This document shows, piece by piece, positions 1 through 54,084 of a stretch of DNA of 54,084 bases. The stretch is from positions 4,905 through 58,988 of the forward strand of contig HF991803.1 of the NCBI GenBank assembly GCA_000431535.1, written 5' to 3'. The notes below the pieces were generated by a model. It did not search any database, had not been told where the DNA came from, and saw only the letters and a program-made list of their open reading frames with translations. A program made the position numbers and the translations under genes. This DNA is from Clostridium sp. CAG:678. GTDB taxonomy: Bacteria > Bacillota > Clostridia > Oscillospirales > Acutalibacteraceae. The stretch's first letter is position 1, and each line of letters begins with the position of its first letter.

Positions 1-1904
1 TCGGAAGAGGCAACCCAAAGGCGGAGGATATCGGCGCCGTACTGCTTGATGATATCCTGCGGGTCAATGCCGTTTCCGAGGGATTTGGACATTTTTTTGC
101 CCTCTCCGTCAACAGTCCAGCCGTGGGTTACTATCTGCTTAAACGGCGCGCCGTTTCCGCCGGCTACGGAAGTTAAGAGCGAGGACTGGAACCAGCCTCT
201 GTATTGGTCTGCGCCCTCCAGATAAACATCGGCGGGGCGTCTTAAATAATCGCGGTTTTTAAGCACTGCGGCATGCGTGGAACCGGAATCGAACCACACG
301 TCCATAATATCCGTTTCCTTATCAAATCCCTCCGCCGCGCCGCAGTGGGGGCATGCATAGCCGTCCGGCAGGAAATATTCGGCGTCATGGGCAAACCAGG
401 CGTCTGAGCCTTCCTTGCCGAAAATATCGGAAACTTTCATCATGATCTCATGATCAATGATCTCTTTGCCGCACTTTTTACAGTAAACAACCGGAATGGG
501 CACGCCCCATTTTCTCTGACGGGAAATGCACCAGTCCGCGCGCTCGCGGATCATACTCTGCAGGCGGTCTTTGCCCCATGCCGGGTACCACTCCACATCT
601 TCAGACGCTTTGATGGCGTCTTCCTTAAAATCATCAACAGAACAGAACCACTGCGAAGTTGCCCTAAAGATAACGGGCTTGTGGCAGCGCCAGCAGTGCG
701 GATACTGGTGGATGATCTTTTGCAGAGCAAACAAATTGCCCGTTTTTTCAAGATGCTCTGCGATCGGCTTGTTTGCCTCATCCGTTGTGAGGCCGGCAAA
801 CTCGCCCGCCTCCTCAGTAAGCCTGCCGTGCGCGTCAACAGGAACAACAACCGGCAGTTCGGGATAGTTTTTGCAGACTTCAAAGTCCTCAATACCATGG
901 CCGGGAGCGGTATGAACGCAGCCGGTACCGCTTTCCAGCGTAACGTGATCACCCACGATAACAAGGGAAGTTCTGTCTATAAACGGATGGAGGCACTTGA
1001 TATATTCCAGTTCTTTTCCCAAAAACGTGCCGAGCGTTTCATATTCCGTAACGCCCCTTGCCTCCATGGCGGAAGCGGCAAGATCCGTTGCCATAACGTA
1101 ATATTCATCTCCGCTTTTAATAAGCGAATATTCAAAATCCGGGCCAACACAGATTGCCACATTTGCAGGCAGAGTCCACGTGGTTGTGGTCCAGATCACA
1201 AAATACGTTTTGCCGAGATCTGCGCCCATAGCGGTGAGTTTGCCAAGATCATCCTCTACATTAAATTTAACGTAGATGGAATGGCACGGATCCTCCGCAT
1301 ACTCAATCTCTGCCTCCGCAAGCGCGGTATTGCAGTCCGGGCACCAGTAAACGGGCTTAAGACCTTTATAAATGTATCCCTTGGTTGCCATTGACGCGAA
1401 AACTTTGATCTGCTCCGCCTCAAAATCCTTTGTAAGGGTGATATACGGATGATCCCATTCGCCGATCACGCCAAGGCGCTTGAAACTCTCACGCTGCATA
1501 TCCACATAGCCAAGGGCGGTATCACGGCAGATCCGGCGGAGTTCCAGATCAGAGATATTGCTCTGGGCGGTGATATGCGCTTCTTTTCTTGCCTTGAGTT
1601 CGGTGGGCAGGCCGTGTGTATCCCAGCCGGGAACATAGGGGGACTGATAGCCCGTCATATTCTTATATCTAACGATAAAATCTTTTAACGTTTTATTGAG
1701 CGCATGACCGATATGGATATCGCCGTTTGCATACGGAGGGCCGTCATGCAGAATAAAGAGCGGTTTGCCCTCGTTATGCTTCATCAGATTTTCGTAAAGA
1801 TCATGGTCGTACCAGTCTTTCAGGATTTCCGGCTCTCGGTTTGGCAGATTGGCCCGCATCGGGAAATCCGTTTGCATCATATTTAAAGTATCTTTATAGT
1901 CCAT
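1..1904 (-). CDS. ileS: isoleucyl-tRNA synthetase, C-terminal part beyond the window
   Basis: Charges tRNA-Ile with isoleucine in the cytoplasm. About 634 codons of a family usually 900-1050 residues long are present; the 3' end lies outside the window. Reading the minus strand from ATG at 1904 gives a class I synthetase: HIGH motif in GDIHIGHALNKT (residues 64-67), the editing (CP1) region with WTTTTWTLPAN, and the KMSKS loop at about residues 604-608. The ATG lies 23 bases after the divIVA stop and there is no T-box or other leader, so it is read as the last visible gene of the long miaB operon. An ileS next to the divIVA/sepF cell-division genes is a common Firmicutes arrangement. Identity is certain; the only limit is truncation by the window edge. 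Confidence 0.97.
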   Translation of the reverse strand, partial: MDYKDTLNMMQTDFPMRANLPNREPEILKDWYDHDLYENLMKHNEGKPLFILHDGPPYANGDIHIGHALNKTLKDFIVRYKNMTGYQSPYVPGWDTHGLPTELKARKEAHITAQSNISDLELRRICRDTALGYVDMQRESFKRLGVIGEWDHPYITLTKDFEAEQIKVFASMATKGYIYKGLKPVYWCPDCNTALAEAEIEYAEDPCHSIYVKFNVEDDLGKLTAMGADLGKTYFVIWTTTTWTLPANVAICVGPDFEYSLIKSGDEYYVMATDLAASAMEARGVTEYETLGTFLGKELEYIKCLHPFIDRTSLVIVGDHVTLESGTGCVHTAPGHGIEDFEVCKNYPELPVVVPVDAHGRLTEEAGEFAGLTTDEANKPIAEHLEKTGNLFALQKIIHQYPHCWRCHKPVIFRATSQWFCSVDDFKEDAIKASEDVEWYPAWGKDRLQSMIRERADWCISRQRKWGVPIPVVYCKKCGKEIIDHEIMMKVSDIFGKEGSDAWFAHDAEYFLPDGYACPHCGAAEGFDKETDIMDVWFDSGSTHAAVLKNRDYLRRPADVYLEGADQYRGWFQSSLLTSVAGGNGAPFKQIVTHGWTVDGEGKKMSKSLGNGIDPQDIIKQYGADILRLWVASS

Positions 1905-1927
1905 TTCAATCAACAACCTTTATGTAA

Positions 1928-3148
1928 TTATTTTCTTTTTTTCTTGAAAAATCCCTTGAATTTCACACCGCCGTCGTCCTCATCATCCTCTTCATCCGGA
2001 GGGATCAGGCTGATCTTTTCATTGGTTCGAACGCCTTCCGGCTTAACATTAAAGAAATCTTCAAAGGGAAGATGCTGTTCTTCCTCCTCTTCGTGAGCCG
2101 CCGGCTTTTCCATTTCCGGTTCTTCACTGATTTCCCCAACGGTATCTTCATCCGCGGAAGGATCCTGCGAAAACGCGTCTATCGCGTCATGAACATCGGT
2201 CTCCTCCTCTTGCGGCTCTTCTTGCGCATCAGAGATCTCCTCCAGCTCGTACTCTACCTGTGCCTCGTCTTTCTGCGGCTCTTCTTCCTCGTCTGCCGTA
2301 AACAACGCCTCTTCGGCAGGCTCTTCCTGCTGTTCGGAAATCTCGCTGTCCTGCTGCGCGTCATCAGCATCTTCTGCCTGTGCCGGCGGTTCTTCGCTTT
2401 CGGAAATATCCTGCTCGATCTCATCGATCTTGGCGGAAACGCTTTCGATATTCTGCTGCGTTTCGTCTATTTTTTCCTCAATCTCCTCCGAATCCGCGGA
2501 AACGGGTGATTCCATCATTGCCGAAAGCTTTTCAAGCTGCGCCTGATAAAGCGCAACCAGCCTTTCTTTAAACGAATCCGCCTCTTTTTTCAGATTATTT
2601 GTTAAACTTTCATAATATTCTTTTTCATCTCTGGACTTGGAAAGCAGTTCCTGAGAGATATTTTTTGCCTCTGTTAACAGCGCGGCGGCGTCCGCCTTGG
2701 CATCCGCAAGTTCTTTTTGCGCCTTTTCGTTTGCCTCGCTGAGTATAGCCTCTGCGGCATCTGCCTTTTCTTTGGTTATGCCGGCGGCGTAATCGCGCGC
2801 CTCTGAAATGATCTTTTCCGCTTTGGTTTTGGCGTCCATAACCGTATTCTGCACGGTTTTGGCGCTGTCCGCAAGCAGTTGTTCCGATTTTTCCTTTGCC
2901 TCTTTTTCCACCTTGGAGGCGGCTTTCTGCGCGGTCAAAAGCGTATCCTTTATGGAATCTTCTTCCGCCCTGTACTCCTCTATTTTAGAGGCAAGGATCT
3001 CCATCTTTCTGTAAAGTTCTTTATTCTCGTCATAAATAGCGGAAAAGGATTCCTCTATCTGCTGCAAAAATGCATTGGTCTCATCAATATCATAGCCGTG
3101 AGATGCGGTTGAAAGCACTTTTTCTTTTATCTGGCTCGGCGTAATCAT
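1928..3148 (-). CDS. divIVA: DivIVA domain cell-division/polarity protein
   Basis: DivIVA proteins bind curved membrane at poles and septa and recruit division or cell-wall factors. The 406-residue product opens with the typical N-terminus (MITPSQIKEKVLST, then GYDIDETNAFLQQI), followed by a long coiled coil rich in Ala, Glu and Lys to about residue 230. A very acidic low-complexity region (Glu/Asp/Gln runs, about residues 230-385) and a basic tail ending in FKKKRK follow. It is longer than Bacillus DivIVA (about 165 residues) because of the acidic region. AGGAGA precedes the ATG. It lies 24 bases downstream of sepF, its usual partner. The function of the acidic extension is unknown. Confidence 0.92.
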   Translation of the reverse strand: MITPSQIKEKVLSTASHGYDIDETNAFLQQIEESFSAIYDENKELYRKMEILASKIEEYRAEEDSIKDTLLTAQKAASKVEKEAKEKSEQLLADSAKTVQNTVMDAKTKAEKIISEARDYAAGITKEKADAAEAILSEANEKAQKELADAKADAAALLTEAKNISQELLSKSRDEKEYYESLTNNLKKEADSFKERLVALYQAQLEKLSAMMESPVSADSEEIEEKIDETQQNIESVSAKIDEIEQDISESEEPPAQAEDADDAQQDSEISEQQEEPAEEALFTADEEEEPQKDEAQVEYELEEISDAQEEPQEEETDVHDAIDAFSQDPSADEDTVGEISEEPEMEKPAAHEEEEEQHLPFEDFFNVKPEGVRTNEKISLIPPDEEDDEDDGGVKFKGFFKKKRK

Positions 3149-3172
3149 AATTTATTCTCCTCTCTTTTACGC

Positions 3173-3664
3173 TCAGTACATGATCATTCCGTTATTTTCA
3201 AGTTCATCAATCAGATCGCCCATCACATCAACATTATAGGGCGTGATGATGTAAGTGCTGTTTGCAACTCTTTTGATCTGCCCGTTATTCGCATAGGCAA
3301 CGCCGCTCAGGAAATCCAGCAGCCTGCGGGCAATATCCCGGTTTGTGGACTCCAGATTGAGCACAACCGTTCGTTTTTCATTCAGGTTATCACCGATGGC
3401 GGCAGCCTCTTCAAACCGCTCCGGCTTAACAAGCACAACCTGAAGCTGGGCGGTGGTGTGGATATTCATGACCTTATCGTTTTCCGCCCTGGTGCGGTGG
3501 ATCCTTTCCGGCTTTTCCTCCCTGGGCACTCTTACGCTTTTGTTGTGTTTTTCCCGCTTGGGCGGCGCGGGCATCGGATAGGACTGATTTTCCTCATAAA
3601 AATCATCAAATTCATCATCGTCGTTTTCACGGATGATATCCGCAAACTTATCAAAAAGTCCCAT
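3173..3664 (-). CDS. sepF: cell division protein SepF
   Basis: SepF is a membrane-bound FtsZ partner that helps assemble the septal ring. The 163-residue product has an N-terminal short helix (MGLFDKFADII) as expected for membrane attachment, a charged linker (about 15-70), and the C-terminal SepF fold with PERFEEAAAIGDNL, KRTVVLNLES and IARRLLDFLSGVAYA. GGAGG lies 7 bases before the ATG. It is 11 bases after the PLP-binding protein gene; the YggS/YlmE-sepF-divIVA order matches the classic ylm cluster of Gram-positive bacteria. Confidence 0.96.
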   Translation of the reverse strand: MGLFDKFADIIRENDDDEFDDFYEENQSYPMPAPPKREKHNKSVRVPREEKPERIHRTRAENDKVMNIHTTAQLQVVLVKPERFEEAAAIGDNLNEKRTVVLNLESTNRDIARRLLDFLSGVAYANNGQIKRVANSTYIITPYNVDVMGDLIDELENNGMIMY

Positions 3665-3675
3665 AAAGCAGCCTC

Positions 3676-4404
3676 CTAATTATATCTTCTTGCCCCGAAA
3701 ATGGCAGAACCGACCCTAACGATGTTTGACCCCTCTGCTATAGCGGCGGGGTAGTCGGCGCTCATTCCCATAGACAGAATGTCCATATCTATATTATCTA
3801 TTTTTTTATCTTTAATGTCAATGAAATATTGCCTTACCCGGGCAAAATAACGGCGTGCTTCCTCCTGATCCTCACAAATGGGGGGGATCGCCATCAGGCC
3901 GTCTATCCGAATCGCAGGCAATTCGGAGATCTGATGAAGCGTTTCCACAAGTTCCTGCGGCATAATGCCGCTCTTGCTTTCCTCCATGCCAATATTGACT
4001 TCGGCAAGGCAGTGCGTAACGATACCTCGCAAAGCGGATACTCTGGAGATCTCCTTGGCAAGTTTAAAGGAGGATACGGATTCGATCATATCCACCTCGC
4101 CGACGATCTGGCGCACTTTATTGGTTTGCAGATGGCCGATCAAGTGCTTTTCCACGCCGTTTAATTCCAGATCATCCCTTTTGCCGAGATATTCCTGAAC
4201 CCGGTTTTCCCCGATCAGATCGGCGCCGAGTTCAAGCGCTTTGTTGATATAAGGCGGCTCTACGGTTTTGGTAACGCACATCAGGCGTACTTCCGTTTCC
4301 TTTCTGCCAGCCTTTACGGCGCATTCGCGAACCTGGTTCAGGACCCGCTTGTAATTTTCCTCAACCGCTTTCATTCTTTCTTCATCAATTATATACTTCC
4401 CCAT
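3676..4404 (-). CDS. YggS/PLPBP family pyridoxal phosphate-binding protein
   Basis: Single-domain PLP-binding protein (YggS, YlmE, PROSC family) that keeps vitamin B6 and amino-acid pools balanced; no enzyme activity is firmly known. The 242-residue product matches the family length. The PLP lysine is K46 in LMCVTKT; later family motifs are GENRVQEYL, HLIGHLQTNK and SMGMSADYPAAI. An upstream in-frame start at 4473 is possible, but the ATG at 4404 has AAAGGAG seven to eight bases before it and begins the usual N-terminus, so it is chosen. It overlaps the 3' end of the HlyD-like gene by 20 bases, which supports co-translation. Confidence 0.94.
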   Translation of the reverse strand: MGKYIIDEERMKAVEENYKRVLNQVRECAVKAGRKETEVRLMCVTKTVEPPYINKALELGADLIGENRVQEYLGKRDDLELNGVEKHLIGHLQTNKVRQIVGEVDMIESVSSFKLAKEISRVSALRGIVTHCLAEVNIGMEESKSGIMPQELVETLHQISELPAIRIDGLMAIPPICEDQEEARRYFARVRQYFIDIKDKKIDNIDMDILSMGMSADYPAAIAEGSNIVRVGSAIFGARRYN

Positions 4405-5650
4405 CGTGCAGCTCCTTTCCCTGAATAATGATCTGATCATATAATTTAATGCCGTTTTCGGAATCGGGGTCATAACTGAGCACTACATAATCCCCGTCCG
4501 TATACAGCACCTCTGCGCTGCGCCACTCCACAACGGAGGCAACAAGCGCATAAACACCTCTTTCGCCGTTGTTTACGTGAACGGCGGCAGACGGCATGCG
4601 GACACCCGTGTAGGAATGAACACGGATCTCTATATTTGCAAGCCGCATGGAAACGGTGTCGCTGTTGATCTCATCGCAGGATAAAACAAGCGCTGTCTGT
4701 TCCTGCCCGAGTTCCGGCTCGGCGCCGCTTACGATCTCGCAGCTGTAAACGCTGTCCGTGCCCGAAACGGCAACATCGACCGAATCGCCGTTTTCAAGAC
4801 CGCTGATATCCTCCGTGTTGACAACAGCACAGAAATACCACTCAAAATCCGTGATCAGTTTGCCGGCATTCTGCTCCTGCGCCGGAGTCTGCGCCTGCTG
4901 TATCCACGAAGTTAAGGTGTTTACATCCAAAGAATCTATACTGCTGTAATCAAATGCGTTCTCCAGCCCGTCCGTATATTGCGAATACACGCCGGATTCA
5001 TCCGCCGTTACACTGCCGGACGGCTGGTTGGCGCTGATATGCAGCGCGTTCATCTTTTCCTCCGTTTCACGCATAACGGAGGAAAAATCAATCTCTTTGC
5101 CAATCAGGATCTGACGGCGCGTAAACCTGTCGTTCAGTTCCGCGGCGCTCTCGCTGACCGCGCCGACATTTTGCGCCGCGGCGGCGCGTATGTATTCGTT
5201 GATGTTTTCAAGAATGCTGTTATCCAGTGATTCCACATCGGTTACCTGCCCTACCGCCTGGCTTTCCATATCCGAATAATACTGTAGATCGCTTTCCAGA
5301 TCCAGATACTGCGAATAGGCGGACGCCGCTTCCTGCGAGCCGAAAGTCAGCGCGATCTCGCCGCCTTTCACAACCTTTTCGCAGTCGCTGACGGAAGAGA
5401 CCGTAACCGCGTCTCCGTTGCCTTTCACGGTGTGTTCATCCCGAACAACAAGGGCATCGGCGTTGATCGTTTCATAAACGGTGGAGGCCAGCGCCGTCTG
5501 CGTTTTCAGGCTGACGTTGAACGCGCCGTAAAGCTCTACCGCAACATAAATGACAATCAGCGCAACCACAAACGCCATAGCGGCGGTCTGCTTTTGCGCG
5601 GGCGAAAGTTTTATTTTCTTTTCCGTTTTTCGGTTTTCACGATTCGCCAT
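4385..5650 (-). CDS. HlyD-like membrane-anchored adaptor of a Gram-positive division cluster
   Basis: A 421-residue protein with a basic cytoplasmic N-terminus, one membrane segment (about residues 25-45) and a large extracellular part. It has the split lipoyl-like halves of HlyD/periplasmic adaptor proteins (DALVVRDEHTVKGNGDAVTV near the start; ENGDSVDVAVSG and a beta-rich C-terminus) separated by an alpha-helical stretch (about 110-225). Proteins of this type next to sepF and the PLP-binding protein are common in Clostridia, with no ABC partner alongside, so a role in envelope or division seems more likely than toxin export; that is inference. It starts 14 bases inside the end of miaA and overlaps the next gene by 20 bases. 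Confidence 0.75.
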   Translation of the reverse strand: MANRENRKTEKKIKLSPAQKQTAAMAFVVALIVIYVAVELYGAFNVSLKTQTALASTVYETINADALVVRDEHTVKGNGDAVTVSSVSDCEKVVKGGEIALTFGSQEAASAYSQYLDLESDLQYYSDMESQAVGQVTDVESLDNSILENINEYIRAAAAQNVGAVSESAAELNDRFTRRQILIGKEIDFSSVMRETEEKMNALHISANQPSGSVTADESGVYSQYTDGLENAFDYSSIDSLDVNTLTSWIQQAQTPAQEQNAGKLITDFEWYFCAVVNTEDISGLENGDSVDVAVSGTDSVYSCEIVSGAEPELGQEQTALVLSCDEINSDTVSMRLANIEIRVHSYTGVRMPSAAVHVNNGERGVYALVASVVEWRSAEVLYTDGDYVVLSYDPDSENGIKLYDQIIIQGKELHDGEVYN

Positions 5651-6566
5651 TCAAAAAATCCCTGCTTATTCTGACGGCATCCCCTACAAGATCGGCGTTT
5701 TCCGCATCCGCAACAAGGCGGACGGCATTTTCGCGCCTTTTAAACCAGGTGATCTGCCGTTTTGCATATCTTCTTGTTTCTCTTTTTATATTTTCCGCCG
5801 CCTCTTCCAAGCCGGCGCTGCCGTTGAAATACGGCTGAAGTTCCTTATGCCCGATCGCCTGCGCCGCCGTTTTGCCTGCGGTTTTCAGGCAGCGGCGCGC
5901 TTCCTCCACAAGCCCGTTCGCAAGCATTTGATCCACACGGCGGTTGATGCGGTCATAAAGGATCTGCCTGTTTTGATATTCTATCACAAAATAAAGCGTG
6001 TCATAAGGGGACGTTTCTTTTACGGCATCCCGGTCCGCCTCGCTTTTGGTTTTGCCGGTAAGATAATAGATCTCCAAGGCGCGCGCAACACGTTTTTTGT
6101 TGTTTTTATGGATGCCGGCAGCCGCTTTCGGATCCGCTTTCAGAAGCTCATCATAAAGTTCGTCCGTATCTTTTGCCATCAGGCGCGCCCGAAGTGCGTC
6201 ATCGCTCTTGGTTTCTATAAACTGAACGTTATCCACAAGGCTGTCTATAAAAAGGCCTGTTCCGCCGGCGATCACCGGCACTTTGCCGCGGGACGCGATA
6301 TCCTTTACGGCGCTGCGGGCAAGCCGGCAGAAATCCGCAGCCGAAAACGGAACATCCCGGTTCAGGCACTGCACCAAATGATGCCGGACGCCCTGCATTT
6401 CCTGCTGTGTGGGCGCGGCGGTGGCAATGCCCATACCCTGATAGACCTGCATAGAATCCGCCGAGATGATCTCGCCGTTTACCGCTTTTGCGATCTGCAC
6501 GGCAAGCGCTGTTTTTCCGCTTGCGGTAGGACCCGCCACAACAATAATCTTGGTTTTTTGCATCAC
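5637..6566 (-). CDS. miaA: tRNA dimethylallyltransferase
   Basis: Adds the dimethylallyl group to N6 of A37 in tRNAs that read codons starting with U; MiaB, encoded at the head of the same operon, then adds the 2-methylthio group. The 309-residue length is normal. The P-loop GPTASGKT is at residues 12-19, followed by ISADSMQVYQGM (substrate Asp and Gln) and GGTGLFIDSL. The ATG overlaps the mutL stop as ATGA, and the 3' end overlaps the next gene by 14 bases, so it is translated as part of the long minus-strand operon. The C-terminal region carries ITWFKRRENAVRL, typical of the family. Confidence 0.97.
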   Translation of the reverse strand: MMQKTKIIVVAGPTASGKTALAVQIAKAVNGEIISADSMQVYQGMGIATAAPTQQEMQGVRHHLVQCLNRDVPFSAADFCRLARSAVKDIASRGKVPVIAGGTGLFIDSLVDNVQFIETKSDDALRARLMAKDTDELYDELLKADPKAAAGIHKNNKKRVARALEIYYLTGKTKSEADRDAVKETSPYDTLYFVIEYQNRQILYDRINRRVDQMLANGLVEEARRCLKTAGKTAAQAIGHKELQPYFNGSAGLEEAAENIKRETRRYAKRQITWFKRRENAVRLVADAENADLVGDAVRISRDFLNGES

Positions 6567-8545
6567 TGCACCCTGCCGAACTGTTTTTCCAGCTCATAAC
6601 GGGAGATTCTGATCATAACCGGCCTGCCGTGCGGGCAATAGCGGATCTCCGGCATGGAAAGCAGTTTTTGCACAAACAGTTCCCTTTCCTGCGGCGAAGT
6701 CTTGTCCCCGCCCTTTACCGCGGCGCGGCAGGAGGCGGAATGAAAGATCCAGTCCATCTTTTCCGGCTCTATATCGGTTTTATGCTCCAGAAGTTTCTGA
6801 GCGATCTCCAAAATCAAATCTTTCACGTCGCACCCGTCAAGAAGGGATGGGATCTCCCGCACCAAAACGGTATTTGAGCCGAAATCCTCTGCCCCGAACC
6901 CGCATTTGGAAAGCAGCGGCAGATTGGAGATCACCGCCTCATATTCCTCCGGCGCCATAGAAACGGCTGCGGGCGCAAGCAGCGCTTGGCTTGCGATGCC
7001 GTTTTTCTCCGCGTCCTTTTTGAACCTTTCAAAATTCATACGCTCGTGCGCCGCATGCTTGTCTATATAATACAGATCATTTTTAATTTCAACAAGAATA
7101 TATGTATCAAACGCCTCGCCCACAACGTTGAAAGCGGGCACATCATCCTTTTCCTCAACGATGAGATCCGCGGCTGTATCCGCTGCGGGGGCGTTATTCT
7201 TTTCAGAATTCGTATTTGAAACGCCATGTTCTTCTGCCTGCTCCTTTTTATCGGAAAAATCAACCGCCACAGTGGTGGAGTATTCATTTTCGGAGACCGT
7301 TTCATTCTCCGTAAAGATCCTGCCGGTTTTAATTTTATAATCCGCAGGATCGCCGTAACTGTCCGCGCGGCGGTGTACCCGGTAACCGGACGGCGCCGAA
7401 ACGCTCCAGCCGCTGTTTTGCGCAGGCGCATTTGAAAATTTCAGCTGGGACGGCTGCGGCGGCTTAACACCGAAATCAATCTTTGTGCTTTCCTTTTCCA
7501 GCTGTTTATAAACCCTGCCGTTTTGGCCCTGATAAAAGCCGCCCTCTTTCACGGAATTTTTCGTTTCCAAAGCGGTCTTTACACCGTAATACACCAGATC
7601 AAAAACAGGCCGTTCATTTATGAACCGAACCTCTGTTTTGGACGGATGCACATTTACATCCACCAGTTTCGGATCAATCTCTATATTCAGCACACAGGCG
7701 GGATATCTGCCCACCATGATCAAATTTTTATATGCCTGCTCCAGCGCCGCCATTGCCGTTGCGCTTTTAACAAGCCTGCCGTTTATAAAGAAAAACTGCA
7801 TGGCGCGGGATTTTCTGGACTGGTGCGGACGGCTCACATAGCCTGTAAGGCGCATAGACTGATAGCTGTAATCCGTTTCGATCAGCGTATCTGAAAGTTC
7901 AGAGCCGAACACGGAATAGATAGTGCCTTTCAGATCCGAATTGCCGGAGGTGATCAGCACCTGCCTGCCCTCTCTGATAAACCGAAACGAGATCTCCGGG
8001 TGGGAAAGGGCAATCCGATCCACAACGCCCTGCACGGCGTTGCCTTCCGTTACGTCTTTTTTCAGAAATTTCATTCTGGCGGGAACGTTAAAGAAGATAT
8101 CCCTTACAACAACCGTTGTGCCCTTCGGGCAGCCGGCATCCGCCAGGCTGATCTCCTCGCCGCCTTTGATCTCATAGCGCGTTCCCGTTGTTTCCTCTTG
8201 GGTTTTGGTGAGCAGTTCCACCTTTGCCACAGCGGCAATAGAAGCCATTGCCTCGCCGCGGAAACCAAGCGTGCCGATGGAATTCAGGTCTTCCCCGGTC
8301 AGAATCTTGGAAGTGGCGTGCGAGATAAAGACTTTTTTTACGTCTTCCCTTGCGATACCGCTGCCGTCATCCGTTATACGGATATAGGTGGTTCCGCCGT
8401 TTTTGATTTCCACGGTGATATGCTTTGCGCCCGCGTCTATGGAATTTTCAAGCATTTCTTTCACAACGCTCATGGGCCTTTCCACCACCTCGCCGGCGGC
8501 GATCAGGCTGTATACCTCTTTCGGCAGAATATTGATGTGCGCCAT
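6563..8545 (-). CDS. mutL: DNA mismatch repair protein MutL (endonuclease type)
   Basis: Couples MutS mismatch recognition to strand removal. The product is 660 residues. The N-terminal GHKL ATPase is clear: IAAGEVVERP, ENSIDAGA, DDGSGI and GFRGEA. The C-terminal half carries the nicking-endonuclease metal site DKHAAHERMNFER (from about residue 495; the usual motif is DQHA-x2-E), the CPHGRP motif near residue 637 and a final QFGR, so it should nick DNA as in bacteria lacking MutH. An upstream GTG at 8554 is in frame but sits inside the ribosome site AGAGGTG; the ATG at 8545 gives correct spacing and the usual MAHINILP start. It lies 21 bases after mutS. Confidence 0.97.
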   Translation of the reverse strand: MAHINILPKEVYSLIAAGEVVERPMSVVKEMLENSIDAGAKHITVEIKNGGTTYIRITDDGSGIAREDVKKVFISHATSKILTGEDLNSIGTLGFRGEAMASIAAVAKVELLTKTQEETTGTRYEIKGGEEISLADAGCPKGTTVVVRDIFFNVPARMKFLKKDVTEGNAVQGVVDRIALSHPEISFRFIREGRQVLITSGNSDLKGTIYSVFGSELSDTLIETDYSYQSMRLTGYVSRPHQSRKSRAMQFFFINGRLVKSATAMAALEQAYKNLIMVGRYPACVLNIEIDPKLVDVNVHPSKTEVRFINERPVFDLVYYGVKTALETKNSVKEGGFYQGQNGRVYKQLEKESTKIDFGVKPPQPSQLKFSNAPAQNSGWSVSAPSGYRVHRRADSYGDPADYKIKTGRIFTENETVSENEYSTTVAVDFSDKKEQAEEHGVSNTNSEKNNAPAADTAADLIVEEKDDVPAFNVVGEAFDTYILVEIKNDLYYIDKHAAHERMNFERFKKDAEKNGIASQALLAPAAVSMAPEEYEAVISNLPLLSKCGFGAEDFGSNTVLVREIPSLLDGCDVKDLILEIAQKLLEHKTDIEPEKMDWIFHSASCRAAVKGGDKTSPQERELFVQKLLSMPEIRYCPHGRPVMIRISRYELEKQFGRVQ

Positions 8546-8566
8546 ACATATCACCTCTTTTAAAAT

Positions 8567-11206
8567 TTATTTCAGTTCCTCTGCTTTTTTCTTAAGATCA
8601 TAAAGCGTCTGCATCGCCTCAATCGGGGTAAGCGTGTTTACATCCGTTGCACGCAAAATCTCCAGAATCTCATTTTTGCCGTTTGCGGCAAAATTGTACT
8701 GGATATCCTCTTCTTCCTCCACAACGGCGTCCTCCGCCTTAAACTCGATGCTGACTTTGTTTTTTTCCAGTTCTTTCAGAATTACTTTTGCCCGGCGGAC
8801 AACGCTGTCCGGCACGCCGGCGAGTTTCGCAACTTCTATGCCGAAACTTTCATCCGCTCCGCCGCGGACGATCCTGCGCAGGAACGTGATATCATCCCCG
8901 CGTTTTTTTACGGCTATGGAATAGTTTTTCACGCCGTCCAGCATGCCCTCCAGTGCCGTGAGTTCATGATAATGGGTGGCAAAAAGCGTTTTCGCGCCGA
9001 GCGTCTTTTTTTTGCACACATATTCCAGCACGGCGCGCGCAATGCTCATACCGTCAAACGTGGAAGTGCCGCGCCCGATCTCATCCAGAATGATCAGGCT
9101 TTTGGGCGTTGCGTTTTGCAGAATGGACGATACCTCGCTCATCTCCACCATAAAAGTGGAGCGACCGGTGGCAAGATCGTCTGACGCGCCCACGCGTGTA
9201 AAAATTGCATCCGTAATGCCGATGCTTGCGCTGCGCGCAGGCACGAATGAACCAATCTGCGCCATCAGAACGATCAGCGCGATCTGCCGCATATAGGTGG
9301 ATTTACCAGCCATGTTCGGGCCGGTGATGATCATGCAGCGGTTTTCATCCGTATCCAGCAGCGTATCGTTGGGAACGAAAGGCGCGCCGTCCATCAGCGC
9401 TTCCACAACCGGGTGCCTGCCGTCCTCAATCTCTATGGCGCCGCTTGTGTTGATCTGCGGGCAGGAGTAATTGTTGTTTACGGCAACTTCCGCAAGGGAA
9501 GCAAGCGTATCCAGCGCGGCAAGCGCCTTGGCTGTTTTCTGTATCCTTTGCGCCTCTTTTGCCACATCTTCCCGCACAGAGCAGAAAACGTCATATTCCA
9601 GCGCCACGGCTCTGTCCTTTGCGCCGAGCACCTTGCCCTCCAGATCTTTCAGTTCCTGGGTTATATATCTTTCACAATTGGTTAAAGTTTGTTTTCTTAT
9701 GTAAGTTTCCGGCACAAGATCTTTATAGGAATTGGTGACCTCGATATAGTAGCCGAACACTCTGTTGTAGCCCACTTTCAGTTTGGGAATACCTGTTTTT
9801 TCACGTTCCCTTGCTTCAATCGCGGCAATAACGCCGGCGCCGTCCTCCATAATACTTTTCAGCTCATCCAGTTCAGGGCTGAATCCGCGGCGGATCATGC
9901 CGCCCTCACGCAGCGAAAACGGCGGTTCATCCACGATTGCGCGCTGAATCAGATCCTGCACATCGGCAAGGGTATCTATCTTTGCATAGATTTCTTTCAG
10001 ATATGCGCTGCCGGTGTTTTCCAAAAGCGCTTTGATTTCCGGCAGTTTCTCACAGGTTGCCTGAAGCGATCTTAATTCCTTGGCATTTGCGGTTGAATAG
10101 GCAACGCGCGCCATCAGCCGCTCCACATCGCTGACCCCGGTCAGCGCATTGCGGATCTTATCCCGCAGTTCGGGGCTGTCTGCAAATTCGGCAACGGCAT
10201 TCTGGCGCCTTGTGATCCTTGCGGCAGACATCAGCGGCATCTCCAGCCAGCTGCGGATCATACGCTTGCCCATTGCCGTTTTGGTTTTATCCAACACCCA
10301 CAAGAGGGAATGCTTTTTATCCCCCGTCATCATGGAACTGGTGAGTTCCAGATTGCGGCGGGCGTTCATATCGAGTTTCATATACTCGGTATCATCAAAA
10401 TAATCTATATCCGCCGGCGTTTCGATCTCGTCTTTCTTTTGCACCTCTTTCAGGTAGCCGATCACGGCGCCGAGCGCGCAGACCACGCTTTTGCTGCTGC
10501 CGAGCGAGAGCGAATCGATCTCCTGCCTGCCGAGCGTTTCCAGAATCAGATCCGTGGCGCCCTCAAAACTGAATTTACCATCATCCAGCAGCTGCACTTT
10601 TGTGCCGAGGCGGTCTTTGATAAACGCCGCCACCCGATCGTAATCCAGCGCGGCGGAATTGATCAGCACCTCTTTGGGCTGATAGGTTGCAAGCCTGTCC
10701 GTGATCTGTTCTTCAGCATGATCACCCTTAACGGCAGTCAGATGAAACTCCGCGGTTGAAACATCTGCAAAGCAGATGCCCGTTTCGTTATCCCCTTTGC
10801 AGATACAGCAAAGGTAATTGTTTACGCCGTCCTCCAGCATATTGCCCTCAATTACGGTGCCGGGCGTTATGATGCGGACAACATCGCGCTTAACAAGGCC
10901 TTTCACCAGTTTGGGATCTTCCAGCTGCTCGCATATGGCAACTTTATATCCCCGGTTTACCAATTTGGCAATATAGTTATCCGCAGAGTGAAACGGAACG
11001 CCGCACATGGGGGCGCGCTCCTCCTGCCCGCAATCCCTGCCGGTCAGCACAAGATCCAGCTCCTCGGAGGCGATTTTGGCGTCGTCAAAAAACATTTCGT
11101 AGAAATCGCCCAGGCGAAAGAACAACAGCATATCGGGATATTTGCTTTTTATATCAAAATACTGTTCCATCATAGGCGAAAGCCCGTTTTGCTTTTTGCC
11201 TGCCAT
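8567..11206 (-). CDS. mutS: DNA mismatch repair protein MutS
   Basis: Recognises base mismatches and small loops and activates MutL. The 879-residue product is full length. Visible features: the mismatch-binding FYE in RLGDFYEMFFDDA near the N-terminus, the connector and lever domains, then the ATPase with GPNMAGKSTYMRQ (Walker A), DEIGRGTSTFDG (Walker B) and ATHYHEL. The C-terminal extension before the last 40 residues is acidic. AGGAGG lies directly against a first ATG at 11212 and six to seven bases before the ATG at 11206, so the second is chosen. Gaps of 42 and 21 bases to the YlbF-like gene and mutL indicate one transcript. Confidence 0.98.
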   Translation of the reverse strand: MAGKKQNGLSPMMEQYFDIKSKYPDMLLFFRLGDFYEMFFDDAKIASEELDLVLTGRDCGQEERAPMCGVPFHSADNYIAKLVNRGYKVAICEQLEDPKLVKGLVKRDVVRIITPGTVIEGNMLEDGVNNYLCCICKGDNETGICFADVSTAEFHLTAVKGDHAEEQITDRLATYQPKEVLINSAALDYDRVAAFIKDRLGTKVQLLDDGKFSFEGATDLILETLGRQEIDSLSLGSSKSVVCALGAVIGYLKEVQKKDEIETPADIDYFDDTEYMKLDMNARRNLELTSSMMTGDKKHSLLWVLDKTKTAMGKRMIRSWLEMPLMSAARITRRQNAVAEFADSPELRDKIRNALTGVSDVERLMARVAYSTANAKELRSLQATCEKLPEIKALLENTGSAYLKEIYAKIDTLADVQDLIQRAIVDEPPFSLREGGMIRRGFSPELDELKSIMEDGAGVIAAIEAREREKTGIPKLKVGYNRVFGYYIEVTNSYKDLVPETYIRKQTLTNCERYITQELKDLEGKVLGAKDRAVALEYDVFCSVREDVAKEAQRIQKTAKALAALDTLASLAEVAVNNNYSCPQINTSGAIEIEDGRHPVVEALMDGAPFVPNDTLLDTDENRCMIITGPNMAGKSTYMRQIALIVLMAQIGSFVPARSASIGITDAIFTRVGASDDLATGRSTFMVEMSEVSSILQNATPKSLIILDEIGRGTSTFDGMSIARAVLEYVCKKKTLGAKTLFATHYHELTALEGMLDGVKNYSIAVKKRGDDITFLRRIVRGGADESFGIEVAKLAGVPDSVVRRAKVILKELEKNKVSIEFKAEDAVVEEEEDIQYNFAANGKNEILEILRATDVNTLTPIEAMQTLYDLKKKAEELK

Positions 11207-11248
11207 ATTCATCCTCCTTAATTTAAAATTTATAACGTAAATCGGATA

Positions 11249-11665
11249 TTAATATCCGCATCCGCCGCCGCAGGTTGAGCAGTCATGCGTACAGGATTCA
11301 TCCGGGATCTGACAGGTTTCAGGGTCCTCCCCGTCAAAAAAGAGGCCGATCATCTTGCTGATATACTGCGCCATTTCCTCCATTTGGGAAGCGGCGGCGG
11401 AATAAACTTCCATATTTTCATTCTTCATGATTTCCTCATAAAGATTCTGATAATCATTCTGAAGTTCCTCTATTTTTTCCTTATCAGCATCATCGCCCTT
11501 ACCTGTTTCCTGCTGATACTGAAGGGAATAGAGCTGAAGCTGTTTCATCTGCTCCTGAAGATTTTCGTCCGCGTCATTTTTTGCGGCAGCGTCCTGAAGC
11601 GCTTTAAAGCGCGCGTCTTTCTGAATTTCCTTTCCGAGTTCACGAAGTGCGTTTTCAAGTGCCAT
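11249..11665 (-). CDS. YlbF/YmcA family protein with Cys-rich tail
   Basis: YlbF/YmcA (Ric) family proteins act with YaaT and RNase Y in Bacillus in mRNA maturation, and their complexes carry Fe-S clusters held by cysteines. The 138-residue product is nearly all alpha-helical (MALENALRELGKEIQ, then a Gln/Glu-rich middle) and ends in a Cys cluster: TCQIP, then SCTHDCSTCGGGCGY, six cysteines in the last 21 residues. The TTG-started longer form (11683) lies across the ribosome site AAAGGA, so the ATG at 11665 is chosen. Its place between miaB (an Fe-S enzyme) and mutS is the usual Clostridial context. Confidence 0.85.
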   Translation of the reverse strand: MALENALRELGKEIQKDARFKALQDAAAKNDADENLQEQMKQLQLYSLQYQQETGKGDDADKEKIEELQNDYQNLYEEIMKNENMEVYSAAASQMEEMAQYISKMIGLFFDGEDPETCQIPDESCTHDCSTCGGGCGY

Positions 11666-11695
11666 AGTATAAAATCCTTTCAAAATTATTTTTAT

Positions 11696-13132
11696 TTAAT
11701 ATTCTTCCGCGAGCCTGCCCTTTAATACATAAGTGAGCGGTTCGGTAACGGTTATGTTTTTAAAAGAGCCGATCAGGCTCTCGTCGCCGTCAAACTCAAC
11801 GATCAGATTGCCGTCCGTTCTGGCCTCCAGCGAATGTTCGCCGAGTTTGCCTTTGCCGTAAACAAAGCATTTAAATGTTTTGCCGGCATATTTTTTCATA
11901 TTCTCCGCCGAGATTTTTTCCTGAACGGCAAGCAGTTCTCTAAGCCACCTGCCCTTTTCCTCAGCAGGCACGGGATCCGGCATGCGGGCGGCCGGCGTTC
12001 CGTTTCTGGGCGAATAAATAAAGGTGAAGAGCGAGGTGAATCTGACCTCTTCAATCAGAGAAAGCGTATCTTGAAACTCCTCATAAGTTTCGCCCGGGAA
12101 CCCGACGATGATATCGGATGTTATGGAAAGCGCGTCCCCCATCAGTTCCTTTGCGTAACGGATAAGGGAAAGATATTTTTCTCTGGTGTAATTGCGGTTC
12201 ATGGCTTTCAGCACACGATCGTTTCCGCTTTGAAACGGCAGGTGCAGATGCTTTGCCACTTTATCGCACTGCGCCATGGTTTCCAGAAGTTCGCGGGTGC
12301 AGTCCTTTGGATGGCTGGTCATAAACCGTATTCTGAAATCACCGTCTATATCGTTGATCATCCGAAGCAGTTGTGCGAATGTTACTTTCGGTTCCAGATT
12401 TTTGCCGTAAGAATTTACGTTCTGGCCGAGCAGTGTGATTTCCTTGCAGCCGTTTTGAACCAGTTCCCTTGCCTCTTTCAGAATATCCTGCGGATCGCGG
12501 CTGCGCTCTCTGCCGCGCACATAGGGCACAATGCAGTATGTGCAGAAATTGTTGCAACCGTACATAATGGGCAGCCACGCTCTTTTTTCCTCATCCCGGA
12601 GAACAGGAACGCCCTCTGCGATCACGCCGTCCATATCCGGTATCTCAAAAACACGTTTTTTGCCCGTTAACGTCTTATATAAAAGGCCGGGCAGCTGATG
12701 GATCACGTGCGTGCCGAAAACAAGATCCACAAACGGAAAACTTTTTTTAATTTTTTCCGCAATGTGCTGCTGCTGCATCATACAGCCGCAGCAGGCAATT
12801 ACAACGCCGGGATGTTCATGCTTGTACTTTTTCAGCGCGCCCACATTGCCGAACACTCTGTCTTCCGCATGCTCGCGCACGGCGCAGGTGTTAAACAGGA
12901 TAAGCTGCGCTTTGGTGCGTTCTTCGGTAAAGCCGTAGCCCATTTCATGCAGCATGCCTTTTATTTTTTCGCTGTCCGCCACATTCTGCTGGCAGCCGTA
13001 AGTTACAACGCAGGCAAGCGGCGCCGGATCATACCGTTTTGAGATAACGGACCGCACCTTTTTGCAAAACTCCTTTTGAATATCCAGTTCCGTTTGGGGA
13101 ACCGTTGCCGTTTTCAATTTAAAAGAATCCAT
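11696..13132 (-). CDS. miaB: tRNA-2-methylthio-N6-dimethylallyladenosine synthase
   Basis: Radical SAM enzyme that adds a methylthio group to i6A37 in tRNA. The 478-residue product has an N-terminal MTTase domain with the three cluster-binding cysteines (TYGCQQN, FNTCAVRE, CCGCMMQQ), the radical SAM motif CNNFCTYC after YG, and a C-terminal TRAM domain (about 410-475). An extra N-terminal stretch of about 40 residues precedes the MTTase domain, as is common in Clostridia. AGGTGG precedes the ATG. It is the first gene of the ten-gene minus-strand run, downstream of a good promoter at 13205-13233. miaA lies four genes downstream, so both steps of the A37 modification share the transcript. Confidence 0.97.
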   Translation of the reverse strand: MDSFKLKTATVPQTELDIQKEFCKKVRSVISKRYDPAPLACVVTYGCQQNVADSEKIKGMLHEMGYGFTEERTKAQLILFNTCAVREHAEDRVFGNVGALKKYKHEHPGVVIACCGCMMQQQHIAEKIKKSFPFVDLVFGTHVIHQLPGLLYKTLTGKKRVFEIPDMDGVIAEGVPVLRDEEKRAWLPIMYGCNNFCTYCIVPYVRGRERSRDPQDILKEARELVQNGCKEITLLGQNVNSYGKNLEPKVTFAQLLRMINDIDGDFRIRFMTSHPKDCTRELLETMAQCDKVAKHLHLPFQSGNDRVLKAMNRNYTREKYLSLIRYAKELMGDALSITSDIIVGFPGETYEEFQDTLSLIEEVRFTSLFTFIYSPRNGTPAARMPDPVPAEEKGRWLRELLAVQEKISAENMKKYAGKTFKCFVYGKGKLGEHSLEARTDGNLIVEFDGDESLIGSFKNITVTEPLTYVLKGRLAEEY

Positions 13133-13204
13133 TATCCCACCTCTTTCCGCTTATGGCAAACACCTGAATTTTACGGGTATAAACACTTTTCCATAGTATT
13201 TTTA

Positions 13205-13233
13205 ATTATAGCAAAAGGCGCGTATAGATTCAA
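13205..13233 (-). promoter_or_regulatory. sigma-A type promoter of the miaB operon
   Basis: On the minus strand, TTGAAT (13228-13233) and a consensus TATAAT (13205-13210) are separated by 17 bases. The expected start site is about 65 bases before the miaB ATG. No other strong promoter was noticed in the operon. Confidence 0.75.
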
Positions 13234-13293
13234 TAATAAATTATTAAATCTTTTAAAATAATATATAATAGCAGGCGCATTTTATGCTTTGTA

Positions 13294-13322
13294 TTGCCAA
13301 ACGGGCACATTTTTGTTAAAAT
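13294..13322 (+). promoter_or_regulatory. sigma-A type promoter of malQ
   Basis: TTGCCA (13294-13299) and TAAAAT (13317-13322) with a 17-base spacer, about 50 bases before the malQ start. It is divergent from the miaB promoter; the roughly 60 bases between the two are very AT-rich. Confidence 0.65.
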
Positions 13323-13373
13323 TGTTTGAAAAGAAAGATTTTTACCGCCTGCAAGCGGGAAAGGATATGCAAA

Positions 13374-14891
13374 ATGCTGAAAAAAAGAGGCGCCGGGGTG
13401 CTGATGCACATCAGTTCCATGCCCGGCAGATACGGAATTGGCGTTTTTGACGAAAACGTGAAACATTTTATAGACCGGATCAGCGATATGGGATTCACCT
13501 ATTGGCAGGTACTGCCGTTTAATCCCACGGACGCGTCCAACAGCCCTTACTGCTCGCCGAGCGCTTTTGCCGGCAATTATCTTTTTATTGATCCAAAAGG
13601 GCTTTTGGACATGGGGCTTGTGGACGGGCAGGACGTGGAAGATAACGTTTACACAGGATCGCCCTACACTGCGGACTATGATTTTGCCGCGCAAAAGAGA
13701 TATACCTTGCTGAAAAAAGCGTTTTCCCGGATTGACGGCGAAACGGCGCGGCAGATCAAGGAATTTGAGATCGCTAACCCGTGGCTTACGGACTACGCCG
13801 TTTATATGGCGGCAAAGGAACAGAACGGCGGCAGCGCTTGGTGGCAGTGGGATAAAAAACAGGCGGTGTATGCCGAATGCGTAAAAGACATTTATTCCTT
13901 TGAAGAGAACGCCGCGTTTTGGAAATTTGCGCAGTTTATTTTTTACAAACAGTGGTATGAGATTAAACAGTACGCAAACAAAAAAGGTGTTGCCGTGATC
14001 GGCGATATGCCCATTTACGTGGCTATGGACAGCGTGGACGTGTGGGCGGATCTGCCGCTGTTTAAAATAGATAAAGAAACGCTAAAGCCGAGCAAAGTGG
14101 CAGGCGTTCCGCCGGATTATTTCAGCGAAGACGGGCAGCTTTGGGGGAATCCCATCTATGACTGGGACGCGATGAAAAAAGACGGCTATGCCTGGTGGAT
14201 ATCCAGAATTGAATCGGCGCTCAAGACGTTTGACGTGGTGCGCATAGATCACTTCCGCGCGTTTGCGAGTTATTATGAGGTGGACGCGGACGCCGAGAAC
14301 GCCAAAAGCGGCGAATGGCAAAAAGGGCCGGGCATGGAGCTTTTCGGCAAGTTGTTTGAAAGGCACCCGAACGCCCCGATCATTGCGGAAGACCTCGGCA
14401 CTTTTGGGGAAGACGTAATAAAACTGCTGCAGGACACGGGATTTCCCGGAATGAAAGTTGTGCAGTTTGGCTTTGACGCGCACGCCGATTCTGCCCATCT
14501 GCCGCACAATGCCGTGCAAAACAGCATAAACTATGTTGGCACGCACGACAATAACACCCTGCTTGGCTGGCTTTGGGAGGCAAACGAGGAGGAACGGCGT
14601 TTTGCCCTGGATTACTGCGGCTTTGACGGCGATAACTGGGGCGAGGGCGGCTACAAAAGCCCCTCCTGCCGCCGGATCATAGAAACGGTGTGGAAAAGCA
14701 GTTCCAACGTGGCAATGATCTCTTTTCAGGACATGTGTGGGTTCGGCAGCGACGCGCGCATGAACATTCCCGGCGTTGCCGATAAAAACTGGCGCTTTCG
14801 CACCACGAAAGAAACAATTGACAGCGCCGACGGCGATTATTTCCGCCGCATAAACGCGCTATACAGAAGAATGTATCCGGCGTTTGACTGA
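13374..14891 (+). CDS. malQ: 4-alpha-glucanotransferase (GH77, amylomaltase)
   Basis: Transfers alpha-1,4-glucan chains between maltooligosaccharides or glycogen in the cytoplasm. The 505-residue product has the normal length of GH77. Motifs: SSPYCSPSAFAGNYLFID-like substrate loop (NSPYCSPSAFAGN), the nucleophile Asp in VVRIDHFRAF, the acid/base Glu in IIAEDLG, and THDNNT. An in-frame upstream start at 13326 is possible, but the ATG at 13374 follows AAGGA by eight bases and begins the conserved MLKKRGAGVLMHISS. It stands alone with its own promoter; no other glycogen or maltose genes are in the window. Confidence 0.95.
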   Translation: MLKKRGAGVLMHISSMPGRYGIGVFDENVKHFIDRISDMGFTYWQVLPFNPTDASNSPYCSPSAFAGNYLFIDPKGLLDMGLVDGQDVEDNVYTGSPYTADYDFAAQKRYTLLKKAFSRIDGETARQIKEFEIANPWLTDYAVYMAAKEQNGGSAWWQWDKKQAVYAECVKDIYSFEENAAFWKFAQFIFYKQWYEIKQYANKKGVAVIGDMPIYVAMDSVDVWADLPLFKIDKETLKPSKVAGVPPDYFSEDGQLWGNPIYDWDAMKKDGYAWWISRIESALKTFDVVRIDHFRAFASYYEVDADAENAKSGEWQKGPGMELFGKLFERHPNAPIIAEDLGTFGEDVIKLLQDTGFPGMKVVQFGFDAHADSAHLPHNAVQNSINYVGTHDNNTLLGWLWEANEEERRFALDYCGFDGDNWGEGGYKSPSCRRIIETVWKSSSNVAMISFQDMCGFGSDARMNIPGVADKNWRFRTTKETIDSADGDYFRRINALYRRMYPAFD

Positions 14892-14926
14892 TTTTTTGAA
14901 CAAAGCGCTTAAAATTTAAAATAAAA

Positions 14927-14955
14927 TTGTCAACAAAAAAACTCCTGCATAGAAT
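14927..14955 (+). promoter_or_regulatory. promoter of the Cys-rich protein gene
   Basis: TTGTCA (14927-14932) and TAGAAT (14950-14955) with a 17-base spacer. The start site would fall at the perfect palindrome at 14961-14972. Confidence 0.6.
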
Positions 14956-14960
14956 GATAT

Positions 14961-14972
14961 GAAGTTAACTTC
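14961..14972. promoter_or_regulatory. 12-bp perfect palindrome over the predicted start site
   Basis: GAAGTTAACTTC reads the same on both strands and lies five bases after the -10 box, where a repressor would block transcription. It may be an operator, though a palindrome of this length can occur by chance. Confidence 0.35.
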
Positions 14973-14997
14973 AAATATTCTGCAAAGGAGTTTTTTT

Positions 14998-15834
14998 ATG
15001 GCAAACACCATTATTAACGCCGGTGAAAACCGCATAAATGAGGCTGTGTGCGTAGACACAAAGCGAATTTATGACAGCTGCGTTTCAAAAGATTGCCTCG
15101 AGGATCTCAGAGTTACGTTTTTTTCAAGGAGCCAAAGGCTGATAGACGAGGCGGTAAGCGTAAAATGCCGCGAGTGCGAAGTGGTTTCCGTTTCCATTGA
15201 CGTGGACGAAGTGCCTTTCAACAGGGGCTACTACGCGGTGGACATCACCTTTTATTTCCGCCTTGAATTTGATACTTATTCCGCGCCATGTACCACGCCG
15301 GAAGTGGCCGTAGGCTATGCGCAGTTTACCAAAAAATGCATTCTTTACGGATCAGACGGCAATGTGAAAGTGTTCACATCCAACCCCGCGTGCGACGCTA
15401 CGGACTGCCCGGAGGCGCCGAGTTACACGAACCCGACGGCGAAGGTGCAGGCAGTGGATCCCGTGATTTTGGCGTGTGACGTGATTGATCTTTGCGACTG
15501 CTGTATTCCGCTTTGCACATCTTTTCCCCAGTCCATTCTTCAGAATTCGCAGGACACCGTTCCAAGCGCAGGCGCCACAAAAGCCGTATTGGTAACGCTC
15601 GGCCTTTTCAGCATTGTGCAGATGGAAAGGGATGTTCAGATTCTGATCCCGGCTTATGATTACTGCATTCCGCAGAGAGAATGCGAGTGCAACACACAAA
15701 ACCCGTGCGACACATTCCAGAACATCGATTTCCCCGTGGACGAATTCTTCCCGCCGGAAAGAACGGACTCCAACGCTTCCTGCTGCTGCAATACGGACGA
15801 TACAGACGCCGACAGCGCAAAAGAAAACAGTTAA
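14998..15834 (+). CDS. Cys-rich protein of unknown function
   Basis: Not recognised with confidence. The 278-residue product has no signal peptide and no membrane segment. It has about 23 cysteines, many paired: CRECE, CDVIDLCDCCIPLC, CIPQRECEC, and a tail with SCCCN and an acidic, polar end. The central part (about residues 40-120) is beta-rich with VVSVSIDVDEVPFNRGYYAVDITFYFRLEF, repeated in character near the C-terminus (DVQILIPAYDYC). AAGGAG lies seven bases before the ATG; an upstream in-frame ATG at 14959 lacks such a site and overlaps the palindrome. It is monocistronic, with its own promoter and a strong terminator. A spore-coat or similar structural role would fit the cysteines but is only a guess. 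Confidence 0.8.
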   Translation: MANTIINAGENRINEAVCVDTKRIYDSCVSKDCLEDLRVTFFSRSQRLIDEAVSVKCRECEVVSVSIDVDEVPFNRGYYAVDITFYFRLEFDTYSAPCTTPEVAVGYAQFTKKCILYGSDGNVKVFTSNPACDATDCPEAPSYTNPTAKVQAVDPVILACDVIDLCDCCIPLCTSFPQSILQNSQDTVPSAGATKAVLVTLGLFSIVQMERDVQILIPAYDYCIPQRECECNTQNPCDTFQNIDFPVDEFFPPERTDSNASCCCNTDDTDADSAKENS

Positions 15835-15841
15835 AAAACAC

Positions 15842-15872
15842 AAAAAGGTCTGCCGCCAAGGCAGACCTTTTT
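15842..15872. terminator. bidirectional intrinsic terminator
   Basis: A 13-bp perfect stem with a five-base loop (GCCAA), A-run on the left and T-run on the right. It ends the plus-strand Cys-rich gene and the minus-strand helicase gene, which converge here. Confidence 0.9.
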
Positions 15873-15905
15873 CAATATCGTTCTGTATTTAGGAGATCTT
15901 AAGCA

Positions 15906-18098
15906 TCAAACTTTATCCAGTTTTGCAAAATTTGCCATCAATTTCTTGGTGCCCGCCTTATCAAATGCGATCTCCAGCAGCGTATCGTTGCCCATAGGCT
16001 TGGCGGAAAGGATTACACCCGTGCCGAACGCCTTGTGCGTTACCGTATCTCCAACCTCAAAGCGCGCGCCGGAATTGGAACGTTCAAACCCGACCTGACC
16101 GAATTTATGAGAAGAAAGCGCAGTTTTGGCGGTGGGGTTTTCCGCAAACGCGCTTCTTGTAAACGCACCGCGCGGCGTAAAGGTGTGCACTGTTATATCG
16201 TTTACCACGTTCATGGGAATCTCACGCAAAAATCTGGAAGGCGAATTTCTGCCCGTGGTGCCGTAAAGCATGCGCCTGCGGGCGTTGAGCAGATACAGTT
16301 TTTCCTTGGCGCGGGTTATGCCCACATACGCAAGGCGGCGCTCTTCTTCCAGATCCTCATCACTGTAAAGAGACTGATTTCCGGGAAATATGCCGTCCTC
16401 CATACCGGGGATGAAAACGACCGGGAACTCCAGCCCTTTGGCTGCGTGCAGCGTCATAAGCACAACGGCGTCATCATCGCTGTTGTAAGTATCAATATCC
16501 GAAACCAGAGCAACATCCTCCAGAAAATCGGAAAGGTCAAAATCTTCGTTTTCCTGCTGATAGCGGATAAACATTGTGGAAAGTTCGCTGATATTATCTT
16601 TCCTGTCCTGCGCGGTTTCCGGATCCTCATCCAGATAATCGTTATAACCTGTTTTTTCAATGATCTCCTGCAACAGATCGGAAAGCGGCATACCGTCCTC
16701 CAGGCACTGCTGAAAATGTTTGATCAGATCCGTAAATTCACACAGCCTGCGCGCCGCGCGCTGGGTCTTCTGAAATTCATCCGCACGCTCGCACACCTCA
16801 AACGCAGATACGCCGATACCTGTTGAAATCTCCATAACATTGGCGAACATCGTATCGCCAATGCCGCGTTTCGGCACATTGATAATGCGCTGAAGCCGAA
16901 CGTTATCTGCCGGGTTGTTAATCACGGCAAAATAACTGACGATATCTTTGATCTCCTTACGGTCAAAGAACCTGTGACCGCCGATCACAACATGGGGAAT
17001 GCCGCTTTTGGCAAGCGTGATTTCTATGTTTCTGGACTGGGCGTTCATTCTGTAAAGAATGGCATGATCCCGCATTTTTCTGCCGTTTTTAACATTTTTA
17101 AGGATCTCATCGGCAATAAACTGCGCTTCATCCGCCTCGTCATCCAGCGTGTTCAGAATGATCTTATCCCCCGCGCCGGCAGAAGTCCAAAGATTTTTGC
17201 CCTTGCGGTTTTTATTGTTGGAGATCACGGCGTTTGCCGCATCCAATATATTCTGGGTAGAGCGGTAATTCTGCTCCAGGCGGATCACTTTTGCATTTTT
17301 ATACTGATGCTCAAAAGAGAGGATATTTTCAATCGTTGCGCCGCGGAAGCGGTAGATACTTTGGTCATCATCACCCACCACGCAGATATTGTTGTACCCG
17401 CCGGCAAGCATAGAAACCAGCACATACTGCGCATGGGAAGTATCCTGATACTCATCCACCATAACATATTTAAACTGCTTTTGATACAGCTGCAAAACAT
17501 CCTCGTTTTCACGCAGAAGTTTTACGGTATTAAAGATCATATCGTCAAAATCCATAGCGTCCGCTTTCAGCAGTTCTTTCTGATAGAGTTCATAGCACTC
17601 CGCAATCCTGGCTTTGCGAAAATCATTCTGCGCGCTGATTTTATATTCGGCAGGGTCGATCAGGCTGTCCTTCGCCGTGCTCATTTCGGAAAGAATGGAT
17701 TTGTGGTGCAGAATCTTATCCGTTATACCAAGGGATTTTTGGCAGTGTTTCATCACACGTTTCTGGTCATCCGTATCATAGATTGTAAAATGGGAAGTAT
17801 AGCCGATCCGGTCCGCAAACCGCCTTAAGATCCTGCCGCAGCAGGAATGAAACGTGTGCGCCCAGATATCGCGCGCCTCCTCGCCCACGGTGCTGATCAG
17901 CCTTTCGCGTATTTCACCCGCCGCCTTATTTGTAAACGTTATGGCAAGCACCTGCCACGGAAGCGCAAGGCCGCTTTCAATAATATGCTGCACGCGGTTT
18001 ACAAGCACGGTAGTCTTGCCCGAACCGGCACCCGCAAGGATCAAAAGAGGGCCTTCTGTGCAGTCCACAGCCTGTTGCTGCATTTCATTTAATGCCAT
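15906..18098 (-). CDS. pcrA: PcrA/UvrD family superfamily 1 DNA helicase
   Basis: A 3'-5' DNA helicase for repair and for clearing RecA and transcription-replication conflicts. The 730-residue product carries the motif set: LAGAGSGKTTVL (Walker A, near residue 25), AITFTNKAA, DEYQDTSHAQ (Walker B), VVGDDDQSIYRFRGA, LEQNYRS, LMTLHAAKGLEF, and EERRLAYVGITRAKE. The C-terminal basic segment and a Tudor-like end (VGDTVTHKAFGTGVI) are typical of PcrA. The open frame extends upstream to 18218, but GAGGTG six bases before the ATG at 18098 and the normal MALNEMQQQAV start fix the site. It is separated from the sodium-pump genes upstream by a terminator. Confidence 0.95.
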   Translation of the reverse strand: MALNEMQQQAVDCTEGPLLILAGAGSGKTTVLVNRVQHIIESGLALPWQVLAITFTNKAAGEIRERLISTVGEEARDIWAHTFHSCCGRILRRFADRIGYTSHFTIYDTDDQKRVMKHCQKSLGITDKILHHKSILSEMSTAKDSLIDPAEYKISAQNDFRKARIAECYELYQKELLKADAMDFDDMIFNTVKLLRENEDVLQLYQKQFKYVMVDEYQDTSHAQYVLVSMLAGGYNNICVVGDDDQSIYRFRGATIENILSFEHQYKNAKVIRLEQNYRSTQNILDAANAVISNNKNRKGKNLWTSAGAGDKIILNTLDDEADEAQFIADEILKNVKNGRKMRDHAILYRMNAQSRNIEITLAKSGIPHVVIGGHRFFDRKEIKDIVSYFAVINNPADNVRLQRIINVPKRGIGDTMFANVMEISTGIGVSAFEVCERADEFQKTQRAARRLCEFTDLIKHFQQCLEDGMPLSDLLQEIIEKTGYNDYLDEDPETAQDRKDNISELSTMFIRYQQENEDFDLSDFLEDVALVSDIDTYNSDDDAVVLMTLHAAKGLEFPVVFIPGMEDGIFPGNQSLYSDEDLEEERRLAYVGITRAKEKLYLLNARRRMLYGTTGRNSPSRFLREIPMNVVNDITVHTFTPRGAFTRSAFAENPTAKTALSSHKFGQVGFERSNSGARFEVGDTVTHKAFGTGVILSAKPMGNDTLLEIAFDKAGTKKLMANFAKLDKV

Positions 18099-18126
18099 TA
18101 TGTACACCTCAAATAAAAAAATATGC

Positions 18127-18154
18127 AGAATAAAAACCGGCCTGCCTGACGCAA
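18127..18154 (-). promoter_or_regulatory. possible helicase promoter
   Basis: On the minus strand TTGCGT and TATTCT are 16 bases apart, about 30 bases before the ATG. It is the best candidate in a gap that otherwise contains an imperfect hairpin (18173-18214, arms ACCGCC...GGCGGT). Weak. Confidence 0.35.
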
Positions 18155-18218
18155 GCCTAAACAAGCAGATTAAACCGCCCTGCCTGCCGTAATGGTATAT
18201 CGGCAAACAGGCGGTCAA

Positions 18219-18243
18219 AAAAGGGGCGCCGAAAGCACCCCCG
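18219..18243 (-). terminator. intrinsic terminator after the sodium-pump genes
   Basis: On the minus strand a seven-base stem GGGGTGC / GCGCCCC (one G-T pair) with loop TTTCG is followed by six T. It lies 13 bases after the beta-subunit stop codon. Confidence 0.8.
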
Positions 18244-18255
18244 GATCATTTGGTT

Positions 18256-19470
18256 TTACCCAAGAAGCGTAAGCAGAACACCTGCCGCAACGGCAGAGCC
18301 GATCACGCCGGAAACGTTCGGACCCATTGCGTGCATAAGCAGGAAGTTTGTCGGATTTTCCTTTTGCCCTTCTTTCTGGCTGACGCGCGCCGCCATGGGA
18401 ACCGCAGAAACGCCCGCCGAGCCGATGAGCGGATTGACTTTGCCCTTTGTGATCACATACATCAGTTTGCCGAAGAGCACCCCGCCGGCAGTGCCCACCG
18501 AAAACGCAATCAGACCCAGCACGATAACCCCGAGCGACTTTGCGTTTAAGAAACTCTGGGCGCTGGTGGTGGCGCCTACGGACAGACCAAGCATGATTGT
18601 GATGATATTCATCAGTTCGTTCTGCGCCGCCTTGGCGATTCTTTCCGTTCTGCCGCTCTCTTTGAGCAAGTTGCCAAACATCAGCATACCCACAAGTGAA
18701 GCCGCATCCGGCAGCAGCAAGGAAACGATAACCGTAACCATAATGGGGAAAAGTATTTTTTCAAGTTTTGAAACAGGGCGCAGTGTATCCATAACCACGC
18801 TGCGCTCTTTTTTTGTTGTAAGCGCGCGCATGATGGGCGGCTGAATCACCGGCACGAGCGCCATATACGAATAGGCAGCGACCGCGATTGTGCCAAGCAT
18901 TTCCGGCGCAAGCTGAGAAGTTACGAAAATGGCCGTGGGGCCGTCCGCGCCGCCGATAATGGCGATGGAGCCTGCCTCCTGCGGGGTAAATTTCAGCAGG
19001 ATGGCGCCGACATAGGTAAAGAAAATGCCGAGCTGCGCGGCAGCGCCGAGGATAAAGCTGGACGGATTCGCAATCAGGGGCGAAAAATCCGTCATAGCGC
19101 CGATACCCAGAAAGATCAGCGGAGGATAAATACCCGCTTTTACTCCGAAATACAGAAAATCAAGGAGCCCGGGTGTGCACACCTGCCCCGCGTCATTCAC
19201 CATTCTGCCCGCAACAAGATCTATAAAGCCCTGCAGATCATTATACTGCACGGCAAGATTTGCCCCCGGAATATTGGCAAGCAGCATTCCGAAAGCAATC
19301 GGGATCATCAGCAGCGGCTCAAATCCTTTTTTGATGCCGAGCCACAGGAAGAAAAAGGATACACCGATCATAATGAGGTTGAGGTAGCCGCCGTCGGTAA
19401 AGAAAAACGCGTAACCGCTGTTTTTGATGATCTCAACCAGCGCGCCCCAAACGCCCTGTAAAATATCCAT
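18256..19470 (-). CDS. sodium-translocating decarboxylase beta subunit (OadB/GcdB/MmdB family)
   Basis: The integral membrane subunit that decarboxylates carboxybiotin and exports Na+. The 404-residue product is almost wholly hydrophobic with many membrane spans, and carries the family signature [17 protein letters not shown] (conserved Asp of the Na+ site) and [19 protein letters not shown]. The length fits the family. It follows the gamma subunit after a 68-base gap that holds a terminator-like hairpin. The carboxyltransferase (alpha) and biotin carrier are not in the window, so the substrate (oxaloacetate, methylmalonyl-CoA or glutaconyl-CoA) cannot be told. Confidence 0.93.
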
Positions 19471-19500
19471 TATAAAAGCCCTCCGTTAAAAAAATGCGTT

Positions 19501-19532
19501 AAAAAACGGGCTGTTGCCGCAAACCCGTTTTC
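19501..19532 (-). terminator. terminator-like hairpin between gamma and beta subunit genes
   Basis: On the minus strand AAAACGGG (19524-19531 complement) pairs with CCCGTTTT followed by TTTTTT, with a 13-base loop that itself contains TTG-CGG-CAA. It lies after the gamma gene and before beta; partial read-through would lower beta relative to gamma. Confidence 0.65.
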
Positions 19533-19538
19533 AGCTTA

Positions 19539-19970
19539 TCAGAAAGGTCTTGTGTTTTCCGCAATTGCCGCGGCAGCCCACGGATTTCTGCCCGCAACAG
19601 TTTTGACCCTGATAGAGCGAATCGTTACCGGCTTTCCGCCCTCTGCCGCATAGACTGCAGCCGCAATCGCCGCAACAATCTCTGCACTGATGCCGTTTTG
19701 AACGGCAGGAGCCGGCGCAGGAGCAGCAAATGCAGCAGGCGCAGCCGCCTGCACAGCAGGGTTGTGATCCTGAACGGATTTTTCACTTTTTGAAACTGCC
19801 TTGCCAAAGCCCTTGAAAATAAGGATAAGCAGGATAAGCACCAGCATAACAATCACGATGCCGGCAATAACAACTTCTGAAGTAAGCACCCAATCAACAC
19901 CTCCGAGATATTCTTTGTATGTTTCCGCCGCAACGGGAAACGCGTTTATATGAAAAATAAGGTTTTGCAT
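19539..19970 (-). CDS. OadG-like sodium-pump decarboxylase gamma subunit
   Basis: Small membrane subunit that holds the decarboxylase complex together. The 143-residue product has one strong membrane segment (about residues 30-52, VVIAGIVIVMLVLILLILIF), an Ala/Pro linker (AAPAAFAAPAPAPAV) and a C-terminal domain ending in IRSIRVKTVAGRNPWAAA, a pattern seen in Clostridial gamma subunits. GGGGGA lies six bases before the ATG at 19970; the longer TTG start at 19994 is less likely because it lies only about ten bases after the -10 box. Its promoter is at 20004-20032. Confidence 0.85.
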   Translation of the reverse strand: MQNLIFHINAFPVAAETYKEYLGGVDWVLTSEVVIAGIVIVMLVLILLILIFKGFGKAVSKSEKSVQDHNPAVQAAAPAAFAAPAPAPAVQNGISAEIVAAIAAAVYAAEGGKPVTIRSIRVKTVAGRNPWAAAAIAENTRPF

Positions 19971-20003
19971 AAACATTCCCCCGAAATCATCCAAATTAGT
20001 AGT

Positions 20004-20032
20004 ATTATAAAACAGATGATTGCGTTTTTCAA
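20004..20032 (-). promoter_or_regulatory. promoter of the sodium-pump genes
   Basis: Minus strand TTGAAA (20027-20032), 17-base spacer, consensus TATAAT (20004-20009). The start site is about 25 bases before the gamma ATG. Confidence 0.75.
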
Positions 20033-20107
20033 CCTTAATTTTTCATTTTTGTTTATTATTTTATAATAATTTGTGAAAACATACACAAAGGAAATGCCCG
20101 GCGGCTA

Positions 20108-20135
20108 TTGATTTATTTTTAAAAAAGTTTATAAT
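20108..20135 (+). promoter_or_regulatory. possible promoter of the 44-residue peptide gene
   Basis: TTGATT (20108-20113), 16-base spacer, consensus TATAAT (20130-20135), with the ATG 55 bases downstream. Moderate, because the region is AT-rich. Confidence 0.5.
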
Positions 20136-20190
20136 ATTATTAGCGAAAAAAAGCAAAATAAACCTTTGCTGTTTAACGGAGGTGCGCAGA

Positions 20191-20325
20191 ATGAAAAAAG
20201 AAACGCTGATCATAGCCATTCTGGTGGCGCTGATTATTTTATGGATCACCGAAACCATCGGAATGAAAAAAACATCGCGCCTGCTGAGCGGTGCCATTGA
20301 TATCGGATTCTCTCTTTTAAGATAG
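20191..20325 (+). CDS. 44-residue single-span membrane peptide
   Basis: Family not recognised. The ATG is preceded by ACGGAGGTG at seven bases, a near-ideal ribosome site, and has a promoter upstream and a strong terminator downstream (20392-20425), which together support a real gene. The peptide starts MKKETLIIAILVALIILWIT, giving one membrane segment at about residues 5-20, then a basic amphipathic stretch (GMKKTSRLLSGAIDIGFSLLR). It is divergent from the sodium-pump gamma gene. Small membrane peptides of this kind may regulate a larger membrane complex or act as a toxin; the sequence does not decide. Confidence 0.65.
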   Translation: MKKETLIIAILVALIILWITETIGMKKTSRLLSGAIDIGFSLLR

Positions 20326-20391
20326 TTTTAAATTTTTAACAGTTAAAAACGCCGCGGCAAACGCCCGGCTGTTTGCGCTGCAACCAAAAGT

Positions 20392-20425
20392 AAAACTCCG
20401 GCTGAATTCCAGCCGGAGTTTTTTT
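20392..20425 (+). terminator. intrinsic terminator (plus strand)
   Basis: A 12-bp perfect stem AAAACTCCGGCT / AGCCGGAGTTTT, loop GAATTCC, then a T-run. It ends the short peptide transcript and can also act from the other side. Confidence 0.88.
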
Positions 20426-20444
20426 CTTTATAAACGCCCCGTGC

Positions 20445-20477
20445 AAAAGCCGCAGACGATGTTTACGATCTGCGGCT
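20445..20477 (-). terminator. terminator of the ABC transporter operon
   Basis: On the minus strand a nine-base perfect stem AGCCGCAGA / TCTGCGGCT with a 12-base loop is followed by TTTTGC, just after the last gene of the operon. It faces the plus-strand terminator at 20392-20425. Confidence 0.7.
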
Positions 20478-20488
20478 CCGGCACCGGA

Positions 20489-22528
20489 TCAGGTCAGATC
20501 CAGCGTTAAAATAGCGCTGTCTCTGGTTTCCGGGCTTTGCAGCAGATGCATGGCGTTTTCATCCTGCACCGTAATATAAACGCTGTATCCCACTTCCGGA
20601 TAAACCGGGAATTTCTTAGGATCCGATAACATATCAGAACCTGCAAGAGAAACGTAATCATACTTTTCTTTTGGCGTCATGGCGCGCAGCTGCGCTTTCT
20701 GTTCTTCCGGAAGTTCAGGATTAATACAGCAAACGGTGAGCGTGGCGCCTGTAGCGGAGCCGTAATAAAATACGTCATCCTCTTCTTTGGTTCTGTCCTC
20801 GGCAAGAACGTCACGGATCTGCTCCCACTCCGCCGCAGGCAAAACATAGCTTTGATCCGCAACGGAGGTTTCCTCTTCTCCTGTTACAATTTGGTAAACC
20901 GTGGCTTCCACATAAAGCACATCGTTGATATCAACGGCAAACGCATCTTCCTGCATAACCGCCTCTTTATTCTTAAATGCGGCAAGGAACTGATGCCACA
21001 GATCATAATCCGGGGATTTAATGGCGTAAGACCTGTATACCGTTCTGCCGTTTTTCAGTTTATATGCAAGGGAGCAGTTGATCCGGTCGCCGATAAAATA
21101 ATCTTCCTCATTGACCGTAACGCCATCCACGGCAGAGGGATCGGACACAGCCGCCGTTGTTGCCTGCGGCACATCATTTTCAGAACCTGCCGGCAGCAGA
21201 TCGTTTACATTTTCCGCACCGTTGGCGGATGTATTTCGGATCACTTTATCCGAAACGGCAAGGGTGTGGAAATCCACAACCGTTTGTATATTCTGCGGCT
21301 CGGTAAGCGTTGCCCGGCGGGCTTCTGCCGTGCTGCCGTTCAGAATCTGCATAATATAATCCAGCGAAACGCTGTTGTAGGAATCATAGCCGTCATATTC
21401 CGTAATGGTAACACTTTCCACCTCATCCGCTTCCGGAACATATTTTACATAAGAGGACGAATTGGAAAAGTAAATGCCCACCGTGAGCACAAGACAGATC
21501 CCCGTTACCGCGCCGAAGAGAACACCTGTTTTCTTGGTGAAAACCTTTTTGCGGCGAACCTGAACGGCACTGAACAGCGCCGCGCACACAAACGCAGTAA
21601 TCACACCGGTAACAATGGTTACGAGCAGATTTTCCGAGGCGCCGAAATACAGGAATCCGGACGCCACAAACAGCGCCATCAGCAGATATTTTATAAGGGA
21701 ACCGCCCTGACCGCTTTCCGCGATCTCCGCTTTTCTGCGTTTAAAGGAGAGAAGGCCGGCAAGATACATACCCAAACATTCGGCAAGCGCCACAACGGAC
21801 ATGAAAATGCACATACCGTCCGCCGGCTCCTTAAGCAGCATGGCCGCCACGCCAACCGGCGTTATGCTTGCAAAATCAAACAAACTTACCATAACCCCCC
21901 AGATGGAATTGATTCTGGAGGCAACGCCGATCAGCAGTACCGGCACGGAAAAGATGCATATAAACACCAGCACAGCATATTGCAGCCATTTGCCGGAGAC
22001 CGCGGCGCACATCGTGCAGGCGGAATAACCTGCAAGGAGAGACGCAAGCAGCGTCAGCAACGGCTTTAAAACTTCTGCCGTTAGAATTATATACGTTACT
22101 TTTCCCTCCGGATTGGCAGCGGAAATAATGCCGGCAGTGGCGGAAAATACCGCAACGGAAACCGCGATCAGCAAGGCGATTGCCGTTAAGCCGAACAGAA
22201 AGTTTGCATGGTAAAGATGACTTCTTTTAAACGGCATGGCAAAGTGATAATCGCACGCCCTGCGGCTGAAATACGCGTTAAACATCACGCCGACGGAAAT
22301 GGCGCTGTACACAGCGGCTATAAACAAAACCGCAGAACCCCACATCATAACGCCGTAGGAAATATCATTATCGTAGCCGTAATAGCCGGTGCAGTAAAAC
22401 AGCGCATAGATCACAGACACAATGGCAGACACCGCCGCGGCGATCAGCGCGCCGGGAAGCTGGCGGCGTGCCGTTGCCGTGAACGCAGCGGAAAAAACGC
22501 CTTTAACTGAATAATTTGTTGATTTCAT
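20489..22528 (-). CDS. ABC transporter permease with large soluble domain (YtrC/YtrD-like)
   Basis: Membrane partner of the ATPase encoded just upstream. The 679-residue product has about eight N-terminal membrane segments (residues 25 to about 310), two further spans (about 285-355), and a large extracellular domain of about 300 residues with no known fold seen. The MPFKRSHLYHANFLFG segment after the second span is typical of ABC-2 permeases of Clostridia. The frame continues upstream to 22588, but the ATG at 22528 begins MKSTNYSVKGVF and overlaps the ATPase 3' end by 26 bases, which suggests coupled translation. In the Bacillus ytr operon two permeases (YtrC, YtrD) fill this role. Confidence 0.8.
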   Translation of the reverse strand: MKSTNYSVKGVFSAAFTATARRQLPGALIAAAVSAIVSVIYALFYCTGYYGYDNDISYGVMMWGSAVLFIAAVYSAISVGVMFNAYFSRRACDYHFAMPFKRSHLYHANFLFGLTAIALLIAVSVAVFSATAGIISAANPEGKVTYIILTAEVLKPLLTLLASLLAGYSACTMCAAVSGKWLQYAVLVFICIFSVPVLLIGVASRINSIWGVMVSLFDFASITPVGVAAMLLKEPADGMCIFMSVVALAECLGMYLAGLLSFKRRKAEIAESGQGGSLIKYLLMALFVASGFLYFGASENLLVTIVTGVITAFVCAALFSAVQVRRKKVFTKKTGVLFGAVTGICLVLTVGIYFSNSSSYVKYVPEADEVESVTITEYDGYDSYNSVSLDYIMQILNGSTAEARRATLTEPQNIQTVVDFHTLAVSDKVIRNTSANGAENVNDLLPAGSENDVPQATTAAVSDPSAVDGVTVNEEDYFIGDRINCSLAYKLKNGRTVYRSYAIKSPDYDLWHQFLAAFKNKEAVMQEDAFAVDINDVLYVEATVYQIVTGEEETSVADQSYVLPAAEWEQIRDVLAEDRTKEEDDVFYYGSATGATLTVCCINPELPEEQKAQLRAMTPKEKYDYVSLAGSDMLSDPKKFPVYPEVGYSVYITVQDENAMHLLQSPETRDSAILTLDLT

Positions 22529-23402
22529 AACCTGCGCCCTCCATTTCACTGATAAACAATTCCTCCAGGGTGAGCGGAAGCGCCTCAAAAAATACGGGCG
22601 CCTTGGATTCTATAACCCGCCTTATATCCTCTTCCTCACCTTTGACGGTAAGCTGGATCATTTTACCCTGATGGGCTTCATTTACAATCTTGAGCTGAGG
22701 TCTGATCGCCTCAAAATCCGCTTTAGGCATCACGAACTGCACGCGGAAGATGCCTGCGGATTCGCCGTCTATATCCTTTTCCAGCAGCACGCCGCCCTGA
22801 TGGAGAAGACCAATGTGATCGCAAAAGCCCTCCAGTTCCCTCAGATTATGGCTGGCGATCACAACGGTGGCATGCATAACGGAAATATATTCGATCAAGA
22901 TCTTTTTCACCAGTTCGCGTATAACCGGATCCAGTCCGTCAAAAATCTCATCAAACAAAACGTACTTCGGCGCATGGGAAAGAGCCAGGATGATAGCCGC
23001 CTGCCTTTGCATGCCTTTGCTCATGGAAGAGATCTTCTGATTTGCCGATATGGGGAAAACGCTTTTCAGATTTGCATACCTTGTATCGTCCCACCCGGAA
23101 TACGCGCGTTTGTAATATTTTGCAAAGGAATCCAGCGTTGCGCCCGGATAAAAATACGGAAAATCAGAAACGAACGCGGTGTTGTTTTTTACGTTCAGAT
23201 TTTCAAAAGGCGTTTCGCCGTCCAGATACGCATTGCCGCCGTCCGCCTGATAAATACCGGCAAGCACTCTTAACAGCGTGCTCTTGCCTGCTCCGTTTGA
23301 ACCCACCAGCCCAAAAACAGAACTGTCCGATATACGAAACGAAACGTGGTCCAGCGCCTTTGTGCCGCCGAAGTTTTTGGTTAATTCCTTAATTTCGATC
23401 AT
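22503..23402 (-). CDS. ABC transporter ATP-binding protein (YtrB-like)
   Basis: Powers the permease encoded directly downstream. The 299-residue product has GSNGAGKST (Walker A, about 35-43), a variant signature MSKGMQRQAA instead of LSGGQ, FDEIFDGLD (Walker B) and the H-loop ASHNLRELEG. About 90 C-terminal residues follow the nucleotide-binding domain, as in YtrB. The ATG at 23402 follows GGGAGG by seven bases and overlaps the gntR stop codon as ATGA, tying the two genes together. An ATPase right after a YtrA-type GntR regulator is the standard arrangement. Confidence 0.9.
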   Translation of the reverse strand: MIEIKELTKNFGGTKALDHVSFRISDSSVFGLVGSNGAGKSTLLRVLAGIYQADGGNAYLDGETPFENLNVKNNTAFVSDFPYFYPGATLDSFAKYYKRAYSGWDDTRYANLKSVFPISANQKISSMSKGMQRQAAIILALSHAPKYVLFDEIFDGLDPVIRELVKKILIEYISVMHATVVIASHNLRELEGFCDHIGLLHQGGVLLEKDIDGESAGIFRVQFVMPKADFEAIRPQLKIVNEAHQGKMIQLTVKGEEEDIRRVIESKAPVFFEALPLTLEELFISEMEGAGYEINKLFS

Positions 23403-23761
23403 GATCTTCCCTCCCAAACAGAATTGACGATATGGATAACCTCATTTTTATCCATGCCGGCGTTTTTGGCATCCTCCAGTGCGGATGTGAGGATTTTTTC
23501 CGTCTCCCGGTGGATAACGGAAAGATCCGTTTTATTGACGAACACGCCTTTTCCCGGAGAAGTGTAGATCACGCCGTGCTGCTCCAGATTTTTATATGCT
23601 TTTGAAACCGTGTTGGGATTGATTGAAAGCTCTGTTGCAAGCGCGCGGACGGACGGCAGCGGACTGTCCGCCTCATACACGCCCAGATTGATATATTTCA
23701 CGATCTCCTTTTCAAGCTGAACGTAGATCGGCTCACGGCTTCTTGAATCAAGCGAAAACAT
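23399..23761 (-). CDS. GntR family regulator, YtrA subfamily
   Basis: DNA-binding repressor, usually of its own ABC transporter operon and often released by cell-wall-active compounds. The 120-residue product is short, as in YtrA: winged helix at about 10-80 with EIVKYINLGVY, LPSVRALATELSINPNTVSKAY (helix-turn-helix) and GVIYTSPGKGVFV, then a short helical dimerisation tail. There is no effector-binding domain. ATG at 23761 is chosen over an adjacent in-frame TTG. It lies in the middle of the operon, 21 bases after the FtsX-type permease gene, while the likely operator is at the operon promoter (27213-27237). Confidence 0.92.
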   Translation of the reverse strand: MFSLDSRSREPIYVQLEKEIVKYINLGVYEADSPLPSVRALATELSINPNTVSKAYKNLEQHGVIYTSPGKGVFVNKTDLSVIHRETEKILTSALEDAKNAGMDKNEVIHIVNSVWEGRS

Positions 23762-23782
23762 CAAATCACATCACCTGCCAAC

Positions 23783-25120
23783 TTATTCATTGTGTATTGC
23801 TTTAAGGGCACTGACCTTAACCGCCCTGTTTGCGGGCGAAATGCCCGAAACGATGCCGATGATAACGGAAAACCCAATGCCGAGCAGCACCAGCCAAACG
23901 GGAACCGAAGAAACCGTTATATCTGCGGAAGCATCACCGGCAAGGGAGCCGATCACGGCATCCGCCGCAAGATTTGCGATAAATGAAACAATAATGCTGA
24001 TCACCACGCCAATCACGCCGCCGATCAGCCCGATCATGCCTGCCTCGCACAAAAACACAGCTTTGATATCGGCAATATCACAGCCGATCACTTTCATAAC
24101 GCCGATCTCCTTTGTGCGCTCATACACGGCCATGATCATCGTATTGCTGATGCCGAACGCCGCCACAAGCATGGATACGGCGCCGATTGCCCCGAGCACA
24201 AGCTGCACGGCTGCCATGGTGCGTTTGGTGCTGTTGATATCATCCTCGTTCGAATAGGTTGCAAGGCCGGACGCGCCGATTGCCTGCTGCACAGCGGTTA
24301 CATATTTCACATCATCCGCATACACATAGATCTCCGAATATTCCGGCGGCGTATTGGGCTTTGCGTTCAGCGCGTTATACTCGCGCAGAAGTTTTTGCGC
24401 GGCTTTCATATCCATAAAGATGGTATTGGAAGTATCCATGCCCGAACTGCCGGGTGAATCAATGACGCCGGCAACGCGAATGCGCTGCGGCTGCACGGAG
24501 GAAGAACTCTGCCCGTCTGCGGAATCGCCGCCTGACGGAGAAATAGAAAACGAGTCCGAAAGCGGCTTGATCTCGCAATCCGTGATCTTGCCGTCCGCAT
24601 CAGAATCATATTTCACGGAGTTTCCGTTGCTGTCCGTAAAATTCACAACGGCTCTGTCGCCGAAATACACGGTATACGTATCCGCCGAAGGAATGATCTC
24701 ACTTCCGGAGGCGGTAATGCCGAGATCGGCAAACTGATCAAAATCCACTGCGGTAATACTGCCGCCGGTATAGGAATACCTGCCGCGGGTGATCTTTGCG
24801 TATTCCGTCATGTTCACAACGGGCATTACTGTTTTTACATGCTCTATGCTTTCGATATACTCCACAGCACGGTCATCCAAAGGCGGCTGTTTTACATTCG
24901 GATCATCCGCAGCGGCAGCGTTTTTATAAACGCTGATCCTGGTTGCGGACGCGGAATTCTGATACTGCTGCGTAACTGTATTGTTGATCCCCACGCCTAT
25001 GGAGATCATGATTACAATGGCGCAGGTTCCGATCACAACGCCCATAACTGTCAGCTTTGTGCGCGAGCGCCGCCCTTTGAGGTTGCGCAGCGCCATGGCA
25101 AAAATATCAGATCTCTTCAT
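23783..25120 (-). CDS. FtsX/MacB-type ABC permease (YtrF-like)
   Basis: Membrane component of a MacB-type ABC transporter or mechanotransmission complex. The 445-residue product has one N-terminal membrane segment (about 23-45), a large extracellular domain (about 46-310), and three C-terminal spans with the FtsX signature MAVYERTKEIGVMKVIGC followed by IRAVFL-like helix and SALKAIHNE at the end. An in-frame GTG at 25132 overlaps the ribosome site; ATG at 25120, after GAGGAG, starts MKRSDIFAMALRNLKGRR, normal for the family. It overlaps the preceding gene by 14 bases. Its ATPase partner is two genes upstream. Confidence 0.88.
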   Translation of the reverse strand: MKRSDIFAMALRNLKGRRSRTKLTVMGVVIGTCAIVIMISIGVGINNTVTQQYQNSASATRISVYKNAAAADDPNVKQPPLDDRAVEYIESIEHVKTVMPVVNMTEYAKITRGRYSYTGGSITAVDFDQFADLGITASGSEIIPSADTYTVYFGDRAVVNFTDSNGNSVKYDSDADGKITDCEIKPLSDSFSISPSGGDSADGQSSSSVQPQRIRVAGVIDSPGSSGMDTSNTIFMDMKAAQKLLREYNALNAKPNTPPEYSEIYVYADDVKYVTAVQQAIGASGLATYSNEDDINSTKRTMAAVQLVLGAIGAVSMLVAAFGISNTMIMAVYERTKEIGVMKVIGCDIADIKAVFLCEAGMIGLIGGVIGVVISIIVSFIANLAADAVIGSLAGDASADITVSSVPVWLVLLGIGFSVIIGIVSGISPANRAVKVSALKAIHNE

Positions 25121-26438
25121 CAGGCTCCTCACCGCCTTTTTTTGATTTTCTGCGCTTTACCACAAGAAGCACAACCACAAGAATCACAACCGCGAGCACC
25201 GCGCCGATCAGATAAAACAGCGTATAATCGCCCTCGCCCTGCGTTACTTCATTCTGCGCCTGAAGTTCGGCATACGGATCTTCCTGCTGCTGCGCCGTTA
25301 CGGAAAAATCCTTAGAAACGGATTTGGGTTCCCCTGCGTCATTTTCATAATCAAAAACAAGCGTCAGATTCTGCGCGCCGGCTTGTTTAAACGTAACGGG
25401 CAGCGTGTAATTGCTTGCAAACTGGCCGCCAGCCTCTATATTGCCGATATAAGCGGACGTGAGTTCGTTTCCGTCTGCGTCCAGCAGCTTTACCCAGCCG
25501 TTTGCTATGGCGCTTTTACCGCTGTTAATCACGCTAAAGGCGCAGTCCTGCTCCTGATTTACAGGAACGCTCTGCCCGGAGAGCACGATCTGACCAAACG
25601 CAACGCTTTCCGGCTGCTGCACACGCACGCTCATGGAAAGCTCTGCGCTTTGGGATACTTTTTCGCCGCCGTCAAAATATTCATAAGATACAGAAACCGT
25701 TACAGGATATACGCCCGACGCTGCCGCGCCGGCGCATTTCATTTTTTTAGAGAAACGCAGTTCGGAAGAGAGCTTTTCGGCGTAATCCGTATCCGTAGCG
25801 CCGTCCGGCACAAAAACTTCGCCGCCGGAAAGTTTTACAACTACATTTTGAACGGCAATCTTTTTAGATGTGTTTTTAAGCGTAAAATTCAGATCAAACA
25901 CCGCGCCGCCGCTGACATAGTCGCCGCCGTAAGAATAATTTGAAATCAGGATCTGCGGCGTAAGGGACGCCGATACAGCGGACTGGGAAACATGCACGCT
26001 GTAATTGATCTCCGCCGTGCCGGAAAGTTTTTCGCCGCCGTCAAAATATTCATAGGTTGCGCTCAGCGCAACGGGATAAACGCCGCCTGCCGCCTGCGGG
26101 CTGCAATAAAAGGTTTTGGAAAAGGAATACGTTGCGTTTTTGGCAATCTTATCCGCATAAACAGAATCGCTGCCGCCGTTTACAATCAGTGCCTCGCCGC
26201 CGGAAAGGCGGATATTCACATTCCTTACATCAAGCACCGAACTGGTGTTTTTGATCTTAAAATCCAGTTTTACCGTCTCTCCGGGAGACACGCTGCTTTT
26301 ATCTGCCGTAAATCCGGCTGCGATCAGCGCCGGGCTGAGGTTCTGAGACGGCTGCGGCTCTGCGCCGAAAGAAAGCACGGGGATGAAAACAAGAATAAGC
26401 GCCGCCAGCAATGCCGTGATCGTTGAAAGTTTTTTCAT
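25107..26438 (-). CDS. surface-anchored protein with repeated CARDB/COG1361-like beta domains
   Basis: Secreted, membrane-anchored protein inside a Ytr-like ABC operon. The 443-residue product has a signal peptide (residues 1-25), two near-duplicate beta-sandwich domains (about 40-155 and 170-290) that share KLSGGEALIV/KLSGGEVFVP, SGVYPVTVSVSYEYFDGGEKV and KNTS patterns, a third shorter beta domain (about 295-395), and a C-terminal membrane helix with a basic stop (KRRKSKKGG). The repeats resemble the CARDB/COG1361 domains of cell-surface proteins. It could capture a ligand for the FtsX-type permease, whose gene it overlaps by 14 bases. Bacillus ytr has no such gene. Confidence 0.8.
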   Translation of the reverse strand: MKKLSTITALLAALILVFIPVLSFGAEPQPSQNLSPALIAAGFTADKSSVSPGETVKLDFKIKNTSSVLDVRNVNIRLSGGEALIVNGGSDSVYADKIAKNATYSFSKTFYCSPQAAGGVYPVALSATYEYFDGGEKLSGTAEINYSVHVSQSAVSASLTPQILISNYSYGGDYVSGGAVFDLNFTLKNTSKKIAVQNVVVKLSGGEVFVPDGATDTDYAEKLSSELRFSKKMKCAGAAASGVYPVTVSVSYEYFDGGEKVSQSAELSMSVRVQQPESVAFGQIVLSGQSVPVNQEQDCAFSVINSGKSAIANGWVKLLDADGNELTSAYIGNIEAGGQFASNYTLPVTFKQAGAQNLTLVFDYENDAGEPKSVSKDFSVTAQQQEDPYAELQAQNEVTQGEGDYTLFYLIGAVLAVVILVVVLLVVKRRKSKKGGEEPDEEI

Positions 26439-26450
26439 GGTATTCTCCTT

Positions 26451-27140
26451 TTATGTTATTGTTTCTTCTGTTACTTTTCCGTCCGTAATGCGGATAACCT
26501 TATCCGCGTAGGCGGCAACGCTGTTATCGTGCGTTACCAAGATCATGGTGCTGTTTTTTTCGTGCACAAGCGCACAGACAAGTTCCATGATATGTTTCGT
26601 TGTAGCGCTGTCTAAATTTCCGGTTGGCTCATCCGCAAAGATTACCTGCGGATCCGCTGCAAATGCTCTTGCAATGCCGGCACGCTGCTGCTGACCGCCG
26701 CTCATTTCGGACGGGCGGTGATCTTTTCTGTTTTCCAGACCGACAAGCCGCAGCATTTTAAGCGCTTTTGCCTCCCGCTCCTCCTTGCCGACGCCTTTGA
26801 ACATCAGCGGCATGGCAACATTTTCAAGTGCGGTTAAAGACGGTATCAGATTATAGGACTGAAAGACAAATCCGGTAAATTTCTGCCGGAACAGGGTCAA
26901 CTCGCGTTCCGTCATTTGATCTATTCTGTGCCTGCCGATATAAACGGCGCCGGAGGTGGGCCTTTCCAAACCTGCCAGCATATTCAGCAAAGTGGATTTA
27001 CCGGAACCGGATGTGCCGAGCACGGCGCAGATCTGACCTTTCTCAACGGTAAGATTAACACGGTCCAGCGCAGTCACCTTTTCTCTGCCCAGCACAAAGG
27101 TTTTAGTAAGATCTTCTGTTCGGATAATAGGTTTTGGCAA
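26451..27140 (-). CDS. MacB/LolD-type ABC ATP-binding protein (YtrE-like)
   Basis: Drives the FtsX-type permease. The 229-residue product carries GTSGSGKST (Walker A), the MacB-type FQSYNLIPSLTALENV, signature MSGGQQQR, FADEPTGNLD (Walker B) and the H-loop VTHD. The start is TTG at 27140, preceded by GGGGG at seven bases; no ATG fits as well. It is the first gene of the six-gene operon, 12 bases before the surface protein gene. The promoter and a perfect inverted repeat lie 73-130 bases upstream. Confidence 0.93.
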   Translation of the reverse strand: MPKPIIRTEDLTKTFVLGREKVTALDRVNLTVEKGQICAVLGTSGSGKSTLLNMLAGLERPTSGAVYIGRHRIDQMTERELTLFRQKFTGFVFQSYNLIPSLTALENVAMPLMFKGVGKEEREAKALKMLRLVGLENRKDHRPSEMSGGQQQRAGIARAFAADPQVIFADEPTGNLDSATTKHIMELVCALVHEKNSTMILVTHDNSVAAYADKVIRITDGKVTEETIT

Positions 27141-27212
27141 GCAAACGCCCCCTTTCGTATTTAGAAACTGTACTCCGGATCAGCAGCCGGGTCGCTGCCG
27201 TTTATTGTATGC

Positions 27213-27237
27213 ACTGTACTATTACGCTTAGTACAGT
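27213..27237. promoter_or_regulatory. 25-bp operator candidate for the GntR/YtrA regulator
   Basis: ACTGTACTA and TAGTACAGT form a perfect nine-base inverted repeat around a seven-base spacer (TTACGCT). It starts three bases after the -10 box of the operon promoter, over the predicted start site, where binding would block transcription. GTACTA...TAGTAC dyads are in keeping with YtrA-subfamily operators, and such a regulator is encoded in the operon. Confidence 0.82.
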
Positions 27238-27240
27238 TTA

Positions 27241-27269
27241 TGAATACCATATTTTTTTCTGTTTGTCAA
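27241..27269 (-). promoter_or_regulatory. promoter of the Ytr-like ABC operon
   Basis: On the minus strand a consensus TTGACA (27264-27269) and TATTCA (27241-27246) are 17 bases apart, directly upstream of the inverted repeat. The rest of the 27141-27378 gap has only this promoter, the operator, a leader of about 95 bases and the terminator of the glycoside hydrolase gene. Confidence 0.78.
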
Positions 27270-27329
27270 CACCATTTCAAAAAAACATTTCACTTTACGC
27301 CAAAATTTATACAAGTTTTAATATTTGTT

Positions 27330-27373
27330 CAAATAAAATGATCCGGCGGAAGACGTTTCTGTTCCGCCGGATC
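27330..27373 (-). terminator. terminator of the tyrA-to-glycoside hydrolase run
   Basis: A 12-bp perfect stem GATCCGGCGGAA / TTCCGCCGGATC with a 10-base loop, followed on the minus strand by ATTTTATTTG. It lies six bases after the glycoside hydrolase stop. Confidence 0.85.
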
Positions 27374-27378
27374 GCTTA

Positions 27379-29997
27379 TTAGTATGCTTGGGTTCGGTTG
27401 ATCGTAATGCCGGAAATATCCGTCGCATAAGTTTCTGTGCCGTTAAAGGCATTGGAACCGTCATTATACAGAAGCAGGGTGTTTGTGCCCGCTTTCAGTT
27501 CCACATTTACCGTTACGGTTGTGAACTGATCCTTACTGCACGTATTGCGGCAATAAAGCTCGGTTTCACTGCCGTTCAGGGAGACCGTAATATAATCCTC
27601 CACAAGATCCACATTATAATCGTGCACGCCTTGTTCATGGTTTGCACTGTACTGCACCGTCATTTTATAGATTCCGCTCTCCGGGGCGGTAAAGGTGAAC
27701 TGCGCAAAACCGGACGAGCCGGAAATGCCGCTGATATAATCCAAACCGGCGGCAGTATTCGTCTGCACCTGCGCCGTGCCGTCCAGTTGAGCATCCTGCG
27801 GAGAAAGAACAATATTCAAAGGCTCTATCTCTGCAGTTACCGTAAACTGAAGCTGTGCCGCTGCGGCATGAACGCCGATATAGTTCAGCCCTCTGCGAAG
27901 ATAGACCTTTGCGCTGCCGCGGTCATTGCTCTGTGCCGGCGCGCCGTCTATATCCAGCAACGTATTCGGCTCTGTTACAAGGTCATAATACCCGTCCTCC
28001 GGCGCAACCGCAAGAAAATAGGTGTTTTGCGCATCGGTTCTGCCCGCATCCGGAAGAACCGCCATGCCGAAATCCTGCTCCTGATCCGCAGAATTATCCA
28101 ATCTGCGAACCAACAGGGAATCCAGCACATACGTACCGTCATGATGCGTAAGGCGCACCGTATATTCCCCCGCGTCCAACGCAAAGAAATCCGCATAAGC
28201 ATTGGTGATCTCGCTTTTCACGGTATTTTCCAGCGTGATCTGAGACGTTTCTTCGCCCACGCTCAGATTTACCGTTGCAGACACACGGTCATTCGGATCC
28301 TGCCTGCCGTTTTCATCCGGCACGCCGTCATTGGCTTTTCCGTAAATAAACTTGAATTCGTATGTGCCGCTTTCGGGAATTTGAACGCGGATCTCAACGC
28401 CGTCTCCCTCCTGCTCCATACCGCCCACCAGGCCGTTCGTGTCCCCGGTTGAGGCATAAGCGCTGTCATACGTATACGCGGCGCCGAGGAGCGTTCCGTT
28501 TTCAAATTCATATCTGGTATACAGATCTTTATTTTCATACTCCGCATCGCCGCTCTGTGCCTCGCGCACGGTAATGCGGTATGCCGTATCGCCGTTCATG
28601 AAATCCATATCTATCGTGAGCGTATCGCCGCATGCGGTGGTATACGCTTTCACGTTTTCCGGGGTAAAGACTTTCCCGGAAATGCCCTGATAGGTTACGG
28701 CGCTGATCTCCACATACACATCCTTACCGTAAAGGGCAGTATTCTCCAGATTCGTAACTTTTACTGCGCCGTTATAATCCGCGCCGGAAACAAGGAGTTC
28801 GATCTCATTTTCCGCATCGCTGATCGTTCCCAGCCCCATAAACTGCCTGTACCGCGGCGCACGGCGCTGCGCGATCGCCTTGCCGATATCCGAATGCAGA
28901 ATATCCGAGATCTCCGAGCGCATCGTCTGCCCCTGTAGATCCGCATACCAACGGTACACCCACCACGCGGAATTCGGGGTATTGTAATCCGCCGCGGTAT
29001 TGCAAAGGTTATTTGCAAACAGCCAATATGCCTGCTGCGCATACACCTTGGAATACTCGATCTGCGTAATATATTTCAGCATGGTATTGGGATTGCCGTT
29101 ATCCTCCATCATGCCGTATTCGGTTACGATCACGGGCGTATCCTCCGCCACGCCGTATTCGGTTTCAAGCGCTTTCAGATCGGCAGTGTGAAACTGCCAG
29201 TCATAAATGGAGCGGTAATTCAGTTCATGATAGATCAGAACATCGGGAACGCAGTTGTTTTGAGAGGTATATTCCAGAAACGCGCGCATTTTATCACTGC
29301 TGTACTCATAATACCCCGGGCCGCCGATCACGGCAGAGGGATCCAGCGAACGCACGTAATCATACGTCTGTTTCCACGCCTCAAAAAAGTTTTGCCTGCC
29401 GGCATCGTTAAAATCATTATAACCGCCGTTTTCATTGGAGGGATCACTGACCCATTCACCGAACCACACGCCGTTATCACACTCGTTAAACAGGCAGTAA
29501 ACGATCTTGTCATGATAATCCGAATCTTTGATGGCGTTTACCGTTTGCGCAACCAGCGGAAAATACGTATTTTCCAAATACGCGCGCCAGTCGTAGGCGC
29601 CGGCTTGTTTCAGTTCATTGATATGATCTTCATCATAATACCAGGTGCTGTACATATCCTGAAGATAAACAACAAGATAATCGCAGCTGCCGGAGGAGAG
29701 CGCCTGGGCGGCAACATCCTCCATCTCACCGATCGGGTGCTGGAGACCAAGCGTGGTTTTCGTGGACAGGGAGGAAAGATGAATGCTTTCCGTCATATTA
29801 TAGGACGGCACACCATCCTGCGCGATACCGTATAAAAAGCCGGACGCGCCGTCTGTTACACTGCCTGTACGGTCGGCGGCATCAAAGGTTACGGTAGGCT
29901 TATAAAAGGCAAAAAACGCCCCTGCCGAAACCGCCGCGGCGATCAAAACGGCAAGAAGCGCAATGCCGAGTTTTTTGGCAACTCGTTTTGTTTTCAT
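27379..29997 (-). CDS. membrane-anchored clan GH-A-like glycoside hydrolase with CBM-like modules
   Basis: Probable extracellular glycosidase; substrate unknown. The 872-residue product has an N-terminal signal anchor (about 10-32), then a TIM-barrel-like region (about 50-400) with the acid/base candidate E172 in CLFNECDNG and the nucleophile candidate E293 in PVIVTEYGM, the pattern of clan GH-A (for example GH39 or GH5 relatives). Two C-terminal beta-sandwich modules (about 495-625 and 735-868) resemble CBM6/CBM35: YEFENGTLLG, GTYEFKFIYG, DAGEYTVRL and GIYKMTVQYSA, GTNTLLLYNDG. It starts three bases after the lipid-kinase gene stop, so it belongs to the same transcript as galactokinase. The exact family cannot be fixed by eye. 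Confidence 0.75.
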   Translation of the reverse strand: MKTKRVAKKLGIALLAVLIAAAVSAGAFFAFYKPTVTFDAADRTGSVTDGASGFLYGIAQDGVPSYNMTESIHLSSLSTKTTLGLQHPIGEMEDVAAQALSSGSCDYLVVYLQDMYSTWYYDEDHINELKQAGAYDWRAYLENTYFPLVAQTVNAIKDSDYHDKIVYCLFNECDNGVWFGEWVSDPSNENGGYNDFNDAGRQNFFEAWKQTYDYVRSLDPSAVIGGPGYYEYSSDKMRAFLEYTSQNNCVPDVLIYHELNYRSIYDWQFHTADLKALETEYGVAEDTPVIVTEYGMMEDNGNPNTMLKYITQIEYSKVYAQQAYWLFANNLCNTAADYNTPNSAWWVYRWYADLQGQTMRSEISDILHSDIGKAIAQRRAPRYRQFMGLGTISDAENEIELLVSGADYNGAVKVTNLENTALYGKDVYVEISAVTYQGISGKVFTPENVKAYTTACGDTLTIDMDFMNGDTAYRITVREAQSGDAEYENKDLYTRYEFENGTLLGAAYTYDSAYASTGDTNGLVGGMEQEGDGVEIRVQIPESGTYEFKFIYGKANDGVPDENGRQDPNDRVSATVNLSVGEETSQITLENTVKSEITNAYADFFALDAGEYTVRLTHHDGTYVLDSLLVRRLDNSADQEQDFGMAVLPDAGRTDAQNTYFLAVAPEDGYYDLVTEPNTLLDIDGAPAQSNDRGSAKVYLRRGLNYIGVHAAAAQLQFTVTAEIEPLNIVLSPQDAQLDGTAQVQTNTAAGLDYISGISGSSGFAQFTFTAPESGIYKMTVQYSANHEQGVHDYNVDLVEDYITVSLNGSETELYCRNTCSKDQFTTVTVNVELKAGTNTLLLYNDGSNAFNGTETYATDISGITINRTQAY

Positions 29998-30000
29998 GGT

Positions 30001-30957
30001 TTATTCCTTTATAAAACAGAGGTTGAGAGCGTGTTTTTCAACTTTGAAATTCACTTCCGGGTAATCGAAATTTTCTCCGTCGCAATTACCGAGCAGACCG
30101 GATCCGTCTACAGACCAGATTCTGCCGCCGGTCAGATAACCCGTGTGCATATAGGGCGAAGTTTCATCATTGGCGGTTCCGGCGCTGTATTTTGGGATCA
30201 GTGGAAGCGCCTGAAACAGATTGACCGCATCCGCCATGCAGAAATCGAGAATACCGTCGTCCAGTTTAGAGTTTGGCGCCGGGCAGAAACCGCCGCCGTA
30301 ATAACTCGCGTTACAGATGGCAAGCAATGTGTAATCCGCCGGGGTAACCGTCCATTTATACGGTTTTCCGTCTTTCCCGATACAATCCAGATCAAAATTG
30401 ATCTGATATTTCATAGACTGCAAAACAGCAGGCACAACAGCAATATTATATGCCTGACTGCCAAGGAACTTCACTTTGCCGGCAATGATCCTGCCGATCG
30501 TTTCCACCTTGGTATCCAGCCCGAAGCTCATAACGTTGATGCATTTTTCCCCATTATAATCTATGAGGTCTATGGGTCTTACATCATATTTTAAATGGCC
30601 GGTATGCAGCCCGAAAGCCTTAACCACATTCAGGGAATCTATTTTTTTGGTGCCGTAGATTTTTTTGGCAAAATCATTTCCCGTGCCGAACGGCAGGATC
30701 ATCAGGGGCGTTTTGGTGTGCGCAAGCCCGTTTGCGATCTCGTGAACCGTGCCGTCGCCGCCGCAGCAAACAATCACACATTCCTCGCCGTACTTTGCCG
30801 CATAATCCGCCGCAATCTGCTTGGCGTGACCGCGGTATGCCGTTTCCTCTATGATCATTTCATCATCTATCAGCCTGAACGCGGACTGCACCTGCTTAAA
30901 AAGCATCTGGCGGCTTTTATTGCCCGCGATCGGATTTTCTATGAACACATATTTCAT
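30001..30957 (-). CDS. diacylglycerol kinase-type lipid kinase (DagK/YegS family)
   Basis: Phosphorylates diacylglycerol or a related lipid, returning it to phospholipid synthesis. The 318-residue length fits soluble DgkB-type enzymes. Motifs: NPIAGNKS at the start, CCGGDGTVHEIANGL (nucleotide-binding GGDGT) and LPFGTGNDFAKKI, then the beta-sandwich C-terminal domain with ICNASYYGGGFCPAP. An in-frame GTG at 30966 exists, but GGGGAG eight bases before the ATG at 30957 decides the start. Between galactokinase (34-base gap) and the glycoside hydrolase (3-base gap). Confidence 0.9.
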   Translation of the reverse strand: MKYVFIENPIAGNKSRQMLFKQVQSAFRLIDDEMIIEETAYRGHAKQIAADYAAKYGEECVIVCCGGDGTVHEIANGLAHTKTPLMILPFGTGNDFAKKIYGTKKIDSLNVVKAFGLHTGHLKYDVRPIDLIDYNGEKCINVMSFGLDTKVETIGRIIAGKVKFLGSQAYNIAVVPAVLQSMKYQINFDLDCIGKDGKPYKWTVTPADYTLLAICNASYYGGGFCPAPNSKLDDGILDFCMADAVNLFQALPLIPKYSAGTANDETSPYMHTGYLTGGRIWSVDGSGLLGNCDGENFDYPEVNFKVEKHALNLCFIKE

Positions 30958-30991
30958 AACGCCCACTCCCCTTTATACGTTACTGAACGCC

Positions 30992-32272
30992 TTACAGCAC
31001 TCTTGTTCCGCCTACCGGGCGGATGATCAGCACATGGCAGCTGCCTTTGCCGAAAACATCTTCCATGGCGGTCTTATATTCCTGCAGAAGTTCATTCGGC
31101 ACAAACGCCTGAATCGTGCCGGCAAATCCGCCGCCGTGCACACGGTAAGCGCCGTTTACGCCAAGCACTTCCTCTGAAATGCACAGCGCAAGCGAGATCT
31201 TTTGCTCTGCGGGATCTTTGGGTGTAAAAACATTCTGGTTATACATATAAGAAGATCTGCCGCTTTCATTGATGATCTTTTTAAATTCATCAAAATTGCT
31301 GCTCTCCAGCGCGGAAACAGCCTTTTCCACCCGGATATTCTCCCTGTAAAAATGAAACGCGCGAAGAAGGGCTCTGTCGCTGACTCTGCCGAGCAGGGAC
31401 GGAACTGCCTGTTTGAAATCTGCAAAGCTGATTTCACGCAGCACGTCTTTGCCGAGCGCTTTTGCAACGCTCTCCATCTCCCCGCGGACTGCGGCATAAT
31501 CATCGGTAAGATCGCTGTGGTTTCCGCCGGTATCTACAATGCAGAGCGAATGGCCGCTTTTTGAAAAATCAAAATCCACTTTTTTGATCTTCGGGTTTTC
31601 AGTAGACTCAAAATCAATGGTAACGAATGTGCCCACGGAAGACGCCATCTGATCCAGCAAGCCGCAGGGTTTGCCGAAGAACACGTTTTCCGCGTACTGG
31701 GCGATCTTTGCAATATCCACGGCACTGATCACACCGTCATTATAAAGATAAGAAAGCGTTGTGCCAAGGAGCACTTCAAAAGCCGCGGAAGAGGAAAGAC
31801 CGCTGCCGCCGATTACATCGGAAGTGGTAACGCAGTCCAGCCCGCCGATCTTATAGCCGAGCCCTTCAATTTTTGCAACAACGCCGCGCACCATGGCGGT
31901 GGAGTGCCCGAACTCGGATTCATCGGGCAGGAGTTCGCTGATCTCAACCACGTTCATCGCATGCCCGTCCGATTTTACACGGACAACATCTTCCTCGTTT
32001 TTTGCCGCCACGGCAACCGCATCCAGATTAACGGACGCCGCCAGCACCTTGCCGTTATTATGATCCGTATGGTTTCCGCACACTTCCGTGCGGCCGGGAG
32101 CAGAGGTGATGATCACATCCCTATCCTCCCCAAAAAGCTTGATGAATTCGTTTATCAGGCGTATGTAACGCGGTTTCTGCAGTTCTACGGCATAATCGGT
32201 TACATAAACAGCCTTTAATTTTTCATCCATCTCGCCCGCCTGAATGGCGGCAATAAACTCCTTTGGTTTCAT
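30992..32272 (-). CDS. galK: galactokinase
   Basis: Phosphorylates galactose at C1 in the Leloir pathway. The 426-residue GHMP kinase has APGRTEVCGNHTDHN (galactokinase signature, here with Asn for the usual Glu in GEHTD), GGSGLSSSAAFEVLLG (phosphate loop), the catalytic Asp in GKPCGLLDQMASS, and HGGGFAGTIQAFV near the end. An N-terminal extension of about 45 residues precedes the core; this longer form is frequent in Clostridia. No galT or galE is present here; instead the gene follows aromatic amino-acid genes and a VTT protein. Confidence 0.9.
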   Translation of the reverse strand: MKPKEFIAAIQAGEMDEKLKAVYVTDYAVELQKPRYIRLINEFIKLFGEDRDVIITSAPGRTEVCGNHTDHNNGKVLAASVNLDAVAVAAKNEEDVVRVKSDGHAMNVVEISELLPDESEFGHSTAMVRGVVAKIEGLGYKIGGLDCVTTSDVIGGSGLSSSAAFEVLLGTTLSYLYNDGVISAVDIAKIAQYAENVFFGKPCGLLDQMASSVGTFVTIDFESTENPKIKKVDFDFSKSGHSLCIVDTGGNHSDLTDDYAAVRGEMESVAKALGKDVLREISFADFKQAVPSLLGRVSDRALLRAFHFYRENIRVEKAVSALESSNFDEFKKIINESGRSSYMYNQNVFTPKDPAEQKISLALCISEEVLGVNGAYRVHGGGFAGTIQAFVPNELLQEYKTAMEDVFGKGSCHVLIIRPVGGTRVL

Positions 32273-32299
32273 AATAATTCTATTACCTTTCTTAAATTT

Positions 32300-33070
32300 T
32301 TATAATACAATTTTATATTTTTCCTTGTGGGAATAGATCAGAAGCGTCTGATTCATCTGGCGGGATTTAACGCCGTAATAGATATTGAACGCAAGGCTCG
32401 TAAGCCCCGTAAACAGCACAACAAGCATAGCAAGCAGGATAAACTGCCTGGAAAACGGATTATAAATCGCCGCGCCGATGCGCGTGTATATATAAAGCCG
32501 CGGCAGAATGCCGATAATGCTTAAGCACACGTAATAAACAAAATCATAATGCATGGAACCGTATAATTTGGATACCATGCCGAGCGGAATAGAGGGCACA
32601 AAACGCGAAATAAGCAGGATATAGGGATTGCCCTTGCCCTTAAAGAGCACCCAGTCTTTAATAAACCTTGCTTGGTGAATATTCAGGATCATCATTGCCC
32701 ATCCGCCGCCGATCCAGGAGCCTTCGGCATATTTGATGATAAAAAACACCGTTATGCAGACCGTGTTGATCAAAATTGCCGTCTGCACTGAAAACACCAT
32801 GCCTGAGATGACGCAGAGTATGCTGATGGGAATGGGAAGCTGGCACTTTGCGAGCCACAGAGCAAACAGGCACACAAGGATCTCCAAATGCGTATCCAGA
32901 TCCACAACAGCGCGTTCCAGTTTGCCGAGCCAGCTGATAATCGCGTCAAACCGCACCTCAAGGCTTGCCTGATCATGCAGGCAGATTGCCAGAAACACCA
33001 TAAGCGCCACGGTGATGAGCACAATAACGGTGGATATCAAATTTGTTTGGCGGCGTTTGCTTTTTTTCAA
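32300..33070 (-). CDS. VTT (DedA/TVP38-type) membrane protein
   Basis: Integral membrane protein of the VTT superfamily, some members of which move or scramble lipids; the role here is unknown. The 256-residue product has a basic N-terminus, about five to six membrane segments, and the VTT core ISRFVPSIPLGMVSKLYGSM with LPRLYIYTRIGAAI following. It lies 27 bases before galK and 21 bases after pheA. Proximity to the lipid kinase two genes downstream may be meaningful. Confidence 0.82.
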   Translation of the reverse strand: MKKSKRRQTNLISTVIVLITVALMVFLAICLHDQASLEVRFDAIISWLGKLERAVVDLDTHLEILVCLFALWLAKCQLPIPISILCVISGMVFSVQTAILINTVCITVFFIIKYAEGSWIGGGWAMMILNIHQARFIKDWVLFKGKGNPYILLISRFVPSIPLGMVSKLYGSMHYDFVYYVCLSIIGILPRLYIYTRIGAAIYNPFSRQFILLAMLVVLFTGLTSLAFNIYYGVKSRQMNQTLLIYSHKEKYKIVL

Positions 33071-33091
33071 AACGGCACCCCCGTAATTCTA

Positions 33092-34222
33092 TCAGTATTC
33101 GTGGTAATTGCCAAGAAAGTTAAACGCGGGCAGTTCGGAATAAAGCGCGCATATCAGATCCAGTGTTTTTTTGCTTTGGATATTGCCCTCCAGATCTATG
33201 TAAAAATAATAGCTGAAATCGCCGTTTGCCATGGGGCGGGATTCAAGTTTTGTCAGGTTCAGCCCCGCCATGGCAAATCTGCCGAGCACTCTGTAAAGCG
33301 AGCCGGTTGTGTGCGGCAGCGCAAAGATGAGCGAGATCTTATCCGCGTTATTCTCTATGATCAGTTTCTTGGAAATAACGATAAATCTGGTTCTGTTATT
33401 ACTTATATTCTGTATTCTTGTTTTTAATATTTGAAGTCCGTATTTTTTTGCCGCGTCTGCCGAACAGATGACGCCGATATCGTTTCTGCCGCTTTCGGCA
33501 ACGAATTTGGCGGCTGCGGCGGTATTGGTATAATTCACCCCGGTAAAGGCAAAATTCTTTAAAAATTCAGAGCACTGCGAAAGCGCCTGGGGATGGCTGT
33601 AAACCTCGTCAATATCGGCATAATCCACCCCTTTGCGGGCGCAAAGGCAATGGTTAACCTCCAGCGAATAGGAACCAACCACATAAAACCTGTATTTGAT
33701 GATCAGATCATATACTTCGTGAACGGAACCGGCGGTTGAATTTTCAACCGGCACGATACCAAAAGGCGCCTCGCCCTTATTGACCGCCTCAAACACATCC
33801 TCAAAAATTCTGTAATGCCGGATAGACGCGTTTTTAAACAGCGTAAGCGCTGTTTCATCCGCGTAACTGCCCTCCACACCGGCGCAGGCAACCGTTGTTT
33901 TTTTGCTGAAAGCGCTTGCGTTTGAAACCGCCGCCGTAATCAGATTGCGCAGTTCACCGCCGCTTTCCATAATATTGTGCTGAATCGCGCGCGAGGCATC
34001 CATCGTGGCGGAAAACACCGTGGCGATCGCATCGCCGTCCTGCCCGCATTTTTCCTTAACGCCATCCAGTATCTGCTGTTCCCTTTGCGCGTTAAATACG
34101 GGAAGCCCTCTTTGCACTTTATATTCAGCAACCGCTTTGGATAGGTTCATTCGGTGCTGAAGCAACGGAATCAGTTGTTCGTCTATTTTATCTATTTCAT
34201 TCCTTAAATCAAGCAAATCCAT
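33092..34222 (-). CDS. pheA: bifunctional chorismate mutase / prephenate dehydratase
   Basis: Makes phenylpyruvate from chorismate for phenylalanine. The 376-residue product is a three-domain P-protein: AroQ chorismate mutase (about 1-80, LRNEIDKIDEQLIPLLQHRM), prephenate dehydratase (about 108-285, with EGSYADETAL and GIVPVENSTAGSV, then NRTRFIVI with the catalytic Thr-Arg-Phe), and a C-terminal ACT domain with LTKLESRP (Phe-binding ESRP), so feedback control by phenylalanine is expected. The open frame continues to 34273, but the ATG at 34222 begins the mutase domain normally. It follows aroC by 17 bases. Confidence 0.95.
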   Translation of the reverse strand: MDLLDLRNEIDKIDEQLIPLLQHRMNLSKAVAEYKVQRGLPVFNAQREQQILDGVKEKCGQDGDAIATVFSATMDASRAIQHNIMESGGELRNLITAAVSNASAFSKKTTVACAGVEGSYADETALTLFKNASIRHYRIFEDVFEAVNKGEAPFGIVPVENSTAGSVHEVYDLIIKYRFYVVGSYSLEVNHCLCARKGVDYADIDEVYSHPQALSQCSEFLKNFAFTGVNYTNTAAAAKFVAESGRNDIGVICSADAAKKYGLQILKTRIQNISNNRTRFIVISKKLIIENNADKISLIFALPHTTGSLYRVLGRFAMAGLNLTKLESRPMANGDFSYYFYIDLEGNIQSKKTLDLICALYSELPAFNFLGNYHEY

Positions 34223-34239
34223 GAAAACAAATTTCCTTT

Positions 34240-35313
34240 TTACATCATCATATCCAGCAGTGTGAACGCGCACACCGCCTCAACCACCGCAACCGCGCGC
34301 GGCACAATGCAGGGATCATGTCTGCCCTTTACAACCAGTTTTTCATTTTCCATGGTGGCAAGGTTCACGCTGTCCTGCGCGGCGGCTATGGATGCCGTAG
34401 GCTTGATCGCCACGGAGAAAACGAGCGGCGCGCCATCCGTCATGCCGCCGAGAACGCCGCCGTTATTATTGGATTTCAGGCATACTTTTCCGTCCTTTAC
34501 CGCATAAGGGTCATTTGCCTCGCTGCCGCGCATACCGGCAAAATCAAAACCGGCGCCAAACTGAACGCCTTTCACGGCAGGTATGCCGAACAGCGCGTAA
34601 GAGAGCCTGCCCTCCACGGTGGAAAACATATTGGAACCGATGCCAACGGGCAGACCGACGGCAGCACATTCAATAACACCGCCGACCGAATCGCTCTGCA
34701 GCCGTGCGTTTTCAATAGCCGCGCGCATCTCGATCTCCTTTTCCGTGCTGATCGTAGCAAAAAAATCGGAAGAGAGTTCGCTGAGCATGGCGGCCGTTAT
34801 AGTATTCTTATCAAAAGCCGTATCACGCACCGGACCGATCTGCAGAATATGCGCGCCAACGGTTACACCTTTGGCGGCAAGAATCTGCTTTGCGACCGCG
34901 CCGGCAAAAACGAGCGGAGCCGTAAGCCTGCCGCTGAAATGCCCGCCGCCGCGGATATCGTTTGCGCCTTTATACTTCACGTACGCGGGATAATCGCTGT
35001 GCCCCGGCCTTGGAACCAGGCGCAAAGAATCATAATCACCGCTTCGGGTATTTGTGTTTTCTATGATCATGGCAAGCGGCGCACCGGTTGTTGCGCCGTT
35101 TAAAACGCCGCTCAGGATCTGCGGGGTATCCGGCTCTTTTCGGGTTGTGGAAGTTTTGTCCCTGCCGGGCGCGCGTTTATCCATCTCTTTCTGAATCAGA
35201 TCAAAATCCAGTTTCACGCCGGCAGGCAGCCCGTCTATCACGCAGCCGATCGCCCTGCCGTGACTTTCCCCGAAAACGGAAAGTTTGATCTTTTCACCCA
35301 GCACTGAAGACAT
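34240..35313 (-). CDS. aroC: chorismate synthase
   Basis: Last step of the shikimate pathway, making chorismate from EPSP with reduced FMN. The 357-residue length is normal. Signatures: VFGESHGRAIGCVIDGLPAG at the start, GRDKTSTTRKEPD, IRGGGHFSGRLTAPLV, and PTASIAAAQDSVN near the end. AGGAGG lies eight bases before the ATG. It overlaps the aroA 3' end by 20 bases and is followed by pheA. Confidence 0.97.
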   Translation of the reverse strand: MSSVLGEKIKLSVFGESHGRAIGCVIDGLPAGVKLDFDLIQKEMDKRAPGRDKTSTTRKEPDTPQILSGVLNGATTGAPLAMIIENTNTRSGDYDSLRLVPRPGHSDYPAYVKYKGANDIRGGGHFSGRLTAPLVFAGAVAKQILAAKGVTVGAHILQIGPVRDTAFDKNTITAAMLSELSSDFFATISTEKEIEMRAAIENARLQSDSVGGVIECAAVGLPVGIGSNMFSTVEGRLSYALFGIPAVKGVQFGAGFDFAGMRGSEANDPYAVKDGKVCLKSNNNGGVLGGMTDGAPLVFSVAIKPTASIAAAQDSVNLATMENEKLVVKGRHDPCIVPRAVAVVEAVCAFTLLDMMM

Positions 35314-36502
35314 TTGCCTTTCCTCCTAACTGTTTAAAATCATCAAAAAATGACGGATACGTTTTGTTTACGCTCTGTGCGTCATCAATCGTTGTGCCGC
35401 CGTTTGCAAAGGATGCGGCAACCGAAAACGCCATCACGATCCGGTGATCGTTATAGCCTTTCAGCGCGGCGCCGGAAACGCGGGCAGGCTCAATGATCAT
35501 GCCATCCGCTGTTTCGGTAACGCCAACGCCCATTTTTTTCAGATTGGAAACGATTGCCTCAATACGGTCGGACTCTTTAAAGCGAAGCCGCTGCGCGCCG
35601 CGTATAACGGTTTTCCCTTTTGCAAACGCCGCCGTTACGGCAATGGCGGGCACCATATCCGGTATATCATCGCAGTCTATATCAATGCCGCGCAGTTCGC
35701 GGTGCGCGCACGTTACGCCGTTTTCGTCCGCCGCAACCTCTGCGCCAAACAGCCGCATTACATCGCAGACGGCTTTATCGCCCTGCGCGGAATGCATATC
35801 CAGCCCTTTCAGCGTGATTCTGCCGCCGATGGCAGCCGCGCTCATGAAAAATGCCGCATGGCTCCAGTCGCCCTCAACGGTATAATCCCGCACGGAATAG
35901 TGTTGATTTCCTTTCACAAAATAGCCGGAATCCGTTTCTTTTATCTCCACGCCGTAATCGGCGAGCACGTTTACCGTCATATCCACATACGGCTTGGATT
36001 TGAGCGGCGTGGTAAGTATAATGTTTGAATCCCCGTCCAGCAGCGGCAAGGCGAGCATCAGCCCCGTAATATACTGTGAACTGATATCACCGCGAATATG
36101 AAAATCGCCGCTTTGCAGTTTTCCGCTGATGCGCAGCGGCAGGGATCCGCTGCTTTGCATCTGAACGCCGTGTTTTGGCAGAAGTTCTATATATTCGCCG
36201 AGCGGTCTTTGCGGCAGTCTGCCCTCCCCGGTAAACGTAACCTCTTTGCCGAGCGCCGCCGCAACCGGAATGAAAAAGCGCAGCGTATTGCCGCTTTCTA
36301 TGCAGTTTATGATTTTTTCTCCGTTTTTCAGGCTGTTTGCCGCACCGATCGCCGCCTGCATATCCCGGGACGGAATCATGGGGCTGACTGTGCCGCCGCC
36401 GGCAAGAAAAGCGCATAGAATTGCTCTGTGCGCCGCGGATTTGCTGGGCGGCAGAGTTACAGCGCCGTTTAACGCGGCGTTTTCAATTTGAACGATATCC
36501 AT
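35294..36502 (-). CDS. aroA: 3-phosphoshikimate 1-carboxyvinyltransferase (EPSP synthase)
   Basis: Joins phosphoenolpyruvate and shikimate-3-phosphate. The 402-residue product has the two-domain family pattern: PPSKSAAHRAILCA near the start, ESGNTLRFFIPVAAALG, the substrate-binding RLRFKESDRIEAI, and KGYNDHRIVMAFSVAA. The LPPSKS and SGNTLRF regions differ from the usual LPGSKS and NAGTAMR, placing it among the class II-like variants; this can be checked by alignment. It lies 9 bases after aroB and overlaps aroC by 20 bases. Confidence 0.95.
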   Translation of the reverse strand: MDIVQIENAALNGAVTLPPSKSAAHRAILCAFLAGGGTVSPMIPSRDMQAAIGAANSLKNGEKIINCIESGNTLRFFIPVAAALGKEVTFTGEGRLPQRPLGEYIELLPKHGVQMQSSGSLPLRISGKLQSGDFHIRGDISSQYITGLMLALPLLDGDSNIILTTPLKSKPYVDMTVNVLADYGVEIKETDSGYFVKGNQHYSVRDYTVEGDWSHAAFFMSAAAIGGRITLKGLDMHSAQGDKAVCDVMRLFGAEVAADENGVTCAHRELRGIDIDCDDIPDMVPAIAVTAAFAKGKTVIRGAQRLRFKESDRIEAIVSNLKKMGVGVTETADGMIIEPARVSGAALKGYNDHRIVMAFSVAASFANGGTTIDDAQSVNKTYPSFFDDFKQLGGKANVFSAG

Positions 36503-36511
36503 ATTTTTCCT

Positions 36512-37564
36512 TTATTTTATGCCGAAAAGAGCATTTACTTCATCCGGTGAGGAGGGCTTTATAAAACTCTCTCCGATCTTTTTAAGCAAAATCAGATTAA
36601 TGCCGTTTGCAGTGCGTTTTTTATCAAACGCCATATTGTGCACAATTTGAGAAACGGGCAGATCCGTTTGTGTTTTTAAGCCGTATTTTTCAAGCAGGGC
36701 AGCGATCCGATCCGCCGTACCTGGCTCTGTGATGCCGGCGCTTTCCCCTGCGCGGCTGATCATAACCATACCGATGCCGACCGCCTCCCCATGGGAAATA
36801 CCGCTGAAATCGTAAAGTTTTTCAATGGCATGGCCGCAGGTATGACCAAAATTGAGCAGCGCCCTTTCGCCGGATTCCTTTTCATCCCGTTCCACAACGC
36901 CGCGCTTGATATCACAGCATTCCAGAATAACATCATCTATAATATCCCGCGCGTTTTCATTTTTAAGCCTTTCAAAAAGGGGCGCGGATTTTATACAGCC
37001 GTATTTGATCACTTCGCCCATACCGTCGCTGAAATAATGGGCAGGCAGCGTATTCAAAACCTCCGGATCAATCAAAACGAGCGACGGTTGCCAGAACGCG
37101 CCGCAGAGATTTTTGCCCTGCGGCAGATCCACTGCCGTTTTTCCGCCCACGGACGAATCCACCTGCGCCAGCAGCGTGGTGGGGATTTGAATATAGTGAA
37201 TGCCGCGCAGATAGACCGCCGCCGCAAAGCCTGCCATATCGCCGCAGACTCCGCCGCCGAGGGCGATCACGCAGTCTTTTCTTGTAAGCCCGTTATCCGC
37301 CAAAAACGCAACGATCCTGATCAGATTCTCTGTTGTTTTGGAACTTTCACCGGCGGGAAAAAGATAAGAAACCGTTTCCATTCCGGCGGCGCGCACACTG
37401 CTTTGCACCGTTTCCAAATACAGCGGCGCAACATGGCTGTCGCTGATGATTGCCGCTTTTTTTGCCGAAACGGCGGTTTTAATCTGCTCGCCGCAGGTTT
37501 CCAGCAAGCCTCTCTCTATCAGAATATCATAGCCGTCTCCGGCATTGACCCGTAATGTTTTCAC
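36512..37564 (-). CDS. aroB: 3-dehydroquinate synthase
   Basis: Second step of the shikimate pathway, an NAD- and metal-dependent cyclisation of DAHP. The 350-residue product has GGGVCGDMAGFAAAVYLRG, IPTTLLAQVDSSVGGKTAVD, and metal ligands in ISHGEAVGIGM and FGHTCGHAIE. The start is GTG at 37564, whose G is shared with the TAG stop of tyrA, so the two are translationally coupled. aroD/aroQ, aroE and aroK are not in the window. Confidence 0.96.
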   Translation of the reverse strand: MKTLRVNAGDGYDILIERGLLETCGEQIKTAVSAKKAAIISDSHVAPLYLETVQSSVRAAGMETVSYLFPAGESSKTTENLIRIVAFLADNGLTRKDCVIALGGGVCGDMAGFAAAVYLRGIHYIQIPTTLLAQVDSSVGGKTAVDLPQGKNLCGAFWQPSLVLIDPEVLNTLPAHYFSDGMGEVIKYGCIKSAPLFERLKNENARDIIDDVILECCDIKRGVVERDEKESGERALLNFGHTCGHAIEKLYDFSGISHGEAVGIGMVMISRAGESAGITEPGTADRIAALLEKYGLKTQTDLPVSQIVHNMAFDKKRTANGINLILLKKIGESFIKPSSPDEVNALFGIK

Positions 37565-38388
37565 TAACCTATCTCCTCTTTGATCTTGTTTGCGCGCGCC
37601 ATAAGATCTTTCAGCGTATCTGCATCCTCTTCCTGTATGGCTTTTCTGAATTTCTCAAGATTGCCCACAAGATCATCGATTTCTCTAATGAGCGGTTCCT
37701 TATTTGCAATAAAGAGTTCGCTCCACATTTCTCCGTTGATTCTGGCAACGCGCGATACATCGCGGTATGAACCTGCCGAAAAGCCAACGTGCATAGGCGC
37801 GAGCGGACTTAAAACATAGGAACAGGCAAGCACGTGCGCAATCTGGGAAGTAAACGCAATCATTTCATCATGGTGTTCCGGCGTTGTAACAACCGTGCGG
37901 GCAAAGCCCATTTCTTTTGCCAGTTCCACCAGTGTGTCTGTTTTGGATTTCGGCGCGTGGGTGGGGGTGCAGATAAATGAAGCATTGTCAAACAGGGTGG
38001 GCAGGCTGTTGTCATACCCGGAAACCTCACGCCCCGCCATGGGATGCGCGCCGATAAAGTAAAAATTAAAACGCTCCGTTTCCAGCCTGCGGCAGATCTT
38101 GGTTTTGATGCCGCAGCTGTCCGTAACGATACTGCCGTCCTTAAACTCATTTTTGTGTTCCAGCACAAAGGGAACAATGCATTCCTCAAAAAGATTGATG
38201 AAAGTGATATCCGCTTTCGGGATCAGATCACAAAGTTCGCCGATCTCATCCACGGCGCCGTCCGCAAGCGCTTTTTCGCTGACGGAAACGGTTCTGTTCC
38301 ACCCCATAACATAATGGGAAGTATTCTTTTTTAACGTTTTTGCTATGCTTGCGCCAATAAGGCCAAGGCCCGCAACAAGTATCTTCAT
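37564..38388 (-). CDS. tyrA: prephenate dehydrogenase
   Basis: NAD(P)-dependent oxidation of prephenate to 4-hydroxyphenylpyruvate for tyrosine. The 274-residue product has a Rossmann motif VAGLGLIGASIAKTL at the N-terminus, the catalytic GAHPMAGREVSGYDNS, and a C-terminal helical domain with SAGSYRDVSRVA. It lacks ACT or chorismate mutase domains, so it is the short monofunctional type. It is first in the operon, below a promoter at 38428-38456, and its TAG overlaps the aroB GTG by one base. Confidence 0.94.
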   Translation of the reverse strand: MKILVAGLGLIGASIAKTLKKNTSHYVMGWNRTVSVSEKALADGAVDEIGELCDLIPKADITFINLFEECIVPFVLEHKNEFKDGSIVTDSCGIKTKICRRLETERFNFYFIGAHPMAGREVSGYDNSLPTLFDNASFICTPTHAPKSKTDTLVELAKEMGFARTVVTTPEHHDEMIAFTSQIAHVLACSYVLSPLAPMHVGFSAGSYRDVSRVARINGEMWSELFIANKEPLIREIDDLVGNLEKFRKAIQEEDADTLKDLMARANKIKEEIG

Positions 38389-38427
38389 TTCAACCGCGCT
38401 TTCAAAACATCATTTTTAATCTATTAT

Positions 38428-38456
38428 ATAATAATATATAAATAAGGAGAAATCAA
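38428..38456 (-). promoter_or_regulatory. promoter of the tyrA-aroBAC-pheA operon
   Basis: Minus strand TTGATT (38451-38456), 17-base spacer, TATTAT (38428-38433); an AT-rich block of repeated TAT surrounds it. No T-box or trp-type leader is seen in the 40 bases before the ATG. Confidence 0.55.
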
Positions 38457-38490
38457 GCACGGCGGAGATTAATTTTTTATAACTTTAAGC

Positions 38491-38521
38491 AAAAAGCCCG
38501 CTTGCCGGCGCGGCAAGCGGG
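38491..38521 (-). terminator. terminator after the GH28-like gene
   Basis: Ten-base perfect stem CCCGCTTGCC / GGCAAGCGGG, loop GGCGC, followed on the minus strand by CTTTTTGC. It lies about 70 bases after the stop codon. Confidence 0.82.
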
Positions 38522-38589
38522 AAACTTCAAGCAGGCGTTTATGATAAAAAGAGCCTATTTCTATAGTTTAAAACATCCCGCTTCACAGA

Positions 38590-39972
38590 TTAAAGCGGTT
38601 GAACAAGGCGAACGTTTTGGAGTTTGATATCCTCGTCTTCGGCGTTTGCGGCTTTGCCCTCAAAGCGCAGCAGTTCCAGATTTTCCACATCCGCGGCGTC
38701 AACAGCGTGCTTATACTGATCGCACGGATTGCCCCAGGAAGTTTTGGTTTTCATAATGGTGATATCCTTTGCGTTTCGGATAAAAAACGCCGAATTATCC
38801 TGTTTTTCAACGCCCCAGTCCAAACACGGGCGCAGGTCGTAAAGGCCGCAGGGCCACTTGCTGGTCTTGGTCAGTTCTATGCGGCAGTTCTCAAATGTAA
38901 CATCCTCTATGGGGTTTTCCTCGCTGCCATGGATCAGAACGCCGTTTTCACCCTTTGCGGTAACATTAAAGAACCGGATGTTTTTCACTTTGCCGCTCTT
39001 TGTGTTTTCATCGCGGTTGAACGAAGTAATGGTGATCGGCTCCGCTGTTCCCCACCAGTCCGGGCAAAAGCGGCGCGTTTCGATCATGATATTGGAATAA
39101 GACACATTTTCTACATTACCGCCGTCCCGGATCTGAATGGAAAGACCGCGGTTTGATCTGCTGATCGTGCAGTTTGAAACAAGGATATTGCGAAAATCGC
39201 CAACGCCCTCCGTGCCGATCTTGATCGCGGCAGAGGTGGAGATCAGGGTGCAGCCGTCGATCACCACATTTTCCGTTGGGCCGTATTCGCTGTTGCCGCG
39301 CGAAGTTTTCAGGCAGATACAGTCATCAGCGCAGGTGATATGGCAGCCGAGTATGCGCACATTGGAGCAGTGATCCGGGTCAATCCCATCGCTGTTGGCA
39401 ACATCCAGATCATTCAGGATGCGGATCCTGTCTATCAGCACATCGTCGCAGCCTGCGGGATGCAGCGTCCAGAAAGGCGCGTCCACAACGGTGAAATCCT
39501 TAAAAGTGATATGGTTGCTTTTCTCTATGTAGATCACAGTTGGGCGCGGGTAAAAATCGCCCGTAACATAATACTGATCCTTGCGCTGCACAAACGCGTG
39601 GCCGTTTGCGTCAATGGTGCCCTCCCCGCTGATGGTGCAGTGATCCGCCTCAAAACCATAAATAAACACAAAACTCGGTTTGCCTGTAACGGGATTGCCG
39701 ATCAGTGCCGTTTTAGGATCATTGATCAGTTTATTCGGCCGGATATAGCCGTCTATATTCGAAGTGGCTTTTATGGAAGCGCCCTTTTGAATATGCAGAT
39801 CCACATTCTTTTTCAGGCGGATGGAATCGCTGTAAAACACATGGCCGCTCTGCAAAACGACCCTGCCGCCGCCGTTCTTGGCGCAGTCATCTATAGCGTG
39901 CTGAATGGCAAACGCGTCATTGGTAACGCCGTCACCCGCGGCGCCGTACTGCAAAACATTGTATTCTTTCAT
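38590..39972 (-). CDS. GH28-like right-handed beta-helix protein
   Basis: Related to polygalacturonases. The 460-residue product has the beta-helix repeats with an N-terminal YGAAGDGVTNDAFAIQHAI. Two catalytic motifs are kept, NSDGIDPDHC and ADDCICLKT, but the usual GHG is SAA (AAIKIGTEGVGDFRN) and the usual RIK is IQIRDGG. There is no signal peptide, so it should act in the cytoplasm on imported oligosaccharides. The open frame continues upstream to 40017; the ATG at 39972 begins MKEYNVLQYGAAGDG, normal for the family. It is monocistronic and shares a promoter region with the divergent FAD gene. Confidence 0.85.
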   Translation of the reverse strand: MKEYNVLQYGAAGDGVTNDAFAIQHAIDDCAKNGGGRVVLQSGHVFYSDSIRLKKNVDLHIQKGASIKATSNIDGYIRPNKLINDPKTALIGNPVTGKPSFVFIYGFEADHCTISGEGTIDANGHAFVQRKDQYYVTGDFYPRPTVIYIEKSNHITFKDFTVVDAPFWTLHPAGCDDVLIDRIRILNDLDVANSDGIDPDHCSNVRILGCHITCADDCICLKTSRGNSEYGPTENVVIDGCTLISTSAAIKIGTEGVGDFRNILVSNCTISRSNRGLSIQIRDGGNVENVSYSNIMIETRRFCPDWWGTAEPITITSFNRDENTKSGKVKNIRFFNVTAKGENGVLIHGSEENPIEDVTFENCRIELTKTSKWPCGLYDLRPCLDWGVEKQDNSAFFIRNAKDITIMKTKTSWGNPCDQYKHAVDAADVENLELLRFEGKAANAEDEDIKLQNVRLVQPL

Positions 39973-40005
39973 AAGATCATAACCTTTTTTATTTAAGATG
40001 ACTAT

Positions 40006-40034
40006 AATATAACACAATGCCTTTGGTTTGACAA
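40006..40034 (-). promoter_or_regulatory. promoter of the GH28-like gene
   Basis: Minus strand TTGTCA (40029-40034), 17-base spacer, TATATT (40006-40011). Its -35 box overlaps that of the divergent promoter at 40028-40056. Confidence 0.75.
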
Positions 40035-40056
40035 GTAAAATAAGTTATGCTATTAT
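40028..40056 (+). promoter_or_regulatory. promoter of the FAD-dependent protein gene
   Basis: Consensus TTGACA (40028-40033), 17-base spacer, TATTAT (40051-40056). Only one polymerase can occupy this and the divergent promoter at a time. Confidence 0.78.
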
Positions 40057-40062
40057 ATAAAT

Positions 40063-40180
40063 GCATAGGGCTGCCAAGCGCTCCTCAGTTCAACGGAGCG
40101 CAAGGCGGCTGATTTTATGTGCGCAGGAATCTGCCGCGGCAAAATACTCAGACCTAATTTAAAATGAAAGGTACGGGATT
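40063..40180 (+). promoter_or_regulatory. structured 5' leader of the FAD gene
   Basis: Between the start site and the ATG lies a symmetric structure: GCGCTCC (loop TCAGTTCAAC) GGAGCGC, flanked on both sides by AA and then by GCTGCC and GGCGGC, which pair. The GGCGGC arm can instead pair with GCCGC about 30 bases downstream (before GGCAAAATACTC). Alternative pairing suggests a cis-acting RNA, but no known riboswitch class was recognised. Confidence 0.45.
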
Positions 40181-41563
40181 ATGAAAAAATATGACGTGGC
40201 TATAGTCGGCGCCGGCCCTGCCGGTATCTTTACGGCTATAGAAATGCTGAGAAAAGGCAGCAAAAAAAGCATAGTGATCATTGAAAAGGGCAAATCCGTA
40301 GAAAAGCGCAAATGCCCCAAGGCAGTTACGGGAAAATGCATGAACTGCAAGCCGTATTGCCACATTACCACCGGTTTTTCCGGCGCGGGCGCGTTTTCAG
40401 ACGGAAAACTTTCGCTTTCTTACGAAGTGGGCGGCAGCCTGCCGGAACTGATCGGCGAGGATCTTGCGCAGGAAACGATCAATTATACGGATAAGATCTA
40501 TCTGGAATTCGGCGCGGACACGCATATTGAAGGAATCGGCAACACTGAGGCGGTTAAGGAAATACGCAAAAGAGCGATACAGGCAGGGCTGAAACTGGTG
40601 GACTGCCCGATTCGCCACATCGGAACGGAAAAGGCGCATGAACTCTACTTTTCCATAGAAAAATATCTGGTTTCCTCCGGCGTGGAGATTCTGTTTGACA
40701 GCCAGTGCAGCGATCTGATCCTGGACGGCGAAAAATGCCTGGGCGTTCGCCTGGAAAACGGCGACGAGATATACGCTAAAGACACCGTTGTTGCAACCGG
40801 CAGGCGCGGCGCGGACTGGCTGGAAAAACTCTGCGCCGATCACGGAATCGCCCACCAGCCGGGAACGGTGGACATCGGCGTTCGTGTTGAGGTCAGAAAC
40901 GAGATCATAGAAACGGTGAATGACGTGCTTTACGAATCCAAACTGATCGGATATCCGAAACCGTTTAAAAACAAGGTGCGCACGTTTTGCCAGAACCCGG
41001 GCGGATTTGTTGCGCAGGAAAATTATGATAATGACCTTGCCGTTGTAAACGGCCATTCTTATAAAGAACTCAAGAGCCAAAACACGAATCTTGCCATTCT
41101 CTGCTCGCACAATTTTTCCGTGCCGTTTAACCAGCCGATCGCCTATGCACAAAAAGTGGGCGAACTGACGAATATGCTGGGAGACGGGCACATTCTGGTG
41201 CAGCGTTTTGGCGATATTCTGGAGGGCAAACGCACGTGGCAGAAAGAACTGACGCAAAGCAATCTGCGCCCGACCCTGCCCGACGCGGTTGCCGGCGACA
41301 TCACTGCCGCCATGCCATACAGGGCAATGACCAATATTATCAATTTCATTCAGGCAATGGACCACGTTGTGCCTGGATTTGCAAGCCCGGAAACGCTGCT
41401 TTACAGCCCGGAACTGAAATTCTATTCCAACAAGGTGAAAATGGATACGGATTTCAACACGAACATTGAGGGCCTGCACTGCCTTGGCGATTCCAGCGGA
41501 TGGACAAGAGGACTGATGATGGCGTCCGTTCACGGGGTGCTGATGGGCAGAAAATTGGTTTAA
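40181..41563 (+). CDS. FAD-dependent protein of the COG2509 (NAD(P)/FAD oxidoreductase) family
   Basis: Uncharacterised flavoprotein family widespread in Clostridia. The 460-residue product has VAIVGAGPAGIFTAIEM (dinucleotide-binding GxGxxG), a Cys set near residues 46-60 (KCPKAVTGKCMNCKPYCH), TGFSGAGAFSDGKLSLS, VVATGRRGADWL, and a C-terminal GLHCLGDSSGWTRGLMMAS (second FAD contact). The four cysteines may bind metal or an Fe-S cluster. GAAAGG precedes the ATG. It is alone in its transcript, with a structured leader and an own terminator. Confidence 0.9.
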   Translation: MKKYDVAIVGAGPAGIFTAIEMLRKGSKKSIVIIEKGKSVEKRKCPKAVTGKCMNCKPYCHITTGFSGAGAFSDGKLSLSYEVGGSLPELIGEDLAQETINYTDKIYLEFGADTHIEGIGNTEAVKEIRKRAIQAGLKLVDCPIRHIGTEKAHELYFSIEKYLVSSGVEILFDSQCSDLILDGEKCLGVRLENGDEIYAKDTVVATGRRGADWLEKLCADHGIAHQPGTVDIGVRVEVRNEIIETVNDVLYESKLIGYPKPFKNKVRTFCQNPGGFVAQENYDNDLAVVNGHSYKELKSQNTNLAILCSHNFSVPFNQPIAYAQKVGELTNMLGDGHILVQRFGDILEGKRTWQKELTQSNLRPTLPDAVAGDITAAMPYRAMTNIINFIQAMDHVVPGFASPETLLYSPELKFYSNKVKMDTDFNTNIEGLHCLGDSSGWTRGLMMASVHGVLMGRKLV

Positions 41564-41583
41564 TCCATACGTATATTGCGAAC

Positions 41584-41613
41584 AGAACCGGGCATAATGC
41601 CCGGTTCTTTTTT
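41584..41613 (+). terminator. terminator of the FAD gene
   Basis: Ten-base stem AGAACCGGGC / GCCCGGTTCT with loop ATAAT, then six T. It lies 20 bases after the stop codon. Confidence 0.9.
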
Positions 41614-41676
41614 GCGGTTTCACAATCCATCCGGCTTGCATGCGCAAGCCACCTCCTTTCGCACAGGGGAGGCACG
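41614..41676. repeat. dispersed intergenic repeat, copy 1
   Basis: Contains two hairpins: GGCTTGC-ATGC-GCAAGCC and CCTCC...GGAGG. It shares GCGGTTTC, ACAATCC, CGGCTTGCATGCGCAA and GCACAG in the same order with the segment at 42395-42453. Similar palindromic GTGCCTCCCC...GGAGGTGG elements are familiar between genes of gut Clostridia. No gene or transposase is attached. Confidence 0.65.
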
Positions 41677-41682
41677 AAAAGC

Positions 41683-41713
41683 AAAAAAAGGATCGGCTTG
41701 TGCCGATCCTTTT
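41683..41713 (-). terminator. terminator of the small membrane protein gene
   Basis: Twelve-base perfect stem AAAAGGATCGGC / GCCGATCCTTTT with a four-base loop; on the minus strand it is followed by further T. It lies 19 bases after the stop codon. Confidence 0.88.
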
Positions 41714-41732
41714 CTTTTATGCAGTTTTTATA

Positions 41733-42311
41733 TCAGTGGCGGGGATGGGCATTTCTGTATTTTGCCTTTCGTTCCTCTTCCTGCTTTTTAAACGATCTGT
41801 ACCACGCCACGATCAGCAGCACAATTACCAGAACAACCAGCACAGCGGCAGCCCAGCCAAGCGCATCCATAATGGTTTGCACTTTCATCATAATGCCTAT
41901 GGTAAAACCGGCGGCAACATACATTTCCGGTTCGCCGTCTGAATTATAGAAAACACCGTTGTTCAGATAGATCTTTTCACGGGTTGTATCATTTTCAGGA
42001 TAATAATAGACACGAATCGTCTGCTGATTTTCCTCAACGCCGTAATCCGGATTGTTTTCACGATAAAAAACAATGCCTGATTCCTCATCCGTCAGCGTTG
42101 CAGGCATCATGCTGTTTACCAGCGAAGTTCTGACGGAATCCACACGCAAAACGCACAAACTGATCACCACAGCCAAAAGCAGCACCGCCAAAGCAATTAA
42201 GATGCCGGAAATCACTTTGTGATTTTTGCGAAACCCTTTTAAAGAGGCGGCAAGAATATCCTTCGTTTTAACCGACTCTGCCGGTTGTGTAAGATTTCTG
42301 TTTTTCTCCAT
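41733..42311 (-). CDS. two-span membrane protein of unknown function
   Basis: Family not recognised. The 192-residue product has a soluble N-terminus (1-35), a membrane segment (about 36-58), an extracellular polar domain (about 60-145, with DEESGIVFYRENNPDYG and TIRVYYYPENDTTREKIYL), a second membrane segment (about 148-172) and a basic cytoplasmic tail (RSFKKQEEERKAKYRNA). The frame is open to 42383, but the ATG at 42311 follows GGTGAT and lies ten bases after the predicted start site of a good promoter. It stands alone between two copies of the dispersed repeat. Confidence 0.78.
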   Translation of the reverse strand: MEKNRNLTQPAESVKTKDILAASLKGFRKNHKVISGILIALAVLLLAVVISLCVLRVDSVRTSLVNSMMPATLTDEESGIVFYRENNPDYGVEENQQTIRVYYYPENDTTREKIYLNNGVFYNSDGEPEMYVAAGFTIGIMMKVQTIMDALGWAAAVLVVLVIVLLIVAWYRSFKKQEEERKAKYRNAHPRH

Positions 42312-42327
42312 TTTAATCACCAATTTG

Positions 42328-42356
42328 ATTTTACCATAATTGCAGGCGCGGGTCAA
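42328..42356 (-). promoter_or_regulatory. promoter of the two-span membrane protein gene
   Basis: Minus strand TTGACC (42351-42356), 17-base spacer, TAAAAT (42328-42333). The leader would be only about ten bases, which supports the start at 42311. Confidence 0.7.
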
Positions 42357-42394
42357 TAGCAGGAAAATATTTGCCTTTTTCATGCTGCTTTAAG

Positions 42395-42453
42395 GCGGTT
42401 TCGTTTACAATCCCTGCGGCTTGCATGCGCAAAGCGGACGAGCTTTGGCACAG
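42395..42453. repeat. dispersed intergenic repeat, copy 2 (degenerate)
   Basis: Aligns with copy 1 at 41614-41676 over GCGGTTTC, ACAATCC, GCGGCTTGCATGCGCAA, CTTT and GCACAG, with a few-base insertion and loss of the second hairpin. As in copy 1, it lies directly next to a minus-strand terminator. Confidence 0.6.
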
Positions 42454-42477
42454 AAAAAGGGGCGCCGAAGCGCCCCC
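42454..42477 (-). terminator. terminator of the cohesin/dockerin operon
   Basis: On the minus strand GGGGCGC-TTCG-GCGCCCC followed by TTTTTC: a stable tetraloop stem and T-run. It lies about 70 bases after the short peptide gene. Confidence 0.88.
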
Positions 42478-42509
42478 AAAAATCAATGAAATGATTTTCG
42501 TATCTGATA

Positions 42510-42538
42510 AAAGGGAGCAAGTTGCGTTCACTCCCTTT
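42510..42538 (-). terminator. weak terminator or 3' hairpin after the 39-residue peptide
   Basis: Eight-base stem AAAGGGAG / CTCCCTTT with a 13-base loop, followed on the minus strand by TATC rather than a T-run. It lies 10 bases after the peptide stop codon and may protect the 3' end of the peptide message. Confidence 0.45.
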
Positions 42539-42548
42539 GCAGAGAAAG

Positions 42549-42668
42549 TTAAATTCCGGGTACGTGACCCTCTTCTGTGCCTGAATCTGGCTCACCAGAT
42601 AACGTAAGGACATCAACAGACTGGAACTTTTCAATCTCCGCAATCGGCTTTGAGTAAATCTCTTTCAT
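42549..42668 (-). CDS. 39-residue acidic leaderless peptide
   Basis: Too short for usual gene finders but well supported: AAAGGAGG lies seven bases before the ATG, and the gene follows the surface-protein gene within one transcript (92-base gap with a hairpin) and precedes a strong terminator. The product begins MKEIYSKPIAEIEKF, continues QSVDVLTLSGEPDSG and ends TEEGHVPGI. It has no signal peptide, no membrane segment and no cysteine; a charged amphipathic N-terminal half is followed by a Gly/Ser/Glu-rich flexible half. The pattern Y-x-KP-x3-E followed by DV-x-T-x-SG recalls short unnamed proteins seen in gut Clostridia and Bacteroidetes. A modified-peptide precursor is possible, but no maturation enzyme is nearby. 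Confidence 0.72.
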   Translation of the reverse strand: MKEIYSKPIAEIEKFQSVDVLTLSGEPDSGTEEGHVPGI

Positions 42669-42701
42669 TGAAAGACCTCCTTTACTTTTAGCCTTTACAC
42701 A

Positions 42702-42723
42702 CCCGCGGAGTTGCCCCCGCGGG
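42702..42723 (-). other. intercistronic hairpin
   Basis: CCCGCGG / CCGCGGG stem with an eight-base loop, between the surface-protein gene and the 39-residue peptide gene. No T-run follows on the minus strand, so it more likely blocks 3' decay or marks a processing point than ends transcription. Confidence 0.55.
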
Positions 42724-42760
42724 AGTTAAGCTGATTTGTTCACGAAAACAACCTGCCGAA

Positions 42761-45481
42761 TTAAGCGTCGTAATCGTAGGACTGAACATCTGCATAGTAA
42801 ACAGCAGCGTTGCCCTCTGCATCCGCAGCGATCACATAAGCGCGCGCATACGCTACGCCTGTCTGAGCGGTAATGCCGAATGTAAGCGCGAACTGACCGT
42901 CACCGGCAGTGTTGCTGTTCTTGTAAAGGTAGCAGGAACCTGTTGTTGCATTCTCAAGAACAAGATCTGTTTCCGGAGCGGCAAAGTCTTTACCGTATAC
43001 AAAACCGGATTCAAGAACCGTGTAGCCGGCAGGAACATTTCTTGTTGCAAGGAATCTTACCTCACCGCTTTCTGTAGGCGTTACATCTACAGCAGCAACG
43101 GTGGGAACAGCAGTTACTTCACCAGAAGTGAACGCTACTTCTACATCAGATGTTACATAGAAGGTGTATTCAGCGCCGTAAGCAGCGTTGTTGCCGTTTA
43201 CAGTCCAAGCCGTTGCCGTGCCCTCTGCAGGAGCAACTGTTACAGCCTGATCGAATCCAACTTCAGCAGTATCATTATAAGTGCTATCACCAACTGTGAT
43301 TACACAGCCGGGAGCGCTTACTGTGTAAGTAAGCTCAGCATCCTTAGCATAGTAAGCAGTTACAACTGCGTTTGCTTCAAGAGCTTTCACCTCTTCAAGG
43401 CTCATGCTCCAGTTTGCAAATGTGTAGCCAAGGTAATCATAAGTTTCAGGCATTGCCTCAAGAGAAGCAAGTTCTGAGCTTGTAACGGTATCAAGTACCA
43501 TGTTGAACTGATCAACAAAGGTTACGGTAAAGTCATCCGTCTGCTCTGCAAATACAGGAACATAGGTAAGGTCTGCATAAGCAGCCGTTGTGTATGTTGC
43601 ATCTGTAGAGATCAGCTTGCCGTTTACGCTCCAGCCAACGAATTCAGCAGCCTCAGCAGGAGAAGCAACAAGCGTGTATTCCTCTTCATAAGGAACTTTC
43701 TGAGCCTCGCCGGTTGTTGGCGCGCTGTTCAGGGTTGTTGAGCCAAGTTCGTTCTGCTCTACCGTGATCATAACGCCGAGCGCAGGAATTACTTCACCCG
43801 GAGTTACAACCTGATGACAAGCGGAGCAAACCGTATCGCCCGTATAACCGTCTTCGCCTCTGGTGGCTTCCTTAACGGTTTCAGGATCAAGCGCAACATC
43901 GCCCTCATGGTTGTTCGGGTCAAGCGCGCCCTCTTCCGTATACGTATCATCGCATCTGGAACAGGTGTAGGTTACCTTGCCCGCTGTTACGCAGGTTGCG
44001 CCGGTGGTTTCTGTGATCTGATAATCATGGCCGAGCGCAGGAATCTCTTCCTGTGCAACGATAACCGTGCTGCAAGCCTCGCAATGTGAACCTTCGGTAA
44101 GACCGGCTGTTGTGCAGGTAGCCGCAACAGCTGCATCCGTTACAACACTTGCATGGTTATTCGGATCGATTTCGGTTTCTTCCGTCATCGTATCGCCGCA
44201 AACGGAGCAAACGTATACGTTTTCACCTTTTGCTACGCAGGTAGCAGCCGTGGAAAGTTCTTCGCTGAGCTGATAATCATGCTCGCCTGCCGGAATGGTT
44301 TCGCCGCCGGTCTGATAACCGCACTTAGAGCAGGTCATAACCGCGCTTGTACCGTCGATCAGCTGGCCGTCCTCATGAACAGGAGGCGTTGCAGGCGTTG
44401 TTTCCTGCATATCACAATCCTCGGTTACAGGTGTGGCAACTTCGGTGTATTCCGTAGTGCCGTCTACCCACTCCGGCCAGGAATAGGTGGTGTACGTATG
44501 CGTGCCGTCACTATTAGAAACGCAAGCGCTGTCCGCTGTGTTCGCAGGAGCCTGAGGCGCTTCGCCGGCAGGAGCAGTTACCTGCTCTGTATGCAGATCC
44601 GCAAAGGTGTAAGTATAAGTTACTTCTTCGGGTTGCGGAGCTTCAGGTCCAGTAATACCCCACTGCGGAAGTGTATAAGTGGTATAACCTAAATCCTGAA
44701 CCTTTTTACCTGCGTTGACACCAGCCGGAAATACTGAGTCATACATATACAGGTATTTATCAAAATTACTCGGTACTGTTTCGATTTGGCTATATGTGGT
44801 GGTACCTACAGGCTGGAATACTTCTGTAATATCGATTTCCTCATCCGGATTCACAAGCTGGAAACCAAATACATTTACAATATAACCATCATAAGTACAG
44901 TTTTCAGGATCATCGCCCCATGAAAGGTCTGTCTGCTGAATAGGAGCATAATCGCGGCAAGAACCTGTTGCAATCATAATGGTTCCTTCTTGTCTAATCA
45001 GAGCCGCATTGGATCCGCCATCCATCAACGCTTCACCGTTTTCAGAGTATTCATCGCAAGTTACAAGCACAGCATTTTGCCCATACTCTGTTCCTGCGTT
45101 GATTGATGAATTTGTTCTGTAATAAGCCGGAAGGACTTTAGAAGTATCGTAGGTCCATCCGACCATATATCCGCCGCCGATTTGGTCAACGTTTTTTATT
45201 GTGACTGCAATAGCAAACATACCATCATCACCAGATGACAAGTCATCCTTGTTTAAATGATGAATATCTGTTATCTCTGCGCCAGCCGTGGCGCTGTCAT
45301 AGCCCCATGCATTTCTGCCATCATAATCGAAAAGATAAATTCCAACTTCAACATCGTAGTCTGTGCACATTGATCCATCTTCGTTATCAGGATTTGGCAG
45401 AGCCATAGCAGAAAGTGGCGTGCTTAAGACAACCATCAGAGCAGAGAGTAAAACAGCTAAAACTTTGCGTAAGTTTTTCAT
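42761..45481 (-). CDS. secreted protein with cohesin-like domain and tandem Cys-motif repeats
   Basis: A 906-residue surface protein. It has a signal peptide (about 1-28, cut after AMA), a cohesin-like beta domain (about 40-245, with FAIAVTIKNVDQIGGGYMVG, YDTSKVLPA and VNVFGFQLVNPDEEI), a Pro/Thr-rich linker, then four or five repeats of about 40 residues (about 380-575) with ATC-x(8-10)-C-x2-C and IPALGHDY or DPNNH, like zinc ribbons. Two to three beta-repeat modules follow (about 580-780, InlB/Flg_new-like, with FVGWSVNG and GYTFANWSMS), and a C-terminal beta domain ends in YYADVQSYDYDA. There is no dockerin, LPxTG, or enzyme domain. It lies 16 bases after the cohesin/dockerin gene. Confidence 0.82.
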   Translation of the reverse strand: MKNLRKVLAVLLSALMVVLSTPLSAMALPNPDNEDGSMCTDYDVEVGIYLFDYDGRNAWGYDSATAGAEITDIHHLNKDDLSSGDDGMFAIAVTIKNVDQIGGGYMVGWTYDTSKVLPAYYRTNSSINAGTEYGQNAVLVTCDEYSENGEALMDGGSNAALIRQEGTIMIATGSCRDYAPIQQTDLSWGDDPENCTYDGYIVNVFGFQLVNPDEEIDITEVFQPVGTTTYSQIETVPSNFDKYLYMYDSVFPAGVNAGKKVQDLGYTTYTLPQWGITGPEAPQPEEVTYTYTFADLHTEQVTAPAGEAPQAPANTADSACVSNSDGTHTYTTYSWPEWVDGTTEYTEVATPVTEDCDMQETTPATPPVHEDGQLIDGTSAVMTCSKCGYQTGGETIPAGEHDYQLSEELSTAATCVAKGENVYVCSVCGDTMTEETEIDPNNHASVVTDAAVAATCTTAGLTEGSHCEACSTVIVAQEEIPALGHDYQITETTGATCVTAGKVTYTCSRCDDTYTEEGALDPNNHEGDVALDPETVKEATRGEDGYTGDTVCSACHQVVTPGEVIPALGVMITVEQNELGSTTLNSAPTTGEAQKVPYEEEYTLVASPAEAAEFVGWSVNGKLISTDATYTTAAYADLTYVPVFAEQTDDFTVTFVDQFNMVLDTVTSSELASLEAMPETYDYLGYTFANWSMSLEEVKALEANAVVTAYYAKDAELTYTVSAPGCVITVGDSTYNDTAEVGFDQAVTVAPAEGTATAWTVNGNNAAYGAEYTFYVTSDVEVAFTSGEVTAVPTVAAVDVTPTESGEVRFLATRNVPAGYTVLESGFVYGKDFAAPETDLVLENATTGSCYLYKNSNTAGDGQFALTFGITAQTGVAYARAYVIAADAEGNAAVYYADVQSYDYDA

Positions 45482-45497
45482 CTAAAATTTTACCTCC

Positions 45498-46646
45498 CTA
45501 TGCAGTAATAACGGTATTTGCATATAAAAGATCTGCGCTATTCATTCCCATGAAATTCATGTAGTTCGTCATATCACCAACAGCAATATCACCACTTAAA
45601 TCAACATCAATGCCAACATCATAATTTTCATTAGTTGAGTTGATGCCTAAGTTATTCACATATATGGTGAAATCACCTACGGAAATATCATCATTTCCGT
45701 CCCAGTTGCAAGCAACGATACCGACCATGGTGTCGGACTCAACGTCCGCACCGTCAACGATGATCGTAAACGTTCTGGCAAAGCCGTACTTATACGTAAC
45801 AGTTGCGATGTACGTACCGTTCGGAACCTTTTCCAGAACAAATTTACCGGTTGAGTCGGTTACCGCGCTGATCGGTGTTCCGTCTTCTGTTTCGATGGAA
45901 ACCGTTGCGCCGGTAGTGGCATACGTGCCAAACGCATCATCCGGCGCTGCAAGCGCGCCTATATATGCAGATACTGTATAATACTGCGTCAGATCCGGCG
46001 AAAGATCACAGGTCATAGGGTACACCGTTGCCTGATAAGATTCGGGTGCAGACAGAGCGTAGCAATCAAAAACCACATTCGGCCAATCCCCCTGTGTATC
46101 GCCGTAATCCACATCAATAAAAGTTAAATTCGGGTCTGTATTTACTGTGATAACATCCTGCATATCAACGGGGGCATCCCCTTTTACGGTTATGCCGATG
46201 GTAAGAAGATCTGCGCCGTTATCGGAAAGAACGGTTTTATCCGGATTTTCAGTAACCAAAAAGAAACTGAATGTGCCGTTTAGGCGATCCATGACCGCGC
46301 CGTTCATTTCCTCTTCATACGCCGCTGTATCTGAAAGGAGTTCTTCCCCAAGAAGATCAAAAGAAAGCAGATCTTCCTGATAAGAAGCGGTAAATCCCAG
46401 TTGAGCGATGGAATACAGATCTGAAACAGAAATGACCATATCATAACTGCCCGGTTGCAGGGCATTGCCGTCATAAACCGTTCCGAGATCATCCATATAA
46501 GCGGCAGAAATTTCGGGCTTTTGTGTGCCGAGCGCACCCTGCTGCGTTTCCGCACTAACGGCTTGCGGACCGACGAAAGCGGAAACAATTGCAGTGAAAG
46601 CGGCAAAAACTGCACACAATCCCTTTTTTACCTTGATATGCTGCAT
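45498..46646 (-). CDS. secreted cohesin-like/dockerin protein
   Basis: A 382-residue protein with a signal peptide (about 1-31, cut near VSA), a cohesin-like beta domain (about 40-205, with SYDMVISVSDLYSIAQLGFTASY and DLLTIGITVKGDAP), a carboxypeptidase-regulatory-like beta domain (about 225-305, TGATVSIETEDGTPISAV, STGKFVLEKVPNGTY) and a C-terminal type I-like dockerin (about 310-370). Both calcium loops are intact: NWDGNDDISVGD and DVDLSGDIAVGD. Having both a cohesin-like domain and a dockerin, it could act as an adaptor. The last 150 residues are almost the same as the end of the giant protein encoded upstream. GAGG lies eight bases before the ATG. Confidence 0.85.
   Translation of the reverse strand: MQHIKVKKGLCAVFAAFTAIVSAFVGPQAVSAETQQGALGTQKPEISAAYMDDLGTVYDGNALQPGSYDMVISVSDLYSIAQLGFTASYQEDLLSFDLLGEELLSDTAAYEEEMNGAVMDRLNGTFSFFLVTENPDKTVLSDNGADLLTIGITVKGDAPVDMQDVITVNTDPNLTFIDVDYGDTQGDWPNVVFDCYALSAPESYQATVYPMTCDLSPDLTQYYTVSAYIGALAAPDDAFGTYATTGATVSIETEDGTPISAVTDSTGKFVLEKVPNGTYIATVTYKYGFARTFTIIVDGADVESDTMVGIVACNWDGNDDISVGDFTIYVNNLGINSTNENYDVGIDVDLSGDIAVGDMTNYMNFMGMNSADLLYANTVITA
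45541..45980. repeat. 440-bp direct repeat, copy 1 (regulatory-like domain plus dockerin)
   Basis: Pairs with 46766-47205 without a single insertion or deletion; I judge nearly nine bases in ten identical, with most changes silent. Both copies code for the beta domain and dockerin at the C-terminus of their proteins. Confidence 0.92.
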
Positions 46647-46685
46647 AAACTGACCTCAAATAAACTTCCTGTAGTAATTACTGCA

Positions 46686-46707
46686 TCCGGCGGGTTACCC
46701 CGCCGGA
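46686..46707. other. intercistronic hairpin
   Basis: Nine-base perfect stem TCCGGCGGG / CCCGCCGGA with loop TTAC, in the 76-base gap between the giant-protein gene and the cohesin/dockerin gene. No T-run follows directly in the direction of transcription, so an mRNA stability or attenuation role is more likely than full termination. Confidence 0.6.
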
Positions 46708-46722
46708 CACTTTTTTAAACTT

Positions 46723-49700
46723 TTAGTTTTGAATAGTTGTGTTGTGATATTGAACTGATCCAGTATTCATTCCCATGAAATTCATATAGTTCGTCATATC
46801 ACCAACAGCAATATCGCCACTTAAATCAACGTCAATACCAACATCGTAATTATCGTTAGATGAGTTAACGCCTAAATTATTCACATATACAGTGAAATCA
46901 CCTACGGAAATATCATCATTTCCATCCCAGTTACATCCAACGATGCCAACCATTGTGTCGGACTCAACGTCAGCGCCGTTAACAACGATCGTAAAGGTTC
47001 TGGTAAAGCCGTACTTGTACGTAATCGTTGCCTCATACGTGCCGTTCGGAACATTTTCAAGAACAAATTTACCCGTTGAATCGGTTACCGCGCTGATCTG
47101 TGTTCCATCCTCGGTTTGGATGGAAACCGTTGCGCCTGTGGTTGCATAGGTGCCGAACTCAGCATCCGGCGTTGCAAGGGCGCCTACATATGCAGATACC
47201 GTATAGCCTTCCGGCTCTACTGCGCCTGCAACAGTAAGTTCGTTTTCAGCACGCATAAGCGCGATCTTAAGACCGTAAACATCAGAAACCTGAAGTGTAT
47301 ACTGATCTTTATTTGCCGGCTGATAAATGCCGGACGCAGCATACGGATATGATGAGTTGCCCTCTACAGCAGCATTCACTGCATTATCAAGAGCAACGAT
47401 GAAGTTATGCCAGCTACCCTCTGTGTAAGTAACGCCATCCGGGTTATTATCAGCGGTATAGGTAGCACCGTCTACTGAATAAGAATCATCTTCGGTATTT
47501 ACAATTACAGAAGTATAAGAAGTACCGGTATAATCCTTATTTTCGCTTGATTTACCGTTTACTGCGCAGGAGATTTCTTCCTCAAGCTTATCGCCGATAT
47601 AACCGCGCTCGGTTACAACAGCAAGATAAGTATCAAACAATCTTTGCGCTTCTCTGAGTTCAAAGGTTGTTGCAGAAGAGGAAGCAACGCTGCTCTCCTC
47701 AACAGTTTCTGTTACGAAATCTGAAAGTTCATATTCCGTTTCATTTGTTGCGTTGTAAGAAGCAAGCTCATCCTCTGCTTCAGAAGCAAGGCAGGAGAAC
47801 GCAAGCTGTGGTTCGCCATCTACATCAATGTAGTAATTATTGAAATAATCTACAGTGATAAGCGCCTCTGCAGCACGGCCTGCGGCAGCCATGTTTTCAT
47901 AGCTTACAACCTCAAAGTCTCTGTTATCAAGGCCGGATCTTACTACAGCAACATTTTCATAAACATCTGTGCCGTAAGAAACATTCAGATGCTCATTAAC
48001 AAGCTGTAAAGCATATTCTGCTTTATCAGAAGCGGATGAAATAGCACCGCGTAATGCAGGATCATCAACTATGCCGTAAGATGTTTCGGCAAACTTGAAT
48101 CTCCAGTCAGGATCTGTTGAAGACGTGGAAGCGTTAGCAGTATCTCTGTAAGTAAATGAGATCTCATTATAATACAGGTTGCCTGCCGCGTCTGACGCCT
48201 GAACATCCGAATCAACATAATACGGAGTCTCAAGCAATTCGCCGCTGCCACTGCCAAGATCAATCCATTCTTTCTCATACTGAACAGCATTCAAAAGATG
48301 ATATTGCGCTTCAGCATCCACACCGGGTTCTCTTACATAGATAGCCTTAAGATCTGTGCCGTCAAGGCTATATACAGTATAATCCTGAGCCGTACCGCTG
48401 ATATTCAGTTTAACAGTTTCCTTTGTTTCGGTAAGGCCGTTGCCCGGAGTTGCCTTTACATTGGTAAAGATAGGATTGTCATAAACCGCAACGCCGTCGC
48501 TGTCTTCATAACGGGTCATATAATATGTACCGTTATCAAGGTAAGCCTCTACACGAAGCGAAGCAAACGTATCGCCGTCCAACTCAGAAGCTGATGCAAC
48601 TTTGTAAGCCACATCACCGATCGGATTGGTTGTGCTTGTATATACGGTATTATTTGCTTTTGTAGTACCATACTCAAGCGCGTTATCCGTTGTGATCGGA
48701 TACTGCTGCGCAGCAAGAACTTCCATAACTGCATCATTGAAGTAGTTATAAACATTGATATCATCAACGTCCGAACTTGTGTAGTTGTTGAGGAATTCTA
48801 CAGAAGTTTCGTAAAGAGATGTAGCTCTTTCGATTTCACCTGTATCGTCCGCAACTGTAATAGGCATCCCGAAAGTCTGAGGATAATCACTGATTATACG
48901 ATAACCAAAGTCATCTCTGCCCTTGGTTGTGCCGGCAGTTACCTGAGTTTCCTGATCCCATACAAGGAAGTCCATTCTCTGGCTGGAGCCGTTGGTTTCA
49001 ATCCTGTTAAACGCAAGAACAAGTCCCGGAATGCAAGATGAAAGTGAAACGTCGCCAGACTGTGTTCTTGAATAATCAAGAACCGTTTTATATTTGCCGC
49101 TGTCTATCGGCAGCCAAATGATGCTGTAAGAGCCGTCTTCTGCCATTTCTGCCTGATGCTTACCGGGCGCATAGCCGTCAGCAAAAGTAAACGTATCGAT
49201 CTGCTCATACGGGCAAACTACATGGAATCTGTAGTCCGTAACCGTAATATCGCTTTCCATCAGATTCATCATATCTGTTCTGTTAAGCGGACTGTTGGTT
49301 ACCCACTGACCGTTCTGATAATAATCATAATAGAATACGTTTACAAGGTCTCCGGTTGCCGGATCACAAGTAACGGCGAAGTAATCCCCGTCGCTGAAAG
49401 ACTTAACAGCAGCAATGCCGTCAATAGGTTTTCCCGTTGTTTCGTTATAAAGATAAAGCGGATAATTGATGTTATCAAGATCAGAAGTTCTGATAATCAT
49501 CTCGTTCGGATACTGAACATTACCGTAATCCTTGAAAATCCTGCCATCTTCAACAACACGATATGTCATTGAAGAATAGGTGCCTGAAGCGGGATCATAT
49601 CCGGCGGAGAACTGCTGAGTAAATCCGCTTCCGCTTGAAGGATCGTAAGTAAGGTTATACCAGTCATTTACTGTAGTTAAATAGTAATACAGTTTCTTGG

Positions 49701-52700
49701 TAAACGTTTGATCATAGATGCTGCCGTAGCCGCCGTAAGGCGTATTACCGTCTTTCTCTACGATTCTGTAATTAACACTAAAGGTTACGATTGCTTCATT
49801 TGAGCCGCCGAAAGCAGCCTGGTCAACAGAACCGCTTACCATAAATGAAGTGGATTTTTCCGGAGCGAGCAGAGAATCATAATTGCCATAATTAAAGGAA
49901 CCTTTATCAGCATTGATGCTTTCGATCTTAATATAAGAACGACTGAGCTGATCGTATCCGCCTGAACCATTCTGGATATAACGGTTGATACCATGGCCAA
50001 GATTCTCTAAAGACATATTAAATGTAAACTGTTTGTTATAGGAATAAGATGAAGTTGCGCTGTTATCCTGAGCAACGTCAAGATCGCCTACTTCATAATC
50101 CTGCAGCTGCGGAGCAAACGCAGGAACGAAACTTGCTACAGCCTGAACTGCAAACATTGCGCCATCCCAGATGGATTCAGGATAGCCGTTGTAGCCTGCG
50201 GCTTCGCAGAGATTTACAACAAATTTACCGAATATACCGATATCAGAATCATCGCCTACTTTACCGCCCAGAACATCTCTCTGGATCACATCGTGGAACG
50301 GATGATTCGTTGTAGCATCCGGAATTACGTGCTGACCATGATAATAAGAATTACTATAACGTGAATCCAGCACACTGTTGATCAGATCTTTTACAAGATC
50401 ATAAGCAACAAGATCTACCGCTTTAGTGGTGATAGAAGGCGCGTTGATGATGGACGCAAACTTATAAATGAAGTTTGTGATACCGCCGGCGCCTGTTTCT
50501 TCATGATTTGAAGTATCGCCAATGTCAAGAACGCCTGAAACGATATCGTTCCAGATCAGATCCTCTGAATCAAACTGACCGGCTTTTGAAGAATCGCTGA
50601 ACTGAAGTTCACCAAGAACCGGAAGAATCGAATTTGCGATAAGATCAATATTCTGCCAAATGGTATTTTGATTTGTAATAAGACAATTATTACTTTCATC
50701 AATGATGCCAAGAAGAGAAGCCACGCCCTTGTCGTTCGCATAATATACGATTACAGAATTAAGAAGGGTGAAAATATCCGTCTTGGTATCCAACTGCTGC
50801 TGATAGGTCTGCGCAGTGTCTACATCATAGATGCTCCAAGCATTGCCGTTGCCGTCCTCAACCGGAACGTACTGGGTCATAACATAACCTACAGCATCGC
50901 GGCACATAGCAAGGATCGTATTCAGATCCACATTGTAATAGCCGCTCTCATCCTTTGCGATCATAGAAGAATAATCAAGGTGAGGAAGAATATCTGACAG
51001 GTATTCTTCAAGCGCTACTGCAGCTACGCCTTCCGCATCGTTGCACGCATCCCATTTATCCTTATGAATCTGGCCAAGAAGACCATCAAGGTTGTTTTCA
51101 AGGCAAGCAATAAGGAACGGAACCATTGCTTCTTCAAAGTTTGCTTCCGTGAGCGGCATGCCGTCGCCGTTATTATGGTAGAATGCAGAAAGGATATTTT
51201 TATCCGTAGCATCCGCAACATACTGAACAACTTTAAGCGCATTGTTTACAAGCGTTGTTGCAACAACTGAAGGTGTGGAATCATTGCCGGTAACCGTAAG
51301 AGACCCTGCGTCAAACTCAGGCAGGAAATCCTTAACCGCAGCTACAAGGAAGTCATTCAGACCGCCAAGGAGCGAATCGTAATTTGCATACTGCTCGCTC
51401 ATAAACTGATCGATATTCGGCGTACCTGTGCACTTGAAGTTCGTATTCAGAGGGCCGGTTTCCGCTTTGAAGTAGTAAACCATCAACGGGCTTCTGCGAA
51501 GTTCATTGAAGAGCTTTGTGGAATCAATATCTCTCCAGTTGTAAGCAGCATCTGCAATAACGTTTCTGTCATATGTAAGATCCTGTTTAACCTGTTCAAG
51601 ATCAAGTCCGAACTCACTTGCCCATTTTTCTACATCAGTTGCAGTGTAGTTTGCCTCAACATCATCGTAATCCCAGGTCTTGCCCTGCGCAAGATACCAT
51701 TCTGTATAATCCCAGTCATAATTTTTAACAGCTGAGTTTATAAGTTTGATAGTTGGCGAAAGAACTGTTTTCCAAGCAATTTCAAACGCCTCATAAGCAA
51801 AATCCGAAAGATTCGATGTTGCAGTCAGTGTCAGATTGGCATCATCCGTGCCGTCTTCATCTTCATCATACTGGAAAATGTAAACATTTCCGTCATCCGT
51901 ATAACAAAGATTCGGATCCGTTATACCTTGTTCATAAAGGTCACGGGAATTTGTTCCGTCAGGATAGGTTACCTGCACATTGATCTGCTGCAAAAGATTC
52001 TCGCTGAGCGCCTGGAAAAGCACGTTATCGAGTTCATATCCCGCATCACCGTTATAGATGTGGTTTGCTTCTTCTTCGTTAAACCAATCGGTTTTGCTTG
52101 TAATGAGCTTAGCTACGATATGGAAAACAAGATTGTCCTGATAACCGCTCGGAAGCGCTTCGCCGAAAAGGCTGCTGAAAAGGTTATCATTAAGAAGCTG
52201 CCAGATATCCACACCTACCCATTCCTGAACAATTGTGCCAAGATTAAGCTGGCCGGTAAGTACCTGCTTGAGCAGCGCATGACTGTTATCCCAGTTTGCA
52301 GTGTTTCTGTAAACCGTAGTGAAGAGCGCTTTCACAATATCCTTTGCGGAATTGCTGGCTCTGTAATCTTTGCCGCAAGCCGGATAACTACCCGTCGCAC
52401 CGGAATAACTGAGATCCGCAATATCATTCAAATTGATATTTTTCGCATCTCCGGCCATACCCAGAAGGAATGAGTTGCCGTCAAGGAAATCGTCAAGCTG
52501 CGCAACGATATCCAAAAGGCCGCTTACACTGTCTATCGTGCCGTTAATATTCAACGTTGTTACCACAATATTGACATTCAGATTTACCGGAATGGCAAGA
52601 TCTGCAAGCACGGAATCCAAATAATCAAGCAACGCCTCAGCAGTCTGATCATCTGTGAGCTCTACCCAACCGAGCGAATTGACCTGATCGCTGGTAAGAG

Positions 52701-52821
52701 AATCATCGTGATACGGTGAATCACTTGCCGCAAAGGCTGTAAGCGCGCCGGAAAAGGCAGTGAGGGACATTACAACCGCGAGAAATAAAGCAAGCAATTT
52801 TTTGCTAAACTTATTTTTCAC
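46723..52821 (-). CDS. giant secreted dockerin-bearing protein of unknown function
   Basis: A 2032-residue product. After the signal peptide (about 1-31, cut near AFA) come about 900 residues rich in helix and Asn/Asp (repeated patterns such as LLDYLDSVLADL, LLDIVAQLDDFL, LLGGLNDFLVAAV, FLIACLENNLDGLLGQI), then a beta-rich region (about 960-1500), a mixed region (about 1500-1880), and the shared C-terminal beta domain and dockerin (about 1885-2020, loops NWDGNDDISVGD and DVDLSGDIAVGD). No catalytic domain was recognised. The longest frame starts at ATG 52836, but that ATG lies within the ribosome site; GTG at 52821, eight bases after GGAGG, begins a normal signal peptide MKNKFSKKLLALF. First gene of the operon. 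Confidence 0.85.
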   Translation of the reverse strand: MKNKFSKKLLALFLAVVMSLTAFSGALTAFAASDSPYHDDSLTSDQVNSLGWVELTDDQTAEALLDYLDSVLADLAIPVNLNVNIVVTTLNINGTIDSVSGLLDIVAQLDDFLDGNSFLLGMAGDAKNINLNDIADLSYSGATGSYPACGKDYRASNSAKDIVKALFTTVYRNTANWDNSHALLKQVLTGQLNLGTIVQEWVGVDIWQLLNDNLFSSLFGEALPSGYQDNLVFHIVAKLITSKTDWFNEEEANHIYNGDAGYELDNVLFQALSENLLQQINVQVTYPDGTNSRDLYEQGITDPNLCYTDDGNVYIFQYDEDEDGTDDANLTLTATSNLSDFAYEAFEIAWKTVLSPTIKLINSAVKNYDWDYTEWYLAQGKTWDYDDVEANYTATDVEKWASEFGLDLEQVKQDLTYDRNVIADAAYNWRDIDSTKLFNELRRSPLMVYYFKAETGPLNTNFKCTGTPNIDQFMSEQYANYDSLLGGLNDFLVAAVKDFLPEFDAGSLTVTGNDSTPSVVATTLVNNALKVVQYVADATDKNILSAFYHNNGDGMPLTEANFEEAMVPFLIACLENNLDGLLGQIHKDKWDACNDAEGVAAVALEEYLSDILPHLDYSSMIAKDESGYYNVDLNTILAMCRDAVGYVMTQYVPVEDGNGNAWSIYDVDTAQTYQQQLDTKTDIFTLLNSVIVYYANDKGVASLLGIIDESNNCLITNQNTIWQNIDLIANSILPVLGELQFSDSSKAGQFDSEDLIWNDIVSGVLDIGDTSNHEETGAGGITNFIYKFASIINAPSITTKAVDLVAYDLVKDLINSVLDSRYSNSYYHGQHVIPDATTNHPFHDVIQRDVLGGKVGDDSDIGIFGKFVVNLCEAAGYNGYPESIWDGAMFAVQAVASFVPAFAPQLQDYEVGDLDVAQDNSATSSYSYNKQFTFNMSLENLGHGINRYIQNGSGGYDQLSRSYIKIESINADKGSFNYGNYDSLLAPEKSTSFMVSGSVDQAAFGGSNEAIVTFSVNYRIVEKDGNTPYGGYGSIYDQTFTKKLYYYLTTVNDWYNLTYDPSSGSGFTQQFSAGYDPASGTYSSMTYRVVEDGRIFKDYGNVQYPNEMIIRTSDLDNINYPLYLYNETTGKPIDGIAAVKSFSDGDYFAVTCDPATGDLVNVFYYDYYQNGQWVTNSPLNRTDMMNLMESDITVTDYRFHVVCPYEQIDTFTFADGYAPGKHQAEMAEDGSYSIIWLPIDSGKYKTVLDYSRTQSGDVSLSSCIPGLVLAFNRIETNGSSQRMDFLVWDQETQVTAGTTKGRDDFGYRIISDYPQTFGMPITVADDTGEIERATSLYETSVEFLNNYTSSDVDDINVYNYFNDAVMEVLAAQQYPITTDNALEYGTTKANNTVYTSTTNPIGDVAYKVASASELDGDTFASLRVEAYLDNGTYYMTRYEDSDGVAVYDNPIFTNVKATPGNGLTETKETVKLNISGTAQDYTVYSLDGTDLKAIYVREPGVDAEAQYHLLNAVQYEKEWIDLGSGSGELLETPYYVDSDVQASDAAGNLYYNEISFTYRDTANASTSSTDPDWRFKFAETSYGIVDDPALRGAISSASDKAEYALQLVNEHLNVSYGTDVYENVAVVRSGLDNRDFEVVSYENMAAAGRAAEALITVDYFNNYYIDVDGEPQLAFSCLASEAEDELASYNATNETEYELSDFVTETVEESSVASSSATTFELREAQRLFDTYLAVVTERGYIGDKLEEEISCAVNGKSSENKDYTGTSYTSVIVNTEDDSYSVDGATYTADNNPDGVTYTEGSWHNFIVALDNAVNAAVEGNSSYPYAASGIYQPANKDQYTLQVSDVYGLKIALMRAENELTVAGAVEPEGYTVSAYVGALATPDAEFGTYATTGATVSIQTEDGTQISAVTDSTGKFVLENVPNGTYEATITYKYGFTRTFTIVVNGADVESDTMVGIVGCNWDGNDDISVGDFTVYVNNLGVNSSNDNYDVGIDVDLSGDIAVGDMTNYMNFMGMNTGSVQYHNTTIQN
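46766..47205. repeat. 440-bp direct repeat, copy 2 (regulatory-like domain plus dockerin)
   Basis: Collinear with 45541-45980 at a constant offset of 1225 bases. The copies mark a recent duplication or ongoing gene conversion of the C-terminal module between neighbouring genes. Confidence 0.92.
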
Positions 52822-52919
52822 AAATTTTACCTCCATGATTTTAAATTACTAAATGAAGTTTTTCCAAAACCGATATTCCGCATTCTGACCACCGGGCAAT
52901 CCGAATTAATGCAGAAAAC

Positions 52920-52935
52920 AGCCGGAGACCCGGCT
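52920..52935 (-). other. leader hairpin of the giant-protein operon
   Basis: AGCCGG-GTCT-CCGGCT on the minus strand, followed by GTTTTC, about 40-60 bases after the predicted start site. It may be an attenuator in the leader of about 157 bases; the T-run is short. Confidence 0.4.
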
Positions 52936-52984
52936 ATTCACAATCGGATATAATAGGATAAGATAGATTACTCCATTTACAACC

Positions 52985-53013
52985 ATTAAATCACACCGTG
53001 AAAAAAAAGTCAA
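52985..53013 (-). promoter_or_regulatory. promoter of the cohesin/dockerin operon
   Basis: Minus strand TTGACT (53008-53013), 17-base spacer, TTTAAT (52985-52990). The rest of the AT-rich stretch 53014-53403 shows no convincing gene; it holds three TTCCGCA copies (near 52876, 53224, 53271) of unknown meaning. Confidence 0.6.
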
Positions 53014-53403
53014 TATTAACAATTAAGAAATAAAATTTTTGGCAGTTTCGCTGAAATTACAAGTTTCGTTTTGTGTATTTTGACATCAAGCAATTTAATA
53101 ATTTGTTCATTAAAAATTTATTAATTTTTTACATTTGTACATTTTCTACATATTACTTTCCGTATTTTATTGTAAATGCTTTTTCCTTTACACAACAACA
53201 TATAGTATATATTTTGACAGGATTCCGCATTTTATGCTCTACTGTGTAAAGTTGATCTGCCTAACAGCAAAATTCCGCAGAATTTGATTTTTTTCACATT
53301 TCCCAACTGCCTGAATTAGGAAATTGAACCTAAATTTCGGAAAACGGCTTGTTTCTTTCGTGCACTTTGACGATCAAATGTGAACTGGGTGTTAAAAAAG
53401 GTG

Positions 53404-53432
53404 TTGACTTCTTTTCTTATATTTGGTATAAA
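53404..53432 (+). promoter_or_regulatory. promoter of the right-end secreted protein gene
   Basis: TTGACT (53404-53409), 17-base spacer, TATAAA (53427-53432). The transcript would have a leader of about 140 bases. Confidence 0.7.
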
Positions 53433-53449
53433 TAAATTGTATTGTTCGT

Positions 53450-53551
53450 ACGCGTGGATATTTTGCGCCCAAAAACAGGAGAAGGTTTTCAAATGCATTG
53501 AATCCAACCTGTATTTCGGCGGTATCCGTGCGTTGGGAAACCTAATCCCAA
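53450..53551 (+). promoter_or_regulatory. long structured 5' leader
   Basis: An 11-bp closing stem (ACGCGTGGATA at 53450-53460 with TATCCGTGCGT at 53523-53533, two G-T pairs) encloses nested stems CGCC/GGCG, ACAGG/CCTGT and TTCAA/TTGAA separated by internal loops. A second hairpin TTGGGA/TCCCAA (53533-53551) sits just before the ribosome site. The nested layout resembles a regulatory RNA, but no known class was recognised. Confidence 0.5.
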
Positions 53552-53577
53552 AATCATATAAAGAAGGAGAGATGATT

Positions 53578-54084
53578 ATGAAAACGAGCAAACGGTTACT
53601 CAGCTTTTTCTTAGCTGTAGTAATGGTGATCACCACATGCTCCGTTGGGTTCGCGGCATTTGCGGCGGACGACCCGGAAAATCAGGTTTTCACCTACGTT
53701 GACGACGAAGGCCGTGCCGTTGAACTTACATACGACGGGCTCAACGACCTTGTCAACACATATGCGCCATTGCTCATAGAGGCTTTAAGAGGCACTCTTG
53801 AAGGAATCGGCGTTAATGTGGATGCCATACTGGCGTCCGAAAATCCGATAGGAGAATTATTGGGGCAATTGGCTCCTACCCTTCTCGGACTTTTAGGAAC
53901 GTCCGCAACGCCGGAGTCCGTTCTTGGATCAAAATATGATGCTTTTTCTGAGAAAAAGTACGCTTATCTTGACGATCCGGACGCGGCGATGGATTTCTGG
54001 AATCTTTACACAATCTGTAAAGATAATGCTGATGCCGGGGGAGAACTCGGCAAATTCTGCAGCGAAACCCTTCCTAAATTAGAC
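53578..54084 (+). CDS. secreted protein, 5' part only
   Basis: The first 169 codons of a gene that runs off the window. The signal peptide MKTSKRLLSFFLAVVMVITT...FAAFA (about 1-31) has the same FLAVVM core as the giant protein across the intergenic region. Behind it lies a helical, Leu/Gly-rich stretch (LNDLVNTYAPLLIEALRG, ELLGQLAPTLLGLLG) similar in character to the N-terminus of the giant protein, so it may be another member of the same surface family; a dockerin would be expected at the missing C-terminus. AAGGAGAG precedes; ATG at 53578 is preferred to an in-frame ATG two codons earlier because of spacing. Confidence 0.8.
   Translation, partial: MKTSKRLLSFFLAVVMVITTCSVGFAAFAADDPENQVFTYVDDEGRAVELTYDGLNDLVNTYAPLLIEALRGTLEGIGVNVDAILASENPIGELLGQLAPTLLGLLGTSATPESVLGSKYDAFSEKKYAYLDDPDAAMDFWNLYTICKDNADAGGELGKFCSETLPKLD

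Follow-up and report, generated by a model that had tools for sequence, protein, structure and literature searches.

The window that we analyzed is a 54,084-nt stretch from the uncultured gut bacterium Clostridium sp. CAG:678 (assembly GCA_000431535.1, contig HF991803.1, positions 4,905 to 58,988). It contains three neighboring genes for secreted proteins, here named C, B, and A, and the start of a divergent gene, D (Table 1). A first-pass annotation of this DNA had described the same arrangement as an operon with a divergent neighbor, and the ORF list places all four genes at the coordinates given there. The gap between C and B spans 76 bases and holds a hairpin, whereas that between B and A measures 16 bases. 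A terminator-like site follows A, with no excess of such sites across the region (8 found versus 10.7 expected from shuffles). A, B, and C each have one hydrophobic segment, located N-terminally, and a search of the three for an LPxTG-like signal or a C-terminal membrane segment revealed none.

Table 1 Features of the locus (positions are those of the window)
Feature	Coordinates	Strand	Basis
Terminator-like site 3' of A	42458..42477	-	Consensus match
Gene A, cohesin-like receptor with Cys-motif repeats and C-terminal region, 906 aa	42761..45481	-	
Five CxxC motifs of A	43817..44332	-	Motif search
Type II-like cohesin region of A	44672..45394	-	Profile match, co-divergence
Gene B, adaptor, cohesin-X-dockerin	45498..46646	-	382-aa ORF, profiles, fold
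Dockerin of B, two calcium loops, triplets SVG / AVG as in C	45540..45728	-	Profile, loop reading
X module of B	45729..45986	-	Pfam scan, profile, fold
Cohesin fold of B, residues 42-216	45999..46523	-	AlphaFold2 model
Hairpin in C-B gap	46686..46707	.	Hairpin search
Gene C, giant secreted protein, 2037 aa	46723..52836	-	ORF
Dockerin of C, two calcium loops, recognition triplets SVG / AVG	46726..46947	-	Profile, loop reading
X module of C, CarboxypepD_reg-like, below Pfam cut-off	46948..47214	-	Pfam scan; PDB XDoc match
Start of gene D, divergent giant secreted protein, running past the window	53572..54084	+	ORF

The D ← → C-B-A layout recurs in relatives, which answers a survey of locus conservation that had been named as a check. 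Judged by the profile of the C N terminus, the giant C is encoded in 52 of the 80 genomes of the genus, to which Eubacterium coprostanoligenes belongs. Across 40 loci, B is present in 34 (the misses being five contig ends and one real absence at the locus, L107), D in 38 (both misses are contig ends), and the A cohesin profile is matched in 26. B and C occur together in 51 loci, 39 of which we retained as distinct; a gene lies directly 3' of B in 37 of these 39. Removing L080, in which B is cut by a contig end, gives a set of 38 species, and the co-divergence set of 34 species leaves out L022 (no A), L080, L089, L104, and L105 (A under 530 aa).

A stretch of N in the contig interrupts D, in which neither a dockerin nor a cohesin family was found. 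D had been taken for a relative of C, a proposal that fails: in profile-profile comparison of the relatives' proteins, none of the 20 segment pairs exceeded a probability of 1.4%, leaving no relation beyond the signal peptide.

Domain identities of A, B, and C

The AlphaFold2 model of B contains a cohesin fold, as the first-pass annotation had supposed when it named the lack of such a fold as grounds for refutation. The best structural matches found by Foldseek are fragments of CipA. Two features of this search count against the two-tier docking that we propose below, namely the low whole-model TM-scores (0.26-0.32) and the Gram-positive pilins and adhesins that come next among the matches at E 1e-6 to 1e-5. 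Compared with PDB sequences, the B cohesin profile retrieves one cohesin at E 0.069, beneath an unrelated row at 0.007; the assignment of this domain to the cohesins rests on its fold.

By sequence, B and C both end in X-dockerins related to the type II XDoc. An X module is followed by two calcium loops with D/N-like residues at positions 1, 3, and 5 and D at 12, the arrangement by which we recognize a type II X-dockerin. Both loops, NWDGNDDISVGD and DVDLSGDIAVGD in B, are present in B and in C, and the two dockerins of the window are 81% identical. With a profile built from the B X-dockerin and its relatives, PDB chains are matched at 1.6e-14; the C profile matches XDoc at E 6.3e-9. The former match, together with the recurrence of the layout in relatives, argues that these features are not due to chance. 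Among the relatives, PF00404 detects the dockerin in 7 of 12 B proteins (E ≤ 0.1) and in 10 of 14 C proteins (E ≤ 0.05); it leaves the window's own B and C dockerins unreported, which counts against the two-tier reading. The cohesin-X-dockerin order of B agrees with its proposed role as an adaptor at the level of architecture.

C consists of a mostly helical N-terminal region, a middle region, and the C-terminal X-dockerin, and it corresponds to the giant dockerin protein of the first-pass annotation (2037 aa from ATG; 2032 from GTG at codon 6). An AlphaFold2 model of residues 37-925 (pLDDT 75.0, pTM 0.70) finds no counterpart in the PDB at E ≤ 0.001, and no enzyme family was convincingly matched when 14 C and 11 D proteins were scanned with Pfam.

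The start of A, described earlier as cohesin-like with Cys-motif repeats, is by sequence profile a type II-like cohesin: its N-terminal profile retrieves 15 cohesin rows from the PDB at E ≤ 0.011 (best 7.4e-10), in alignments that cover about 40-50 profile positions. This profile matches nothing in the genome besides A. The number of CxxC motifs ranges from 0 to 11 depending on species. An LPxTG-like motif occurs in the last 60 residues of 0 of 37 A proteins, and SLH domains are absent among the families from a Pfam scan of 12; that no anchor was seen on A counts against the two-tier reading.

We also examined the genome as a whole (98.49% complete, 41 contigs). PF00963 has no match over its cut-off, its one sub-threshold match (E 0.29) lying outside the locus, which counts against the two-tier reading; it matches homologous copies of B or A weakly (E 0.004-0.07) in 3 of 13 relatives. 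Because PF00963 missed the cohesins of the window, a Pfam-based survey can miss cohesin-dockerin loci of this kind. No multi-cohesin scaffold was found in the genome, which has one A-type and one B-type cohesin (very divergent ones may escape). Three further proteins carry an NAR dockerin, two of them LRR proteins and the third a 391-aa protein; in two of the three, a single loop is recognizable, below the Pfam cut-off, which counts against the two-tier reading. B, C, and these three have no enzyme family over the Pfam cut-off (weak dockerins elsewhere may escape). Since neither a multi-cohesin scaffold nor a docked carbohydrate enzyme was found, we do not class the locus as a cellulosome, in keeping with the earlier view that it is not an ordinary one. 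A GH28-like ORF lies at 38590-40017, 2.5 kb from the start of the annotated interval and beyond other genes.

In dockerins outside the locus, position 11 is mostly K or R (31, of 42 or 44 loops). This sample comprises 40 of 80 PF00404 matches, picked by hand, 36 of them with a canonical loop; the loop filter counted N at position 9, and dropping it leaves the position-11 count at 31.

Recognition residues and co-divergence

Within each genome the recognition residues of the two dockerins are locked to each other, but between species they are hypervariable. Between B and C of the same genome, 265 of 304 positions match (shuffles average 48), and the 38 species have 34 distinct loop-1 triplets in B. 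To our knowledge this observation is new; a literature search judged by titles and abstract beginnings found no description of the locus or the code. The calcium-loop positions themselves are D/N/S/E in 92-100% of species at positions 1 and 12, 82-92% at position 3, and 97-100% at position 5. Several details count against the two-tier reading: positions 10-11 are common to all four loops in only 20 of 38 species; the dockerins of B and C resemble each other less (41-47%) in L040, L045, L046, and L048 (E. coprostanoligenes); and L045, L046, and L048 have a degenerate second C loop.

In the 34 species, divergence of the A cohesin tracks that of both X-dockerins (partial r 0.57-0.74). The end of A shows no such co-divergence, and the B cohesin correlates with the X-dockerins only weakly (0.22-0.34). 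This contrast points to A, rather than B, as the probable receptor, private to each species, that B and C would both bind through their dockerins. The middle of C correlates with the X-dockerins at.16-.32. Because cohesins and dockerins co-vary while much of the remaining sequence of A, B, and C stays similar between species, the data suggest a species-private docking system of three neighboring secreted proteins, distinct from an ordinary cellulosome. Against the two-tier reading, only 0-4 of 2000 permutations reach the correlations of the B cohesin or the C middle.

A candidate docking mechanism and its rivals

We favor, with fair confidence, a two-tier extracellular docking system in which A receives B or C and the cohesin of B takes cargo. 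The single type II-like cohesin of A would bind the X-dockerin of either the adaptor or the giant protein, and each species would have its own pairing, as suggested by recognition residues that agree within one genome and shift from species to species along with the A cohesin. The slower-changing cohesin of B may bind a different, more conserved class of dockerin or other cargo, probably proteins with NAK/NAR-type dockerins, which in this genome would be the two LRR proteins and the 391-aa protein. A would thus display either C or B plus its cargo, possibly at the cell surface, where large helical and LRR proteins might serve adhesion or a matrix.

An unlikely alternative is that C and D are uncharacterized degraders of glycans, proteins, or mucin in a small cellulosome-like machine. 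Both are large, conserved proteins in which many polar and aromatic residues are invariant, and a mucin-degrading cohesin-dockerin system has been reported in the gut genus Limousia (PMC12997984); the Pfam scans without a convincing enzyme match, the N-terminal model of C with no PDB match, and the genome with no multi-cohesin scaffold found speak against it. We think it improbable that B polymerizes, each cohesin taking up the X-dockerin of a second B molecule to form a chain A-(B)n with C as its cap. Such a polymer would suit B, the one protein with both modules (A contributes a cohesin alone and C a dockerin alone), as well as the likeness of the two dockerins; Amy4 of Ruminococcus bromii, also a cohesin-dockerin protein, is proposed to self-aggregate (PMC5814915). 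Also in favor of the polymer, the B cohesin correlates with the B dockerin at.34 in 34 species and at.67 in a 12-species run, the latter value counting against the two-tier reading.

Linkage offers a quite improbable account, in which an imported tract carries the B X-dockerin with the adjoining A cohesin, gene conversion copies X-dockerins between B and C, and binding is not under selection. Adjacency in the DNA means that linked replacement could add to the correlation of these two modules, and the nearly identical dockerin DNA of B and C in L087 (71 of 78 codons) and L105 (72 of 78) fits gene conversion. However, the A signal peptide between the two modules stays conserved (89% in L100/L101), the conserved B cohesin separates the X-dockerins of C and B, and, among 13 species compared, L023, L093, and L106 retain the code despite synonymous changes in 30, 23, and 22 of 78 codons. 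Drift after loss of function, which would fit low between-species identity and the three degenerate C loops, is very improbable given the conserved calcium-loop positions 1 and 12 and the code locked between B and C.

Relation to known systems and significance

B shares its module order and matching folds with the C-terminal Coh-X-Doc of CipA from Clostridium thermocellum, and by profile the A cohesin and both X-dockerins of the locus group with the type II partners, CipA XDoc and anchoring cohesins. Unlike the CipA system, the locus has one cohesin per protein with no multi-cohesin scaffold found in the genome, no cellulose-binding or catalytic family was found in A, B, or C, and no SLH or LPxTG anchor was seen on A.

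The portions of the literature consulted describe several partial parallels. Ruminococcus albus has a lone adaptor that has been compared to R. flavefaciens ScaC and is an ortholog of ScaF. Like B, it combines a single cohesin with a dockerin in a genome where other cohesins are absent or nearly so; R. albus, however, has 58-90 dockerin proteins and many enzymes (PMC4081043), compared with two at the locus and three NAR proteins here, with no recognized enzyme. The amylosome of R. bromii likewise belongs to a gut bacterium with few scaffoldins and a cohesin-dockerin protein, but its dockerins are on amylases and two scaffoldins have sortase signals (PMC5814915). The Limousia mucinolysome, also a gut system not for cellulose, has multi-cohesin scaffoldins with docked enzymes; its genome search relied on Pfam models (PMC12997984). 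ANME archaea have cohesins and dockerins without cellulose degradation, and multi-cohesin scaffoldins are said to be absent; they are archaeal, and the account as consulted does not describe a fixed D/C-B-A locus or locked code (PMC9012536).

Most mesophilic cellulosome clostridia, two species excepted, are described in a survey as sharing general dockerin recognition residues that were unchanged in speciation (PMC5748583). The genus that includes E. coprostanoligenes has the opposite pattern, in which a receptor module and two ligand modules change in step. A cohesin-dockerin locus can carry giant proteins of no recognized family. The genus supplies dozens of natural Coh-XDoc pairs, matched and mismatched, from which the rules of specificity could be read and orthogonal connectors drawn, and in it the idea that gut species assemble proteins privately can be put to the test. 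More tentatively, selection may diversify the A cohesin and the X-dockerins of B and C among neighboring gut species. If so, the secreted giants would assemble on their own kind alone, neither captured by close relatives nor capturing from them, and cohesin-dockerin pairs would make up a bacterial self-recognition system.

Layout and distribution of the locus

ORF calls on the window reproduced the four reading frames of the first-pass annotation (see table), along with its operon layout. C, B, and A share the minus strand, separated by gaps of 76 bases (C-B) and 16 bases (B-A), and a terminator-like site lies past A. The window corresponds to positions 4905-58988 of contig C18 of genome G000 (2.39 Mb, 41 contigs, completeness 98.49%), and D, which an N stretch in the contig interrupts, extends past its end. 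A hairpin in the C-B gap could affect the relative expression of C and B. A GH28-like ORF (PF00295, E 9e-28) lies close to, and outside, the interval 42549..54084, and contig C40 of the same genome encodes a further large secreted-looking protein, interrupted by an N run.

Positions of the features discussed
Feature	Sequence	Positions	Strand	Description
A	window	42761-45481	-	receptor-like, with cohesin (A-Coh)
B	window	45498-46646	-	adaptor: cohesin (B-Coh), X module (B-X), dockerin (B-Doc)
C	window	46723-52836	-	giant secreted protein ending in X module (C-X) and dockerin (C-Doc)
D	window	53572..	+	giant secreted protein
Hairpin	window	46686-46707		C-B gap
GH28-like ORF	window	38590-40017	-	PF00295
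C homolog	L107	4321-9912		lacks X-dockerin
Giant protein	L114 (G000, contig C8)	9793-15999		Big_2/FIVAR
Large protein	L115 (G000, contig C40)	9785-14322		secreted-looking
Giant protein	L026	10500-15728		C-terminal dockerin
Giant protein	L027	9018-13940		C-terminal dockerin

A first scan with B as the query matched 7 of 200 family genomes, own genome counted. A profile of the C N-terminal region matched 8 of 394 genomes in an order-wide sample, every one within the window's family: four strong matches in the same genus, among them the window's own genome, and four that are weak and partial. Within the genus, which also contains E. coprostanoligenes ATCC 51222, the profile matched 52 of 80 genomes (34 of 51 good genomes). 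The survey of locus conservation bore out the arrangement, with D divergent in 38 of 40 fetched loci and B following C in 34. Missing D or B reflects contig ends with a single exception, L107, where C stops at the expected X-dockerin start and the locus contains neither B nor A, representing either a natural loss or an ancestral state.

Across species, A carries between 0 and 11 CxxC motifs, which are therefore not essential. One ORF type, presumably P-type ATPase-like from its sequence, occurs downstream of A in three species (L043, L044, and L047, the last with intervening ORFs), and may be a calcium pump beside a calcium-dependent system. Pfam scans found no convincing enzyme family in C or D. 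The model of the N-terminal region of C (pLDDT 75, pTM 0.70) consists mostly of helices and has no match in the PDB, and the second half of D contains internal repeats. Neither LPxTG-like motifs nor membrane segments at the C terminus were seen in A, B, or C, which leaves their cell attachment putative.

Dockerin code within and between genomes

We compared calcium-loop positions 9, 10, 11, and 14 in 38 species having both B and C dockerins; PMC5748583 names positions 10, 11, 17, 18, and 22 as clostridial specificity determinants. B and C of the same genome agree at the four compared positions in 92, 79, 87, and 91% of comparisons, and loops 1 and 2 in 86, 81, 72, and 83%, versus merely 20, 14, 10, and 11% between genomes. 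Pooled B-C agreement reached 265 of 304 cases, against a mean of 47.9 and a maximum of 88 in 5000 species shuffles. In 35 of 38 species, B agrees better with the C of its own genome than with that of the nearest relative, and in no species does it agree less well; only 3 of 32 species pairs with C N termini at least 60% identical have B loop 1 positions 10-11 in common.

In some genomes, such as L087 (71 of 78 codons identical), the B and C dockerin DNA looks recently homogenized. Other genomes retain the code in spite of numerous synonymous changes; in L023, 30 of the 78 dockerin codons are identical, 30 synonymous, and 18 different. The lock is imperfect: positions 10-11 are common to all four loops in 20 of 38 species, and it is looser in L040, L045, L046, and L048 (E. 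coprostanoligenes).

Co-divergence of cohesins and X-dockerins

Between-species distances from 34 species, after partialling out that of the N-terminal part of C, define one co-diverging set comprising A-Coh, B-X, B-Doc, C-X, and C-Doc (correlations 0.51-0.74). The C-terminal part of A falls outside this set (-0.07 to 0.19), although it belongs to the same gene as A-Coh. B-Coh (0.22-0.34) and the C middle region (0.16-0.32) correlate weakly with the set, both still above nearly all permutations. An earlier 12-species run gave the same order for correlation with the C X-dockerin (A-Coh.67, B-Coh.23), but also a correlation of.67 between B-Coh and B-Doc. Linkage alone is insufficient to explain the set, because the conserved A signal peptide and B-Coh separate its segments.

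The pattern is directly visible in the identities between closely related species. Between L100 and L101, they are 84-96% for the C body and 49% for C-Doc, 95% for B-Coh and 60% for B-Doc, and 53-64% for A-Coh and 74-88% for the remainder of A. For L078 and L086, B-Coh is 70% identical, the X-dockerins 20-31%, A-Coh 21-25%, and the remainder of A 34-81%. In L093 and L095, whose code is identical, A-Coh reaches 77-83% and the remainder of A, which is incomplete, 55-66%.

Possible cargo of B and relation to cellulosomes

By profile, the window's genome holds one A-type cohesin, one B-type cohesin, and two clear X-dockerins. It also encodes three apparently secreted proteins that bear GYINARD dockerin loops. 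Two of these are LRR proteins, each with a single recognizable loop that falls under the Pfam cut-off, and the third, of 391 aa, has two loops. A canonical loop is present in 36 of 40 dockerin regions taken from outside the locus in 13 related genomes; of the 43 loops in these regions, 20 have NAK and 2 have NAR at positions 9-11, and 31 have R or K at position 11. By elimination, these sequences suggest that B links a more conserved dockerin class via the slower-changing B-Coh. No PF00963 cohesin scores above cut-off in the window's genome; 4 of the 13 relatives (L050-L053) have such cohesins elsewhere than the locus, some adjoining dockerins, so the elimination is valid only for genomes like the window's. 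The Big_2/FIVAR giant of L114 adjoins an LRR protein with a GYINARD loop, and the giants of L026 and L027 stand beside ORFs that we take to be sigma factor-like and regulator-like.

By analogy, the locus would work in the manner of the CipA C terminus with its type II anchor, cut to one cohesin each. The first-pass annotation had held that this is not an ordinary cellulosome, and we concur in not filing it as one because a multi-cohesin scaffold and docked enzymes were sought in its own genome and neither was found. We found no description of a fast, locked specificity change in the literature searched, where subscription journals are sparsely covered. PMC5748583 reports that dockerin recognition residues are preserved in most mesophilic clostridia, whereas here we see the reverse, a rapid and locked change of specificity, and this is the unusual part of the system.
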